NCBI GenBank assembly: GCA_029834535.1
Contig: JAQMWT010000673.1
Span: forward strand, 1 to 64,000
Source of the DNA: Chrysophaeum taylorii
Taxonomy: Eukaryota > Sar > Pelagophyceae > Pelagomonadales > Pelagomonadaceae
Length of the DNA stretch: 64,000 bases
Direction: 5' to 3'
Shown here in pieces: positions 1-64,000 of the stretch. The notes below the pieces were generated by a model that saw nothing but the letters and a program-made list of their open reading frames with translations, was not told where the DNA came from and searched no databases. The first letter of the stretch is position 1; every line of letters starts with the position of its first letter. A program made the translations under genes and the position numbers.

Positions 1-1754
1 CCATGTGATTCATACTGTTATCCGATCGCGTATACAACATCTTAACAACTACGCATCATCCTCTGATGATACAGAACCGCTATCACTCCGGAATGTAATG
101 TTCGGCCACGCTTATGTTCAGGCAGAACAATAAGGCTTCCCGGACCCCTTTTCTTTAACGTTGACCGAAACGTCGTTAAACTACTCACACTCCACGCTAG
201 ACGCTATTCTGGAGATATCTTCGCCACCGTTACCTACGCCTTCTGCTTCGCTTGCTGATTCCGACTTCTTGTGCCAACAAGTCGACCAACTCCAGGAAAC
301 ACCTCCCTGGAGAACCGGCTCTTCCCTCCTACAGCCAACACCCACGTGTTACTTATACACTGTACAAGATCATAGAGCTGTTGTCTCGCTTAATACTCAC
401 CGCTCATGATCAACATGCTACCAACTACTCCTCCCCGGACGATCACTTCCTTCATCTACGTGACAAGTTGTTCTCATGCTTCAGAGCATTCCGTCCGCTC
501 TCATGTGAATCTGAAGACTCTTCTATCTTCGTTCTTCGTTCGCCAAGTCCAACCTTTTTTTTTTGGAAAACCAACTGGACACCTTTCAACTAGATTCTCT
601 ATCGCCATCCATACTGAATGCTCTACTTGCACTCACCCTTCTCTTGGCACCACATCGTTCAGCTATTGGTGTTCACCACCTTACAGCAGAAGCTGACGAT
701 GATTAACAACCTAACTCACTGTCTGTTGTATCTGTGTTTCTTAATGTTCTGTTCAAAAGGGTCAAATCGACTCTCAGCTCCACCAAGTCCAAGTCCAAGT
801 CCTAAGACCCTTCTACACTCTTGATGCTTCGTATGTGACCTCTGTGACCATCAAGACTGTATTCCTTCCTTTTTTTTTCTTTTTCTCTTCATCATCATCT
901 TTCTCAAGAGATGCTCTACAGTCGCACCTTGCGCTTAAGACATCTCGAGGGGGTGCAGAGAAATCTGCTGCCTCTTACCCTTATCCGTCCGTCGAAAACA
1001 TGATCTCTTCCTTACCCTTCTTCTTCCTTTCTACACAATAAAATAGTCCTCTGATTTGCGCCTACGCTCATCATCATGGTCTAGCGCGTCCCGAGGTATG
1101 TAGCACTATACACTTAACCTTTCTCGTGTAGTTCTAGATGCCGCCTGTCGTGTTCTGAGGATATAGGGAACATAACCTTCATTCCCCGAATTAACCTTTC
1201 CAGACGTACACGATGAGACGGGATGGTTTCCCAGGTGACTTACCACTGCTTGCTAAATGCTCTGCATTCCGTTCACATGGAACTTCATTTAGCCACGCCA
1301 TAGTCGTTATGCTAAGGGTGCGTAAAAGGCACGCCCGGGTTGCAGAAAGTGCACCGGCGACACTGCGAGCACCCATCATCCGTCGTTGTTAGTCATGAGG
1401 GAGTGCGGTGGTGCGCTCAAGGGGGTTGTTCGTAGTTTGGGAATGTGTGGCGACTTTGTCCAAACGTACTCAGTGGGTGGTGTGCCTAGATGGCGGATGC
1501 GCCCTGAGGCCTAATCGGGGTCATACCGAGCCGTAGGAGGGGGGTACTGTAGTCGACGAAATGTCTTGATTCTGTACCGTTCCCGTTCGCAGCGAATATC
1601 GGGCGGGATTTTTTTCCAGTTTTTCTACAGCGAATCGGGCGGGATTTTTTTCTAGTTTTTCTAGGTGTTTGTAGGTGCTACAAGGTGTGTGTAGTGTAGT
1701 GCTTTTCTTTGACACTATGACGACGCAAGGTTGCTTTTTTTTCTGCCATGAAAG
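1..1754. other. AT-richer intergenic stretch, no gene recognised
   Basis: Only short overlapping open frames are present, none longer than about 115 codons and none resembling a known family. Base composition is clearly less GC-rich than the genes that follow. The last 170 bases hold a short direct duplication (listed separately) and the presumed promoter of the gene starting at 1755. I see no RNA gene here. Confidence 0.5.
1590..1668. repeat. Two-copy direct repeat of about 38 bp
   Basis: Two near-identical units, each holding CGGGCGGGATTTTTTT followed by a T-rich tail and TTTTTCTA, lie end to end about 90-165 bp upstream of the C2-PPPDE gene. On the opposite strand the core reads AAAATCCCGCCCG, which resembles an E2F-type site (TTTSSCGC class). 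That function is inference from the motif alone. Confidence 0.6.
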
Positions 1755-3221
1755 ATGAGCTCTCTTCTGTCTCTTGACCAGATATCGAGGTTCTCATTCT
1801 CGGCCGAGACGATGAGTTCGCGGCGGCGGTCCGAGATTCCGTCGTCTCTCCCGCGACGACGACTCGATCTGCGGGTTTTGCGCGGACGCGTACTCGTGTC
1901 GAAGGACGCGAACTTGGTGACGGCGGCGGCGTCGGCCCCGTACTGCCAGGTGGTGCTCGACGACGAGGAAATCGGCGCGACGCCCGTCGTCCACGGGACA
2001 CCGGATCCGGTGTGGACTTGGGGTAACGCGTTCGACAACCTGGACGTTTCGCCGGCGAGCGTCATCACGGTGCGGGTGGCCGACCGCGACGTGATCAGCG
2101 CCGACCAGCCGATGGGCGAGGTGCGGATCGTGGTCGGTGACTGGATCGCCGAGCGCGCGGGCAGGGACCAGCCCCCGAGTCCCAACACGTGGAGAGACGT
2201 CGAGCCGACGAACGGGGGCGCGCGCTCGGGCGAGCTGGAACTGAGGTTGGTGCTCGACACGGAGAAGGTTAGGCCGCACGGCGAGTGCGGCGCCGGCGAT
2301 CCGCGCAAGGTGTTGCGCGACGACGGCGCCAAGCCGCCCTCGATGAAGAGGCTGACGACGGCCGCGTTGCCGGACGACGACGATCACCCGGCGTCGTTGG
2401 TCGAATTCGTCTGGGGCAAGTCTGAGCAGGCGGTGTGCGATCGCATTGCCAAGGCGACGACGCCCGTCTTTCTGCACGTCTACGACGTGGGCCACTCGTC
2501 GTGGATCGCCAACCTCAACCGCACCACCGAGGCTGTATTTGGCGGGGTGTTTCACGGCGGCTTGGAAGTCCACGGTCGCGAGTTCAGCTTTGGCGGCTGC
2601 CAGCAAGCCAAGAAGTGCGGCATATTTCCGTGCAGGCCGCGCAAGTGCGTGCTGCACACCTACCGCGAGACCATTTACCTCGGCGACTGCCAGCTCGGTC
2701 GCTCCCACGTCTCGAACATCCTACGCAACATGCGCGACGACTGGCCCGGCCGGACCTACGACATGCTCCGCAAGAACTGCTGCCATTTTTGCCGCGAGTT
2801 TGCGATCGAGCTGGGCGTCGGCGACATCATCCCAACCTGGACCAACCGCCTCGCCAACGTCGGCGCCGCCCTCACGGCGGCTCTCGGCGGCCCGAACGCC
2901 GTTACCGACGACCGAGCCGACGGCGAGGACCCGAGGTTCAACGACGATCAGATCGACGCCCAGGCCGCGGTCGAGAAAAAGAACAGCGAGGAAATCCAGG
3001 GCCACCTCCTCGAGCACGTCATGGCCGACCGTATCCAGATTATTGTTAGACAGCGGAGCGAACGCAGCAAGATGTTGTTACTAAAACGACAGGAGACGGC
3101 GGAGCAGCAGCAGTCCCCGTCCAATCCGCCTACCTCCCCAGAAACGACCGCGCACCCCGACAGAGCGACACCCGGGGGCGCGGCCACCGATGATCACCAC
3201 AACTACATACACCTCGTGTAA
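1755..3221 (+). CDS. C2 domain - PPPDE (DeSI-type) cysteine isopeptidase fusion
   Basis: A 488-residue intronless protein. Residues about 36-175 read as a C2 domain (LDLRVLRGRVL, then TPDPVWTWGN and VADRD), usually a Ca2+ or phospholipid binding module. Residues about 235-365 are a PPPDE/DUF862 papain-fold domain. It has the catalytic His region VFHGGLEVHGREFSFGG (compare GREYFFGG in DeSI proteins) and the Cys region YDMLRKNCCHFCREF. Family members are deSUMOylating or deubiquitinating isopeptidases, so the likely role is removal of SUMO or ubiquitin, possibly at membranes through the C2 domain. The C-terminus is polar and Gln/Pro rich. The first in-frame ATG is used; a second ATG at residue 20 is possible. 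Both catalytic residues appear present. The domain calls are firm, but the substrate is unknown. Confidence 0.82.
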   Translation: MSSLLSLDQISRFSFSAETMSSRRRSEIPSSLPRRRLDLRVLRGRVLVSKDANLVTAAASAPYCQVVLDDEEIGATPVVHGTPDPVWTWGNAFDNLDVSPASVITVRVADRDVISADQPMGEVRIVVGDWIAERAGRDQPPSPNTWRDVEPTNGGARSGELELRLVLDTEKVRPHGECGAGDPRKVLRDDGAKPPSMKRLTTAALPDDDDHPASLVEFVWGKSEQAVCDRIAKATTPVFLHVYDVGHSSWIANLNRTTEAVFGGVFHGGLEVHGREFSFGGCQQAKKCGIFPCRPRKCVLHTYRETIYLGDCQLGRSHVSNILRNMRDDWPGRTYDMLRKNCCHFCREFAIELGVGDIIPTWTNRLANVGAALTAALGGPNAVTDDRADGEDPRFNDDQIDAQAAVEKKNSEEIQGHLLEHVMADRIQIIVRQRSERSKMLLLKRQETAEQQQSPSNPPTSPETTAHPDRATPGGAATDDHHNYIHLV

Positions 3222-3316
3222 ATATATTATATCTGCGCCCGGCCGGACCCGGACCCGGACGGACGGGGGGAACGTATAGAAAGAAGTAGTAAAGTGTAGC
3301 CGATAATGGTGTAGTT

Positions 3317-3345
3317 TCACCGAGGTGTATGAGAGGACCCGTGAC

Positions 3346-3379
<34 letters not shown>

Positions 3380-3928
3380 GGGCTCGTCGGAGGCGCCGTC
3401 GGCGGCGACCACGGACTGGACGATCGCGTGGAGGTCGAAGACCGAGGGCGAATCGTCGTCGATCATGTCCTCGGGCATGCCCTGGTGGTCGCGAAGGGTC
3501 TCGTGAAGGTCCAAGACTGAGCGGAGCTCGGACTCGGAGTAGCCCTTAAAAAAGTCGACGGGGTTTCGCGTTGGCGGTGGCGGCGGCGAGGGGACGAGGC
3601 GGTCTCGGAGGCGGGTCGCGCACGCGTAGATGTGATGGACCCGCGCGTCCGAGGCGACGTCGGCGAAAACTTTTGTTTGGCGCTCCGGCCCCGTCATGGC
3701 GTCGGCCCCAAAGATCGCGGGGACCTCGTCGACGACGACGCGCGCGTTGGGTCCGCGGTCGCACTGGTCGAGGCACCCGACCTCCACCACCTCCATGTCC
3801 GTCGCCGCGCGGCGAAAGCTTTGCAGGGCGGCCGCGCAGCAGTTGGGTCCGTTGCAGACCTCGATCCGCATCTCCAAGGCCGCGGTCGCCGCCGCGGCGA
3901 GGAGCCAGCCGGGGTTGTTCAAATTCAT
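3317..3928 (-). CDS. Thioredoxin-like [2Fe-2S] ferredoxin-domain protein
   Basis: A 203-residue protein. The N-terminal half has the spacing of thioredoxin-like [2Fe-2S] proteins: EVCNGPNCCAAAL (C25 and C30/31), then VGCLDQCDRGPNARVVV (C52, C56). These four cysteines would bind a [2Fe-2S] cluster, and the GPN..V.V region matches the family. Beyond residue 115 it is family-unrelated and ends in a poly-Asn run encoded by a (GTT)n tract at about 3350-3380 on the plus strand. It is transcribed divergently from the importin-like gene, with only 63 bp between the two start codons. The region after residue 80 is hydrophilic, so a soluble protein is likely. The electron-transfer partner is unknown. 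Confidence 0.72.
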
Positions 3929-3991
3929 TATTTCCCCCGGTCAAACTTGATTCTCTCTCTATTCGTTTCGGAGGCGAGAGAAGAGAAGAAT

Positions 3992-6900
3992 ATGGAGGGA
4001 GAAGTGTTGCGAACGTTGGAGATGTGCGTCCACCACGGGTGCAGCGCCGAGGAACGTCGCGAGGCCGAGGCGCGGCTCGCGGGGTGGGAGAACGAGGGCG
4101 GATTCTGGATCGCGCTGGTGTGGCCGTGCGAACGCGTCGCGATCGCCGGGGAGGTCTTGTGCAGCGACGCGGCGCGGCTGTTGGGGGCCGTGGTCGCGAA
4201 GAACGCGGTCGCGCGGGCTGTGCAGCGCGACCGCAGGAAGGAGGGCGTGCGGTGGTCGTCCTCGGACCCGGCGGAAAAGGAGGTGCTCGAGCGAGCGTGC
4301 GCGCACGGCGCGTTGCTCGAGTCGAACGACGCGGTCGCGACGCAGCTCGCGCTGTTGCTGGCGACGATCTGCCGCGCCGAGGCGCGGAGCGAGGACGACT
4401 CGCTCGGGGCGGCGCCCAAGATCATGGCGAGCCTCGCGGCCTTCGCGACGGGCGTCTCGGCCGGCGACGCTCGTTCTCCAAACCTCGCGGCGCTCGCGGC
4501 AGAGGCGAGACCGTGGGTCGCGACGAGCGGCGCGGCCCTCGCGGCGGCGGCGCGGGTGCCCGGCGTCGTCGCCGTGCGGCGCGCGCTCCGGTGCCTCAAG
4601 CACTGCGTCCGGAGCTGCGTCGACGAGGCCCGCGAGCTCGAGACGACGCCCTCGGCGGCCGTGTTAAGCGCGTTCGCGGCGAACAAGGCCGCGCGCCCGT
4701 CGTCGAGCGCAGAGATCGAGGACGAGTACCACGGCGGCGGGGTTATTGTGGTGTCGTCGCTCGCCGTGCGCGAGCAGGTTTTCATCCGCGCGCGCGAGAC
4801 GCTCAACAAAGCGCAGACGAAGCGCGAGCGACGCATGAGCGCGCTCGCCGCCTCGGCCGCGATGCTCTCGACGGTCGCGAGTCGCGCGTGGATCGCGACC
4901 GCGCGCGAGGTCGCGAGTCTCCACCACCGCGAAGATGTCGACCCCCAGGAGGAGCGGCGCCGGAAAAGAATCGAGGACGAGACGCTCGTCGCGTGCAGGT
5001 GGCTCCGGTGCCTCGAGGCCCTCGTCTCGGGCACGCGGTCTCTCGCCGAGGTCGCGCGACGGTATTCCTCCCTCGCCGCGACGAGGCCCCCCGAGGGCGG
5101 CGGCGGGACCACCACTGCGGCGGCGGCGGCGGTCCCGACGCTCCTGTCGTCGCCGGAGGCCGTGTTGCTGCCCGCGCTCGGCGGTACCTCGGCGCCGCTC
5201 GTCGAGGCGCTGGCCGACGTCGCGCGGTCGGCGGGCGACGCGAAGCTCGCGAGACTGGCGAGCGATACGCTCCGCGCGCTCGTCGAGGCGCGGTGTGTCG
5301 CCGAGAGCGCGGCGACGACGGCCGCGATGACCATCGCCTCGACGTTTGTCGACGACGAGGCCTTTTCGAGGCGCCTCGATCGCGCCCCGGAGCGCGCCGT
5401 CGCGGCCATGCGTTGCCTCGGGAAGCTCGCGCTCGAGGACTACGACGACGACGGCGGCGGCGGCGGATCCTCGAGGGGGCGCTCGAACATCTCCGAAGAG
5501 GACGCCATGGCGGCCGACGAGTCCCACCACCACCACCACCACCACTACAGGGATCCGATGGACATGCTGTGCGACAGCGCGACGAGCCTCGAGATTTCGG
5601 AATCGTCGAGACGAAGAACGTCGAGCGGCGGCGGCGAGGCCGCGGGGGGGCGCGCGGAAATCGAGGCGATCGACCCGGTCGACCAGCGCGCCGCGCCGGC
5701 GCTGATCGAGACCGTGCTGAACGAGACGGGGTTCGTCGAGGCTCTGATCAAGCGATACTTCGCGCTGAGCCCCGCCGAGCTCGGCGCGTGCGCGTCGGGC
5801 GAGAGCGAGCGGCTCTACGCGCGCGAGTGCCGCGCCGTAGGATCTTCGGCGTCGGCGTCGTGGAACGCGTCGGCGTCGCTCTTCGCGTCGTGTTCGTCGC
5901 GGCGACTGACGCGCGAGGCGCCGAGCCTCGCCGACGAGGACGCCGTCGAGGACCCGTGGAACGACGCGCGACGGTTGGTCGAGGAGGCCCGGCCGACGGC
6001 CGAGGCGCTCGTCGTCTCGCTCTGCGTGCGCGCGCCAAACATCGTCTCGCGCGCCGTCCTCGGCGCCTGCGAGGCGCACTTCGAGGCCGACAACGTCGTA
6101 GTGATCGACGCGTGCTACCGCGCGATCGGCCTCGTCGCGCCCCTGCTGCCGTCGCGGGGCGAGCGCGCCTTGGTCAACTTTGGCGACCTCTGGCGCTCGC
6201 GCCTCGAGCCGGCGCTTTCTTCGGCGCCGCCTCGGGTCGCGGCCGACGCGCGCGTCGCGGACGCGATCCTCCGCGCGCGGTGCCTCTGGCTCGTCTCGCG
6301 CTTCCGCCGCGCGATCTTCGACGAGACCCTTGCGACGGACGACGGCCGCGCGACGACCGCTCCCGTCGAGGTCAGCCTCCTCGCGTCCGTGCTCCCCGCG
6401 ATTCTCCACCACGCCAACCCCGCGGCCTTTCCCGACGCCCGCCTCGCGCTCAGCGCGATCGACGCGCACTGCTCGATCCTCGAGACGACCGTCGAGCGCC
6501 ACCGCGCGGGCTCCCTCTACGCGCGCCGTCTCGCGCGCGAGAACGCGCGCCGCGAGGAGGAGGCGCGCCGCGACGAGGAAGACGGCGTTGCGTTCTTCGC
6601 GCCGAAAGACGCGGCGACCACCCTGTCGGAGGGCAACGGCGCCCGGGCGCTGACGACCGTGTGGCGCGCGATCGCCATGGTCCGCGCGGCCTGCGCGTCG
6701 ATCGCCGGGCGCGCGGTGGCCGTCGCCCGCGAGGCGAGGACGCCCGAAGGCGCCCTCCGGTGCCTCCAGTGCGTCGCGCTCTGCGTCGAGGCCGCGAGCC
6801 TCGAGGACTTCTCGGGGCCGCGTCGAGACGACATCGACGACGCGGCCCTCGGCGAGCTCGTCGCGGCCCTCGGCGCCGTCGTCGCGAACGAACTCGTCCC

Positions 6901-8458
6901 CCTCGTCTGGGCCTTCGCCGCGCGGTCGTGCCACCAAGACGACGACGACGCCGGCCGCTACGCCGCATCCAAGATACGCGCCGCCGTGCTCTGCCTCTCG
7001 GCGAACGCGCTCAAGGCCGCGCGCCGGCGCGCGACGCCCGCGGCCGTCGACCCCCTCCGCCGCGCGGCCGTCGCCCTCGTCCGCGCCGTCGCCGACCTCG
7101 ACGGCGACCAGACGCCCCTTCTCGACGACGCCTTCGCCCTCTGGCTCGAAGCCCTCCGCGCGACGCCCCCCGGCGCCGACGAGACCCTCGACGCCGAGTT
7201 CGACCTCGTTTTCGCGCGCTACGTCTCCTCCCCGAGCGCTTTCGTGGCCGTCGGCCCGGGCCTCTCGCTCGTCGACGCGAGCCTTCGCCTCGCCCCCGCC
7301 GCGACGACGGCCCCGCCCGCCGACACCCTCGACGCCCACGCCCTCGCCGCCCTCGACGAGGCCCTCACGGCCCCCTTCCTCGCGATCGTCCAGGGTTACC
7401 TGTTGCGCGCGGGAGGCCGCGATTCGGGCCTCGTCGCCGCCTCCTCGGCCCTCGCGCTCTGCGGCATTTCCAAGCTGGACGCGCTCGAGATACGCGTCGA
7501 AGACGATTTTTATCAAAGCTATGCCGCGAGGAGCGAAAACCTGCCGGATGATTGCCCGAACCTCGAAGTCGAGGTGGCCGCCGTCCTCGCGGCCTTCGTC
7601 GTCGCCGAGCTCGTCTTGCAGACGGCCGGCCGCCAAGCCCTCGTTTCCTGCGAACCCCTGAAGCGCGCCGTGCGCCTCGCGTCCGTCTTCCCCGCCGACT
7701 GCCAACCGACGGCCGCGCCCCTCGTCGACGGCGTCCTGCGACCAACCGCCGGACCTCGCGTCAACGCGCGCTACGAATCGCGCTTCGTCGACGCCCGCGT
7801 CACCCTCGTCTCGAGGGCCATCCTCCAAGCCCGCGGCGACGCATTCCTCGCCTGCGGCGTCGCGGCCGCCGCAAACGACCAAGACGACGACGACGCTTCG
7901 GACCTCGTGCGAACGGCCCTCGCGAACATCTTCGAGCTCGCCGCGCGCCGAACGCTCGACGATCTCGCCGTCGTCGCATCATCGCGCGGCGCGGCCCCGC
8001 CCCCCCGCCGCGTCGTCGCCGCCTCGCTCGCCGCCGCCGCGGCCCTCGCCGACGACCGCTCGGCAAACGCCGCCTGGGCCTCGCTCCCCGCCATCCTTCG
8101 CCTCTGGGCCCGCGCGCTTTTCGAGCTTCGCCGCGCCGCCGACAGATGTCCCCCGATAGATCTCGCCCGACGTCGAATGCACGACGCCCTCAGAGAGTGG
8201 AAGCTCCCGCTTTCCGAGACCGAGTACGACGAGCCCGATCCGACCGTCGACTCCCCGCAAGTCCTCGACTCTATTGCGACCGCCGCGCGCCGCCTGCAGC
8301 GCGACGACATCATCCACACCGCTTCTCTCGTCGACGCCGCGAAGCACGCGCTTTCAAGAGCCGCCCCGACCAGGGGCGGACCCCAGGCTATCCAGGCCGC
8401 GGCAGACCAGGTCAATCCCCCGGATCTTCGAAATATTCTCGTCCAGCTCCTATCCTAG
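3992..8458 (+). CDS. Importin-beta superfamily karyopherin (importin-11-like)
   Basis: A 1488-residue, Ala/Arg/Glu-rich, almost wholly helical protein. The N-terminus (AEARLAGWENEGGFW..., AGEVLCSDAARLLGAVVAKNAVARAV) matches the importin N-terminal Ran-binding domain pattern, in which a helix ending 'L..WE..pgF' is followed by 'lAa...KN.v'. The rest looks like HEAT-type helical repeats interrupted by low-complexity loops, including a His run near residue 510 and Gly/Asp runs. Importin-11 is about 975 residues, so this is an expanded member. It would act in Ran-dependent nuclear transport; the cargo is unknown. The start at 3992 (MEGEVLRTL) was preferred over open frame further upstream because that upstream part overlaps the divergent Fe-S gene. 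The family is fairly likely, the subfamily uncertain. Confidence 0.6.
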   Translation: MEGEVLRTLEMCVHHGCSAEERREAEARLAGWENEGGFWIALVWPCERVAIAGEVLCSDAARLLGAVVAKNAVARAVQRDRRKEGVRWSSSDPAEKEVLERACAHGALLESNDAVATQLALLLATICRAEARSEDDSLGAAPKIMASLAAFATGVSAGDARSPNLAALAAEARPWVATSGAALAAAARVPGVVAVRRALRCLKHCVRSCVDEARELETTPSAAVLSAFAANKAARPSSSAEIEDEYHGGGVIVVSSLAVREQVFIRARETLNKAQTKRERRMSALAASAAMLSTVASRAWIATAREVASLHHREDVDPQEERRRKRIEDETLVACRWLRCLEALVSGTRSLAEVARRYSSLAATRPPEGGGGTTTAAAAAVPTLLSSPEAVLLPALGGTSAPLVEALADVARSAGDAKLARLASDTLRALVEARCVAESAATTAAMTIASTFVDDEAFSRRLDRAPERAVAAMRCLGKLALEDYDDDGGGGGSSRGRSNISEEDAMAADESHHHHHHHYRDPMDMLCDSATSLEISESSRRRTSSGGGEAAGGRAEIEAIDPVDQRAAPALIETVLNETGFVEALIKRYFALSPAELGACASGESERLYARECRAVGSSASASWNASASLFASCSSRRLTREAPSLADEDAVEDPWNDARRLVEEARPTAEALVVSLCVRAPNIVSRAVLGACEAHFEADNVVVIDACYRAIGLVAPLLPSRGERALVNFGDLWRSRLEPALSSAPPRVAADARVADAILRARCLWLVSRFRRAIFDETLATDDGRATTAPVEVSLLASVLPAILHHANPAAFPDARLALSAIDAHCSILETTVERHRAGSLYARRLARENARREEEARRDEEDGVAFFAPKDAATTLSEGNGARALTTVWRAIAMVRAACASIAGRAVAVAREARTPEGALRCLQCVALCVEAASLEDFSGPRRDDIDDAALGELVAALGAVVANELVPLVWAFAARSCHQDDDDAGRYAASKIRAAVLCLSANALKAARRRATPAAVDPLRRAAVALVRAVADLDGDQTPLLDDAFALWLEALRATPPGADETLDAEFDLVFARYVSSPSAFVAVGPGLSLVDASLRLAPAATTAPPADTLDAHALAALDEALTAPFLAIVQGYLLRAGGRDSGLVAASSALALCGISKLDALEIRVEDDFYQSYAARSENLPDDCPNLEVEVAAVLAAFVVAELVLQTAGRQALVSCEPLKRAVRLASVFPADCQPTAAPLVDGVLRPTAGPRVNARYESRFVDARVTLVSRAILQARGDAFLACGVAAAANDQDDDDASDLVRTALANIFELAARRTLDDLAVVASSRGAAPPPRRVVAASLAAAAALADDRSANAAWASLPAILRLWARALFELRRAADRCPPIDLARRRMHDALREWKLPLSETEYDEPDPTVDSPQVLDSIATAARRLQRDDIIHTASLVDAAKHALSRAAPTRGGPQAIQAAADQVNPPDLRNILVQLLS

Positions 8459-9394
8459 ACCCCGCTCGCGCCCCTTTGAAAGGAAAGGAAAGGAAAGAGG
8501 GGGAGCACTACTTCTGCTTTCTATCCGCGGCGGATCGCGCGGTGGTGATGATTCCGCGACAAACAAGCGCGGGGTTTCCCCTCCTTCTCCTCCTCCTCCT
8601 CTTCATTTTCGTAGTCTTGCCCGCACGTCTTTTTTTTGCGACGAGAGATCGACCGACCGACCGACCGACCGACCGACCGACCGACCGACCGACCGACCGA
8701 CCGACCGACCGACCGACCGACCGACCGACCGACCGACCGACCGACCGACCGACCGACCGACCGACCGACCGACCGACCGACCGACCGACCGCCCGACCGA
8801 CCGACCGACCGACCGACCGACCGACCGACCGACCGACCGACCGACCGACCGACCGACCGACCGACCGACCGACCGACCGACCGACCGACCGACCGACCGA
8901 CCGACCGACCGACCGACCGACCGACCGACCGACCGACCGACCGATCTTATCCGGGCGCCGCTTTGCCATCATCCCCGGTCGTGCCGTCAGAGGAACTTTC
9001 CTGCGTTTGATTATTATTCGCACCACTCAGGCGCGTGCCAGCCAGCCAGGCAGCCAGACAGCCTCCTCACGAGGTTTAGTTCGTCGGCCCGCGCAACGAT
9101 GCTTCTCCTTCTGCTGCTGCTGCTGCTTCTTCTTCTGATTGTTGTGGGCGCGTGTCGGCGGCACCTTTTGTTATTCTTTGGGCGCTCGTTTCAAGTAACC
9201 CGCCGCCGAGCTCCGCCGCGTACCCCTCCCTCCTTACATCGAGCGAGCGAGCGAGCGAGCTTGCTTGACCCTATTACCATCAACGGATGTCAAATCCAAT
9301 TTCTTAAAAAGAAAAATAATCTTACGTCGTAAATCTTAAAAAAAAAACAAACGAAAAATCCAAAAAAAAAGCCTTAATTAATCACGATGACGTC
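8459..9394. other. Intergenic spacer dominated by simple repeats
   Basis: Between the importin-like and CFAP99 stop/start there is a roughly 296-bp GACC microsatellite (listed separately), a short CTG/CTT tract near 9105-9140, a GAGC tract at about 9240-9260, and an A-rich stretch at 9300-9380. The (GACC)n open frames encode only PTDR/SVGR repeats and are not supported as genes. Confidence 0.7.
8649..8944. repeat. (GACC)n tetranucleotide microsatellite, about 74 units
   Basis: An almost perfect head-to-tail GACC array, with a single visible unit change at 8792 (GCCC for GACC). The same tetranucleotide recurs as a short tract at about 15086-15112 in the Rab18/EF-hand convergent spacer. Such a long, nearly pure array is likely length-variable between individuals. 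Confidence 0.95.
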
Positions 9395-9398
9395 ATGA
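9387..9398 (+). promoter_or_regulatory. ATGACGTCAT palindrome containing a 3-codon uORF that overlaps the CFAP99 start
   Basis: ATGACGTCAT (9387-9396) is a perfect palindrome and a bZIP/CRE-type core. Read as mRNA it gives ATG ACG TCA TGA (9387-9398), a three-codon upstream ORF whose end overlaps the CFAP99 start ATG at 9395. Whether it acts in DNA binding, translation control, or neither cannot be told from sequence. Confidence 0.45.
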
Positions 9399-11785
9399 TA
9401 CACTCCGGATATGGTGGATGGACCCCTGAGCGCGAAACCGCTGCCTTCGTGGCGACGATGCCAATGGGAAAGAGGGAACTGCTTCGGCAGTGCGAAGTGT
9501 TAATCAAGGCGTACAATCCGAAACGAATGACGGTCGAATCGCACGCTGATGAGTTTCTTGGGCAGTGCCGCGGTGCTGGCGAGATCGGCGAGGCCGATGT
9601 CGCTTTTCTCAAGGAGGTTTTGTACGGCGTCATGGGCTACAAGGCGGCGTTGAAGGTGTTCATGACATGCTTTTTCAACGACATGATGGCGCGCGTCGTG
9701 CGGTCGGATTACACGATGTACACGATCTTGACGTACTTGGCCGTCTTTCGATTGACCGAGTTGACGCTGGCAGAGTTCCGCAAGTTCGCGCTCGTGCTTG
9801 ACCCCGACAAGATGGTCAACTTTCTCGGGTACTTGTTCGACAAGAAGACGCTGGAAAAGTCGGGCGTCGTCGCGCACTGGATAAACATTTTTGACCCCGA
9901 CTACGTGCACGACACGTTGCTGTTCAACTTGGGAGAGGCGTCGGGCGGCGCGAACAATCTCGTCGCCGAGCTCAAGGCCAAGTCGAATGGTTTGATGCTG
10001 GCCAAGCAACAATCGGAGGAACGGCGAGGCGAGATCCAGAATCGCAAGGCGGCAACAGTGCCCGTTGCGCCGCGGCTCACCAAACCCAATCCGCGCCGCG
10101 TGCCGGAGCCCAAGCGCATCCGCCAAGATCGCACCGTCGCAGACCTCTCTGTCGAGCGTCCTTCGACGCCTGGCGACGACGCAGTAGAGGACGGTGGGCC
10201 AAAGGAGCCCGCGGATGACGACGATGATAATATAAATGCGCACGCCAAGCACACCCACCGGAGCTCCAAGCCGACAACCAAAGTCGTGCCGATGAAGCTG
10301 CACGATACGAGGTCGACAAAGCCTAAACTCGAGCGCGAGCTCGAGGAGAAGGCGGCCGCAGAGCTGGATTTTGACAGGTTCAAGGCGCCTGCCAAACCCC
10401 CGGCGCCGACAGCCGAGGTTCGGTACAACACGGCGGCGATTCTGCGCGAGGAAGCGTTGCTCCGCCAGAAGCGAGAGCAAGAGGCGGCGCGAGTGGAGGC
10501 GTTCGAGGCCGAGTTGCGCGATGCGAGCGAGTTTAACCAGTGGCAGGCTGACATGCGCGCGCGCGATCGCCAGGTCCGGCTCGACCAGATCGTTAGAACG
10601 AGGGTCTTGGCCAAGGCGAGCGCCGAAGAGGCGGCGCAGGCCAAGGCGAGCAAGCTCCTCGACAACCGCGAGCTCGCCGAGAAGGCGGGCGAGGAGTCGC
10701 GGTCGATGCGAGAGCAATCGCGGCTCGAGGCCGAAATGACGCTCATGAAGCACCGACACCAGGCCAAAGAGGTGCGCGAGGTGCGCGACACGGCGCCCAA
10801 GAAGGCTGTCGAAGAGGTGCACCAAAAGCGGAGCCACGTTCGCAACGAGGTGCGCACCGACCTCGCCAATCGGCTCGCAGCCAAGCGCGAGGAGGACGTG
10901 AAGCGCGCCGAAGAGCTCGCGGAGACGGTCAAGAAATTGCGAGCCGAGGAAATTGCTCCAAGGGAGTACGTCAAAGAATTCGACCCGACAGAGACCGCCG
11001 GGCTCGGGCTCCTCGACGAGATGTCGCTCGTCGAGATGAAGGAACGCCTGAAACTCAATAAGGCCCAGAACGGCGAGGCAATCGACCGCAAGCGGGATGA
11101 GATCACCGAGTGCAAAACCGCCCAGCGCGACCGCATCGCCGACAAGTTCGAAAGTATCAAGCAGGCACGCGAGACGGCCGCACTCCAGCACCGACAGGCG
11201 CGCGAGCAAGCGGCCGCCCGCCAGGCGGCGCTCGAGGAGGAGAAGCGCAAGGCCGAGGAAGAGCAGCTCCTCCGCCTCGTCGATAAACTTGCTTCCAAGC
11301 GCGCCGACATCGCCGAGCGCCGCAAGCACCTCGCCGAGGAGGAGGACCGCCGCGCCAAGAACAACCTCTACGTCGGCGCGAGCGAGCGGGAGCGCGAGCA
11401 ACGCAACGCTGTCGAGTTGCTAAAGGGTGCGGAACGCATGGCGCGCAATCAGCAAACAAAAGCCTTCGAGGCCGCGGCGACCGACGAGGCGACGCGCGTC
11501 AAAGCGCGGCGACAGCACGACCTCAATCGTGCCCGGGCCGACCAGGCGCAGAGACGCCTCGACGCCGCCAGGGAAGACGCTGTCCGAGAGGCGCGCGACG
11601 CCACGTATCAGATGCAAAAAGAGGAGATCGCCACCAAGAAGCGCATGTATGCGACGGAGAAGGCGAGCCACAGAGAGCGAATGGAGAGAATCACCCACCC
11701 CTACGCCAAGCACATCAACGACACATCGATAGCCCGGGCGCGCAGGTACGCCTCGAAACTGCCTACCCATGCTGCGTTCGCCTAA
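9395..11785 (+). CDS. CFAP99: Cilia- and flagella-associated protein 99
   Basis: A 796-residue intronless protein. Residues about 15-180 form a helical globular domain matching CFAP99: VAFLKEVLYGVMGYKAALKV, SDYTMYTILTYLAVFRL, DPDKMVNFLGYLF. After a basic, low-complexity linker the rest (about 330-790) is a long charged coiled coil rich in EEA/AKR/REE repeats. CFAP99 is an axonemal component, so the organism builds motile cilia or flagella at some stage. The length is close to animal CFAP99 (roughly 450-700 residues), with a longer coiled coil. The start is the first in-frame ATG and sits inside an ATGACGTCAT palindrome. No neighbouring flagellar genes are seen. Confidence 0.75.
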   Translation: MIHSGYGGWTPERETAAFVATMPMGKRELLRQCEVLIKAYNPKRMTVESHADEFLGQCRGAGEIGEADVAFLKEVLYGVMGYKAALKVFMTCFFNDMMARVVRSDYTMYTILTYLAVFRLTELTLAEFRKFALVLDPDKMVNFLGYLFDKKTLEKSGVVAHWINIFDPDYVHDTLLFNLGEASGGANNLVAELKAKSNGLMLAKQQSEERRGEIQNRKAATVPVAPRLTKPNPRRVPEPKRIRQDRTVADLSVERPSTPGDDAVEDGGPKEPADDDDDNINAHAKHTHRSSKPTTKVVPMKLHDTRSTKPKLERELEEKAAAELDFDRFKAPAKPPAPTAEVRYNTAAILREEALLRQKREQEAARVEAFEAELRDASEFNQWQADMRARDRQVRLDQIVRTRVLAKASAEEAAQAKASKLLDNRELAEKAGEESRSMREQSRLEAEMTLMKHRHQAKEVREVRDTAPKKAVEEVHQKRSHVRNEVRTDLANRLAAKREEDVKRAEELAETVKKLRAEEIAPREYVKEFDPTETAGLGLLDEMSLVEMKERLKLNKAQNGEAIDRKRDEITECKTAQRDRIADKFESIKQARETAALQHRQAREQAAARQAALEEEKRKAEEEQLLRLVDKLASKRADIAERRKHLAEEEDRRAKNNLYVGASEREREQRNAVELLKGAERMARNQQTKAFEAAATDEATRVKARRQHDLNRARADQAQRRLDAAREDAVREARDATYQMQKEEIATKKRMYATEKASHRERMERITHPYAKHINDTSIARARRYASKLPTHAAFA

Positions 11786-12058
11786 TAATCGCTGATCGAA
11801 GAGCCATACTATTGTCTTGGGGCAGCGTGTCTGTCGCCGCATTGAGCACGAGGCTGTTGTAGTTGGTTGGGACCTCTCCCCCCCTTTGTGGTGGCCACTG
11901 TTAGTTCTAGGGGTTAACTAACCCCTTTGGTTACAGTTGTTACCGCACGTACGTGCAGCTGCTGTGCGGGTTTCCTTCCCCCCTCCAGAATCTTGTTGAA
12001 GAGGAGCCTCAGAGGATCGAATAGACGTCGTCGCGGTCGACAGCATCAAGTCCACGCC

Positions 12059-12457
12059 ATGTTCCGCAACGTCGTTGTCCTCTCCGTCTTCGCTGCTGTT
12101 GCAGTCGCCTTCGTCCCGCCTCACAGTGCCCTCGCCCCTGCCACGCCTCGTCACGTGGTCAACGCGCCGATCGATGCTGCGTTCAGTTCTGCCGACGTGT
12201 CGCTCAACAACATGCTCCTAGCCGCGAGCGAATCTGACTTCGGCGGTGCGTGATGTTGTAGTTGCGCGACACTCCAATCGCGGTATCCATTCCGTGATCT
12301 CGCGCGTGTTGTCTGTCCACTCTCGTGTCGCGCGTCTGCCCTCGAGTTGCCGTCGATGACCGCGGTGCCCCCCACAGGCTACTTCTTCCCTGTCGTTGGG
12401 CTCACGCTCCTCGGTGCCATCATTACCTTCCTTTCGCCTCCTCTCAAGGACGAGTGA
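12059..12457 (+). CDS. Small plastid-targeted single-span membrane protein (two exons)
   Basis: Exons 12059-12245 and 12378-12457 encode 88 residues. The 132-nt intron has GTGCGT...ACAG ends. The N-terminus MFRNVVVLSVFAAVAVAFVPP is a signal peptide ending in an A-F motif typical of secondary red plastids. The mature end SDFGGYFFPVVGLTLLGAII continues into a second-exon tail TFLSPPLKDE, giving one membrane helix with a short charged tail. Size and build resemble the low-molecular-mass thylakoid subunits of the photosystems or cytochrome b6f, but I do not recognise the family, so that is inference. Open frame extends upstream of 12059, but only this Met gives a clean signal peptide. Confidence 0.62.
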
Positions 12458-12693
12458 GTGCGCCCTCAAATAGCCCCAAAGACCAGCTTATCACGCGCGG
12501 CTTGTCTCCTCACTATTACCCCGCGAATGACGAAACGAGTGGATCGTCGTCTGGCGGTAGTTCACTTATCCGGATCAATCGTCCATCCCTCGAGGCGCGG
12601 TAGTTTAACTCAATAACACAGATTGTTCCTCTCCCGACGACGCGCGTCGGGTGGCTTGTTTGTGTGGCAGGCAAGCAAGCTAGATGGCTCTAT

Positions 12694-13254
12694 CTAGGTT
12701 TGTGGAAATGCAGTGGTGCCACCCGAAACATCCTTCTCGGATGCGGTGGCCGTGGTGGTGGCGGTAGCCGTGGTGGTGGTGGCGGTAGCCGTGGTGGTGG
12801 CGGCGGCGCGTCTTTTTGAGACGCGAGACACGGACATGCTGTCGAAGGACAGCGAGCTGTTGGAGGATGCCCTGGCAGCAGCAGAGGGGCGTTTGCGCTT
12901 GGTCCTGGAGGCGGCTGGTTTGGCGGCGGCGACATGGATGGTCTTGTCGGCGACGGGTCTGAGGCCGTGCGTGGCCGTCGCAACTCTCTCAAGCACAAAG
13001 TGCGTGCCTTTGAAGACGAGTGCGCAGTCGGCGGACGGACCATTCACACCGACGAAGCGCATCGTACCCTCGAAGCCCTGTTTCTGGGGGCGCTCGACCG
13101 TCGCGCTGTCGCCCGCAAAGGTCGCAAGGCTCGGTGCGACAGGATCCACCGATGGTGGAAACGTCTCGTACCGGAAGCTGGTCAACGGGGCAGCGGCGGC
13201 GGCGCCCCACGATGCGCCAAGGAGGATCGGGTAGTCGCGTCCCGACTCCCACAT
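12694..13254 (-). CDS. EAF-family RNA polymerase II elongation factor
   Basis: A 186-residue protein. The first ~90 residues match the EAF N-terminal domain: RDYPILLGASW, then LTSFRYETFPPSVDP, then FEGTMRFVGVNGPSADCALVFKGTHFVLERV. The latter corresponds to the 'FKGN...DCVLI...GEYVLEKL' part of animal EAFs. EAF proteins bind ELL and stimulate Pol II elongation in the super elongation complex. The C-terminal half is Ser/Lys/Arg rich and ends in an Ala-Thr repeat encoded by a GGTGGC/GTGGTGG tract. The ATG at 13254 is used. It is divergent from the plastid SDR gene, with 48 bp between starts and a TATAAATA element in between. Confidence 0.68.
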   Translation of the reverse strand: MWESGRDYPILLGASWGAAAAAPLTSFRYETFPPSVDPVAPSLATFAGDSATVERPQKQGFEGTMRFVGVNGPSADCALVFKGTHFVLERVATATHGLRPVADKTIHVAAAKPAASRTKRKRPSAAARASSNSSLSFDSMSVSRVSKRRAAATTTATATTTTATATTTATASEKDVSGGTTAFPQT

Positions 13255-13256
13255 CG

Positions 13257-13264
13257 TATAAATA
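13257..13264. promoter_or_regulatory. TATAAATA element in a 48-bp bidirectional promoter
   Basis: TATAAATA lies between the EAF start codon (13254, minus strand) and the SDR start codon (13303, plus strand). It is 38 bp upstream of the SDR ATG and only 2 bp from the EAF ATG, so if it is a TATA box it more plausibly serves the plus-strand gene with a very short leader. Confidence 0.4.
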
Positions 13265-13302
13265 ATCAATAACCACCTTTAGTAGGAGGTCAAGCATCCG
13301 CG

Positions 13303-14202
13303 ATGGCGTTGACCTTGACTTGCATCGCGCTGGTGGCGCAGTCGAGCGCGGCGTTCACGCGGTCGACGATCACCATGGGCGTGTCTCGACGGACGGCGCT
13401 CGAGGTGGGCGCGGCGACGGTGGTTGTGTCGTCACCCGCGTCGCCGTCGCTCGCTGCGCCCCCAAAGCGTGTCCTCGTCGCGGGTGCCACGGGTCAGACG
13501 GGTCGTCGAATCGTCGAGCGGCTCTCAAAGACCGGGGGCGTGGAGGTGACGGGGGGCGTTCGGAACGTCGAGAAGGCGACCAAGAGCCTGGCGGAGACGT
13601 CGATCGCCGTTCGCGGCGCGATGTTACAGAAGGTCGACTCGGTGTCGCCCGTCGACCTCGTTCACCTCGACGTCGTCGAAGACTCGGCCGAGACCCTCGC
13701 GGCAACCCTCGAGGGTTATGACGCTCTCGTGATCGCGACGGGATTCGTCCCCGGGAACCCCTTCAAGATGGACGCGGCCGCGCACGCCGTCGACAACGTC
13801 GGCAACGTCAAGCTCGTCGATGCCGCCAAGAAGAGCGGCGTTTCGAAGATCGTCATGATCTCCTCGATCCTCACCAACGGCCGCGCCTGGGGTCAGGAAA
13901 ATTCTCCCGGATTCCAGGTCACGAACGCCTTTGGCCACGTCCTCGACGAAAAAATCGTCGCCGAAAACCACCTCCGAGCCTCGGCCATCGACTACACCAT
14001 CGTCCGGCCCGGCGGCCTCAAGGCCGCGCCCCCCACCGGCGGCCTCCTTATCTCGGGGGAAGACACCCTCAACCGCGGCGAGATCAGCCGCGACTTCGTT
14101 GCCGACGTCTGCGTCGCGGCCCTCGGGGACCCCAAAGCCTCCAACCGCGTCGTCGAGATCGTCGAAGACGACGCCGCCTCCTCTAGTCTTGTCAAGTTTT
14201 GA
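13303..14202 (+). CDS. Plastid-targeted atypical SDR, NAD(P)-binding (Tic62/Ycf39-like)
   Basis: A 299-residue protein. The N-terminus MALTLTCIALVAQSSAAFTR is a signal peptide with the A-F motif. It is followed by SRRTALEVGAATVVVSSPAS, a twin-arginine-like second hydrophobic stretch that could send it to the thylakoid lumen or membrane. The rest is an extended/atypical short-chain dehydrogenase: Rossmann motif GATGQTGRRIV (61-71), then SGVSKIVMISSI and AIDYTIVRPGGL. Relatives (At2g34460-like, Tic62, Ycf39) bind NADPH in plastids. The classical YxxxK catalytic pair is not obvious, as in many atypical SDRs, so it may be a binding or regulatory protein. It is divergent from EAF. The family call is good, the exact role unknown. 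Confidence 0.75.
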   Translation: MALTLTCIALVAQSSAAFTRSTITMGVSRRTALEVGAATVVVSSPASPSLAAPPKRVLVAGATGQTGRRIVERLSKTGGVEVTGGVRNVEKATKSLAETSIAVRGAMLQKVDSVSPVDLVHLDVVEDSAETLAATLEGYDALVIATGFVPGNPFKMDAAAHAVDNVGNVKLVDAAKKSGVSKIVMISSILTNGRAWGQENSPGFQVTNAFGHVLDEKIVAENHLRASAIDYTIVRPGGLKAAPPTGGLLISGEDTLNRGEISRDFVADVCVAALGDPKASNRVVEIVEDDAASSSLVKF

Positions 14203-14326
14203 GAGTGGTACCACCATACTTCGAATTTACACCACCAATCAGAGACTTGGTGGTTCCGGTCCAAGTAGTTGTTGTTGGAGGAAAGGCTGTGGCCGCTTTT
14301 TTCTTTCTCCCAACAACAATTACACC

Positions 14327-14956
14327 ATGAGCGGCGGCGGCGGCGGCGGCGCGTACGACCATCTCTTTAAGGTGCTCCTGATCGGGGACGCCGGCGTCGG
14401 GAAGAGCTCGATGCTGCTGCGGTTCACCGACGCGACCTACGACGAGCAGATCTCGAGCACGATCGGCGTCGATTTCAAGGTGAAGGTGATCGAGGCGCAG
14501 GGGAAGCGGGTCAAGCTGACGCTGTGGGACACGGCGGGCCAAGAGCGCTTCCGAACCCTGACGAGCTCGTACTACCGCGGCGCGCAGGGTGTCATCCTGG
14601 TCTACGACGTCACGCGACCCGAGACATTTGAGAACTTGCGCCAGTGGCTCCGCGAGGTCGAGACCTACACGCCCAACGGCGGTGCCGACGTCGTCAAGCT
14701 CCTGGTGGGGAACAAGGTCGACCGACCGCGCGAGGTGCGGCGAGACCAGCCTGAGCAGTGGGCGCGCGCGGCAGGGATGTTGTTCCTCGAATCTTCGGCC
14801 AAGGACAACGTCGGCGTCGCCGAAGCCTTCGAGGAAGTTGTCCACAAAATCCTCGACAATCCCGTTCTCCTCGCCAGTACCACCCCCGGCGCCAAGAAGC
14901 GCAACGTCGACCTCCAGGACGACCGCCCACACGAGCCTCGCGGCTGCTGCGGCTAA
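14327..14956 (+). CDS. RAB18: Rab18-type small GTPase
   Basis: A 209-residue Rab. All GTPase motifs are visible: G1 GDAGVGKSS (20-28), switch I TIGVDFKVK, G3 WDTAGQERFRTLTSSYYRGAQ, G4 GNKVD and G5 ESSAK. FRTLTSSYYRGAQGVILVYDVTR is nearly identical to Rab18/RabC. The C-terminus ends RGCCG, giving two cysteines for geranylgeranylation. Rab18 acts at the ER and lipid droplets and in retrograde traffic. The N-terminal Gly run follows the first sensible Met. Open frame continues upstream through the SDR 3' end but has no bearing on the Rab fold. It converges on the EF-hand gene, with about 200 bp between the stops. Confidence 0.9.
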   Translation: MSGGGGGGAYDHLFKVLLIGDAGVGKSSMLLRFTDATYDEQISSTIGVDFKVKVIEAQGKRVKLTLWDTAGQERFRTLTSSYYRGAQGVILVYDVTRPETFENLRQWLREVETYTPNGGADVVKLLVGNKVDRPREVRRDQPEQWARAAGMLFLESSAKDNVGVAEAFEEVVHKILDNPVLLASTTPGAKKRNVDLQDDRPHEPRGCCG

Positions 14957-15085
14957 CGATGGCGGTGGTCGACAGCCAGCCACTCCACTCTCCTCCCTCC
15001 GGGGCCCAAGAGATACCACCACCATCATGTAGCGAGGAGAAGTCTCTTCCATCTTTTTCTTGTAGAGGCGTGCATGATAATAAGA

Positions 15086-15112
15086 CCGACCGACCGACCG
15101 ACCGAGCGACCT
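15086..15112. repeat. Short GACC tract
   Basis: About six GACC/GAGC units in the convergent spacer between the Rab18 and EF-hand stop codons. It is the same tetranucleotide as the long array at 8649-8944. Confidence 0.8.
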
Positions 15113-15159
15113 CCTCGAAGAAGAGCAAGAATATAATATACACCGTGCATCCCCGCGTA

Positions 15160-17547
15160 CTATGGTAAGAGATCGAAAACGTCCATGCCGTGAATATCTA
15201 GGGAGAGCCGCAGCTTGTCGCTGTGAAGTGTGATGTTGGCAGGACCCGTGAGCGCAGCACAGCAAAGTGCGTACAAGTCGAGGGCGACGCGAAGCGCCGC
15301 GGCGTGCTCGACGCGGAGGCGCCGGATTTGGTCGACGTTGCACTCGCGGGCCGGCGTCGGCGGAGGGAGGAACAGCTTGCTCCCTCCGATCTTGAGCTGG
15401 AACTTTGACTTGGCCTCGGCGAAGGACAGGCGTTTGCGGTCGACTCGGGACATGGCAGCGAGTTTTTTCGCGCGTTCGTCGGCGACGCGATCAAGTCTGG
15501 CTCGCTCTTCGGCCTCGACGCGATCCACAAAAGCCCAAAGCTCGTCGAGCTCGTTGCCGAGGGCCTCCGAGACACCAGCCCACCAAGCTGCAAGGCCACC
15601 GCGACTGGTCAGGGCGTGGAGTACGGCGCGATCGGGAAAAAACGTCGAGACGAGCGAGTTGTCAAAGAGGAGTTGACCGAGCGACTCAAAGCCGAGCTCG
15701 AGCTGCAGCGCTTTGGTACCCCTCAACGCGCGCGCGAGGCGCCAGCAATGAGCCTCGAGCAGGTCTTGAACCTTTGTGGCCCAGCTTTCGACGGCGTTGG
15801 TCGCGCCGCGCGTCGGAGCGACGTAGCCCGTGATGCCAACTTCTGGGAGCTCCCCCGCGGTCTTGAGCAGCGGTCCGTGCGAGTCGAGGGTCCGGCTTTG
15901 CGCCTTTTCGTACGCCTGGCGCCTGAGGCGTCGGTCTTCGCGGGCAACAGCTTTCGCGTCGCGGCGCGCGTGGAGCACTTCCTCGAGAACGACCGCGAGG
16001 AGATCGCGCGCGTACGTCGCCTTGAGGCTCGCCGACAGCTCGAGGTCTTGGCTTGCTGTGAGATCGAGGTCGTAGAACGCTTCCGCGAGGCCGCGATTCG
16101 AGCGTGCCGAACCCGACACCACCGAGACGGCGTCCAAGACCGAGACGACGCCGACGACGCGACGCAGCCACGCGTCGACCGTCGGTTTCCACAACAGCTG
16201 AAAGCGCAAGACCCCCGGCAACGATTTTTTTCGTTGATTTTCTTCCAATCCAACCACGAGGACACGGAGGCCCAGGAAGCCCGGGCATGCGCGCTTGAAC
16301 TCGGCGGCGAAGTAGTGCTCGAACGCGAGCGCGCTCGCCTCGCGGAGCTTGGTCAGCACGGCGCGGTCTGTGCCCGGGCGGACGTCGATGTCGATAATGA
16401 TCGATGAGCCGGCTGCGCTCGGGATCTGTTTTTCGGCGGCGAAGGTGCGAGGGTCCTCGACGCGGCCGAAGCGCACCTCGACGCCCGCGCCCGAGGCCTC
16501 GTCGTCGCGTTCGCAACGTGCTTTCTTCTTCTTCTTCTTCGAGTCAGACGACGGCACGTCATAATGCTTGGCGGCAACGTCGATCGCGAGATCCAACGCG
16601 CCCGTTTCAGTCTGGGCGGCCTGGAGCCGCTCGAACGGCAGGAGCCCGCGGGCGACGAGGCCGGAGAGGGTGGTTGCGACGCGCTCGACCGTCGCTTTCG
16701 CTCCTCGTAGCGCGCGACACGACGCTAGACACGCGCCAAGTGCGAAGCGCGAATACGTCGGTAGTGGCTCGGGGGAACACCGGCCGGAGAACCACCACGC
16801 CAGAAAGGCGTCGCAGTAAACGTGTGCCTCGTCGTTGGCGTCCACGCTCGACGTCTGGTGGACGTCGAACGCGTGGCGTCGCGCGTGCTCGGAGCGCACC
16901 GCCGCGCACGCCCTGTTGTGGGCGACGTGCGCGCGCAGAAATAGCTCGCACTCCCTCGCGGCCATGACTTGGCCGCAGTTGGCGCACAGCAACTGGAAGT
17001 GAGCCACGGGCACGCGGCCTCGATGGTCGTCATCGGCTAGCGCGTCGAATTCGCGAGCGCACGTACGCCACTCGTCGAGGACCGCCGGCGTCGCCGCGAG
17101 ACCGACAGCTAGAGCGTCAACTTCGATCGGATGATCGGGTTCGACGGCCTCGCGGTGTGCGAGGAAGTCCACCCGCGACACAAGAACAACAACTTCGGCG
17201 TCGTCGCCCGCGAGACTGAGACTTACGGCGTCGAGGTACGCGCGCCATTCCGCGGCACTTAGAAGACCGTCGGCGTCGGCGTCGAAGGCATCAAACAGAC
17301 GGTTGGCGAGGTCGATGCCACGCCAGCTCAACCGTCCGTTCCGCGTCGTGCAGGGGTCCTTGGTCTGCGCAGCCGCCGTCAAGCCTTGGGCCTCGGCATT
17401 CTGCGAGATTGGGTCCCGCCCCAGTCTCCGGAGTTGCGAGTTGACCGACCGCAGCAAGCTGACGACCGCGCTGCGCCGATCCATCAGCTTCGCCCACTCA
17501 CCGGCGCGCTGCGCGCGCTCCTCGGGGGTCTGGAAGTCGCTCAACAT
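15160..17547 (-). CDS. Large EF-hand protein of unknown function
   Basis: A 795-residue intronless protein. One clear EF-hand lies at about residues 84-113 (LFDAFDADADGLLSAAEWRAYL, with Asp/Asp/Asp ligands and a Glu at position 12). A weaker one may follow near 165-185 (FDALADDDHRGRVPVAHF). A Lys run and an acidic segment separate this part from a long helical C-terminal region with no family I recognise. No signal peptide or membrane span is seen. It shares a 103-bp divergent promoter with NUP54 and converges on Rab18. A Ca2+-responsive scaffold is a guess; only the EF-hand is supported. Confidence 0.65.
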   Translation of the reverse strand: MLSDFQTPEERAQRAGEWAKLMDRRSAVVSLLRSVNSQLRRLGRDPISQNAEAQGLTAAAQTKDPCTTRNGRLSWRGIDLANRLFDAFDADADGLLSAAEWRAYLDAVSLSLAGDDAEVVVLVSRVDFLAHREAVEPDHPIEVDALAVGLAATPAVLDEWRTCAREFDALADDDHRGRVPVAHFQLLCANCGQVMAARECELFLRAHVAHNRACAAVRSEHARRHAFDVHQTSSVDANDEAHVYCDAFLAWWFSGRCSPEPLPTYSRFALGACLASCRALRGAKATVERVATTLSGLVARGLLPFERLQAAQTETGALDLAIDVAAKHYDVPSSDSKKKKKKARCERDDEASGAGVEVRFGRVEDPRTFAAEKQIPSAAGSSIIIDIDVRPGTDRAVLTKLREASALAFEHYFAAEFKRACPGFLGLRVLVVGLEENQRKKSLPGVLRFQLLWKPTVDAWLRRVVGVVSVLDAVSVVSGSARSNRGLAEAFYDLDLTASQDLELSASLKATYARDLLAVVLEEVLHARRDAKAVAREDRRLRRQAYEKAQSRTLDSHGPLLKTAGELPEVGITGYVAPTRGATNAVESWATKVQDLLEAHCWRLARALRGTKALQLELGFESLGQLLFDNSLVSTFFPDRAVLHALTSRGGLAAWWAGVSEALGNELDELWAFVDRVEAEERARLDRVADERAKKLAAMSRVDRKRLSFAEAKSKFQLKIGGSKLFLPPPTPARECNVDQIRRLRVEHAAALRVALDLYALCCAALTGPANITLHSDKLRLSLDIHGMDVFDLLP

Positions 17548-17650
17548 GGACCGGAGATCTTCGGTTTCGGCGCTAGCGGCTACCCGAATAATTTAAGGAT
17601 CCGTTGTTCGAGCTCCTCCTCCTCCTCAACGGATTGAGGTTTCGTTCGCG

Positions 17651-18646
17651 ATGAGCTCGTCGTTCTCCTTCACGCCGCAGGCCCCGAGCTTCGGGGCGTC
17701 GAGCTTCAAGCTCGGCGGAACGCCCGCGGCGGCGCCGGCGCCCTCGCTGTTCGGAACCGGCAGCCTGGGGGCCCAGCCGCAGACTCCCGGGACGATGCCG
17801 GCTGCTGGAGGAGGCCTGTTCGGCTCGACTCCCTTGGTGGGGGGGACCGCCAGCGCACCGCAGCCACAACAACAGTTTGGGGGATTCAACATGGGGGGCG
17901 GGTCGACGCTAACGGCGCCCGATGGCCCCCCGCCACCTCACGCGGGCGTCGAGAGGTCGTTCTACGACCTACAGACGGCGCTGGCCGAGCGACGTCGCGA
18001 CGGGAGCGCCAACCCCGAAGCGCGGGCCGTCGGCATGTGCTACGACATGGTGGCGCGCGGCGGGGCGGCAGAGCGGCCGGCCTTTGTGCGGCCCGAGCTC
18101 TGGCAAGCGGCCATCGTCGAAAACCCCGACGGCGAGCGCTGCGCGCCCGTACCCGTCGTGGGCTTCGAGGCCCTCTGGAAGCGCATTCAGCTCGCGCACC
18201 AGGCCTGCGTCGAGAACGACCAGCTCGTCCAGGTCGTCAGCGAGAAGGCCGACCTTCTTTTGCGCGCCGCGACCGTCACCGACGCCGAGACCAACGAACT
18301 TCGGGCGCGCAGCGACGCCCTCGTCCTGAGGCTCCTCCGGATAGCTAAGAAACTCGAGCTCCTTCGCGCCGCTCAGCTCCCCGTGTATCAAAAGGAGCGC
18401 GATCTCCTCGCCAAGCTCAAGCGCTTCGACGCCGACGCCCGACGACCTGCCTCCAAGCTCGACGACCTCGCCCGCAGGATCAAGCTCGCCGACCTCGCCC
18501 CGGCCACCAAGCCGCCACTGACGACTCTCAATCCCCACCTTAAAACCGCCCTCGCCGCCCAGACCGACGCCCTCCAGCGCCTCGTCCAAGTCGCCACCAA
18601 GGACGAACGCGACCTTGCGCTCATCAAGGACGCCCTCAAGTTGTGA
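17651..18646 (+). CDS. NUP54: Nucleoporin NUP54/Nup57
   Basis: A 331-residue protein. The first ~85 residues are FG-rich (SLFGTGSLG, GGLFGST, QFGGFNMGGG), typical of channel nucleoporins. After SFYDLQTALAERR the remainder is the alpha-helical Nup54 domain (PVVGFEALWKRIQLAHQ, then LLRIAKKLELLRAAQLPVYQKE...LLAKL). This is the region that pairs with Nup62 and Nup58 in the central channel of the nuclear pore. It is shorter than human NUP54 (507), mainly through a smaller FG region. It is intronless and divergent from the EF-hand gene. Confidence 0.82.
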   Translation: MSSSFSFTPQAPSFGASSFKLGGTPAAAPAPSLFGTGSLGAQPQTPGTMPAAGGGLFGSTPLVGGTASAPQPQQQFGGFNMGGGSTLTAPDGPPPPHAGVERSFYDLQTALAERRRDGSANPEARAVGMCYDMVARGGAAERPAFVRPELWQAAIVENPDGERCAPVPVVGFEALWKRIQLAHQACVENDQLVQVVSEKADLLLRAATVTDAETNELRARSDALVLRLLRIAKKLELLRAAQLPVYQKERDLLAKLKRFDADARRPASKLDDLARRIKLADLAPATKPPLTTLNPHLKTALAAQTDALQRLVQVATKDERDLALIKDALKL

Positions 18647-18736
18647 CGTGATGGCTCCTCTTGGAATATAGTAATAATAGCCAGGGGCGGGGAAGAAAGG
18701 AAAAGCCGCCGCCGCCGCCGCCGCCGAGCTGACCGT

Positions 18737-19963
18737 TCAGTCGTCAAAATCGAGTTCCCGAATACGGTGGTGGTGGTGGTGGTGGTTGTCTCCCTTGGGC
18801 GAATAGGTAGTGAATCGCCGTCGATTGCGGTCACCTTTAGCACGGTCGTCGTCCGATTCCGAGTCGTCGTCGTCGTCGTCGTCAGAGCACTTGGCGCCGG
18901 ACCTGTGGTCGACACAGTCGCCGTCGTCGACGACCCGCAAGCCACGCCTCGGACTGGGGGGCGGGGCGCAGTAGAGGGCGATTTTGCACGCGTCGCACTT
19001 GCGCGCCGTACGCGGGTTTATGGCGTGGCAGTTGAGGCATTCGAGGACAAGCTCGGCGTCGTCCGAGTTGGGATTGAGGGCCCCGCAGACGAGGCACGAG
19101 GCTCGCCGATTGTCCGAGTAGCAGCATATGGCGCACGTCCAGCGGAACCCGCGACGTCGGTCGCTCCTCCTCGAGTAGTCGAGGGTGTAATCATCTAGAT
19201 CATCATCGCCGTCGGTCTTGGGCTGCGAGGCGGCGAGGCTTCGGGGTTTGTAGCGCTTGGATGATGTGTGGTCCTTGAAGACTCTCGCGTTGCCCTCGCG
19301 GCGGCGGTCGTCGCCGCGCCAAAGCGGGACGGACTCGTCGTCGTCGTCGTCGTCGTCCAGGCACTCGCGCCAGCGCGGGGGGTCGTAGCGATCTCTATGC
19401 CGGCGCGCTGCCGCAGCCTCGACCATGTCGGCGAGGGGCTCGTAGGCCACGAGCGCGGGGTCGCGGGGGTTAGCAAATCTCGACGCGAGAAGCTGAAGGT
19501 GGAGCTCGTTGAGATCTGCGTGCCAGCCGCGGAGAACAATTGACCTGAAGACGCGCACGGCGACGTATCCGGTGCGGCGAGGGTCAACCTCCCGAAGTGG
19601 TTGGCGGAGCGCGCGATAGGCCTCGAAACTCAGGCCGTCGGCAATTCTCCCGACGAGCGTCTCGAGGCTCGACGCCTCCGAGAGCTCGACAAAGCGACAA
19701 AAGTCGAGGTAGTCGCATTGCCAATGGCCGACGCCAAAGCGCCGACACAGGAGCTCGCGGTCGACGCCGGCGACCCCCAAGACTCTTAAGAGGTCGGCAA
19801 AATGCTTCCGGCTCACGGTGCCGTTCGAGCCCGGATCGTAGCGAAGAAAGTGGTCGAGAAGGCTCGCGTGGCGATCGGCCACGTCGAACCGCACCCGTCT
19901 TGCCGCGTCGACGAGTCTTTCCTGCTCCTCGGCGCTCACCTTGGCTTGGCTCCGGAGGATCAT
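18737..19963 (-). CDS. EF-hand-like / RanBP2-type zinc finger protein
   Basis: A 408-residue protein. The N-terminal ~190 residues hold helix-loop-helix segments with EF-hand features (DHFLRYDPGSNGTVSRKHFADLL, then LREVDPRRTGYVAVRVF). At about residue 275 there is a RanBP2-type zinc finger, FRWTCAICCYSDNRRASCLVCG (W-x-C-x2-C-x10-C-x2-C), then a second Cys4 knuckle LECLNCHAINPRTARKCDAC. RanBP2 fingers bind single-stranded RNA or ubiquitin. Acidic and His runs flank the fingers. The start is the first real ATG (MILRSQAKVS). It is divergent from poly(A) polymerase with 132 bp between starts. The architecture is unusual; the function is unknown. Confidence 0.68.
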   Translation of the reverse strand: MILRSQAKVSAEEQERLVDAARRVRFDVADRHASLLDHFLRYDPGSNGTVSRKHFADLLRVLGVAGVDRELLCRRFGVGHWQCDYLDFCRFVELSEASSLETLVGRIADGLSFEAYRALRQPLREVDPRRTGYVAVRVFRSIVLRGWHADLNELHLQLLASRFANPRDPALVAYEPLADMVEAAAARRHRDRYDPPRWRECLDDDDDDDESVPLWRGDDRRREGNARVFKDHTSSKRYKPRSLAASQPKTDGDDDLDDYTLDYSRRSDRRRGFRWTCAICCYSDNRRASCLVCGALNPNSDDAELVLECLNCHAINPRTARKCDACKIALYCAPPPSPRRGLRVVDDGDCVDHRSGAKCSDDDDDDDSESDDDRAKGDRNRRRFTTYSPKGDNHHHHHHRIRELDFDD

Positions 19964-20095
19964 TTTACAATCACAACCGCCTTTTTTTTTGTTGTCGTCA
20001 ACCGATGTGCTATACTTCAAGAATCTGAGTCAGTAGTTAACCGATCTCGGGGTTAGGATTTGGAGTCGTTGTCGATTTGTTGTTGTGCACGTGAG

Positions 20096-22736
20096 ATGAT
20101 GAACGGCACATCGGATCGACGATATTTCGGCATCACGCCGCCAATCGACGAGCGATACCCCTCTCTCGCCGACAAGGCGTCGACCGAGGCCCTTGAATCG
20201 ACCCTCCGGACCTTGGGTGTCTTCGAATCCGAGAGTACGTCGTATCTTTTGTGATCGTCGCGCGAAAGAAAACACTCCTCTAAAAAATGTGGTAGGTGGC
20301 CGACGAGTACGACAGGGCGTTATCAAGGAACTGACGCGAGTCACGAGCGCGTGGTGCGCCGACGAGTGGCGACGAGTCGCGGGACCTTCGGAGACGCCGC
20401 GGTGCGAACTTCGAACGTTTGGCTCGGTCAGGCTGAACGTTCACACCCCAGACGTACGTACGATCCCGGCTTTTTCATGACGCGTCGTCTCGCAGGCCGA
20501 CATCGATGTGCGCCGTTTTTTTTTCCTTTCCTTCCCTTCTTGACGCCGCCGCCTCGCGCAGGTCGTGCTCATCACGCCGCGACACTGCTCTCGCGGCGCT
20601 TTCTTTGGAAGCCTCGTCGCGCGGCTCGAGGCGACGCCCACGATCGGCGCCGGCCGCGTCATGCCCGTCCGCGACGCCTACACGCCGGTCATCAGGCTGA
20701 GGGTAGGCGAGACCGACGTCGACCTCTTGTTTGTCGCGCTCGATGCTCCCGTGCTCCCGGAGACGCTCGACGTCCTCGACGACGCTTTGCTCCGCGGGCT
20801 CGACGAGGGCGCGATTCGGTCTCTCAACGGCGTGCGCGTCGCCGAGATGCTCTTGCGCCTCGTGCCCGACGTCGACGTCTTTCGCCTCGCTCTCCGCTCC
20901 GTCAAGCTCTGGGCCCGCTCGAAGGGCCTCTACTCGAACGTCCTCGGACTTCTCGGCGGAGTTAACTGCGCCATCCTCGTCGCCTTCGTCTGCCAGCGCT
21001 ACCCCAACGCCGCCGGCTCGATCGTCGTCGGCCGCTTCTTCCGCATCTTCGACTCCTGGGACTGGCCAAACCCCGTCCTCATCGCTCCCCCCGCGGTCGA
21101 CGCCTCGGGATCGCTGCAGCCGCCGAACAATAACGCGACGACGGTTCAGCAGCCGCCGCCGCCGCCGCCGATCGTGAAGGGCCCTCCCGACTACATCGCC
21201 TGGAACCCCCGCCTCAACCCGCGCGACCGCGCCCACCTCGCGCCCATCGTCACGCCCGCGCACCCCACCATGAACTCCTCCTACAACGTCGGCGAACCCC
21301 AGCTCCGCGCGATCCGCGACGAGCTCAAGCACGGCGTCGACGCGACCCGACGCGTCGAGCGCCTCGCCGCCGACCTCTTTGGCGGCGGCGGCGGCGGCGC
21401 TCGGACCGATCCGACGCCGCCGGACACCACCGCGGCCGACGCCGCAAGAAAAAAGGCCGAGCTCGGGGACGCCTGGCGCGAACTGTTTTCCCCGAGCGAC
21501 TTTTTTCTCGCGCACCGACACTACGTCCAGGTCGACGTCAGCGCGAGCGACGACGACGCGCTCAGGCGATGGTTCGCGTGGTGCGAGAGCCGCCTCCGCG
21601 GCCTCGTCGTCGCGCTCGACACGCCAGGCTTCGTCCGCGCGCGCCCGCACGCGACCCCCATCGAGCGCCGCGACCCCGTGAGCGACAGGAAGACGAGATC
21701 CTTCTTTGTCGCCCTTTCGTTCGAGGGTCACGTCCAGCACATCGATCTCACCCCCTGCGTCCGCGAGTTCTCGGCGCGCGTCAACGCCTGGGAACACCGA
21801 TCGGAAGACATGGACCTCGAGCTCAAGCACGCACCACAGTGCGACCTTCCGCCCTGGGTCCTCCACTCGGTCCACTATCCCGCCGGGACCACCACCTATC
21901 GCGCCAACGCGAACGAGCGCGCGCGGCGTCACCCCCCTCCGAGGCCGGACCCCAACTTGCTCGCGCCCCCGCCGCCGCCGATGCCGATGATGGGAGGGCC
22001 GCGAGGCTACGTCCTCGGTCACAACCCTCACCCCATAGCGGCGACCACGCTGCCGGAGATGATGCCGCCCGTGGCCGACCTCGCGGCGGCCGGGGTCCCC
22101 AACGCCGGGAAGAAACAACCCTTGGTCGCCGTCCCGACCGACGACGTCGTCGTCGACGACGACCAGGAGACCCGCCTACCGGACGACGACTCCCTCGCCT
22201 CGTATACGCACCAGCAGCCCTCCTCCTCCTCCTCCTCCTTTGGTGGTGGCTCTTCGACCGAAGGCGGCGAGGGAAGGCATAACGCGCCGACGCCCCCGCC
22301 CGCCCTCCGCGACGGCGCCGACGAAGACGACGCCCCCCCCAAAGGCAGCGAGCGCCGAAGGCAGCGCGAAACGCCCGCAGCGCCCCTCATTGCGCCGCGA
22401 CAAGATTCGCGAGCGTCCTCAGCGTCGTCGGCATCGACCCAGCCATCAAAATCATCATCCGGAACCTCCAAATCCGACAAGCAGGTCGTCCCCCCCCTCG
22501 ACCAAATCCCGACGACCACCCAACAAGGAGGGGGAGGAGGAGGAGGAGGAGGAGGAGGACCGCCGCGACAGGCCGTCATGTCCCCCATCTCCCCCACCAC
22601 CTGCAGCCCTGCGAAGAAGCCGCGATCTGAACTTGGGCAGGCAGAGCCGAGGCCAAGACCCGCTCAAATGTCGTACGCGCAGGCCCTACTCGCGCCCGCT
22701 GGCCCCACCAAGCGACAGGTGTCCTCCTCCTCCTGA
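20096..22736 (+). CDS. Poly(A) polymerase
   Basis: Four exons, 20096-20234, 20296-20453, 20496-20507 and 20562-22736, give 827 residues with a continuous match to nuclear poly(A) polymerase. Visible parts are GITPPIDERYPSLADKAST, LRTLGVFESES, then FGSVRLNVHTPD+ADID+VVLITPRHC. The catalytic DxD (ADID, residues 100-103) lies entirely on a 12-nt microexon. The third carboxylate is in TDVDLLFVAL (about 155-157). The central domain (FRLALRSVKLWARSKGLYSNVLGLLGGVNCAILV) and RNA-binding domain follow. The last ~200 residues are Pro/Ser/acidic low complexity. It would add poly(A) tails to cleaved pre-mRNA in the nucleus. All introns are GT-AG, of 61, 42 and 54 nt. Confidence 0.85.
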
Positions 22737-23452
22737 CACCCCTCGGGTGGCCACCTGTTGCGCCGCAGCTTGTTTCCCCCCTCCCCACCCCGGTTGTACG
22801 CTGCCCGCGACTACGCGCGACGCCGCGACGTCGCCCGCCCTGCCCGCCGTCCGTGCTCACCACCTCCGCTGCGTGGGTGCGACAACATCATTGCGGGTAC
22901 AACGAGAGACTTTTTTTGGTTTGGACGAGTTTTCCCCTCCTTGATTCACTACTCCGCCCTTCACCAATGACCGACCCCTTGCGACAGACATCATCCATCT
23001 TGCGACCCCCCATCTTGCTTTGGACCTCGAGCGCCAAGCCAGAGGCCTCTTATCTCCTTGCGGCGACGCGCTCGAGTCGCCTGCCCTTTTGCGACGACGA
23101 CGACAAAGACGACAAAGACGACAAAGACGATGGCGACGGCAATGAGGATGGCGTATACGATGACGATGATGACGACGATGAAGGGCAAACGGCCACTGCG
23201 CACTCTCTCTTCCCCACCGGAGGCTGAGGAGATAATTCCGTCTCGGAGTACAGTCACCTTAACCCGATAATCGACACACCAATGCGCTTTGCGATTTACC
23301 ACGAGGGAGGTGTGCGTTCCATGGATGATGGGCCCAGGTACTCCTGCGTAGGCCCGGCCACAAATAATTAATGGGGGGCACTTGATTGATTAACAGACAC
23401 ATTCTCACCCACCTGGGAGGAACTCGCTTGGCAAAACGGGCGGGCTATTTTC
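22737..23452. other. Intergenic spacer, no supported gene
   Basis: It holds a (GACAAA)n/(GAT)n stretch at about 23095-23180 and T-rich patches. An open frame on the minus strand across the repeat yields an artificial Val/Ile run but has no ATG. This is the 3' region of both poly(A) polymerase and the minus-strand plastid membrane gene (convergent). Confidence 0.6.
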
Positions 23453-24250
23453 TTAGTGTGGCAAAAGAGCGTCGAGCAGGAGGATGGCCCCCTCCGAGCC
23501 GGCGACCAATAGGCTACCCAATAGAGCCGCCAGAGTGATATTGTCGTCGATAAGTCGAGCGACCATGCCTTCCACCGCAGAGCCCACCACCGGTGCGACG
23601 CGGCGACGATCCTCGGGCTCGAAGGCGCGGCGGCGGTACTGGCGCGCGATTTGGGCGTTTACCCTGCTGAGCGCAGCGTCGAGAGGCGGAAAGAAAAAAG
23701 AGGCGACGAAGCGAGCCGGAACGCCGAACGACCCGGCGCCCTTGACGAATTCGTCGACGAGGCGCGAGGCGACTTCGCTGGTGTTGAGCGCACGCTCGAC
23801 GGTATCGGCGAAGGCGACGTCGCCTCGCTCGGAGACGACCGTCGACCACGCGCGTTCGGTGGTGCTACGGACGGCGCCCGAGCGTATCGCGACGGCCTTG
23901 GTCCGCACGAGACCGGCGATGATGCCGATAGGCAACGAGCCCGACGACGCGCCAGCGAAGCACACGAAACCGGTGATCCACGAGTGCTCGGGCGGGTGGA
24001 GCGCGCACCAGCCGAGCGTCGCGCCCCATACGCCGATCGCTCCCAAGCTCGCTCCCTGGAGTGTGTCGCGCGCGATGTCGCCGGCACCCCCGGTCTGCTG
24101 CGTGTCCGGGAACATCCGTCGCCCGCCAGAGCGTCCACCGCTTCGCGGTTCGTCGTTCGTGGCCCTGCAACGTACCACGACGGGCCGAGCGCAAGCAATC
24201 CGGAAGGCCCCTGCCACGTCGGCCAACAGCCACGCCACCACGAGCATCAT
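23453..24250 (-). CDS. Plastid-targeted multi-span membrane protein, family unknown
   Basis: A 265-residue protein. It starts MMLVVAWLLADVAGAFRIAC, a signal peptide ending in the G-A-F plastid-entry motif, followed by a basic transit-like stretch. Hydrophobic segments lie at about 65-115 (GASLGAIGVWGATLGWCAL; GFVCFAGASSGSLPIGIIAG) and at the C-terminus (LAALLGSLLVAGSEGAILLL). I do not recognise a family. Open frame extends far upstream of this Met, but that part is antisense or out-of-frame overlap with arogenate dehydrogenase. The ATG at 24250 is only 14 bp after the arogenate dehydrogenase stop on the same strand. Confidence 0.6.
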   Translation of the reverse strand: MMLVVAWLLADVAGAFRIACARPVVVRCRATNDEPRSGGRSGGRRMFPDTQQTGGAGDIARDTLQGASLGAIGVWGATLGWCALHPPEHSWITGFVCFAGASSGSLPIGIIAGLVRTKAVAIRSGAVRSTTERAWSTVVSERGDVAFADTVERALNTSEVASRLVDEFVKGAGSFGVPARFVASFFFPPLDAALSRVNAQIARQYRRRAFEPEDRRRVAPVVGSAVEGMVARLIDDNITLAALLGSLLVAGSEGAILLLDALLPH

Positions 24251-24264
24251 AATGATAAAGGTTC

Positions 24265-25478
24265 CTACGACGAGGAGTGTAGATCTGCAGGCGATGCCGC
24301 CGACGACGACTCGGCGTTGATGAGCCTGACTTCCGACAAGGATTGGTGTGGAGGAGGGTTTCGTGGAAGATCGGCTGGCGGGGGGGGGATCATCGACTGG
24401 GACGTGGTTGTGTCGGTGAGCTCGAGGTGGATGAGGCGGAGCTCGAGGTCGGCGAGGGCCTTGCGCAGGCTGAGGAGGGTGGATTTGGAGTGTTGGTTGT
24501 AGCGGTAGAGGCCGTAGAAGAGGTCGAAGGAGTCGTCGCACGTAGTCTCGACGATGCGGAGGACGGACTCGAAGCCCCGGGTGTCGACGGGGGTCTTGCG
24601 GAGGGAGAGGCCCGTCTCGCCGAGCATGCGACCGACGAGGTGGGTGAGGAACTGGGAATTTGCGGCGTAGACGTCGTGCTGGCGGCAGCCAAGCTCGACC
24701 ATGCGGCAGCCTTCGGACTCGAATATGCAGAGGAAGCGCTCGCAGCGGTCGATCGCGTCGTCGCGGATCCGAACGCGGTCGAAGACGAAGGGGAGATCGT
24801 TCCAGCCGTGGCGACCGCTGTCGGGGCCGAACATGGGGTGGGTGCAGAGGATGGAGGCTTCGCTGGGAAGCAGCTCGAGCATGGCGCGGCGGGCGTGCTC
24901 CTTGACCGACAGCACGTCGACGAGGAGGGGGGCGTGGGTGGCGTTGCATCTCGCGGCGACGAACGGCGCGAGGCGCTCTAACGTCTCGCGGAACGAGACG
25001 ATCGAGACCGCCAGCACGACCACGTCGAGGTCCTGCGCCATAAATTCCGCCACGTCGCTGTCGGCGCCGAGGGCGAAGTACGAGATGGCCCCGGCATCGG
25101 CGGCTTCTGCCTACCGTCGATACGTTTCGTCGAACCACGTCCACGCGTCGCTCTCACCGCGCGATCTGATCTGCTGAGCACCGAGACGTCGTGGGGTGCG
25201 CGGCGAAACCGCGCCGCGAGGAACTGGCCGAATCGTCCGAACCCTACCACGCCGATCCGGAGCCGCCGCGTCGCCAGCACGCGCGCCTTTTGCCGCTGGA
25301 TTTCTTTCAGCTGCGACTGGAGGAACGCTTCCTGGGCCTTGATCGCTGCGAGCTTCATGTCGTCGTCGACCGGCGCCGCGCACCGGAAAGACAACCTCTG
25401 GTGGTGGCTCGCGACTGGACTAAACCCATCGACCAGCAGTGCGACCAACGACGCCGCCAAAACGACCACTCCCTTCAT
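24265..25478 (-). CDS. Arogenate/prephenate dehydrogenase, plastid
   Basis: Two exons (25478-25158 and 25110-24265, with a 47-nt GTGAGA...GTAG intron) give 388 residues. The N-terminus MKGVVVLAASLVALLVDGFS is a signal peptide with a G-F plastid motif. A short coiled linker follows, then the Rossmann motif IGVVGFGRFGQFL (G79, G81, G84). The diagnostic CTHPMFGPDSG begins at about 196. Further matches to plant-type arogenate dehydrogenases are GWNDLPFVFDRVRI, QHDVYAANSQFLTHLVGRML and DSFDLFYGLYRYN. It catalyses the NADP-dependent last dehydrogenation in tyrosine synthesis from arogenate (or prephenate) in the plastid. Substrate preference cannot be read with confidence. The join is in frame and restores the family alignment. 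Confidence 0.82.
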
Positions 25479-25575
25479 TAGGGTAAGGATCGTACAGAAA
25501 AGGAGGGGAGAAACACGGCTGTGCTCTTGGGGGGCAAGGTCGTAGCGCTGGCTGGATACGCCCGCGCCGTGTTAT

Positions 25576-26181
25576 TTATTTTTCGGCCTTGGCGGCGACG
25601 AACCTCTCGAAGTCCTCGACAGCCTCCTTGGTTTGGACCGTGTGGGTGTACTCGCCCTTGAGCTTGTAGCCGATGCCCGGGGCCTCGAACGTCTTCTGCT
25701 TGCGGCCCGGTTCGCAGAGGCGGGCGCAGAGGGCGACCGAGACGACCGAGGTCGAGGCTGCGCCCGCTTGCGCGACCAGCTCGCGTTGCTGCTCGGCGAC
25801 ACCGATGTCGTTGACGAGATTGCTGGCGAGGACGGTCGAGGAGAGGGCAGCGCCGAGGACGGCGCCGAAGATACCGCACCGCTTCGTGCACGTCGCCTGG
25901 GCGTCGGCGTCGCTCTGGAGGACGAGCGTGGGGGGTTTCGAGGCGACGCGCGCCGGTCCCAAGTCCACGACGGGCTCGGGTGTGTTGGGCGAGCCGGCCG
26001 CCGGCAGCGAGAGCCGTTTCATCGCCTCGATGATATTCGCGCACGGGATCGACCCCTTCTTCTCGTCGCATTTCAGTTCAATCCAGTCGCGGTTCAGTCC
26101 GCGGATGCACTGCAGCTTATCAACCTCCGACTTGGCCTCGCCACCATTTCCCCCCACGCTTTTTTTCAAAAAATCCATCAT
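25576..26181 (-). CDS. Hypothetical protein with one short hydrophobic segment
   Basis: A 201-residue protein, start MMDFLKKSVGG (ATG at 26181). The N-terminal third contains LQCIRGLNRDWIELKCDE and SIPCANIIEAMKRLS. A hydrophobic stretch CGIFGAVLGAALSSTVLASN sits near residues 102-121. The C-terminus YKLKGEYTHTVQTKEAVEDF is polar. No family is recognised and there is no signal peptide. It lies 97 bp upstream of the arogenate dehydrogenase start on the same strand. GC content and codon use match the neighbouring genes, which supports a real CDS. Confidence 0.5.
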   Translation of the reverse strand: MMDFLKKSVGGNGGEAKSEVDKLQCIRGLNRDWIELKCDEKKGSIPCANIIEAMKRLSLPAAGSPNTPEPVVDLGPARVASKPPTLVLQSDADAQATCTKRCGIFGAVLGAALSSTVLASNLVNDIGVAEQQRELVAQAGAASTSVVSVALCARLCEPGRKQKTFEAPGIGYKLKGEYTHTVQTKEAVEDFERFVAAKAEK

Positions 26182-26455
26182 CACTGCCGTGTTGCTGTGC
26201 TACTTGGTGTTGGTGTACAACCCTCTTTTTGCGAGATATATATATATTAAATCTTACGATTACTAATAATTATTCGGTATGTACGCACACACTCATGCCT
26301 GGAACGCTGTCCAGCCCCCCCCCCCCACAGCACTCTCGAACGAACCCAGAAATAATAGCATTGGTACCCGCGGGGCGGGCCGGGCGTACGTAGAGATAGA
26401 CCGATGGTCGGCTGGCCCTCGGTCGGCAACACCCTCTTTACACCCCCGCGCGCAC

Positions 26456-27829
26456 TCAACAAGGATCCGCCCAGACGGGGGTGGTGGTGACTTGAGAACG
26501 CGCGGAAAGCCTCCTTTGATCGTCGACGGCGGCGCGCAGCCTCAAAAGACCCTCCTGGAGCGTCGCGCGCGAGCAGCCGAAGTTCATTCGGACAAAGCCG
26601 GGGGTTTTTGTGTTGCCGAAGAAGGGCGCGCCGTCGGAGAGGCCGAGGGAAAAGGTGTCGCGGAGATGGACGGCGGGGTTGGCGCGTCCGAGACCGGAGG
26701 CGTCGAGCCAGAGGAGGTAGGATGCCTCCGGGACGTGAGGTATCTGGATTTCCGGGGCGCAGTGGGCTCGGATGAAATCGATGGCTAGATCCCGGTTGGC
26801 GCGGAGGTGCGAGACGACGGCGCGTCTCCAGGGCTCGCAGTCTCCGCCGGGGGGTCGGAGGAGGTCGTCGCAGGAGCTTTGGGCATCACTCTCGTTGTCG
26901 ACGAAAATGGCCTCGGCGGCGGCGAAGCCAAAGGGTGTGCACTCGGCCTGGTCGCGGCCGTTGCGAAAGTATTGGCGGCGGAGCGAATCGTTCGGGACGA
27001 TCGCGATCGCGAAATCGAGCGCTGCAACGTTGTATGTCTTGGAAGGCGACGTGAGAACAACGAGACGATCGCGGAGGGCCTGGGCAAAGGGCGCGTTCGA
27101 AGAAGAAGAAAAGGCGAGTTCCCCGAGCGAGGTGAAGGGTGTCTGGTCGTCGTCGAACACGAGGCCCGACCAGACCTCGTCGCTGCAGACGGCGACGATT
27201 TTGTCGCCGTAGGCGTCGACGAGGTGTGCGAGATGCTCGAGGTCGCTTCGGGGCCAGACGCGGCCCGTCGGGTTGTGGGGATTGCACCACATGACAACGA
27301 GCCGGTCGTAGGGGGCGCCCGCGATGGCCGCCTCGAGCTCGCCGAGGTCTCCCGCCGGGACGTCGATGCACGCGGCCGTCTCGCGGGCCGCGTTGAGGAA
27401 GGGCGGGTACACGGGCGTCGGCACGATCACGCCGCCGCCCGGCACGAGCCGCGCCGTGTGGTAGAGGCCCGCGATGAGGCCGGGATGGAACCGGATCCAC
27501 GACTCGACGACCTCGTTCGTGCCCCACGCCCGCCGCGCGTTCTCCACGATCGCCCGCTTCAGCCTGGGCGACGGCACCGTGTACCCGTAGACTCCGTGCG
27601 CGGCGCGCTCCTCGACGGCGCGCCGCACGGGCTCGGGGCACAGCAAGTCCATGTCGGCAACCCACATCGGCAGCACGCCCTTGTCGAACCGCGACCATTT
27701 CAGCGAGTTGGTGCCCTCGCGGCTCACCACGAGATCCGACGCGCCGCTCGACACCGCCGCGCGGCCCTCCCACGCGACTCTGCTGGTGCCCTGCCGCGCC
27801 GCGGCGAGCACCATCGGCCGCCACAGCAT
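26456..27829 (-). CDS. PLP-dependent MalY/PatB-type C-S lyase (aminotransferase fold I/II)
   Basis: A 457-residue protein with the MalY/PatB signature of the aminotransferase I/II fold: MWVADMDLLCPEPV, YGYTVPSP, FHPGLIAGLYHTARL, VPTPVYPPFLNA. It has NPHNPTGR (183-190), SDEVW (216-220) and the Schiff-base lysine in SPSKTYNVAA (K264). These enzymes are cystathionine beta-lyases or other cysteine-S-conjugate beta-lyases, or aminotransferases. Here a role in sulfur amino acid metabolism is likely. The first ~30 residues are basic and aliphatic and could be an organelle presequence. It shares a 65-bp divergent promoter with HflX; that promoter carries the palindromic motif also found in the Helitron-derived repeats. 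Confidence 0.82.
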   Translation of the reverse strand: MLWRPMVLAAARQGTSRVAWEGRAAVSSGASDLVVSREGTNSLKWSRFDKGVLPMWVADMDLLCPEPVRRAVEERAAHGVYGYTVPSPRLKRAIVENARRAWGTNEVVESWIRFHPGLIAGLYHTARLVPGGGVIVPTPVYPPFLNAARETAACIDVPAGDLGELEAAIAGAPYDRLVVMWCNPHNPTGRVWPRSDLEHLAHLVDAYGDKIVAVCSDEVWSGLVFDDDQTPFTSLGELAFSSSSNAPFAQALRDRLVVLTSPSKTYNVAALDFAIAIVPNDSLRRQYFRNGRDQAECTPFGFAAAEAIFVDNESDAQSSCDDLLRPPGGDCEPWRRAVVSHLRANRDLAIDFIRAHCAPEIQIPHVPEASYLLWLDASGLGRANPAVHLRDTFSLGLSDGAPFFGNTKTPGFVRMNFGCSRATLQEGLLRLRAAVDDQRRLSARSQVTTTPVWADPC

Positions 27830-27865
27830 CTTTCCCTTAAAAATAACTAACCCTCACCCCCGCCA

Positions 27866-27882
27866 ATCTAAGCTGCTTTGAT
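27866..27882 (+). promoter_or_regulatory. 17-bp imperfect palindrome next to a CCAAT sequence in the MalY/HflX promoter
   Basis: ATCTAAGCTGCTTTGAT (half-sites match 7/8 around a central T) directly follows CCGCCAATC, 12 bp upstream of the HflX ATG. The same block occurs in every copy of the Helitron-derived repeat (copy C more diverged) and elsewhere in the window. Confidence 0.6.
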
Positions 27883-27894
27883 CAGCGCAGGCTG

Positions 27895-29876
27895 ATGATC
27901 TTCGCGTCCTACGTTGCGCTCGCCCTCGCCGGCGCCGAGGCGCTGCTGGCGCCGATTCGGGTAGACGTGTCCCGGCCGCATTTGACGGTCGTAGCGGCGA
28001 GGTCGCGACGAAGACAAGACGCGAAGACGACAGAGGGATCGCGGCGACGACAAGAAGAGGAGGCGACGCCGGCCGTGCCGAAAGCGTCCTCGTCCAACAA
28101 GGCGCGCGCCGCGGCGCGCGCGGCGGCCGAGGTGTTTGGAAGCACGGAGGAGGAGCGGCGGCCGAGCGAGAGGCGCGCGCGCGAGCGGGTCGCTGCCCGG
28201 CAATCTTCGTCGTCGTTGTCGTCGTCGGAAGCTAAAAAAGCCGCCCGGAGCGAGGAGTCGGCGAGACGCGAGGCTGAGGAGATGGGGCTCGAGGGGCGGC
28301 TACGGCTGCGCGGGGTCGCGGCGGCCGAGTCGGCGTACGCTGCCGCCGAGCTCGCGGCCGCGGCGGCGGCGATGGAGGACGAATTTTTAGTCTCTTCGCC
28401 GTTCGCTCACCTCGACGCGTCCGAGGCCAAGGCCGCCGCGCTGGCTTTGAATACGAGCGCGTGGCCCTCGGCGTACTTGGTCGGCATCGACGTGACGAGC
28501 CGGCGCGGCGCCGCAAAGCTCGCCGAGCAGCGGCGGCGCGGTTTCTCGTCGGTGCTCGAGGCGGCGTCGAGCGCCGCCGATTGGGCCGTCGGCGACTCTC
28601 TCGAGGAGCTCGAGCGCCTCTGCGAGACCGCGCGGCTCCGCGTCGCGGGGTCGACCTTCCAGCGCCTCGAGCGCGCGAACGGCGCGACGATGGTCGGCAA
28701 GGGCAAGCTCGCCGAGGTCGCCGAGCTCGTCGCGGCGACGGGCGCCGACGCGGTCGTCTTCGACGACGAGCTCACGCTCGCGCAGCAGCGCAACGTCATG
28801 GCCGAGCTCGCCGAGAAGGGGTGCCCCGCATCTCTTCAGGTCCTCGACCGCACCCAGCTCGTTCTCCAGATATTCTCCGAGCGCGCGCGCACTCGCGAGG
28901 CCAAGACGCAGGTCGCGCTCGCTCGCGCCGAGTACATGCTTCCGCGCCTCGCGACCTTCATGACGACCGGCGCCGGCATGGAGCTCCGCGGGGGCTCGGG
29001 TGGTGGTGGCGGCGGCGGCGGCGCTTATCTCCGCGGTGCCGGCGAGACGCAGCTCGAGATGGACCGCCGCCTCTACGGCAAGCGCATCCAGCGCCTCAAG
29101 AAATCCCTGGACGACGTCGCGGCCAAGCGACGCGCGATTCGCGACCGCAAGCTCGCCCGGGCAGACGAACTCCCGCTCGTCGCGCTCGTCGGCTACACGA
29201 ATGCCGGCAAGACGAGCCTCCTCAACGCGTTGAGCGACGCCGCCGAACCCCTCTACGCCGACGACAAGCTCTTCGCGACCCTCGATCCGACGACGCGCCG
29301 CGTCGCGCTCCCCGCGGGCCGCGCCTGCAAGCTCGCGGACACCGTCGGCTTCCTCCAGAAGCTTCCCACCCGCCTCATCGCCTCCTTTCGCGCGACCCTC
29401 GAGGAAATTTCGGACGCGACCCTCATCATCCACGTCGTCGACGCCTCCTCGACCCTGGCGAAGAATCACGTCGATTCCGTAAACGCGATACTGGACGAGC
29501 TCGCCCCCCCCGACGCCCCTCGAATCCCGCAGATCCGCGTCCTCAACAAACTCGATCGCCTCGTTTCCGACGACGACGACGACGAGGACCTCGCGACCGC
29601 CGCCCTCGAAATCGGCGCCAGAGTCGTCGCCAGGACTTCCGCCACCCGCGGCGACGGCATCGACGAGCTCCTCCGCCAAATCGACAACGAACTCTCCGCG
29701 ATGAACGCCCCCGTCCACTGCCTCGTTCCCTTCACCCAAGGCCACCTCCTCTCCGAGATATATCAAACCGGCACCGTCGTCGACCTCGAACACCTCGACA
29801 CCGGCACGCGCATCAAAGCCCGAGTACCCCAGGCGCTCTGCTCCAAGCTCGCCAAATTTGCCCTCGAGAAACATTC

Positions 29877-29911
<35 letters not shown>

Positions 29912-30021
29912 CCCCCCTTCTTGCCACGCGCCAACAAGACCAGCTATTGCGATCCGGCCAAAATGAAGAAGAAGAAGAAGAAGAAGCCGACGAGGTCGCC
30001 ACTCCCCAGTCCACCTTCTAG
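27895..30021 (+). CDS. hflX: HflX-family GTPase (probably organellar)
   Basis: A 708-residue protein. After a hydrophobic N-terminus (MIFASYVALALAGAEALLAP, a likely organelle targeting signal) and a basic/acidic spacer, the HflX N-terminal domain runs from about residue 200. It includes VVFDDELTLAQQRN and the glycine-rich loop ending AGETQLEMDRR. The GTPase domain starts near residue 430: G1 GYTNAGKTSLLNAL, G3 LADTVGFLQKLP, G4 LNKLD. HflX binds the 50S ribosomal subunit and splits or rescues ribosomes under stress; here probably plastid ribosomes. An Asp run near the C-terminus is encoded by a (GAT)n tract at about 29876-29911 and an acidic tail follows. It is longer than bacterial HflX (~430). 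Confidence 0.83.
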
Positions 30022-31093
30022 TGGGTTTTATTACCAAACGGCGCTTGTTGAGTTTGTTTTTATGGATGAGATCGATCTTCCGCCTCTCCAAGCGCTCTGA
30101 CGAATTATAAATAATTCACCGCGGTACGGTATTGACATAATTTGTCTTGTCGAGTAAAACGGCCTTTGGCGTTCTGGAATGAATTAAAGAGCTCTCTAGT
30201 AAGTGCGGCGTGGAGATGGACATCGAACACGAGCCTCTTGCCGCCCCGTTGTCTCTCACGGGCGGCGCGCGAACGTTCGACAAAGCCAGCTATTAACTTT
30301 CAAAGAAATGCGTAATATCGCAGTGATCACGGCGTCGCAAATCGCCGAAGCAAGGCCCACAATATAATATGTTGCTGCTGTCGGCATCGCTCAGCTCGAT
30401 GATGATACCAAAGTACTTTTGCGCTTCTGCAGCCCGAGCCTGGCGACAACACATCATCCATTTATATCCGTAGTATTAAAACTGCATCGCGAGACGTCAG
30501 CCACACCACTTTGCTTCGAGGTCGATGCTATAGAGAAGTGGCTCCGCGAGTCCGTCCCTTTGGACATTATGGAAGCGCACGCCGGAGGGCGTCTCGAGGC
30601 ATCGCGTCGAACGTTCGGTGATGCGCTTCCCTGGCACTTCACATTGCGCAGCAAAGTACCACGGGTTGAGTTCATTGAGACCACCGCGGTCCATCCTTTC
30701 GACGCGGCACCCGGCGAAGCTCAGAAGCCAACTCAAACAAATTCACTTCGCCCCGTCGCAGCCCCAGTCTCGAGTTGCTGATGAAACGATATAGGTGGCA
30801 ACGTGACATCTGACGCTGCGACCACCGCGGTGATCATGTCATGATCACAGAGATGAATGAATGAATGAATGATCCTTCTTTGGTAAACGCGCGAGAAACG
30901 ATAAACACTACAAGTCGTAATAAGTCTTTGACCTAGTACAAGTTGGTGGTCCCCCTTGTTGGGGCCCACCAACCTGAGTGTCCCACGGTGCGGCCCTCTC
31001 GTCGTCTCGCATCTGGTGCGGACCTCTCTCACAGGAAGGAGTGCATTTGCCCACTCGGCCGGCGCGACCTATTAATTAATTTTCGGCACGCAA
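30022..31093. other. Intergenic, no gene recognised
   Basis: A lower-GC stretch between HflX and the flavoprotein gene, whose 3' ends converge here. It holds a perfect 19-bp palindrome at 30830-30848 followed by a short (ATGA)n tract. A 120-codon open frame near 30.42-30.78 kb lacks an ATG at its start and resembles nothing known. Confidence 0.55.
30830..30848. repeat. Perfect 19-bp palindrome with central T
   Basis: GTGATCATG-T-CATGATCAC, followed after 2 bp by about five ATGA units (30850-30872). Confidence 0.85.
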
Positions 31094-32962
31094 TCAAGCG
31101 ATCGTCTGCGAGGTAGAGGTTTCACCGAGTTGGTCGGTACGGTGTCGAGGTAAGGTGACGGAGGCAACGCCGCGCGCGACACGGATGCCATCGACCGCGG
31201 CAGAGACGATTCCGCCGGCGTAGCCGGCACCCTCGCCGCAGGGGAAGAGACGGGCGAGGGTAACGGACTCGCGGGTGTCGTCTGTGCGCGCGACGCGGAC
31301 GGGGGCCGAGGTGCGCGTCTCGACAGCGTGGAGGATGGCGTCATCGCAGATGAAGCCGGGCATGCGCTTGTCGAAGTCGTCGAGCGCGGCGGTAGCGAGG
31401 GCGTCGACGATGGGCGGCGGATAGAGGTCGCGACAATCGGCAGAGACGACGCCGAGGCGATAGCTCGAGGGAATGTCGGTTTTGCCGAGGTCGCGGGGCT
31501 TCCGGCCCGCGACAAAATCGGTGAGGCGGACGACGGGACAGACGAAGGCGCCGCCGCCGAGGTGCGCGGCCTTGCGCTCGGCGTCCCTCTGGAAGGCGAG
31601 CGCGCGTAGGGGTCCCGCGTCGGCGAGGAGAGGGTCGTCGGCGGCCACGGTGACGACCAGGGCCGCGTTGGCGAAGAGCGAGTCGCGGCGCGAGAAGGAC
31701 ATGCCGTTGACAACCTGGAGGTCGGGCGACGTCGAGGCCGGCACGATCTGGCCGCCGGGACACATGCAGAAACTGTAGACGGACCGGTCGCCGGCGTTTG
31801 CCGCGAGGCGGTACGAGGCGACGGGCAGCCCGGCGCCGCCCACCCCCCCGCAATATGCGAGGTTGGCGGCGTCGGTCCGGCGCTTCCCGGTGTGGACGAG
31901 GCGCGCGCGGCGGCCGTACGTGATCTTGTTGACGAGCGCTTGCGGGTGCTCGACCCGGAAACCGACGGCGAGCGCCTTCGCCTCGAGGGTCGCGCCCGCC
32001 TCGCGCAGCGCGGCGTAGGTATCTTCGGCGGAATGGCCGGTCGCGACCACGACAGCGTCGGCGCGCAGCCGCGTGCCGTCGGCCAGGACCACGCCCTCGC
32101 ACGCGCCGTCGCGCACCTCGAAAGACGCGACGCGCGACCCGAAGCGCACGTCGACGCCGAGTGACTCGAGGCGCGCGCGCATGCTGCGCAAAATTTTGAC
32201 GAGAGTATCGGTGCCGAGGTGCGGGGCTCCCGCCGTCAGGATCGCCTCGGGCGCGCCGTGCGCCACGAGCGTCGAGAGCACGCGCCGGACGTCGTCCGCG
32301 TTCCGGCCAACTCGCGTCGTCAGCTTGCCGTCCGACCAAGTGCCGGCCCCGCCCTCGCCGAACGCAAAATTCGAATCCAAAGCCAGCTCCCGTCGGTGCA
32401 CGAGTCGCCCGATGTCGGCCCCGCGTCGCTCGACCGCCTCGCCGCGCTCGAATATCGTAGCGCGAACCCCGAGCTCGGCGAGCTCGAGCGCGCACAGGAT
32501 CCCTGCCGGCCCGCACCCAACGACAATCGCCGTCGCCTTGGGTGGCATCGCTCTTTCCCCGACGGGAGACGGGGCCGCCGCCTCCGCCCTCTCCAGCGCG
32601 CCCGGGATCTCGTCGTACGCGCCCTTGATCTCCGCATCCACGACGTACGTCCAACGAGGGCCCTCGGCGTGGCGCTTCTTCCGCGTGTCGAGAGACTTGC
32701 GCACCACGCGTACCAAGCGCACCTCCGCCTCTCGCCGCAGCAATCGACGCACGCGCCGACGGCACGCTTTTTCCAGCGCCTCCGACATCACGCTCGGCAA
32801 CGCCGACGCCCCGGGATCAGCCTCCACGCTCACGCCCACGTCGTACACGCGCCAGCACCCTTCTCGCACCACGACATTCCTCCTGCCGCTCCCACCGCTG
32901 CTGACGAATCCATTCGCAACAAACGGGGCCAACAACAGCAACAACACGACCCCCCCGAACAT
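31094..32962 (-). CDS. FAD-dependent dehydrogenase of the COG2509 type, plastid-targeted
   Basis: A 622-residue protein. Start MFGGVVLLLLLAPFVANGF is a signal peptide with an N-G-F plastid motif. Residues ~20-135 are an N-terminal domain seen in this family (VRRLLRREAEVRLVRVVRKSLD). The FAD-binding Rossmann motif is IVVGCGPAGILCALELAE (G149, G151, G154), then FERGEAVERRG, SNFAFGEGGAGTWSDGKLTT and VVATGHSAEDTY. Near the C-terminus GEGAGYAGGIVSAAVDG closes the FAD site. The family is widespread in bacteria and plastids but its reaction is not established. A further ~70 codons are open upstream but lack the targeting signal, so 32962 was chosen. Confidence 0.78.
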   Translation of the reverse strand: MFGGVVLLLLLAPFVANGFVSSGGSGRRNVVVREGCWRVYDVGVSVEADPGASALPSVMSEALEKACRRRVRRLLRREAEVRLVRVVRKSLDTRKKRHAEGPRWTYVVDAEIKGAYDEIPGALERAEAAAPSPVGERAMPPKATAIVVGCGPAGILCALELAELGVRATIFERGEAVERRGADIGRLVHRRELALDSNFAFGEGGAGTWSDGKLTTRVGRNADDVRRVLSTLVAHGAPEAILTAGAPHLGTDTLVKILRSMRARLESLGVDVRFGSRVASFEVRDGACEGVVLADGTRLRADAVVVATGHSAEDTYAALREAGATLEAKALAVGFRVEHPQALVNKITYGRRARLVHTGKRRTDAANLAYCGGVGGAGLPVASYRLAANAGDRSVYSFCMCPGGQIVPASTSPDLQVVNGMSFSRRDSLFANAALVVTVAADDPLLADAGPLRALAFQRDAERKAAHLGGGAFVCPVVRLTDFVAGRKPRDLGKTDIPSSYRLGVVSADCRDLYPPPIVDALATAALDDFDKRMPGFICDDAILHAVETRTSAPVRVARTDDTRESVTLARLFPCGEGAGYAGGIVSAAVDGIRVARGVASVTLPRHRTDQLGETSTSQTIA

Positions 32963-33218
32963 GTTCGTCGAAACAAAGACGCTAGGTCTAACTAAACCCT
33001 CCTTCCTACCTTCAAGCGTTTCTTTTAACAAGGGGAAGGACCGGGCGAAGAGTCGCGAAGCCCAACGTTCGCGGATTTTCAAACCAAAGTAAGGTGGGCA
33101 TACATGCATGCGACAAAAGCCAAAGCCGAGCCAAACGTCCGACGACCCAAAGTCGTAGGACACGACCAAGTCGAGGAGGTCGCCAAGTCGAACGCGGGGT
33201 GAGTCGACGGACGTAGTC

Positions 33219-33228
33219 TATATATATA
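33219..33228 (+). promoter_or_regulatory. TATATATATA box upstream of the Crypton-like gene
   Basis: A pure TATATATATA run ends 16 bp before the ATG at 33245, implying a very short leader if used as a TATA box. Confidence 0.4.
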
Positions 33229-33244
33229 CGCGGATCGACAAAAC

Positions 33245-35767
33245 ATGAGCGGCGCCGCGGTTCCCAGCGGAACCATTGGGAGCGCAGGAATGTCTGGAGA
33301 CCGCGACCGAGCTCGAACGAACGCGATTCGGCACTTCAATGCTTTCGCCAACGGCAAAGGCGACCGGCCCCGGGGCCCCTTCAGCGATGTGGACGTTGCG
33401 GTCTTGGCGGCGCCCAGGGTTTGGGAACGCTTCGCCTTCTATCTCGTCGAGGAAACGAGACTCGGAACGACGAGCGTCCTCGACATTTTGGGCGTCGTCC
33501 TCCGGGCCGCCAAGACCAGGTTCGACGTTCAGGGAGCGGCGGCGGACGTCAAAGACTTCTTCGTGTGTCTCAACTCGGATTCGCGCTCGGAATGGGCCGT
33601 CTGGTATCGTGGTATACGCCACAACATCCAGCGCATCAGGTCTCAACGCTCGATGGCGGCGGGCGAAGATGAGGACCACACGGCTCCAGCTATCTACCCT
33701 TGCCAAATTGACCGCATTATCCGGGCCTACGCTCGGAAGGGCAGCCAGGAATCCGCCAAGCGCATCCACACGATCCACGGCCTCTGGATGGCAGGGGCTC
33801 GATCGAGCGAGCCCAGGTGGATGGCGCTAGGAAACGTGGGACCCTTCGACGTCCAGTTCAACGCGTGGTTCGTCACGGTGCCGCAGTCCAAGGTCTCGAA
33901 GACCAATCTCACTGCCTGGATTGCGGGGAACGGGTGGGAACGCTGCATTCTTACGTCCTTTGCCGACAACATGGTCCTCAATCGCCTCGAAGTCCAGGAG
34001 GACGACGGCACTCGTTGGCTCTTCCCCGACCTCGTCAACACCGACAGCTCCGCGAAGAGGATCGGGCGATACGTCAAGGACCTGTTGCCGCGTTCCTCAA
34101 CGGCGGCCCGAGGCTCGCGTGCTCGCAGCTTCGAAGCCTTCGCAATTGTTGGCGGCGACGACAAGCTTACCGACAACGTCTCCGCGGCTAGCTTCCGCGA
34201 CGGTGTCTGCGAGTATCTTGCCGGCTCGTTGGCCCTCGAGCACTGCGTAATGGTGACGGGACATGAGCTTGGCTCTGTCTCAGAATTCTTCGAATACTTC
34301 CGGAAGTTGAACTGCCAAGTCATGCCGGGCGCAATCATCCTCGCAGGCTGGCGCAAGCCGGCCTGGGGCCAAATACCCCGCGGTCCCGTGCCGGCGTCCA
34401 TCGACGTCATCCTCGCCCTCGGCGTTCACCCCGACAAGCTCGTCAATGTCATAAAAATCGTGCTTCAGATCGACACCCAGTACCCCGAAGAATATCAACG
34501 CGACGGGAAACTGTGGAGCCTCATCACGGCCGCCTTCGCCAGCATCGTCATGTACTACCCCGAGCGGCAGGACGGCAATTATTTCCCGTTCGTTAACCAT
34601 AAGCTTCGAGACGCCGTCAAGTATATCTTTGGTACGCAGTACGGCGCGCCCGACGCCGTCCTTCGCCAATGGAGCCGCGAAATTCGCGCGGCGTTCGACG
34701 AGGCCAACCTTCACCTCACAGGCCGCTGGATCTCAGGCGATGAGGATCGTGAGATGGCTCGCCAGCGCAACGAAAACCGCGAGCTCCACGGAAAGTTCGA
34801 TCAACTCCACGGAAAGTTCGATCAACTCCACGGAAAGTTCGATCAGCTGCAGATGATGGTTGGATGCCTGCTCGATAACTTTGGAGTCGCGCAGCCAGCC
34901 CAACCACCGCAACTGCAGCCAATCGAGCCACCAGAGCAGCCACTCCTGCCGCCTCCACCGGCGCTGCCGCCTCCAGCAGCGCACAACCCCGTCGCTCCGC
35001 TTCCACCACCGCCGCCGCCTCCCGCGATGGCATCGGCGTCGGTCCCGGCCTTGGCCCCGGCCCCTGTCGTGCCTCAGCCTGAGCGGATCGTGAACGCACC
35101 AATCCCCGCACCGGCGCCCACAGCCGTTGTCGTGCCCCCGCCCACGCCGGCGGCAGTCATGCCGCCTTTGGTCATGCAATCTCGAGGTCCTCTCCCACCC
35201 TCCGTCGTCCCGACCTGCACTCACGCGACCGCTCCTCCAACAGTCAACAACATGCTCGTGCGTTCCAGCGCAACACCCTCATTCGACCTCGACAAACTCA
35301 GTGGCGTCGCCGCCGTGGATGTCGTTATCGGGTGGTTAGGACATAAAATGCCTTCCACCATGAAACGCCAGGACAAGACACGCTGCGAGAATTTGCTCAA
35401 GTGTGTCAGGTTTATGGGAACCGACGCCGAAATCAAGGGATTGGCATCGTCGAACATGGAAATTGGCAAAAAGCGCGCCCTTGCCACCAAACTCCTCGGC
35501 TTCGTACGCCGCTACCTTGCTATGTTGTACATGAAGTACAAGAACCCATCGGATCCGATGCCCAAGGCCTTCGAAGCGAAGGGCGGCATGAAGGCCAACT
35601 ACATCGACGACCGAGTCAGTCAGATCTCCAAACTCGCCGGAATCCCCCCTCGGAATTTTCCAATCTCAAGAGCAAACTTCCACAATTTCCGAAAGGAGAT
35701 CGACGACACGTTCGACCCCGATTTTGCCCCCGCTGCCAAACGGCCGCGCATCGCGAGCAGCAACTAA
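33245..35767 (+). CDS. Crypton-like tyrosine recombinase protein (tentative)
   Basis: An 840-residue intronless ORF. A helical N-terminal part is followed by features of a tyrosine recombinase core. These are IHTIHGLWMAGARSSEPRWMAL (like the 'GaR.sE...L' catalytic Arg I block), a Lys in the beta-hairpin VPQSKVSKTN, AASFRDGVCEYLA (position of the second Arg), VTGHELGSVSEF and a candidate Tyr in FFEYFRKLNC. AIILAGWRK then follows. The HxxR His is not evident. Later come three exact HGKFDQL repeats (34788-34850), a Pro-rich linker and a C-terminal domain with many Lys ending in a basic PAAKRPR signal. Cryptons are DNA transposons common in oomycetes and other stramenopiles. No terminal repeats were found. 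A domesticated host gene is the main alternative. The frame is intact. Confidence 0.45.
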   Translation: MSGAAVPSGTIGSAGMSGDRDRARTNAIRHFNAFANGKGDRPRGPFSDVDVAVLAAPRVWERFAFYLVEETRLGTTSVLDILGVVLRAAKTRFDVQGAAADVKDFFVCLNSDSRSEWAVWYRGIRHNIQRIRSQRSMAAGEDEDHTAPAIYPCQIDRIIRAYARKGSQESAKRIHTIHGLWMAGARSSEPRWMALGNVGPFDVQFNAWFVTVPQSKVSKTNLTAWIAGNGWERCILTSFADNMVLNRLEVQEDDGTRWLFPDLVNTDSSAKRIGRYVKDLLPRSSTAARGSRARSFEAFAIVGGDDKLTDNVSAASFRDGVCEYLAGSLALEHCVMVTGHELGSVSEFFEYFRKLNCQVMPGAIILAGWRKPAWGQIPRGPVPASIDVILALGVHPDKLVNVIKIVLQIDTQYPEEYQRDGKLWSLITAAFASIVMYYPERQDGNYFPFVNHKLRDAVKYIFGTQYGAPDAVLRQWSREIRAAFDEANLHLTGRWISGDEDREMARQRNENRELHGKFDQLHGKFDQLHGKFDQLQMMVGCLLDNFGVAQPAQPPQLQPIEPPEQPLLPPPPALPPPAAHNPVAPLPPPPPPPAMASASVPALAPAPVVPQPERIVNAPIPAPAPTAVVVPPPTPAAVMPPLVMQSRGPLPPSVVPTCTHATAPPTVNNMLVRSSATPSFDLDKLSGVAAVDVVIGWLGHKMPSTMKRQDKTRCENLLKCVRFMGTDAEIKGLASSNMEIGKKRALATKLLGFVRRYLAMLYMKYKNPSDPMPKAFEAKGGMKANYIDDRVSQISKLAGIPPRNFPISRANFHNFRKEIDDTFDPDFAPAAKRPRIASSN

Positions 35768-36299
35768 TCCGAATACCGCGAGCACGCCCTGGAACCGCCC
35801 CTAAGCCGCCGGCCGTCCGCGACCGGGGTAACAAGTTGACATTAACAAGTAAGAAAAGCATCACCCATCGGTTTGCAACCTCGGGCCGACCCCGTAGCCT
35901 CGTGCCAGGAGGCCGCGAAAGTTTCCTTCTACGCGGCGCGAGCCGCCGGTGTCGAAGAAGCGGCTTTAGCGGCGCGGAGGTGCCGAGACGCCGGAGGGCT
36001 CCACAAAAGCCGCCGGCGGCGACGGAGGCGCCGCCGCGGCGCTGGAGGGCGCCACTAAAGCCTTCGGCGCCGCCAAAGCCGCCGGGGCCTCCGGGCGGCG
36101 TCACCGGCGCCGCCAAAGCCGCTGGCGCCTCCAGCGCCGGCCCCGAAGGCTTCGGCGCCTTCGGCCTCTTCGGCCTCTTCGGCGGCTTCGGCGGCTTCGG
36201 CGGCTTCGGCGGCGCCTTCGCCTTCGGCACCGCGGAGGCGCTGGAACACTTTTTTTTTCCGGTACGGGTGTCCGGAAATGTCTTTTTTTTTGGTAAAAA
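35768..36299. repeat. GC-rich minisatellite with inverted symmetry
   Basis: From about 35960 the sequence is built from GGCGCCGCCAAAGCCGCC-type units, and after about 36135 from the complementary-looking GGCGGCTTCGGC units. The two halves could therefore fold back on each other. Both strands stay open over much of it (Pro/Lys or Gly/Phe-rich products), but this is low complexity and I do not call a gene. It lies between the Crypton-like gene and Helitron-derived copy A. Confidence 0.65.
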
Positions 36300-37358
36300 C
36301 AAGTGCAGGCCAGTAAGTTCACCTAGTCCCAATCTCTAACCCCAGTAAGTTCACCTGGTCCCAGTAAGTTTCATATAAGTTCACCTGGTCAGTAAGTTCA
36401 CCCAGCTCACACCAACTCCTTTGAGCTCGTCGCTCTCGCCTCCGCCAATCCAAGCTGCTTTGATCCGCACGCGCCGCCAACCTTTGAGTTTACTCTAAAC
36501 ACCCTTTACTCTAAAAGCCCCAGTATGTTCACCTGGTCCCAGTAAGTTCACCTGGTCACTATATTCACCTATCCCAATCTCAAACCCCAGTAAGTTCACC
36601 TGGTCCCAGTATGTTCACCTACAGTGCGCGTGTAGACGCCGGGAGGGGGCTTATCGGTATTGCGGAGCACGTGTGAGGTAGGGTGGAGTCGTCGACTCAG
36701 AAGAGCATATTCTCGGGGTTGCCGATCGACAGAGAGCCACGTAGAGCTGGACGTGACAGAAGACGGGCTTGTGGGCAAGAGGACGCCGACCTCGCGGGGC
36801 GTCTGGCCCTGGCTCTTGGTGATCGTTTGGCGTCGGCGGGCCTTACGGGATACAGGTTGGAGGAGCCTCGGTGACAACGACACGATCGATCATGTATCTG
36901 GTACCGTTGCAGTGGCCGTGCGACGGGTCGAGGTTGCGAAGACTTTAAGCTCGCGCTCAAAGTCAGCATCCCGTTGGTTGTCAGGGAGTTGAAAACTCGA
37001 CTGTAAAGAGCGAGGCGTCGGCTTCCGACCCAACCTAGTCGGCCGAAAAGAACTCCGACGCCTCGTCTTCGGGAAAAAAAGGCCGCGGTCATGCGCGCGT
37101 TGTCAGCATCGACAACATCGTTTCGACGGGGCGTGAGAATGGCGCGCTGAAAGAGCCGCCGCGGGTCGTGGAAATAGTCTGCGAGGTCGCCGTAGACGGC
37201 TTGGAAGATCACTGTCTGGCTCTCGCGCCTACCTGATCCTTACTCTCGCGCCTACCTGATCCTTACCCTAAATCGAGGGACCCCCCCCTCTTAGTAGTCG
37301 ACATTTTAAGACAGACAAACAGACAGACAGACAAACATCTGTCGATTAGTAGTTAGGA
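36300..37358 (-). mobile_element. Helitron-derived repeat, isolated copy A
   Basis: An approximately 1.06-kb unit bounded by CAAGTGCAGGCC and GTAGTTAGGA. Read on the minus strand it carries the last part of a Helitron/PIF1-type helicase. Visible blocks are AVYGDLADYFHDP, RAILTPRRNDVVDADN, FNSLTTNGM, NLDPSRGHCNGTR-type sequence, INKSQGQT-type motif VI and a LYVAL.R-type end, spread over more than one frame. It therefore does not encode a working protein. The helicase part is followed (minus direction) by iterated AGGTGAACTTACTGGG motifs and the 17-bp palindrome. It shares diagnostic variants with array copy E. An extra ~30 bp C-rich insert near 37281-37310 is absent from other copies. Confidence 0.75.
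36448..36464 (+). repeat. Palindromic motif copy (in Helitron copy A)
   Basis: ATCCAAGCTGCTTTGAT preceded by CCGCCA. It differs from the MalY/HflX promoter copy by one base. Confidence 0.8.
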
Positions 37359-37471
37359 AGAACAAACAAAATTTGGGGGGTTAGGTTTCGTACCGCCACG
37401 TCAGCTCACCATGTACACTCTTCGTGCTAACCCCGCCAATCTAAGCTGCCCGCACCCTCTTAGTAGTCGAC
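37286..37471. repeat. Direct pair of CCCTCTTAGTAGTCGAC
   Basis: The 17-mer occurs at 37286-37302, inside Helitron copy A where other copies lack it, and again at 37455-37471 just outside. The second copy follows a truncated palindromic motif (ATCTAAGCTGC at 37439-37449). Confidence 0.7.
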
Positions 37472-39108
37472 CTCTCTCGTGGCCGAGCCACTATGAAATA
37501 TGCTATATGTATTGTCCTAGCGAGCCTTTGCGAACGCTCACGGCGCTTGTTGCTAACTGGGCCAACGCGACCCCCACGGTAGGGGTGATATCCACGGCGT
37601 GGGGCAAAATCTCTCGCTCGCCTACCACGTGGAGCTCACCGACAACATCCTGAGTGGATCAGTGCCTATCTTAACGTAATTGAGGATTGAGGAGGTCCCG
37701 TAGTTCACAGGACGGGGTGTTTTCGGTCTTCGCTTAGACGCACAGCACAGTGCTACTGTGAAACTAACAGCAGACCCACCATCACTCCTCCAGGCCCAAG
37801 ACGCCAACGGCCTCGCGGGACAACACCTGGGCGCTACGACAGCGCGCGAAAACCAAGAAACCAAGCCTAGAAACCGCACGTTCGACGACAACAACAACAA
37901 CAACAACAACCTGAGCGCGAAACCACGCGGGGCAGGTCATGCAAGAACCATTAATGCCCGAAAGCAAGCAACTCGAGGGAATGAATGACGTCAGCCGCTG
38001 CAAGTATGACGACATGCCTATCCGTCGACGAGAGGCCCCTCCTCCATCCGAACAAGGCACCTGGCCTGAAAATGTCCACACCACTCCACATTACTGCACT
38101 CGATGGTGATTCTAGCTAGGAGGACTCCGCCCGGATCAGGCAGCGTGGCCTCGGAGAGCGTGTGTAGTGGAAAGGGCATGCCTCGGTCGAGTCAGGCACG
38201 CAGTCAAACGAGAAAATGGGATTCAGATCACATTCGCCGACGCAAGCTGCTTGTTGGATGAGCCCTCTACGGGATTCGGCAAATTCCTTCCACCAAGCGG
38301 AGATTGGACCCTTAGCAGGACCTATTACCACGGCTCTCCGTATCCGCGCAAAATGCAGGCTTTTAGCGTAAAAAAACAAAAAAAACATATCACACTCCGC
38401 TTAAGAGCAAAGTCCAGGACGTCTTCCGCACTTATTATCGCGCGTTATATTGAAAGAAAAGCTCGGGGCCTGTCCAGGACTTACCACGGTTTAAACAACC
38501 ATCTAAGCTTAGGCCCTGCTCATTTCATTACGCAATTTTCTGGCCCTGATCGGGAATATCAAGCTTCCTCCCACAAAGCAATAATGCTCGTCACGAAATT
38601 TCCTTGAAGGTCGAGTCCGCGCATTTTGAAGTTTCAAGGGCCCGGTCGTCGGCTCGATCGTATATTACCGGTCGTGGGCTAGAATTTTTGTTGTCTACTA
38701 GCGCAAAGTAATAGGAACTCGTCCGATGAAAAAACCGACCGCCAGCCGTTACTACACCGTCATCTGCGTCTTAAATTACCCGGGATCACCAAAAACCACG
38801 AATGGGACAACCGACGTGCATCGAACAAAATTTTAGAGAGCGACATGACGAGTGCCTGAGCAGAAGACCGCCGCACATACGTCGTCGTCTTACAAGGAAG
38901 GTAACGACCGTTTGTGTGCTCCCGATAGACTCGAAACCGCGAGCCCGTCACGTCATAATACGGATCGCCTCCGCCGTTGCAAGCCTCACAGCTGCTGCGC
39001 CCGGTGTCGTTCGTGATGTTAACATCGCCGCGTTTCGTCCGTGACTATCCCAGCCAACAAGCTCGCGCGACAAGCGCCATGGAGGTTGACAAGGTGAGCC
39101 AAGAAGTT
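37359..39108. other. AT-richer stretch without a recognised gene
   Basis: Contains only short open frames. The longest is about 146 codons near 38.17-38.61 kb; it lacks an ATG at its open end and matches no family. A short (AAC)n tract lies near 37890-37910. I see no RNA gene or intact element. Confidence 0.5.
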
Positions 39109-39920
39109 TCAGCGGTAGGATCCCGAGGAGCATCGTGAGCAACGTCCATTCGGCCCTTTTCGCCCTCCTCTCGTCCGCACAGTCCTGATGTTCACATGTC
39201 GCTTCGATGCAAAACAAGGGAGCGACGCTATTATAGGGCCATGGCTACGAAAGGGTACATGCGGGCCGAGGACGTGCCATCTCGGCATCGACGAGTGCCG
39301 GGAATAATGAATCGTCGTAAGTGCCGTACGGCTCGAGGTCAGCGTGTTCGATCGCCTGCTCACGTGCGTAAAAAGAAAGTTGCCAAAGAGAAGGCGCGGG
39401 GAATCGACTGAGACGGCATTGGAGATGTCTGCCGGTTTAGCCAGGATGAGATGCCGTCGGCTGTGGAGCTCGACCGCCAGTTCTTCCTGATGATTGCCCA
39501 TGAGGGACTCATTGACGCAAACGATGAGCCGCTTTTGAAGCGCGAGTGCTTCGGTTACGGAGCCCGCACCGCCGTGCGAAATAACAACCGCGGCCTTTTC
39601 CATCTCGCTCGGTATGTCGGGCCTGCGCGTGGTCGCGCGACACGGGCAAGCGTGCGCACGTGAATCGGAACCACGTGCGGTGCACGGTTGTCTCGCCAAG
39701 GAACGTCGGCTCTGTCCCGCGTCCGACCTGACAATACAAGGTTATTACGTCGACAGTGGGTGTGTGGGTGATCTCGCACCTGAACGCGCAACCATCGATA
39801 CCCGAGCTCGGTGAGACGGTCAGCGAACTCTGCCGTCGTCACCGCGGCTACGAGCTCGTCGAAGCACGTCGTGCCGACGGTCACGAAGATGCCGCGATTC
39901 TTCTCCTCACCGCGCAACAT
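39109..39920 (-). CDS. ALG13: ALG13-like UDP-GlcNAc transferase catalytic subunit
   Basis: Three exons, 39920-39780, 39727-39660 and 39622-39109 (3' end uncertain), with introns of 52 and 37 nt. The joined protein starts MLRGEEKNRGIFVTVGTTCFDELVAAV, continues RWLRVQVGRGTEPTF, then PDIPSEMEKAAVVISHGGAGSVTEALALQKRLIVCVNESLMGNHQEELAVEL. These are the hallmark blocks of Alg13. Alg13 with Alg14 adds the second GlcNAc to dolichol-PP-GlcNAc on the cytosolic ER face. Homology fades after about residue 145. The open frame then runs on for ~95 residues, so a further intron (a GTGAGC donor lies nearby) or a lineage-specific tail is possible. It is divergent from the glycosyltransferase gene with 93 bp between starts. 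Confidence 0.75.
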
Positions 39921-40013
39921 CACGACGGGGAAGGGTTATGATTCAGATCATCTTGGTTTAAAACCTCTCGGAGACTGACTGACTCTCCTAGCACGCCGTT
40001 TGCGCCGGACGAC

Positions 40014-41478
40014 ATGCGCGCCCTTCTCGCCGCCGTGGCCATCGCGGCTTGTTGGGTGACCTATCTCATGATGCGAGCACCTCGGAACGTGGGAGATGGT
40101 CATCCTGGCTTGGCAGCGCCCGAAACGTGGCTAAGGGCTCGTTCGCCACCGCTTGTTGCGCCTCCAGCTCGACCGCCGGTGTCATCAAAGCCTCCTCCCC
40201 AAGTGCTGTTGCCGCCAGTTGTAGAGCCTGCTCCGGAGCCGTCATCGCGAGTCCACGTCGTGTGCGTCCGTCGGGATTCTCCAACAACAACGCTGGCGGC
40301 GGCAGGTTTTCGACGGACTGCTCGGCGTACCAGGACTGGCAGACGGAGGTCGTGTTCAACTCGGCGCTCGTCGTCGGTCACGCTGGGCCGCTGACGCGGA
40401 TTGCGTGCGTATGAAAGAGTTTCCCCGGCGCGACGATCGTCGCAGGTCGGGGTGTGGCGAGGCCGAGCGGCGTCGTCTGAGTGAGTTACCCCGCGTCATC
40501 GCGCTCGGAGGCTTGTTCCAAGGCGCGCGGTACGCTGCGTTGTATCCCGATCTTTTCGACTCTCGCATCTTTGTCCACTTCACGCCGGCGTTCAACAAGG
40601 ACGAGGCGTCGGGGAACACGTACCACTTTTACAACAAACCGCGGGGGATTGAGCACTGGCTCGCGGAACCGGGATCGTCGGCGTCGCGCACCGAGATCGT
40701 CGCGCTCATCGACCCCGATTTCGCCTTCCTGAGGCCACTCTCGGACGAGTTCGACAGGAAGCGCGAGCTCGTCGTCATCTCGCCGTGGACGGTCGACGAC
40801 GTTCCGAGGCGCGTCGAGCGCGGCGTGCCCTTCGGCCAGCAGTACGGTCTCGGGACGCACTGGCGCCGCTTCGACCGCGCCGCGATCTGCGGCGCCGACT
40901 CGCCGTGCGTCGCGACCACCGAGAAGGACGCCTACAAATTCTACCCCGTCGGCCCGCCGTACGTCGCGCACGTCGACGACTGGCGCCGCATCGCGCCCGT
41001 ATGGCGCGAGTTCGCGCCGCGCGTCTACGCCCAGTACCCGAATCTCCTCGCCGAAATGTACGCCTACTGTATGGCGGCGGCTCACCTCGAGCTCCCGCAC
41101 GTGCGCGTTAACCACCTCATGCTCTCGAATGCCGCCGTCAAGGACGAGGGCTGGCCGTTGGTCGACGCGCTCCCGCTCGCCCTCGCGTGCCCGGCCGATC
41201 CCGAGGCCGACCCGCCGCTCGTCGCGCGGCAGGTGGCCCGAAACCACGCGCTCCCCGCCTTTGTCCACTTCTGCCAAAACTACCGGCTTGGCGACTGGAT
41301 GTTCGCCAAGCGACGAGTCCCGCGCGAACTTTTCGTTTCTTGCGACCGCGAGCTCCTAGCACCGCCGCCCGCCGACGTCTGGAAATTCCGCTACGAACTC
41401 CAGCCCCCGGGAAATCCGTGTCGAGACGAACCCAAACGTCCGTCTCTCGTTACGCCGCGATGTTCTCACGCTGCTTAG
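40014..41478 (+). CDS. Type II membrane glycosyltransferase, HPAT/SERGT-like
   Basis: Exons 40014-40261, 40306-40404 and 40446-41478 (introns 44 and 41 nt) give 459 residues. MRALLAAVAIAACWVTYLMM is a signal anchor, followed by a Pro-rich stem. The catalytic domain begins VHVVFSTDCSAYQDWQTEVV...GHAGPLTRIA. It matches plant and algal hydroxyproline arabinosyltransferases and peptidyl-serine galactosyltransferases. Other blocks are VALIDPDFAFLRPL (DxD-like DPD), FGQQYGLGTHW, GPPYVAHVDDWRRIAPVW and EMYAYCMAAAHLELPHV. It probably glycosylates Hyp or Ser of wall or secreted proteins in the Golgi. A consensus donor GTAAGT at 41540 and an acceptor at 41594 suggest that the 3' end may be spliced differently. 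Confidence 0.72.
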
Positions 41479-41975
41479 GCAAGCCGCTCACGAATCCGAG
41501 GATCGCCAACCGGACAGCGCTCTCCATGTGCCTCGCGACGTAAGTCGACTCGTCTACGAGGCGACGCGACTTTGTTGATGCTGTTGTTGTATAGGTGGCA
41601 CACGAACGCGGCTGCTCGGCACGCGACCGGCGTTTCTCGCCGCCGTGCGTGGCCACCTCATCGTTTTGCGCAGGCGAGCTCGTGCGCCACCCACGCACGT
41701 AGTATCCCTCCCACGGAGAGTGTGTTCGTTTCGCCGCAGGCTCGACCTTCTGCAATGCGAGTGCCACGACGACGACTCGGTAACCAAACAAGCCAGAGTT
41801 TTTTGTTTACCCCTCAACAACAAGAAGACCGTATCTTTGGCTCCCCGTCCTTGTAGGCGCGTCAAGCTCTACGACATCGCGACGCACTGTTGGAAGAAGA
41901 AGACCCCCGCGAGATGATCAACAACAATGATAAAAATAAAAATAACCCTCTCGTCGAAGGTAGGGTAAGCATAGC
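41479..41975. other. Short intergenic region, possible 3' exon of the glycosyltransferase
   Basis: Contains a plausible 55-nt intron (41540-41594) but no continuation that I could place in frame with the upstream gene. Also holds one copy of a dispersed ~40-bp repeat (41841-41880). Confidence 0.4.
41841..41880 (+). repeat. Dispersed ~40-bp repeat, copy 1
   Basis: CTCCCCGTCCTTGTAGGCGC followed by GTCAAGCTCTACGACA. A second copy lies at 44269-44308 with about three differences. Confidence 0.7.
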
Positions 41976-42815
41976 ATGCGTGTTGCGAGCGGCTTGGTCC
42001 TCGCACTCCAACATCATCGGCAACAGATCGTCGCGCGGCAGTGCGGCGGTCTCGGGGTCGACTGGGAGTATGGCGAGCCCATCGTCGGGATCGCCCCGCC
42101 GGAGGTGGCGTCGGTGTCCGACGCCACCGCGGCGATCGAAGTTTTGGAGCAGTTCGTATCGCGCGAACGGCTCGAAATTATCGAGCGCGTCGTCGACCAA
42201 CGGACCTCCCTCGCGCGCGTCGCGTACGAACGACCCTCGAATCCGATGAATGTGTGGGCCTGTCTGCGGACGATCGACGCCTTTGGAATTCAGCACGTCG
42301 ACGTAGTCAGAGATACGGCGGAGGCCGCCGGAAAGCGAGCCGCCGCGCGAGGCCACGCGGGGACGCTTTTTTCGATGCGGCGCGAGGGAATGGCCGCGGC
42401 AATGGGGACCCAGAAGTGGCTCTCGCTCCAAATGCACGACGATTCGCGAGCCATGTGCGAAGCGTCGAGGGCCCGGGGCTACCAAGTCGTCGCGACGGAC
42501 TTGAGGGGAACGATCGAGCTACCAGACTGGCGTCCCCGGGGAAAAGTCGCCGTCGTCTTTGGGAACGAGGAGATTGGCATCTCCGAGGACCTGAGGGCGC
42601 ACGCTGACTTGACTCTGAGAGTTCCGATGCGCGGCTTCGCGGACTCGCTTAACCTTAGCGTTTCCACCGCCGTCATCCTTGCGCATCTCAGTGCGATAGG
42701 CCACCTCAAACCTGACCTCGACGCGCGCGAGAAAAACTACCTCAAGCTCGCCTGGCTCTGCCAATCCGTCAAGGCGGCGCGGCCCATCCTCCGACGCCAC
42801 GACCTTCTAATTTAA
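41976..42815 (+). CDS. SpoU/TrmH-family RNA 2'-O-methyltransferase
   Basis: A 279-residue intronless protein with the three SPOUT motifs: NPMNVWACLRTIDAFGIQHV (89-108, motif 1 Asn), VVFGNEEIGIS (193-203, motif 2 with Glu) and LNLSVSTAVIL (225-235, motif 3). The GNE.G and SLN.S.. pattern is that of TrmH (tRNA Gm18) and related rRNA 2'-O-methylases. It transfers a methyl group from SAM to a ribose 2'-OH through the trefoil knot fold. The N-terminal ~85 residues are helical and include RERLEIIERVVDQRT, as in TrmH. MRVASGLVLALQ could be a weak organelle signal. The target RNA is unknown. Confidence 0.85.
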   Translation: MRVASGLVLALQHHRQQIVARQCGGLGVDWEYGEPIVGIAPPEVASVSDATAAIEVLEQFVSRERLEIIERVVDQRTSLARVAYERPSNPMNVWACLRTIDAFGIQHVDVVRDTAEAAGKRAAARGHAGTLFSMRREGMAAAMGTQKWLSLQMHDDSRAMCEASRARGYQVVATDLRGTIELPDWRPRGKVAVVFGNEEIGISEDLRAHADLTLRVPMRGFADSLNLSVSTAVILAHLSAIGHLKPDLDAREKNYLKLAWLCQSVKAARPILRRHDLLI

Positions 42816-44723
42816 TAAGACCCTAACTCGCTGGACTGCCCGGACCTTGGCGGCTTACACCGCAGTGCCGAATGCGCGGCTGAGCCGGGTATGGTTCGTC
42901 GCGGCAAATTCAGATGGTTCCCTATGGATGTTGCTCCGCTTATAGTGTACGGGGCAGTCATCGAAACAACACACGCAAAGCCTACACGAGTCTGAGGGTT
43001 CGAGACTGCGGTTGGCCGCGAGACTGCCTTGATCCTGATGTTGTCGCGCCCTGTTAGGCGCGAAATCAAAAATCGCGAATCGAGTTCAACAAAAAGAAAG
43101 AATCTCGCCGATCGATCTATCTCTCCTCCTGTCTTGTAGGCGCTTCTCTTGGTTCTAGAGGTGCTCTACCGAAACGGGAGTTCAAATCTAGACCCTGTCA
43201 GCTACCTCTGATTGGAGGCAAATGACAAGAAGAAATGTGTCGAGGTTCTCAATTATGTTGACTTGTTGTGCATTGAAAGCGGGGGACGCGACGAAATTTC
43301 AGACGAGGAGGAGCGTCGTTGTCGCGCTCATTCGGTCATCATGCTGCGTGACGCCAAAAAGTCTTCACGTCAGCCGCGGGTTCGACGTGTTGTGACACAA
43401 TCGGTGATATTCGGGTGGCGATCTCAATATCCGCCCACTTCGCAATTTGTTTGTCGCTACTTGCGTCCAGCATTTAGCCGGCGCACACAAACGAGGATTC
43501 CGCACTGCGGTTTGCTGCTTTTTTTTTTTAACGTCGGCGAGCTGACCGAGACTCGCGTCATCGAGTGGGATCATGCTCGCAACATGCCCGAGCCCGCCCC
43601 GCATGTACCGTGCTGGCAATGCTCTCCGAGCGACACCCCAACCCCGTTCGCTTGTTGAGATGAAGCATGGGCGCTATTCGCTTGTTGACGGGCGGTTCTG
43701 TTGCGTTGTTTAGAGTACGCCATGCAGCCACAATCGCTATGAAGTCAAACTCTGCGAGGTGGTAGAGACACACATTGACACGCGCTTTGAATGCGACCTC
43801 CTGTACGTAGACAACCCCAATCGCGCAGCCCTCGGCGCAATGACGACGGCATAGTGCGCGGTGCAAGAGGCGCTCGTTCGACCACATGGCTTTTGGTACC
43901 TACGATACGCCAAAATGTCCACAACAACGCTCACAACATTCATTCTTTGGGCTTTGGCAATTCAACCCCGAGGTTTTGAATTTGAATGGTATGCAGCCAT
44001 GACAGCAAACTGCATTATCGCGCTCATTAGGCGAAGCACCGACACGTTCCTCGCCAGTTATTAATGAATATCCGCGTTCTCTCCGGAATTCGAGGTAGTA
44101 GGATCAACTTTAGCAAAACACGACCATTTCCTTCCGCCAACCTCGAGGTTTGAGAGACAAGTTCGGTCGCAGGGTTCAGGGAGACACCATATTCAAGGCG
44201 GGAGCCCATCTGGCAGTCTGTTGTTGTTGAGACAACAAAAACGAGCCCCAACTTTTAAAACCATATGACTCCCCGTCCCTGTAGGCGCGTCAAAGCTCGA
44301 CGACACCCCGACTCACCCCAGGTTTTATTTATTTGAACGGCACTATCAAGGATAACGCAACAACTTAACTAACTAACTTCAGACCTCTCCCGAGCATGGG
44401 AGCCAGGCCGGACCGACAGGAGCCAGTCCGGAATCACGGGCCTTTAGACGAGGAGCGCCGAAAGGTTGGTCGGCGGAGAGTGACCATCAAGCTTGTCGCC
44501 ATGCGACGAGGAGACCGCGATGTGACTGACAACCAACTCGTCGATAACCTTCCGTCTTCGCCCCCCGGCCATACCCCGTCCCACTGCGAACGTTCCGGCT
44601 GCCAACCGGCCCGCCCGGGAGGCGAATAGGTGCCAACCTACGCCGTTAGGATAACGCAATAATAAATAAATAACCCTAGGTTGGTTATGTTTTCGGCGTC
44701 ATCGTCGTCATCGTCGTAACATT
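42816..44723. other. AT-richer intergenic stretch, no recognised gene
   Basis: Short open frames only. 43128-43205 contains an A/B-box-like pattern (TGTAGGCGC... and GGAGTTCAAATC) but no cloverleaf that I could fold. Contains repeat copy 2 at 44269-44308. The last ~80 bp before 44724 is the presumed promoter of the next gene. Confidence 0.5.
44269..44308 (+). repeat. Dispersed ~40-bp repeat, copy 2
   Basis: CTCCCCGTCCCTGTAGGCGC followed by GTCAAAGCTCGACGACA, near-identical to 41841-41880. Confidence 0.7.
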
Positions 44724-45758
44724 ATGGCGAGACGTAGAGGGACACGCTTGTACGTTGCGGTGGTCCTATTGTTCTTGAGGAGGTGTGTTGGTCGTGGCGA
44801 CGACATTCTCTCGTCGCTTGGGCTCGACAGCTCAACAAACCGTGCAGCAGTGATCCAAATGCGATCGCGATTGAAACTTATGAACGTGCCTTCGCTCCTG
44901 GCTGTCGACAACAGCCGGCCTGACGATATCAATCGCGTATCGCGAGCCAAGGTGTCCATCTCCAGACTCGCGCGGTGTCTGCGGGCCGAGGAGCCGTCCG
45001 ACTGCATCCTGCTCACGCACCCGTGCATTCGAATTATGCAGCATATGACGCACTCGGCCGGGGCCTCGAGAGGGTCGCTCGGTGGCTTTTCGTGTCAGGT
45101 GTTTCTCCCGTCCGATATGTCTGCGCCGCAGAGCCTCGCAATCGCGGAGCGCGTCGTCGGCGCCGAGACGTATTTTGAATGGGGCGGCGGGAGTTCGACG
45201 GAACTGTTGGGACCGCTCGCGTTGCGGGCGTATACCGCTGAGCACTACGCCCCATGGTGCAATTGCCTCCGCATGCGACCTCTTACGCAGTGCCTGCAGC
45301 AACAGTCGCCCGCGGTGGAGCGTATAACGTGCGTTCGAACCAACCTCAACGTGCGCAGCTTTGGCAGGTTGTCGGTCAATAACACGCACAAAACCATCGC
45401 AGAGGCGCATCGCGCATACGTCCACGCGATCGACCTCACCTACGAGAAAAAATTCGATGTTTTACTTATTGATGGCCGCGCCCACTTCTCCTGCGCGCTC
45501 AAGGCGCTGGGGTACGCAACGAATTCTTCGGTCGTTTTCGTCAACGAATGGCCGCGCAAGCATGGACGGCACATTCTCCAGTATTACGATCTCGATCGGA
45601 CCATCGACTGGGATGGCAAGGAATGCGACGCAACCCAACCGGGCGGGCGATGCTTGGCACAGCTGCGACCAAAACGCCAATATTGCGGCGACCGCGACGT
45701 TCATCCAAACTTCCTCGATCGCAATCGAAACTTCGTCCGATCCCCGGTAAATTTTTGA
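44724..45758 (+). CDS. Secretory-pathway protein with a class I methyltransferase-like fold
   Basis: A 344-residue intronless protein. MARRRGTRLYVAVVLLFLRRCVG is a signal peptide or anchor. The C-terminal ~200 residues resemble a class I SAM methyltransferase-like core: ETYFEWGGGSSTELL (glycine-rich loop), RAYTAEHYAPWC, then FDVLLIDGRAHFSCALKAL and SSVVFVNEWPRKHGRHILQYYDL. This D-G-R / W-G-G-G-S arrangement occurs in uncharacterised algal and plant proteins linked to wall polysaccharide methylation, so a Golgi glycan methylase is a reasonable but unproven guess. Less GC-rich than the importin cluster. Confidence 0.55.
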   Translation: MARRRGTRLYVAVVLLFLRRCVGRGDDILSSLGLDSSTNRAAVIQMRSRLKLMNVPSLLAVDNSRPDDINRVSRAKVSISRLARCLRAEEPSDCILLTHPCIRIMQHMTHSAGASRGSLGGFSCQVFLPSDMSAPQSLAIAERVVGAETYFEWGGGSSTELLGPLALRAYTAEHYAPWCNCLRMRPLTQCLQQQSPAVERITCVRTNLNVRSFGRLSVNNTHKTIAEAHRAYVHAIDLTYEKKFDVLLIDGRAHFSCALKALGYATNSSVVFVNEWPRKHGRHILQYYDLDRTIDWDGKECDATQPGGRCLAQLRPKRQYCGDRDVHPNFLDRNRNFVRSPVNF

Positions 45759-45829
45759 ACTCGACCCCCCGAACCGTAGAATAAACGCCGCGCGGTGCCA
45801 TAATGATAATAATGTCGCGTGCGTGCTTA

Positions 45830-47844
45830 TTAATTAAATAAATTGCTCCGACGATCCTGCTGCCCAAAAGAAGAAGAAGCGAGACCGTCGTCCCCGCCAG
45901 CCGGCGGAGCTTTCGGGGACCCGGCGGAAGAAGAAGAAGAAGAAGACGACATATCTTCGGAGTCCCCTTCCACAACGGGATCGTCGGGGTTCGTCGTGGT
46001 GGCCAGCGGCTTTTCGTAGCAGAGGCCGAACTCGTTTGGGCGGGCCTTGTCTACCTGATAAGCCCAGTACTGCCACAAGAAGACGAGAAAGACGAGATCG
46101 TCGCGAAGGGTCCTGCGCGAGAAAAGAAATAAAAAACAGGATAAAATCGATTGTGGTTGTTGTTACGCACATGATGCGGTACTTGATTGGCGATTTGACA
46201 ATCCAAGCAAACGCGTCGTCGACGAACGTATTAAAAACTTTGTACAAAAAGACCTAACGACGACGCATTTCCCTCGCGCGAACACCAAATCATCCACACC
46301 TTGAGCGGGAGATGCGCGACAGACTTGAGCTTGTAGTTGATGTAGAGCTGCGGGACCATCGCCAGAAAGCCGAAGAAGTAGGTCAAATCGGCGAGCGACG
46401 AGACGAGCCACGAGTACCAGCTCTTGTGCAGGTAGTGGACGAGGGCGAAGACAGAAAAGCCCACCACGAGCGGGGCGAGTCCGAGACCGAGGTGGGCTGT
46501 GCACTCGCGGTCGAGCCTGGCCGTGTATTTCTCGGCAGCGTCCATGTTGTGGAGGTCGCGGAAGCGAATCGAGGGCACGCCGTCGAAGACGATCGTCGGA
46601 CGGAGGACGCGCGCCACCTTCCAGCACTCGGTCAGGACGGCGCGGCCGAGCGTGATTAGGAGGAGGATGTTGGCGTCGTTGTCGGCGAGGAAGAGGAACA
46701 CGATGACGCTCCTCGCGAGACCCCAGAGAAGCGACGACGTCGACACGCCCCTAAATGTCTCGCGACCGACGTAAAAGCCGACCTCTTCGCGGAACGCGAA
46801 ATAGTCGAGCTGAACGTGCAACATTCCGATCACCGTCGAGACGACGTACCGGAAGATTCGGTCGTCGCTCAGCTGCACGCGCAGGTCGTCGACGTCTTTG
46901 TCCGAACCGAAGGCGCTCATCATCTCGATGATCTGCGCGGCGACCGTCGCCCGCAAGCCGTACGCGAGCGGCGACGCGACGCGGTACCGCCACCGGAACG
47001 TCGGATGCGGTCGGCGAGAGACGTTGCGCGACATCGGCAGCGCCAACCGCCGGGGCACCGACTGCTCGTCCAGGAGCGCGATCGGCGGGTAGCGTCGGCC
47101 GTGCTCCTCATCGTCAAAAACCCTAAGGTCCTCGACGCCCAAGTTTGGCAGGCCCTCGTACGCCGCCCGGCGCGAGAGCGCGCCGTCGCCGCCGACGTCC
47201 AGCACGCGCACCACCAGCGGCACGGTTCCAAATTTCCAGTGCGGCCGCCACTCCCCGGCGTCCTCGCGTCGCGTGTCGTTGGTGGTATCCAGCAAGCTGC
47301 GGTAGGACGTCCTCGCGCGCGCGCGCGCGGCGCGCGTTAAGGCGACCGACCCCAGAGACGTCGACGTAGCGACCACCGACGCCGCCGTCTCGTTCTCGGA
47401 GGACGCAAGACCTGCAGAAGGCCGCGCGTAGAAGTGCGCCACGAGGTTGACCCCGCCTTTCCGCACGATGGGCGGCACGGCGATCGTCGTCGCCGCGTCG
47501 AACGACGCCAGAGGATCGACGTCGTACCGCGCGAACGCAACCTCGTCGCGCGTCGACGCTGATGTCGTGATGACAACGAAAAGGTCCAAGCGCCCTCCTC
47601 GCAACGGCACCATCGGCCACAAGCACACCTTCGCGGCCCGTTCACTCGGGCTGCAGCTGGGTCGCCGCGCGAGCTGCCGCAACAACACGCCGCACAGGAC
47701 GAGGTAGCATACCATGAACCGCGACACCACGTACGCGACCTTGTCCGTGACCCCAATCGTCGCGGTCGCCACCCTCGTCGAGAGCTCGTTGTTGTGGTTT
47801 TCGTTGGTCCCTCGAACCATACTCTCGGAGGCGGCGGCGGTCAT
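45830..47844 (-). CDS. CLPTM1: CLPTM1-family transmembrane protein
   Basis: Exons 47844-46300, 46253-46171 and 46112-45830 (introns 46 and 58 nt) give 636 residues, close to human CLPTM1 (669). An N-terminal hydrophobic segment (VSRFMVCYLVLCGVLL) is followed by a lumenal beta-rich domain. A membrane bundle comes next (RSVIVFLFLADNDANILLL, LGLAPLVVGFSVFALV, LADLTYFFGFLAMVPQLYINYKL). The signature SVAHLPLK+VFLYKVFNTFVDDAFAW and YRIM+TLRDDLVFLVFLWQYWAYQVDK spans both exon junctions, which confirms the splicing. CLPTM1 proteins sit in the ER/Golgi and regulate assembly or trafficking of membrane proteins. The C-terminal tail is Ser and acidic rich. Confidence 0.85.
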
Positions 47845-47932
47845 GGCGGCACCTAACGGACCGCATCTCCGGGCGGGGGATGGCAGAGACTACTACTAGT
47901 CGTCCTCGCCACTTTATACTCACCACCTCGAG

Positions 47933-49071
47933 CTAAACGACAGAGTCGGCGTCGAAACTGCCCTCCTCCTCCTCCTCCTCCTCCTGGTTGTCAAGTTTCG
48001 CGGCCGGGCGGTCCGGGAGCCAGAGGAGCGCGTTGAGGCGCTGCATGCAGTAGACGGACGCGATGGGCGTCTTGTCGCGCCGGGTCGTGTCCCAGACGTG
48101 GCAGTGGCCTACGGGAGGCCGGGTGACATCGCGAAAAAAAATAAAAAGAAGACGGACGGTCCAAGCCGGCGGCGGCAACAAACGTGTCAATCGAGGGGTG
48201 GCGCGCGAGGGCTCGCGTCGAGCCCGCGGGCCCGACGAGGCGCTCGACAACCCTGAGTTTCTTGAGATCAAAGGTGACGACGTTGCCTGCGACGTCGCCG
48301 ACGAGGGCGCGGTCGCCACCGAGGAGAATGAGCTGGCGCACGGCGTGGTCCATCGCCTCGACCGTCTCGGCGACCGGGCGTCGCTGGGCGCGCGCGTCGT
48401 ATACGCGAAGCTCCTTATATTTAGTGCCGATGACGAGCTCGTGGTCGCTCGCAAAGCGTGCGGCGCCCACGAACACAGGCCTTCGCATGTCGAGCTTGTC
48501 GTTGGGCACGTTCCGCGCGCGCCATCGTCGTTCGCTCGTGGCGAGATCCCAAACCGAGAGCTCGTGCTCCCTCCCCCCGACGGCGACAAGCCCCTCGCGG
48601 CAGTCGAACGCGCTCACCGAGCCCTCGACGTCAAAGGTCGATCGATCGCCAGCCGAGCTCGTCGCGCCCGACGTCACTTGCACGCGCCCATCGTCGGAGC
48701 ACGAGACGACCTGCGCTCCGAATCATCGATTCCGACGAACGGACCTACCGCTTCGTCGACACAACCGAGCCCGACGCACTCGCCGACCAGCCCCGGGCAG
48801 GAGGCTACCAGCTCCCACGCGTCGTCTCTGCAGGCGTCGTCTTCAGCGCACGCGACCACACGTACTCAAAGCCCGCCGCGGCCTCCTCCCAAGTCTCGAG
48901 TTCGCCGCTCGCGCGCGCGCATAAAAATTGTCCATCGAAGCGCTGCGCGAGCGCCTTGACCCCGCGGGACCGGGCCTGCGAGCACGACGTGCTCACCAAC
49001 CGCGTCGCGCTGCTCTTCACGTCCACGACCTTGAGCAGTCCGGTCTCATCGCCACACACCAGGCGCCACAT
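47933..49071 (-). CDS. WDR74: WDR74/Nsa1-type WD40 ribosome-assembly factor
   Basis: Exons 49071-48866, 48827-48749, 48710-48158 and 48108-47933 (introns 38, 38 and 49 nt) give 337 residues. It starts MWRLVCGDETGLLKVVDVKS. WD features are VVSCSDDGRVQVTSG and GREHELSVWDLATSERRWRA. The WDR74 signature RNVPNDKLDMRRPV...ARFASDHELVIGTKYKELRVYD is followed by RRPVAETVEAMDH, HPSIDTFVAAAGLDR+HCHVWDT and an acidic tail after WLPDRPAAKLDNQ. Nsa1/WDR74 works with the AAA ATPase Rix7/NVL in 60S subunit maturation in the nucleolus. The start codon is only ~29 bp from the Helitron array, leaving almost no private promoter. Confidence 0.83.
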
Positions 49072-49266
49072 TTACGACGACGACGGGTTTAGTTAGGAAC
49101 AAGTGCAGGCCAGTAAGTTCACCTAGTCCCAATCTCTAACCCCAGGAAGTTCAGGTCTGGTCTCAGTAAGTTCACCTTAGTCCAAATCTGTGACCGCAGT
49201 AAGTTCGGCGTAAACCCACTCGTGCTCACACCAACTCCTTCGAGCTCGTCGCTCTCGCCTCCGCCA

Positions 49267-49283
49267 ATCTAAGCTGCTTTGAT
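49267..49283 (+). repeat. Palindromic motif copy (array copy B)
   Basis: ATCTAAGCTGCTTTGAT after CCGCCA, identical to the MalY/HflX promoter copy. Confidence 0.85.
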
Positions 49284-51337
49284 CCGCACGCGCCGCTAAC
49301 CTTTGAGTTTACTCTAAAACCCCCAGTATGTTTACACTTGGTCTCAGTAAGTTCACCTGGTCACTCAATCCACCTAGTCCCAATCTCTAACCCCAGTAAG
49401 TTCACGTGGTCCCAGCAAGTTCACCTATAGTGCGCGTGTAGACGCCGGGAGGGGGCTTATCGGCATTACGCAGCACGTGTGGGGTAGGGCGGAGTCGTCG
49501 ACCCAGAAGAGGATATCCTCGGGGTTGCCGATCGACAGAGAGCCACGTCGAGCTGGACGTGGCAGAAGACGGGCTTGTGGGCAAGAGGACGCGAACCTCG
49601 CGGGGCGTCTGGTCCTGGCTCTTGTTGATCGTTTGGCGTAGGCGGGCCTTAAGCGATACAGGTTGGAGGAGCCTCGGTGACAACGACACGATCGATCATG
49701 TATCTGGTACCGTTGCAGTGGCCGTGCGACGGGTCGAGGTTGCGAAGACATTAAGCTCGCGATCAAAGTCAGCATGCCGTTGGTTGTCAGGGAGTTGAAA
49801 ACTCTACTGTAAAGAGCGAGGCGTCGTCTTCCGACCCAACCTAGTCGGCCGAAAAGAACTCCGACGCCTCGTCTCCGGGAAAAAAAAGGCCGCGGTCATG
49901 CGCGCGTTGTCAGCATCGACAACATCGTTTCGACGGGGCGTGAGAATGGCGCGCTGGAAAGAGCCGCCGCGGGTCGTGGAAATAGTCTGCGAGGTCGCCG
50001 TAGACGGCTTGGAGGATCACTGTCTAGCTCTCGCGCCTACCTGATCCTTACTCTCGCGCCTACCTGATCCTTACCCTAAATCGAGGGACAAACAAACAAA
50101 CAAACAGACAAACATCTGTCGATTAGTAGTTAGGATAAACAAGTGCAGGCCAGTAAGTTCACCTACTCCCAATCTCTAACCCCAGTAAGTTCACCTGTTT
50201 CTGTTAAGTTCACCTGGTCAGTAAGTTCACCTAGCTCTAACCAACTCCTTTGAGCTCGTCGCTCTCGCCTCCGCCAACCTAAGCTGCTTTGGTCCGCACG
50301 CGCCGCCAACCTTTGAGTTTACTCTAAAAACCCTTTACTCTGAAAACCCCAGTATGTTCACCTGGTCCCAGTTTCACCTGGTCACTCAGTCCACCTAGTC
50401 CCAATCTCAAACCCAGTAAGTTCACCTGGTCCCAGTAAGTTCACCTATAGTGCGCGTGTAGACGCCGGAGGGGGCTTATCGGTATTGCGCAGCACGTGTG
50501 GGGTAGGGGGGAGTCGTCGACCCAGAAGAGGATATCCTCGGGGTTGCCGATCGACAGAGAGCCACGTCGAGCTGGACGTGGCAGAAGACGGGCTTCGCCA
50601 AGAGGACGCGGACCTCGCGGGACGTCTGGCCCTGGCTCTTGTTGATCGTTTGGCGTAGGCGGGCATACAGGTTGGAGGAGCCTCGGTGACAACGACACGA
50701 TCGATCACGTATCTGGTACCGTTGCAGTGGCCGTGCGACGGGTCGAGGTTGCGAAGACATTAAGCTCGCGATCAAAGTCAGCATGCCGTTGGTTGTCACG
50801 GAGTTGAAAACTCTACTGTAAAGAGCGAGGCGTCGTCTTCCGACCCAGCCTAGTCAGCCGAAAAGAACTCCGACGCCTCGTCTCCGGGAAAAAAAGGCCG
50901 CGGTCATGCGCGCGTTGTCAGCATCGACAACATCGTTTCGACGGGGCGTGAGAATGGCGCGCTGAAAGAGCCGCCGCGGGTCGTGGAAATAGTCTGCGAG
51001 GTCGCCGTAGACGGCTTGGAGGATCACTGTCTGGCTCTCGCGCCTACCTGATCCTTACTCTCGGGCCTACCTGATCCTTACCCTAAATCGAGGGACAAAC
51101 AGACAAACAGACAGACAGACAGACAAACATCTGTCGATTAGTAGTTAGGACAAGTGCAGGCCAGTAAGTTCGCCAGTAAGTTCACCTGGTCCCAATCTCT
51201 AACCCCAGTAAGTTCACCTGGCCCCAGTAAGTTCACCTAGTCCCAATCTCTAACCCCAGTAAGTTCGGTGTAAGCCCACTCGTGCTCACGTCCACTCACC
51301 CCACTCTCCTTCGAGCTCGTCGCTCTCACCTCCGCCA

Positions 51338-51354
51338 ATCTAAGCTGCTTTGAT
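51338..51354 (+). repeat. Palindromic motif copy (array copy D)
   Basis: ATCTAAGCTGCTTTGAT after CCGCCA, identical to the MalY/HflX promoter copy. Copy C (near 50272-50295) has a more diverged version. Confidence 0.85.
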
Positions 51355-52417
51355 CCGTACACGCCGCTCGCCTTTGCGTTCACTCTAAAAACCCCTGTAA
51401 GTTCACTTGGTCTCAGTAAGTTCACCTGGTCACTAAGTTCACCTAGTCCCAATCTCAAACCCCAGTAAGTTCACCTGGTCCCAGTAAGTTCACCTACCGT
51501 GCGCGTGTAGACGCCGGGAGGGGGCTTATCGGTATTGCGCAGCACGTGTGGGGTAGGGTGGAGTCGTCGACTCAGAAGAGGATATCCTCGGGGTTGCCGA
51601 TCGACAGAGAGCCACGTAGAGCTGGACGTGGCAGAAGACGGGCTTGGGCAAGAGGACGCCGACCTCGCGGGGCGTCTGGCCCTGGCTCTTGTTGATCGTT
51701 TGGCGTAGGCGGGCCTTACGGGATACAGGTTGGAGGAGCCTCGGTGACAACGACACGATCGATCATGTATCTGGTACCGTTGCAGTGGCCGTGCGACGGG
51801 TCGAAGACATTAAGCTCGCGATCAAAGTCAGCATGCCGTTGGTTGTCAGGGAGTTGAAAACTCTACTGTAAAGAGCGAGGCGTCGTCTTCCGACCCATCC
51901 TAGTCAGCCGAAAAGAACTCCGACGCCTCGTCTCCGGGAAAAAAAGGCCGCGGTCATGCGCGCGTTGTCAGCATCGACAACATCGTTTCGACGGGGCGTG
52001 AGAATGGCGCGCTGAAAGAGCCGCCGCGGGTCGTGGAAATAGTCTGCGAGGTCGCCGTAGACGGCTTGGAGGATCACTGTCTGGCTCTCGCGCCTACCTG
52101 ATCCTTACTCTCGCGCCTACATGATCCTTACCCTAAATCGAGGGACAAACAGACAGACAGACAGACAAACAAACAGACAGACAGACAAACATCTGTCGAT
52201 TAGTAGTTAGGACAAGTGCAGGCCAGTAAGTTCACCTAGTCCCAATCTCTAACCCCAGTAAGTTCACCTGGTCCCAGTTAGTTTCTTGAAAATTTATTGA
52301 TTAAGTTCACCTGGTCAGTAAGTTCACCTAGTCCAAATCTCTAACCCCAGTAAGTTCGGTGTAAACCCACTCGTGCTCACACCCACTCCTTCGAGCTCGT
52401 CGCTTTCGCCTCCGCCA

Positions 52418-52434
52418 ATCTAAGCTGCTTCGAT
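52418..52434 (+). repeat. Palindromic motif copy (array copy E)
   Basis: ATCTAAGCTGCTTCGAT, one change from the promoter copy. Confidence 0.8.
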
Positions 52435-53044
52435 CCGCACGCGCCGCCTACCTTTGAGTGAGTTTACTCTAAAAACCCTTTGCTCTAAAACCCCAGTATG
52501 TTCACCTGGTCCCAGTAAGTTCACCTGGTCACTAAGTTCACCTAGTCCCAATCTCAAACCCCAGTAAGTTCACCTGGTCCCAGTAAGTTCACCTACAGTG
52601 CGCGTGTAGACGCCGGGAGGGGGCTTATCGGTATTGCGGAGCACGTGTGAGGTAGGGTGGAGTCGTCGACTCAGAAGAGCATATTCTCGGGGTTGCCGAT
52701 CGACAGAGAGCCACGTAGAGCTGGACGTGACAGAAGACGGGCTTGTGGGCAAGAGGACGCCGACCTCGCGGGGCGTCTGGCCCTGGCTCTTGGTGATCGT
52801 TTGGCGTCGGCGGGCCTTACGGGATACAGGTTGGAGGAGCCTCGGTGACAACGACACGATCGATCATGTATCTGGTACCGTTGCAGTGGCCGTGCGACGG
52901 GTCGAGGTTGCGAAGACTTTAAGCTCGCGATCAAAGTCAGCATGCCGTTGGTTGTCAGGGAGTTCAAAACTCGACTGTAAAGAGCGAGGCGTCGGCTTCC
53001 GACCCAACCTAGTCGGCCGAAAAGAACTCCGACGCCTCGTCTCC

Positions 53045-53136
53045 GGGAAAAAAAGGCCGCGGTCATGCGCGCGTTGTCAGCATCGTCTTCGGGAAAAAAA
53101 GGCCGCGGTCATGCGCGCGTTGTCAGCATCGACAAC
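53045..53136. repeat. ~45-bp tandem duplication inside array copy E
   Basis: The block CGGGAAAAAAAGGCCGCGGT...GTTGTCAGCATCG occurs twice in a row only in copy E, which explains its greater length (1131 bp). Confidence 0.85.
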
Positions 53137-53467
53137 ATCGTTTCGACGGGGCGTGAGAATGGCGCGCTGAAAGAGCCGCCGCGGGTCGTGGAAATAGTCT
53201 GCGAGGTCGCCGTAGACGGCTTGGAGGATCACTGTCTGGCTCTCGCGCCTACCTGATCCTTACTCTCGCGCCAATCTGATCCTTACCCTAAATCGAGGGA
53301 CAAACAGACAGACAGACAAACATCTGTCGATTAGTAGTTAGGACAAGTGCAGGCCAGTAAGTTCACCTAGTCCCAATCTCTAACCCCAGTAAGTTCGGCG
53401 TAAACCCACTCGTGCTCACACCCACTCACCCCACTCTCCTTTGAGCTCGTTGCTCTCACCCCCGCCA

Positions 53468-53484
53468 ATCCAAGCTGCTTTGAT
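53468..53484 (+). repeat. Palindromic motif copy (array copy F)
   Basis: ATCCAAGCTGCTTTGAT preceded by CTCACCCCCGCCA. The upstream match to the MalY/HflX promoter is longer than in the other copies. Confidence 0.8.
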
Positions 53485-54355
53485 CCGCACGCGCCGCCAA
53501 CCCTTGAGTTTACTCTAAACACCCCAGAAAGTTCACCTGGTCCCAGTTAGTTCACCTGGTCCCAGTTAGTTCACCTGGGCACTCAGCTCACCTAGTCCCA
53601 ATCTCTCACCCCAGTAAGTTCACCTGGTCCAGTAAGTTAACCTACAGTGCGCGTGTAGACGCCGTGAGGGGGCTTATCGGTATTGCGCAGCACGTGTGGG
53701 GTAGGGTGGAGTCGTCGACTTAGAAGAGGATATCCTCGGGGTTGCCGATCGACAGAGAGCCACGTAGAGCTGGACGTGGCAGAAGACGGGCTTCGCCAAG
53801 AGGACGCCGACCTCGCGGGGCGTCTGGCCCTGGCTCTTGGTGATCGTTTGGCGTCGGTGGGGCTTGAGGGATACAGGTTGGAGGAGCCTCGGTGACACGA
53901 CACTATCGATGATGTATCTGGTACCGTTGCAGTGGCCGTGCGACGGGTCGAGGTTGCGAAGACTTTAAGCTCGCGATCAAAGTCAGCATGCCGTTGGTTG
54001 TCAGGGAGTTGAAAACTCGACTGTAAAGAGCGAGGCGTCGGCTTCCGACCCAACCTAGTCGGCCGAAAAGAACTCCGACGCCTCGTCTTCGGGAAAAAAA
54101 GGCCGCGGTCATGCGCGCGTTGTCAGCATCGACAACATCGTTTCGACGGGGCGTGAGAATGGCGCGCTGAAAGAGCCGCCGCGGGTCGTGGAAATAGTCT
54201 GCGAGGTCGCCGTAGACGGCTTGGAGGATCACTGTCTGGCTCTCGCGCCTACCTGATCCTTACTCTCGCGCCAACCTGATCCTTACCCTAAATCGAGGGA
54301 CAAACAGACAAACAGACAAACAGACAGACAAACATCTGTCGATTAGTAGTTAGGA

Positions 54356-54415
54356 CTCAAAGGTGCCGCCGCGATCAAAGCAGCAGCTTAGATTTTGGTT
54401 GGCGGGGTTTGGAGC
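54356..54415 (-). repeat. Inverted partial copy of the Helitron-unit core next to the array
   Basis: Directly after copy F the plus strand reads ACTCAAAGGTGCCGCC... then ATCAAAGCAGCAGCTTAGAT and GGTTGGCGGGG. This is the reverse complement of the CCGCCAATC/palindrome/CCTTTGAGT part of each unit. It has a 3-bp CAG expansion in the palindrome. Confidence 0.7.
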
Positions 54416-55937
54416 GTCGAGCGGGGTGACTGGAAAGGACGTTGACGCAAGCCGATGACAGGGGACGGCCAAGCGCTAGCCTAAGCGTCCGGGCGCCGCC
54501 AGATTATGGAGGGAGAGAGTGAACGGGTAGAGTCCGGAGGTCGCGTAAGAACTCGGGCAAAAAAGAGCGGGGGGATCGAGGTGGTGGGAGCGGGTCGTGC
54601 GATGAGGAAGGACATGATGGCGGAGACGCAGGTAGATAGAGCAGCCTAGCCGTCGGGAGGGTTAGATATCTGTGGCGCCTCAGCAGAAAGGGAATCAAAG
54701 TCGCCGCCTCCGAGGGCCTCCCTGGTTTTGCGTGCTGAAGAAAGACTTCATTTGTTCCTCGATCCCCGGGCTGCCGATCGAAGCACTTAACAGAAGTATT
54801 CCGTGAGCCGAGGCGTGTCGGCGTGAAGTGGACACACACGAATTGCACAGTCACGGACGAGGAAGAGAATGGATTCTCGCCACCGTACGGACACAGACCG
54901 AAACCTATTGGAAGTGGGTCGCCGACGAGGCGCTCGTGCGCGTTTGATCGGGCGACGCGTTGAAGAAGCAAAGCGCTTCTATGGCGTCTAAAATGCGCTC
55001 GTGGTGGGGCTGCACACCGAGGCCGGCGTTCCCGCTGAGGGTGATCGACGCGCACTTGCGAGCGAGCGAGACAACCCCGACTGCGAGGCGTGGGATCACG
55101 CGACTTCCATCAGCCACCAAAGTGTGGGCCAAGACCTTGGAGCAACACCGAGTCGACAGAGACGGCTCTGGATGCGTTGACGTCGGACGCTAGTGACGCC
55201 CGCCCGCGCGGAGTTGGCCAGGACGCCGACCGCAGACGACGTACACGAGCATATAGGTAGGTCGTTGGTTGTTTACTCCTGCGCAACAGATGCCAGCGCA
55301 TCCAATTGACGGGCGGCGCACAAGGACGGCAGGTAACGATCGTTTGATTCCGGGGCTTTCGCCAGAGGAGCGCGCGGCCGTCGACAACAAAGTCCGAGGT
55401 TTTCACGATCCGTGTGCTCGCAAGGAAAATGAAGGCAACGAAAGGATGAAGTTCAACGTTGCCGGGGAACTATGATGCGGAAGCCGCGTAGCTCGAGTCC
55501 GACGTTGATAAAAGTAGTATCGTTGCACACCTCGATTGCCGCGCGACGTATCGTTGACGGCCACGATTTTCGACCAAAGGGAGAAGCCCGCCCTTCTGGC
55601 TGGCATGCATCATTTTGGCGGCACTACGTTTGTCCGCGGAACTTCCGCAAGGGTCCCCGCTATCGCTCTTCGATTTCATCGACATCATTTCGAGGAGCAC
55701 CACCCATTCTTCTCGCCAACCTTGCTCCCCAATCTGCGCGTCCACGAGATGCCCGTCGCGCTCGGCGCGCAAGCACCCGCTTTTTTTCAGGCGTGTAGCG
55801 TCACGCCAGAGCTGCCGCCTTGACTCCGTCTGACAGGTTAACAACAGGAGTCCGACAAAAGTTCTTCTGTGCACTTCTTGTTGTTTTCGCACTCCCGCAA
55901 AAGTCTTCTCTTGTTGCCGTTCCGGTTGTGTGCCGGG
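54416..55937. other. Lower-GC stretch without a recognised gene
   Basis: Several 60-200-codon open frames on both strands overlap one another. None matches a family or gives a consistent spliced product. It may be decayed sequence. The final ~100 bp is the MTFP1 promoter. Confidence 0.5.
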
Positions 55938-56487
55938 ATGGAGGACATCGACTACTTCCGCGACACGCCGCTCCGCCTGATGGGCTATGCGAATGAAGTT
56001 GGGGAAAGCTTCAAACCTCTCATCAGCCGGTCTGCGTACCTGCTTTCCTACGCCTTGGTGTGTTTCCATCTCTCAGGCTCGCGGTTCGAGTGTGGTGGCG
56101 TTCACACAGGCGGGCACGTACGTTCTGGGGGACTCTTATGATAAGTACGAGCGAGAGCGACGTGCGGATCGCAGCGACGACGCCGCTTTGGTTTCCGGAG
56201 TAAAAGCGTTGGTCTGGCAGGCGTTTGCCTCGGTTATCATTCCTGGATTTGTTGTCAACCGTATCGTCGCGACCGCTGGATACTTCACCTCGTCCACGTC
56301 TCTCAGCAACCCGGCTGCCAAACGCTACGCGCCGACGCTCGTCGGACTTGCGAGCATTCCGTTCATCGTCAAACCGATCGACGCCGCCGTCGACAAGATG
56401 ATGGAGACCTATGTTGATCCAGTCTTGGATCGTGCCGTGCCCGAGGGCCCCAGGTGTCGGCCACCCTCATCCTCGTTGCCTGAGTAG
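55938..56487 (+). CDS. MTFP1: Mitochondrial fission process protein 1
   Basis: Exons 55938-56057 and 56110-56487 (52-nt intron GTGTGT...ACAG) give 165 residues; human MTFP1 has 166. Blocks: DYFRDTPLRLMGYANEVGES, then AYLLSYAL+AGTYVLGDSYDKYERE. The splice restores the family spacing 'LSYgv...YVLaDaiDKg'. Then come VWQAFASVIIPGFVVNRIVA and LVGLASIPFIVKPIDAAVDKMME. MTFP1 is a multi-span inner mitochondrial membrane protein that promotes fission and membrane integrity. An alternative 19-nt intron (56058-56076) is also in frame but would insert residues where the family has none. Confidence 0.85.
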
Positions 56488-57099
56488 TTAGTTAATGGGC
56501 GTGCGCAGCCGCCGCATAACGTTCCCCTACGCCCTCAGTTTTGTGCTCCCAATCAGGTTTGGACGCCGAGCGAGAAAATTATGGCGCGGCGCTCTCCTCA
56601 TATCTATGTCCTGCGATATTAATATTAACAACATCAACAACAACAAAAATAATAATAATGCGTCTGGGCTGGTTGCTTCTTTTCTTTGAGCGTCTGGACG
56701 CCCGCCCCGCACGCGAAACCAGTTTTGTTGTTTGGTGGATGTTCGATCAAGCGACATCCCGTGGCGGCCGTTGGACCCCAAGCAAAGGTTTTTAAAGGGG
56801 GGTCGACCCCCAAGGTTCCGTGTAGTAAATTTTTGGTAATAGATTGCCACAGCAACGAAAAAAGGAAAGGTTGTGTCAACTTTTTTGACCTCCGTACCTT
56901 CATTGCAGTCAGTGAGCGCGGGACGTACTACTACAGAAGTGCGGCTGACTGTTAGAGTCCGCCTAGGCACTCGTGGTTCATCTCGGAGCGAGCGAGCGAG
57001 CGAAGGCCTCGTCGTCGTCGGAAGAGCGCAGGCTCGGGTGAAAAACTTCGACAACAAAGTCGAGAGGTCGCAGTATATTCTAAGAGGAGGAGGAGCAAG
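56488..57099. other. Intergenic, no gene seen
   Basis: T-rich and (AAC/AAT)n sequence near 56620-56660 and a short GAGC tract near 56986-57002. Presumed 3' region of MTFP1 and promoter of the antiporter gene. Confidence 0.6.
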
Positions 57100-60000
57100 A
57101 TGGAGAACTTCGGGCTCATGTGTTTCGTGATGTTCATCACGATAGGGATCATCGTCCGGCAATATGCGCCCAAGGTACGAGGACGTGGCTTGGTTTGTTT
57201 GAATAAAGTGAGTTCGGCAGATCACGTCGCTGCCGTTCACGGTGATCATAATGATCATGGGCATGATCACGGGGGCGATCGTTCAAGCGACGAGCCACGC
57301 GGCACCCACGATTCGCGCGTGGTACAACATCGCACCCGAGACGCTGTTGTGGGCGATCATCCCGATCTTGGTGTTCGAGTCGGCGTTCAACACGGAGACG
57401 CACATCTTCGCGAAACTCAAATGGCAAATTTTGACGTTGGCCGGACCCGGCGTCATCGTCGCGTCGATATTGACGGCCGCTTTCGTCAAGGTGACGTTTG
57501 TGGAGTACGACTGGGACTGGCCAACGTGTCTGATGTTCGGCGCAATCACGGCGGCGACCGATCCCGTGGCCGTGGTCGCGCTCCTGAAGGAGCTCGGGGT
57601 GTCCGAGCGCCTCGGAACGTTGATCGAGGGCGAATCGTTGCTAAACGACGGGACGGCGATCGTGGTGTTCGAGGTGTTTTACGACGCCCTCGAGGACGCG
57701 CCGTGCGACCCCGACATGCCGTCGGTCGGCAAGGTGTTTGAATTTTTGTTCCGACTCGGCGGCATCGGCCCCATTCTCGGATGCGCGATCGGTTACATCG
57801 CGACCAACTGGCTCGGAAGCATGCTGAACGATCCGTTCAACGAGATCTGCATCACGCTCATCGTGTGCTACGGATCGTTCGGGCTGGCCGACGGGGTCAT
57901 CGGGACCTCGGGCGTCCTCACCGTGTGCTTCGCCGGCATGTGGATCAACAAGTTCGGGAAGGGGCGCATCTCGGCGAGCGTCGAGCCGGCGATGCACTCG
58001 TTCTGGGGCGTGCTCGCGCACGTCTCGAACGTGGTCGTCTTTTTCATGACGGGGCTCGTGATGGCGGTCAAGGTTTTCGGGACGCGCAAGCACGATCTCG
58101 GCGAAGACTGCGTGCGGTGCGGCGACGAGGAGGAAGACGACGCCCTCGAGCGCGCTCGGAGGTTCCTCGGGGACGAGGAAGCCGAAGTCGAGGTCGACTG
58201 CCACTCGTTCCGCGAGCTGGATATCTACTACCTCATAATTTTGTACATCGGTCTCCACGTCGTCCGCGGAATCGTGGTTCTCCTGAGTGCTCCCGTCCTC
58301 TACAAGAGCGTCTACGGGATGACGTGGCAGCAGCTGCTCGTCATCACGTACGGCGGGCTGCGCGGCGCGGTCGGTCTCGCGCTCGCGCTCATCATCAACG
58401 ATACCGACGGGTTCGCGTCGCGGCTCCAGATTCGTATCCTCTTCCAAATTGCCGGGATCGCCTTCCTGACGCTCATGATCAACGGCACGACGACGCGCTT
58501 CGTGCTCCACGCGCTCGAGTTGGACAAGATTTCGGACGCGCAAAACGAAGTCTGGTCGCACGTCACGGTCGACGCCGACCGCAAGATCGCCAAGGAGATC
58601 AACTTGCTGCGTCGCGACCAGTACATCGGCGACGCCGACTGGTCGATCGTCTGGCGCTACATCCCCGTGCTCACGTGCGACTCGTACTGGTTTCGAATTC
58701 GCGAGAGCTACGTGTCCCTCTCGCCGAGCGAGACGGCCGACCTCGCCGACTGGTCGGGCCGCCGCGGCAAAATTCAGAGCGCCGAGGAGCCGGGGGAGAG
58801 CGACATCGGCCGTAGGCTTGTTTCGGCCGTCCGCAACTGGTGCTTCTCGACCTTCACGAACCGCTCGGGCAACTACCCGATGCCGCCGTTGCTCAAGAGC
58901 ATCTGGTTCGGGTACCACCGCGCCTACGGGAGCACGCCCCCGCACTTCATCCACCTCTCGGAAGCTCGCATCGGCGCGACCGACGCCGAGCAAACCGGCG
59001 GCGACAAGGCAGCAGACAAGGTCGCCGACGCGCGCGTTCGCGCCTACTCCCACGGCGAGATCTTCAAGGCTGTCAAGGGCTCCGCGCTCCTCAAAGACCA
59101 CGACCTCACCAAACACCACGCCCTCGGATTGTCCGTGGTCGTGACGACGGATGGTGGGAGTAGTAGTAGTATCGACAGCAAGGTGGCGGCGACGACGGCC
59201 TTCGTGCCCGTATCGGACAAGTCGATCGCCAAGGCACGCTCGGTCTCCCCAGACAAAGCCGTCCTCGGCGAGTCGCGCTCTCGCGTTTTGTGGGCCATCA
59301 AGGCAAACTACCAGACCCAGTTCCAGCAAGGCCGTCTCTCCGCGGGAGGCTTGCGCGCCCTGCTCGAAAACGTCGAAGAACAGGAAGACGACAACACCAA
59401 GCCGATCAAGGGCTGGGAACTCTTGTCGACCTACGGCGGCACGAGCACCGAAAACGTCGAGTGGCTCAAAAACTCAAAGGGCTGGTTCCCGCCGGGGCTG
59501 GGGATCCACAAGCGGATCGACGGCATGATCTTCCGCGACGCTGCGGCCATGTTCGAGATGGCCTACAATTTCGTCACGGCCCACGAGGACATCGACGTCG
59601 ACGAGATCTGCGATGACGCTGACATTGCGCTCGTCATCACGACGGAACTCGCCTCGCAGATGGAGTTGGCCGCCAACGCGATTCGGTACTTCGAGCAAAA
59701 CTACCCGCTGGTTGCCGGGGCCGTCAAGACCCAGGTCGCCTCGAGGCTCATGCTCATCTACTACCAAAATCTCCTCAACGAGCTCGCCGAGCACGGGCAC
59801 GCGACCGAGAAGGAGAACGAGGGCGCCTCCGAAGCCATCGACGAGATGCAAATGCACCTCGTCTCGCATCCCTCCATCGAATCCCCGGCGCCCCTCGACG
59901 CCGTCCTCGGCGACGTTCCCTTCCTCGCCCCGCTCTCCCAATCCGAGCGCGCGACTATCCTCAGCGACCCCGCCGTCTGCCACGTCGAGGCGGTCGCGGC

Positions 60001-61168
60001 CGGCTCGACCGTCGCGCTCGCCGGCCGCACTAATCTCGAATTCAAAGGGTTCGGCGGCTGGTTCGTCGTCGTCAAGGGCTCGGTCCACGTCACGCAGCGT
60101 CCCGAGAGAGCCGTTGCGGCGATCGATCCAGAGGAAGTTGTCCTCACGTCGGGCGCCGTCTGCTGCCTCGAGGAACAGCTCCTCGACCTGCCCTTCGCCT
60201 CGACCTACCGCACCGTCTCGAACTGCAAAATTGCCTTCTTCGACCGCGCGGCCATGCACGCCCTCGCCGCGCGCAACGCTGCCGTCCGCTTCAGCCTCTG
60301 GTGGTCGGTCGCGCTCTCGGCGTTGCGAGGGTACGAAGAGTTTGCCCGCCTCCCGGCTCGCGAACTCGACGCGCTCTCGCGCCACGCCAAGTTTGTCGAG
60401 GCACCCGACGACGCGCGCGTCGCCGCCCAGCGACAGCAGCGGAAGAAGGCTTCCTTTCCTTATTCCAAAGACGACGAGCGTGCCCCGCTCGTGTCAGACG
60501 GTGGTGGCGCTCCGGTGACCGCCGAGGACGCGACCGGCTACATCCTATGCTGCTCGGCTCCCAAGAATGAACCCGTCGAAGACGAGATCCCCGTCGGCGC
60601 CGGCGCCGGGGCGGCCCCCGACGCCGCCCTCGACGACCAGCCGCCGCGAGAAGACGTTTACCTTCTCGACTCGACGCCCATGGATGCTCCCTCGGAAGCC
60701 AAGGACTCGGATCCCAAAGACGACGACGACGACGACGATCTCATGCTCGCGCTTAGCCTCCCGGCTGGTCACTCGCTCCTCCTGCTCCGCGGCGCCGCCA
60801 AGACGGCGACCGACGCGGGAGGGGCCCTCAAGGTCAACACGGCAATCACTCTCATCACGATCGACCCGACAGCGACGTCCCGCCAAATCCGCCTCGGCTT
60901 CGCCGCCAAGGCTTTTATCCTCGACGACTCCCTCCTCAAGACCCAGGGTGTTTGCATCCATGATGACCACGACCTCGTCGCGTCCGACCCCAGCCTCGCC
61001 AACGTCAAAAACACCCGTGCCTCGGCCATCAAGCAGCTCAACGCTAAGTCTCCTCCTCCCGCCGAGGATCGCTTTTCGTGGTTGCACAACCACATGCGTT
61101 CCAAGGCGAGGCGCGCACAGCAACGCAGCATGATTGTCGGCGGCAACAACGCCAAGAACGACCCTTAG
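57100..61168 (+). CDS. SOS1/NHX7-type plasma-membrane Na+/H+ antiporter
   Basis: Exons 57100-57174 and 57221-61168 (46-nt GTACGA...GCAG intron) give 1340 residues. About twelve membrane helices occupy the first ~450 residues. They include ILVFESAFNTETHIF, FGAITAATDPVAVVALLKEL (the ND/DP ion-binding motif region), IEGESLLNDGTAIVVFEVFY and YGGLRGAVGLALALII, all characteristic of SOS1/NHE transporters. The long cytosolic tail has a cyclic-nucleotide-binding-like domain at about 910-1030 (LSQSERATILSDPAVCHVEAVAAGST...GWFVVVKGSVHV), as in SOS1, then an acidic low-complexity end. It exchanges Na+ for H+ across the plasma membrane for salt and pH balance. The length is like plant SOS1 (~1150) with an extended tail. 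Confidence 0.85.
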
Positions 61169-61963
61169 TAGTGAAAAAGGAGAAAACGACGACGACGACG
61201 AGGATGAAAGTGTTGTTGTCGTTTCTCCCGCCGCTAGTCATGACGGCAACGATGATAATTCACCACCACCACCACCACCACTACGAAAGCTTCTTCTTCT
61301 TCTTCTCCTTCCTTTTGCGACCACAAAGCACGCACGTCTGTATTATTGAAAAACAAAAAACAAATAGCGCCTTCCCCTTGCTGTCACGTCACGACGAGTT
61401 CAAAATTCACCGCACCATCGGCTGAGCTCAGACGACGACGACAATGACGACACGGGCTGGCTGCCAGCGACTCACTCTGCAGCGCACGCGTGTTGTTGTT
61501 ACAACAAGCCTATTCTTCGCTCATCTTGGCGGCGAACGTGATGACGACGACGACCATTGTTGCGGTGGTTCGAATCACAACACACACACCTCCCCGCGCC
61601 GCAGGCCCTTGCCCGATTTGCGCGACCCGTCATTGTCAGCGCCTGTACATCGACCCGCTACGCTTCTCTCGCCTCACCTATGTGAAAGAAAAAGAAAGAA
61701 AGAAAGAAAGAAGAAGCCCTCCTGCCGCCCACGCCCATGCCGCGAACTCCGTCATACATTGTGCCGTCGACGAGAATCAATGCGTGCATGTAACATACAT
61801 CATACGTTCGGCAGGCGCTTGCCTAGTGTGTTCTTCAGACCGAGACAGTTTGTTGTGAAGGTCATTGGTATGCTCGTCGTCGGTCGTCATGAGGGTCTTT
61901 CTTTGTGTTCTAGGTCTTAAAGGCGCGGTGCCGAAGAGGCGCGGCAATGCCGACCTAGGATGA
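61169..61963. other. Intergenic, simple repeats only
   Basis: Convergent 3' regions of the antiporter and membrane-protein genes. Contains (GAC)n at 61187-61203, (CAC)n at 61260-61282 and (GAAA)n at 61684-61710. No gene recognised. Confidence 0.65.
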
Positions 61964-62665
61964 TCAGGAATGGCCTCGCCGATGCTGCGTGTGAGCAACG
62001 TTGGCATGCGAGATTCGCTGAATTGCGGCGTCTTCCACCGGGTCTCTCGAGTAGCGACAAACCGAGGCGGCGACCGCGGGGATCGCCGCGCACGTCGCGT
62101 AGGTTTGGACGGCGATCCAGGACGCGGTTGCTTCGTCGGTGCCGCAGGGTGGGTGGCGCAGGAGGTGGAGCAATAGTGCGGCCGAAACGGCGAGAAAGAG
62201 GACGACTGGGCAACGGCATCGTCGGAAGTTGAGTCTGTCGATGGTGACCGAGGCGAGCGTCGCCGCCTTGTGCAGCTGGAAGGAGAGCGCGTGGCGATAG
62301 AGCGAGTACCGCCGTTCGAGGATCCGGAGCGCGAAGAGCGCCGTAGCGCCGGTGGCGACCCGACACGCGAAGAGCGTACGGCATGCGAAATTTGTGGTCG
62401 CGAGGGGCAACAGCGCCGCGCCTGCCGCGACGAGCGTCGCGGCCCACGCGGCAACATGCACGAGGGCTTCGATCGGCCGCTCGCACAACCACGCGCCGAG
62501 CGCCGGCACGAGCGTGTATAGCGGCGGCGTCAACGGCAGCAAGTCTGGATCTGGTAGCGACGTTTCGACAGGGGCCCAGGGCTTGGCCGAATCGGCGGGG
62601 GCGCGGTAATTGAGCCAGGCTGTCACATCCTGCTGGGCGAGCCTTCCTTTCTCCTCGTCACTCAT
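61964..62665 (-). CDS. Multi-span membrane protein of unknown family
   Basis: A 233-residue protein, start MSDEEKGRLAQQDVTAWLNY. After a soluble N-terminus there are about four hydrophobic segments: PPLYTLVPALGAWL/ALVHVAAWAATLVAAGAALL, RTLFACRVATGATALFAL, CPVVLFLAVSAALLLHLL and YATCAAIPAVAASVC. The C-terminus is polar with several His. No family is recognised and no targeting signal is clear. GC content and absence of stops fit a real gene. Confidence 0.5.
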   Translation of the reverse strand: MSDEEKGRLAQQDVTAWLNYRAPADSAKPWAPVETSLPDPDLLPLTPPLYTLVPALGAWLCERPIEALVHVAAWAATLVAAGAALLPLATTNFACRTLFACRVATGATALFALRILERRYSLYRHALSFQLHKAATLASVTIDRLNFRRCRCPVVLFLAVSAALLLHLLRHPPCGTDEATASWIAVQTYATCAAIPAVAASVCRYSRDPVEDAAIQRISHANVAHTQHRRGHS

Positions 62666-63375
62666 CTTCGCAGGCCGTATCGACCCGCGTGGTGCGGCTT
62701 GTCGTCGTTGTCGAGCCTCGGCGGCCCGCCCTTAAGAGGGAAATTTCGTATTCGACTACCCCAACGTGCCAGCAGGGGGGGGGTCGTTGTACGAAAAGAT
62801 ATTCCTCCCCGCCGCCGAAGGTTCGCCTGCAGCGAGGCCACGCCACTTGGATGCCTCTAGACGCTCCGATCGGGCTCCTCGCGGCACAGTGTACGCCCGC
62901 GAGCACCGCCCGATAATCAGCACCAACCCTCTCTTGCTAGAGAAAGAGCACCGTCGTCGCGACGTAAATGTCTGATTTTCCTTCCTCCTACTACGGCCCA
63001 CGCATGCACTTGCGATCCCTCCCTCTATAACCTCGGCGGTACACAGATCGTGGTGCTTGCCATAGAACCACCATATGGTAGTGAGTGTGGTGCTATCTGG
63101 AGCGGGGTGACCCCGCGTGCCGGGGTCGTCGGGCTTGGAGTGATTATATGCGAAATCGGTGGGAATTTACGACGTCGGGGGGAAAACGAAAATGCGCGCG
63201 GGCGCAAAAGCAGGGCGCAGACTCGGTCAACAGCAGGCGGGGGGGGGGGCGACCGAAGAAGAAGAGACGAAGGTCGCAACGTGACGTGCGGTCGCGAGAT
63301 AAGGGGGGAGTCGACCTTGCGTGCGTTATGCTTTCGTTTCGCGCGCTTCCAGAGGAGTGAAAGGTGTACCCTCAC
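62666..63375. other. Intergenic, no gene supported
   Basis: Open frames on both strands here are short and repetitive (Gly, Pro or Arg runs). It covers the upstream region of the membrane-protein gene and the downstream region of the RING gene. A GTAAGT sequence overlaps the RING stop codon, so an unseen 3' exon cannot be excluded. Confidence 0.5.
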
Positions 63376-64000
63376 TTACTTGGCGGAGGCGGCCTTGTCG
63401 TCGTCGTCTGCGCGGGGTGCGACGTCCTTGCCGCAGAGAGGACACATGCGGTTGAGGAGAAGCCATTGCTCGATACCTTTAAGACGAAGAATATTCACCA
63501 CGCGACGAGACAGAAAAGCACTCACACTCGGCGTGCTCGGCGTGTCGGCAAGGAAGGATTCGGAGCTGGTCGTCGGGCTCGAACTCTACGCGGCATATGG
63601 CACACTGTTCGCCGACGATGGCGCCGGCCGCCGCGGCTTCGGAAAAAACGCAAGTCGGAAGATCGTCGATGGCCGACTTTGAGGTGCCCTTTGAGACCTT
63701 GCCAATGTTCTCGCCGAGCTGCGTGAGTTCGTCGAAGGTCATCTGCGAAGGGCTAACGTTCCGGGGGAGAGTGCCCGTCGGAACATCGCGACCTCCGTTG
63801 AGGGCGAGAAACAATGCCCTGTCGTCTTCCTCCTGCTGTAGCCGCCACGCGAGCGCGAAACTCTCGTCGATCTCTTCCTCCTCCTCCTCCTCCTCCTCCT
63901 CGTCGCGCGGGCCCTCGACTTGAGCAGCCTCGAGCTCCGCGAGCCGCGCGGCTCCCTCGCGTTGCGCCGTCATGTACTCCTCTTCTTCGCACTGGAGGGC
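63376..64000 (-). CDS. RING-H2 zinc finger protein (5' end cut by window)
   Basis: Exons 64000-63526 (still open at the window edge) and 63476-63376, with a 49-nt GTGAGT...AAAG intron. The first Met inside the window (63973) gives 182 residues, but the frame is open upstream, so the true start may lie outside. An acidic Glu run is followed by ESFALAWRLQQEEDDRALF (a UIM-like pattern). The RING-H2 is CAICRVEFEPDDQLRILPCR, HAEHAEC+IEQWLLLNRMCPLCG, with all eight ligands in place only after splicing. It is a probable E3 ubiquitin ligase. The substrate is unknown. Confidence 0.75.

Follow-up and report, generated by a model that had tools for sequence, protein, structure and literature searches.

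Tandem Helitrons have been described in bats, plants and insects (PMC2267711; PMC4067079) as well as in fungi (PMC5148889), and perfect end-to-end joints and circles have been reported for these elements (PMC2267711; PMC5876387; PMC5148889), as far as the available portions of these papers go. Proposals for the arrays of Myotis, maize and Bombyx in those portions include read-through as well as serial insertion (PMC2267711; PMC4067079). Canonical Helitrons are characterized by TC...CTRR ends and a 3′ hairpin, and for Helitron2-type fungal elements three copies in tandem are on record once, in Metarhizium acridum, along with repeated partial 5′ ends and joined-end PCR products (PMC5148889, in the sections available). 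The locus considered here, a minus-strand array of five head-to-tail units of 1.01–1.13 kb each at 49100–54355 of a 64,000-nucleotide window (the whole stretch of DNA analysed), is mostly ordinary, such arrays being known from other eukaryotes. We think it probable that its units belong to an internally deleted non-autonomous Helitron family that was mobilized in trans and had its ends joined at least twice, the array then having been expanded and scrambled.

A boundary scan bears out the five units with common boundaries, and the three spacer-free joints out of four, that had been described in the original prediction: three joints read CACTTG|TCCTAAC with zero spacer, and that between u4 and u5 reads CACTTG-TTTA-TCCTAAC (Table 1). 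Pairwise gap-excluded identity among the array units, compared without the last base of each, is 93.7–96.3%, and a chance origin is therefore out of the question. Unit u1 is without part of the 3′ repeat region present in the other copies, while u2 carries an internal 46-bp tandem duplication. At the left edge of the array, u5 is followed by a T and then by nine bases that match the 5′ end of the element exactly, a sequence found in the window only here and at the six unit starts, which is either the stub of a further unit or a target resemblance. At the right edge, the flank from 54356 resembles, in inverted orientation, the CTCAAAGG-initial block of the unit (score 65, against 57 for the best of 100 shuffles), but we rejected the idea of an inverted older copy beside the array as too weak, and the resemblance may be just a dispersed motif. 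The host genome is that of a gene-dense, GC-rich eukaryote.

Table 1. Features of the array and of the solitary copy (window positions; lengths and basis where given).
Feature	Position	Strand	Length and basis
u1, 5′-most unit in element orientation	53344..54355	-	1012 bp, boundary scan
u1 reading frame with helicase C-terminal blocks LRNLDPSHGHCNGTRYII, ITKSQGQT...PVFCHVQLYVAL	53674..53964	-	Helraiser match
u1 3′ non-coding region with iterated GGTGAACTTACTGG-type repeats	53344..53643	-	
u2	52213..53343	-	1131 bp, boundary scan
u3	51151..52212	-	1062 bp, boundary scan
u4	50140..51150	-	1011 bp, boundary scan
TTTA between u4 and u5, sole joint with spacer	50136..50139	-	
u5, 3′-most unit	49100..50135	-	1036 bp, boundary scan
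TCCTAACTA just beyond the u5 3′ end, repeating nine bases of the element's 5′ terminus	49090..49098	-	
Solitary copy (solo), same two termini as the array units	36300..37358	-	1059 bp, self-comparison and boundary scan

The sixth, solitary copy, absent from the earlier account of this DNA, lies about 12 kb from the array, and self-comparison of the window found no long similarity past its two ends. Helitrons insert without target site duplication, and none was seen by eye at solo. The ends that solo shares with the array units show the unit to be a two-ended element and not a 3′ fragment. The original prediction had the family keeping no more than the helicase end and its terminus; instead, solo keeps the 5′ terminus as well, followed by a leader of roughly 130 bp, which makes the unit an internal deletion derivative, a reading favoured by the termini common to all six copies, one of which stands alone at another place. 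The same copy bears on whether the array is a host satellite, or a gene fragment duplicated in tandem through unequal crossing over, whose helicase scrap would be present by descent and whose unit would never have transposed. Clear signs of exchange between units would suit such a history, and the two loci known here both lie within one 64-kb window, but unequal crossing over does not make a separate copy with the same exact ends and no long similarity beyond them, and we regard this origin as highly improbable.

Each copy carries a broken coding region for a Helitron-type helicase. Among PDB chains, the u1 frame best matches Helraiser (7lcc; residues 1354–1457 of 1496, E 7e-9), followed by an AAA ATPase (E 0.047) and PIF1 helicases (E 0.066 or worse), and the u3 piece again finds Helraiser (E 1.2e-7; next match 0.039). 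The CNGTR piece of solo and u2 matches Pif1_2B_dom at 25.4 bits (cut-off 23.9), and the u1 frame falls just below that cut-off at 23.1 bits. The block RAILTPRRNDVVDADN had no helicase match in PDB or Pfam, and on the basis of known helicase motifs we regard it as a putative Helitron-like helicase block. Four blocks had been claimed for every unit: RAILTPRRNDVVDADN and CNGTR do occur in all six copies, but INKSQGQT occurs in two (u3 and u4; ITKSQGQT in solo, u1 and u2, INKSQDQT in u5) and LYVAL in four of six (LDVAL in u4 and u5). These blocks occupy different frames of the coding region. An in-frame stop (FFSAD, then TAG) is common to all six copies, as is a T-run, of seven in five copies and of eight in one, which by our reading sets neighbouring helicase blocks in different frames. 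Since stop and T-run are found in all six copies, the simplest reading is that a dead founder was amplified; alternatively, gene conversion could have spread the lesions among the copies. The non-autonomous Helitron-type helicase remnant first proposed is supported. No match to Helitron_like_N was found in the 32 reading frames of the window that were scanned (eight from the array; the window has more). The missing Rep domain is expected for a non-autonomous copy, and the failure of those frames to reveal a Rep-encoding partner with these ends counts against the explanation that we prefer.

Helitron1 elements have a 3′ hairpin 10–12 nt from the end and insert between A and T; Helitron2 and Helentron elements insert into T-rich or TT targets, and Helentrons carry an AP endonuclease domain after the helicase. 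Here, the first bases are TCCTAAC in all six copies, giving the 5′ TC of canonical Helitron1 if the first T, which may belong to element or host, is the element's own, and the last bases are CACTTG in all six in place of CTRR, as the original prediction had it. When folded, the 3′ ends of u1, u4, u5 and solo did not exceed shuffles in stability (z 0.78 to 2.16), and a stem scan run without a control found 9-pair stems in u1 only, 43–78 nt from the end, with at most six pairs in the other five copies. In an ungapped search of the first 60 against the last 250 bases for an asymmetric terminal inverted repeat, the best inverted match was no better than shuffles in any of the six copies. With no inverted repeat in six of six copies and no 3′ hairpin in four of four ends folded, the suggested Helitron2/Helentron assignment gains no support. 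Equally, without CTRR and without a hairpin in those four ends, recognition by a standard Helitron transposase is putative, which also counts against our preferred explanation, as does the presence of a single Helitron among the PDB matches. The 3′ region holds five to eight matches to the GGTGAACTTACTGG-type repeat in each of the six copies. A candidate 5′ stem-loop (GACAGAT/GTCTGTC) occurs in six of six copies, but we do not claim it, as it merges with a TGTC microsatellite and, folded in u1, did no better than shuffles (z -0.01). Scans for tRNAs and Rfam families (gathering threshold) found nothing.

Three insertion sites are inferred: G|T at the 5′ flank of the array, A|T for u5 on the evidence of the TTTA spacer, and T|T for solo. 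Insertion between A and T, the Helitron1 rule, applies at one of these three, and T^T at all three provided that the first T is assigned to the host and not to the element. A rival reading is that the array grew by serial independent insertions, different family members each entering a T-rich target exactly where a resident copy has its 5′ end, with no rolling-circle read-through. A T^T rule would leave exactly the observed joint, CACTTG is followed by T in six of six cases, and adjacent insertions are reported in maize (PMC2267711, in the part available). Moreover, solo shares 97.2% identity with u2, more than is seen for any pair of array units (93.7–96.3%), and its identity to the other four (94.1–95.0%) is like the distances within the array. 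However, serial insertion requires three hits exactly at a resident end and another 4 bp off, and array neighbours tend to be sisters in the helicase-part tree, which tandem duplication explains better; we consider it unlikely.

That tree, ((u1,(u2,solo)),(u3,(u4,u5))), is unrooted, as one solitary copy cannot root it and a root on solo makes the five array units trivially one group. We place solo inside the array because it is nearer to u2 than the units are to one another, an argument that assumes roughly even rates. The closest unit to solo is u2 in the helicase part but u4 in the 3′ part, which points to recombination or gene conversion. Over 43 characters, incompatibilities cluster along the unit, none of 5000 permutations giving so low a value. 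These relationships bear on a single rolling-circle event, in which missed termination would have made the whole concatemer and point mutation alone would have followed. Three zero-spacer joints are as expected of a circle or read-through, and such an event has been proposed for bats and silkworm, as summarized in PMC4067079 (available part). Yet it predicts a star, whereas the 5′/helicase part has two supported inner branches (95/95 and 98/95); the characters show recombination; the TTTA joint deviates; and the AU test rejects a clade of u1–u4 that excludes u5 and solo (p-AU 0.0006 for all columns, 0.0003 for the 5′/helicase part and 0.019 for the 3′ part), a result that concerns this clade only, in a data set with one solitary copy. 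Gene conversion could have wiped out the trace of a single event, but we judge such a history very unlikely. The tandem non-autonomous element of the original prediction is supported, and a one-event concatemer is disfavoured by the rejected clade, the departure from a star and the recombination signal.

Under the internally deleted Helitron explanation, the unit would comprise its 5′ terminus and a short leader, a defunct C-terminal piece of Rep/helicase and a repeat-rich 3′ terminus of ~300 bp, and would have been mobilized in trans. Its ends would have been joined head to tail at least twice at this locus, giving one zero-spacer joint and one TTTA joint, either through Helitron end-joining (circle junction or missed termination) or through insertion at a resident copy's end. 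Later unequal exchange or gene conversion would have expanded and scrambled the array, and solo would therefore be a u2-like/u4-like mosaic. The units, their common ends and lesions, the Helitron-type helicase and the mosaic relationships are observed; we infer the mobilization in trans, the joining by circle or read-through, and the number and order of these events. It is also conceivable, if quite unlikely, that the array is a recombining reservoir that launches chimeric units (u2-like helicase, u4-like 3′ part) as single insertions, solo among them, in a Helitron subgroup that lacks CTRR/hairpin and inverted-repeat ends alike; if so, a tandem Helitron array would be a generator of new non-autonomous variants.

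Helicase pieces searched against viral contigs gave 6 and 55 pattern stretches, of which tblastn confirmed none. Exact DNA patterns for the dispersed motif, the 3′ repeat and the 5′ terminus had no match there, nor did the 5′ terminus against genome contigs; as these collections hold viruses and prokaryotes, the zero counts say little. Among the matches listed for the algal literature no title concerned such an array, which is not proof of absence. The locus nonetheless offers a small record of how Helitron arrays form: the common coding lesions point to a founder that was already dead when amplified, and the mosaic relationships favour repeated joining plus exchange rather than a concatemer formed in a single step. 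If the ends represent a distinct terminus type in an autonomous partner, they would mark a subgroup missed by end-based Helitron finders.

Among known systems, the Helraiser transposase (PDB 7lcc) is the closest solved protein to the helicase remnant, although the unit is without the Rep domain and most of the helicase. The array departs from canonical Helitrons in terminating with CACTTG and in showing no stable hairpin at any of the four 3′ ends that were folded. The FoHeli and other Helitron2-type fungal elements likewise have non-CTRR ends, but FoHeli has asymmetric terminal inverted repeats (PMC5148889, sections available), of which none is detectable here. Similarly, Helentron-derived HINE/DINE-1 elements are non-autonomous, with T-rich targets, an internal microsatellite and short repeats (PMC4067079; PMC7492417; available portions); the unit is likewise non-autonomous with a microsatellite and short repeats, and its target may be T-rich if the first T is the host's; in contrast to them, no subterminal inverted repeats or 3′ stem-loop were found and a helicase coding piece is kept. 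The tandem or adjacent Helitrons of Myotis, maize and Bombyx share with this array the head-to-tail order and spacer-free joints (PMC2267711; PMC4067079; available portions), and differ from it in that the inner copies here retain both ends.

The original prediction of a five-unit head-to-tail array at 49100–54355 is borne out by repeat finding across the window (as many as five members per family, spaced ~1.0–1.15 kb apart) and by exact boundary scans, which place every unit on the minus strand. As also foreseen, spacer-free junctions (CACTTG running directly into TCCTAAC) occur at three of the four joints; the u4/u5 joint has TTTA between the two units. A BLAST search of the window with one unit as query recovered a sixth, solitary copy, identical to the array units over its first 32 bases and its last bases. 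No similarity was found between its flanks and those of the array by window self-comparison (E ≤ 1e-10, >80 bp), except for a short dispersed motif common to both surroundings. Since the solitary copy has the same ends, both termini are fixed independently of the array. TCCTAACTA, otherwise confined in the window to unit starts, also occurs just beyond u5; the simpler reading is a stub of a further unit, the other a resemblance of the target site.

Positions of the array, the solitary copy and associated features
Feature	Position	Strand	Remark
u1 (5′-most unit)	53344–54355	minus	
u2	52213–53343	minus	
u3	51151–52212	minus	
u4	50140–51150	minus	
u5	49100–50135	minus	
Solitary copy	36300–37358		
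u1 helicase frame	53674–53964		
TCCTAACTA	49090–49098		
GATCAAAGCAGCTTAGATTGGCGG	27853–27886		meeting point of minus-strand aminotransferase frame and HflX-like gene; E 5e-9 within window
GATCAAAGCAGCTTAGATTGGCGG	37431–37449		adjoining solitary copy; weaker match
GATCAAAGCAGCTTAGATTGGCGG	54373–54400		adjoining array; degenerate
GTCGACTACTAAGAGGG	37286–37302		within solitary-copy insert
GTCGACTACTAAGAGGG	37455–37471		host; same strand
(CGAC)n microsatellite	8650–8944		~74 units, 99% matches
Long open frames	7552–9135; 8160–9329		
Gene start (ATG)	49071	minus	28 bp downstream of array 3′ end; same orientation as array

In element orientation, each unit opens with a 5′ leader carrying a (TGTC/TGTT)n microsatellite and also holds two 23-bp repeats (six of six copies), a broken helicase coding sequence that we read as spanning roughly 550 bp, and a 3′ region in which GGTGAACTTACTGG motifs recur (5 to 8 in each copy at ≤2 edits) and which closes with CACTTG. 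The predicted Helitron-type helicase remnant is upheld by the u1 frame, which matches the transposase Helraiser (1496 residues) at E 7e-9 overall, through residues 1354–1379 (weak alone) and 1418–1457; runners-up were an AAA ATPase (E 0.047) and PIF1 helicases (E 0.066 or worse). Pif1_2B_dom scores 25.4 bits in the solitary-copy/u2 piece, above the 23.9 cut-off, and 23.1 bits in u1, just below it. All six copies have the stop FFSAD then TAG, and a T-run (length 7 in five copies, 8 in one) puts adjoining helicase blocks into different frames, the true frame being presumably the one we chose by familiar helicase motifs. Because the lesions are common to the copies, the simplest reading is a founder already dead before amplification; gene conversion could also have spread them.

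Lacking CTRR (six of six copies, as predicted), a stable 3′ fold (four of the six ends folded, none more stable than shuffles) and a terminal inverted repeat (first 60 versus last 250 bases, none beyond shuffles in any of the six), the ends match the terminal signature of neither canonical Helitrons nor Helitron2/Helentron elements, so the suggested affinity to the latter is not supported. Three insertion sites could be inferred, G|T at the array's 5′ flank, A|T at u5 and T|T at the solitary copy; one of the three thus has the A|T of canonical Helitrons, and all three would be T^T if the first T of the element belonged to the host.

Gap-excluded identity is 93.7–96.3% between array units, and for the solitary copy 97.2% with u2 and 94.1–95.0% with the others. 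The unrooted tree of the 5′/helicase part (columns 0–860, a boundary picked after the sites had been seen) is ((u1,(u2,solo)),(u3,(u4,u5))), where solo is the solitary copy; the 3–3 split has 95/95 support, u4+u5 has 98/95 and u2+solo 90/92. In the 3′ part the solitary copy groups with u4 (99/94), sharing gaps of 12 bp and 15 bp. A u1–u4 group against u5 and the solitary copy was rejected in all three partitions (p-AU 0.0006, 0.0003 and 0.019), in a test covering that grouping, with one solitary copy and a tree without outgroup; the solitary copy would fall inside the array only if rates were roughly even. This rejection, bearing on the u1–u4 grouping only, is a limited argument against a single event having laid down the array, a scenario we hold to be quite improbable.

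Among 43 informative characters (gapped columns, single-copy changes, columns of more than two letters and microsatellite gaps omitted), 454 of the 903 possible pairs conflict. None of 5000 permutations makes neighbouring characters as compatible as they are here, a pattern that marks recombination or gene conversion. Within columns 90–790, one 200-column stretch (in columns 122–369) holds 3 variable columns against a permutation mean minimum of 8.1 (p 0.0036), and counts climb toward the 3′ repeats. Columns 122–369, in the dead coding region, are nearly invariant, for which homogenisation or constraint may be responsible; in the 3′ repeat region (columns 900–1050) copies differ by about 7–21%.

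Because the zero-spacer and TTTA joints differ, we infer at least two joining events at the locus; a single zero-spacer joint, once formed, could be multiplied by unequal exchange. Most likely, the array began through Helitron-type end joining and was later enlarged, and its units mixed, by recombination. The main rival is serial insertion of different family members. As a whole, our reading of an internally deleted non-autonomous Helitron family seems to us fairly probable.

The window is eukaryotic, given its gene content (poly(A) polymerase, CLPTM1, Nup54, MTP18, Na+/H+ exchanger). The gene beside u5, which we take to be WDR74/NSA1 with presumably a short intron between its two frames, has weak WD40 matches in the second frame, all below curated cut-offs, and none in the first by the same domain scan. 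If this gene reading is true, the array now parts the gene from its former upstream sequence. Between the start codon of this WD40-like gene and the array lies only the stretch 49071–49100, and u5 may have taken over as promoter region. The ~25-bp motif GATCAAAGCAGCTTAGATTGGCGG occurs in all six copies and outside them, and is possibly a host promoter element or other dispersed repeat. The 17-base GTCGACTACTAAGAGGG lies in a solitary-copy insert without counterpart in the other copies and recurs identically ~100 bp past that copy's 5′ end (E 0.016); the insert was perhaps locally templated and acquired after the element's landing. Elsewhere, a (CGAC)n microsatellite falls within the coordinates of two overlapping long open frames.

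Tandem Helitron arrays are an already known kind. Extracts of published accounts describe adjacent Helitrons in maize, with a dispute over the nature of the joints (PMC2267711), arrays with bypassed termination in bats and silkworm (PMC4067079), tandem copies and joined ends, along with reports from bat, Drosophila, rice and maize (PMC5148889), circles as well as head-to-tail junctions (PMC5876387), and tandem repeats in Helentron derivatives (PMC7492417).
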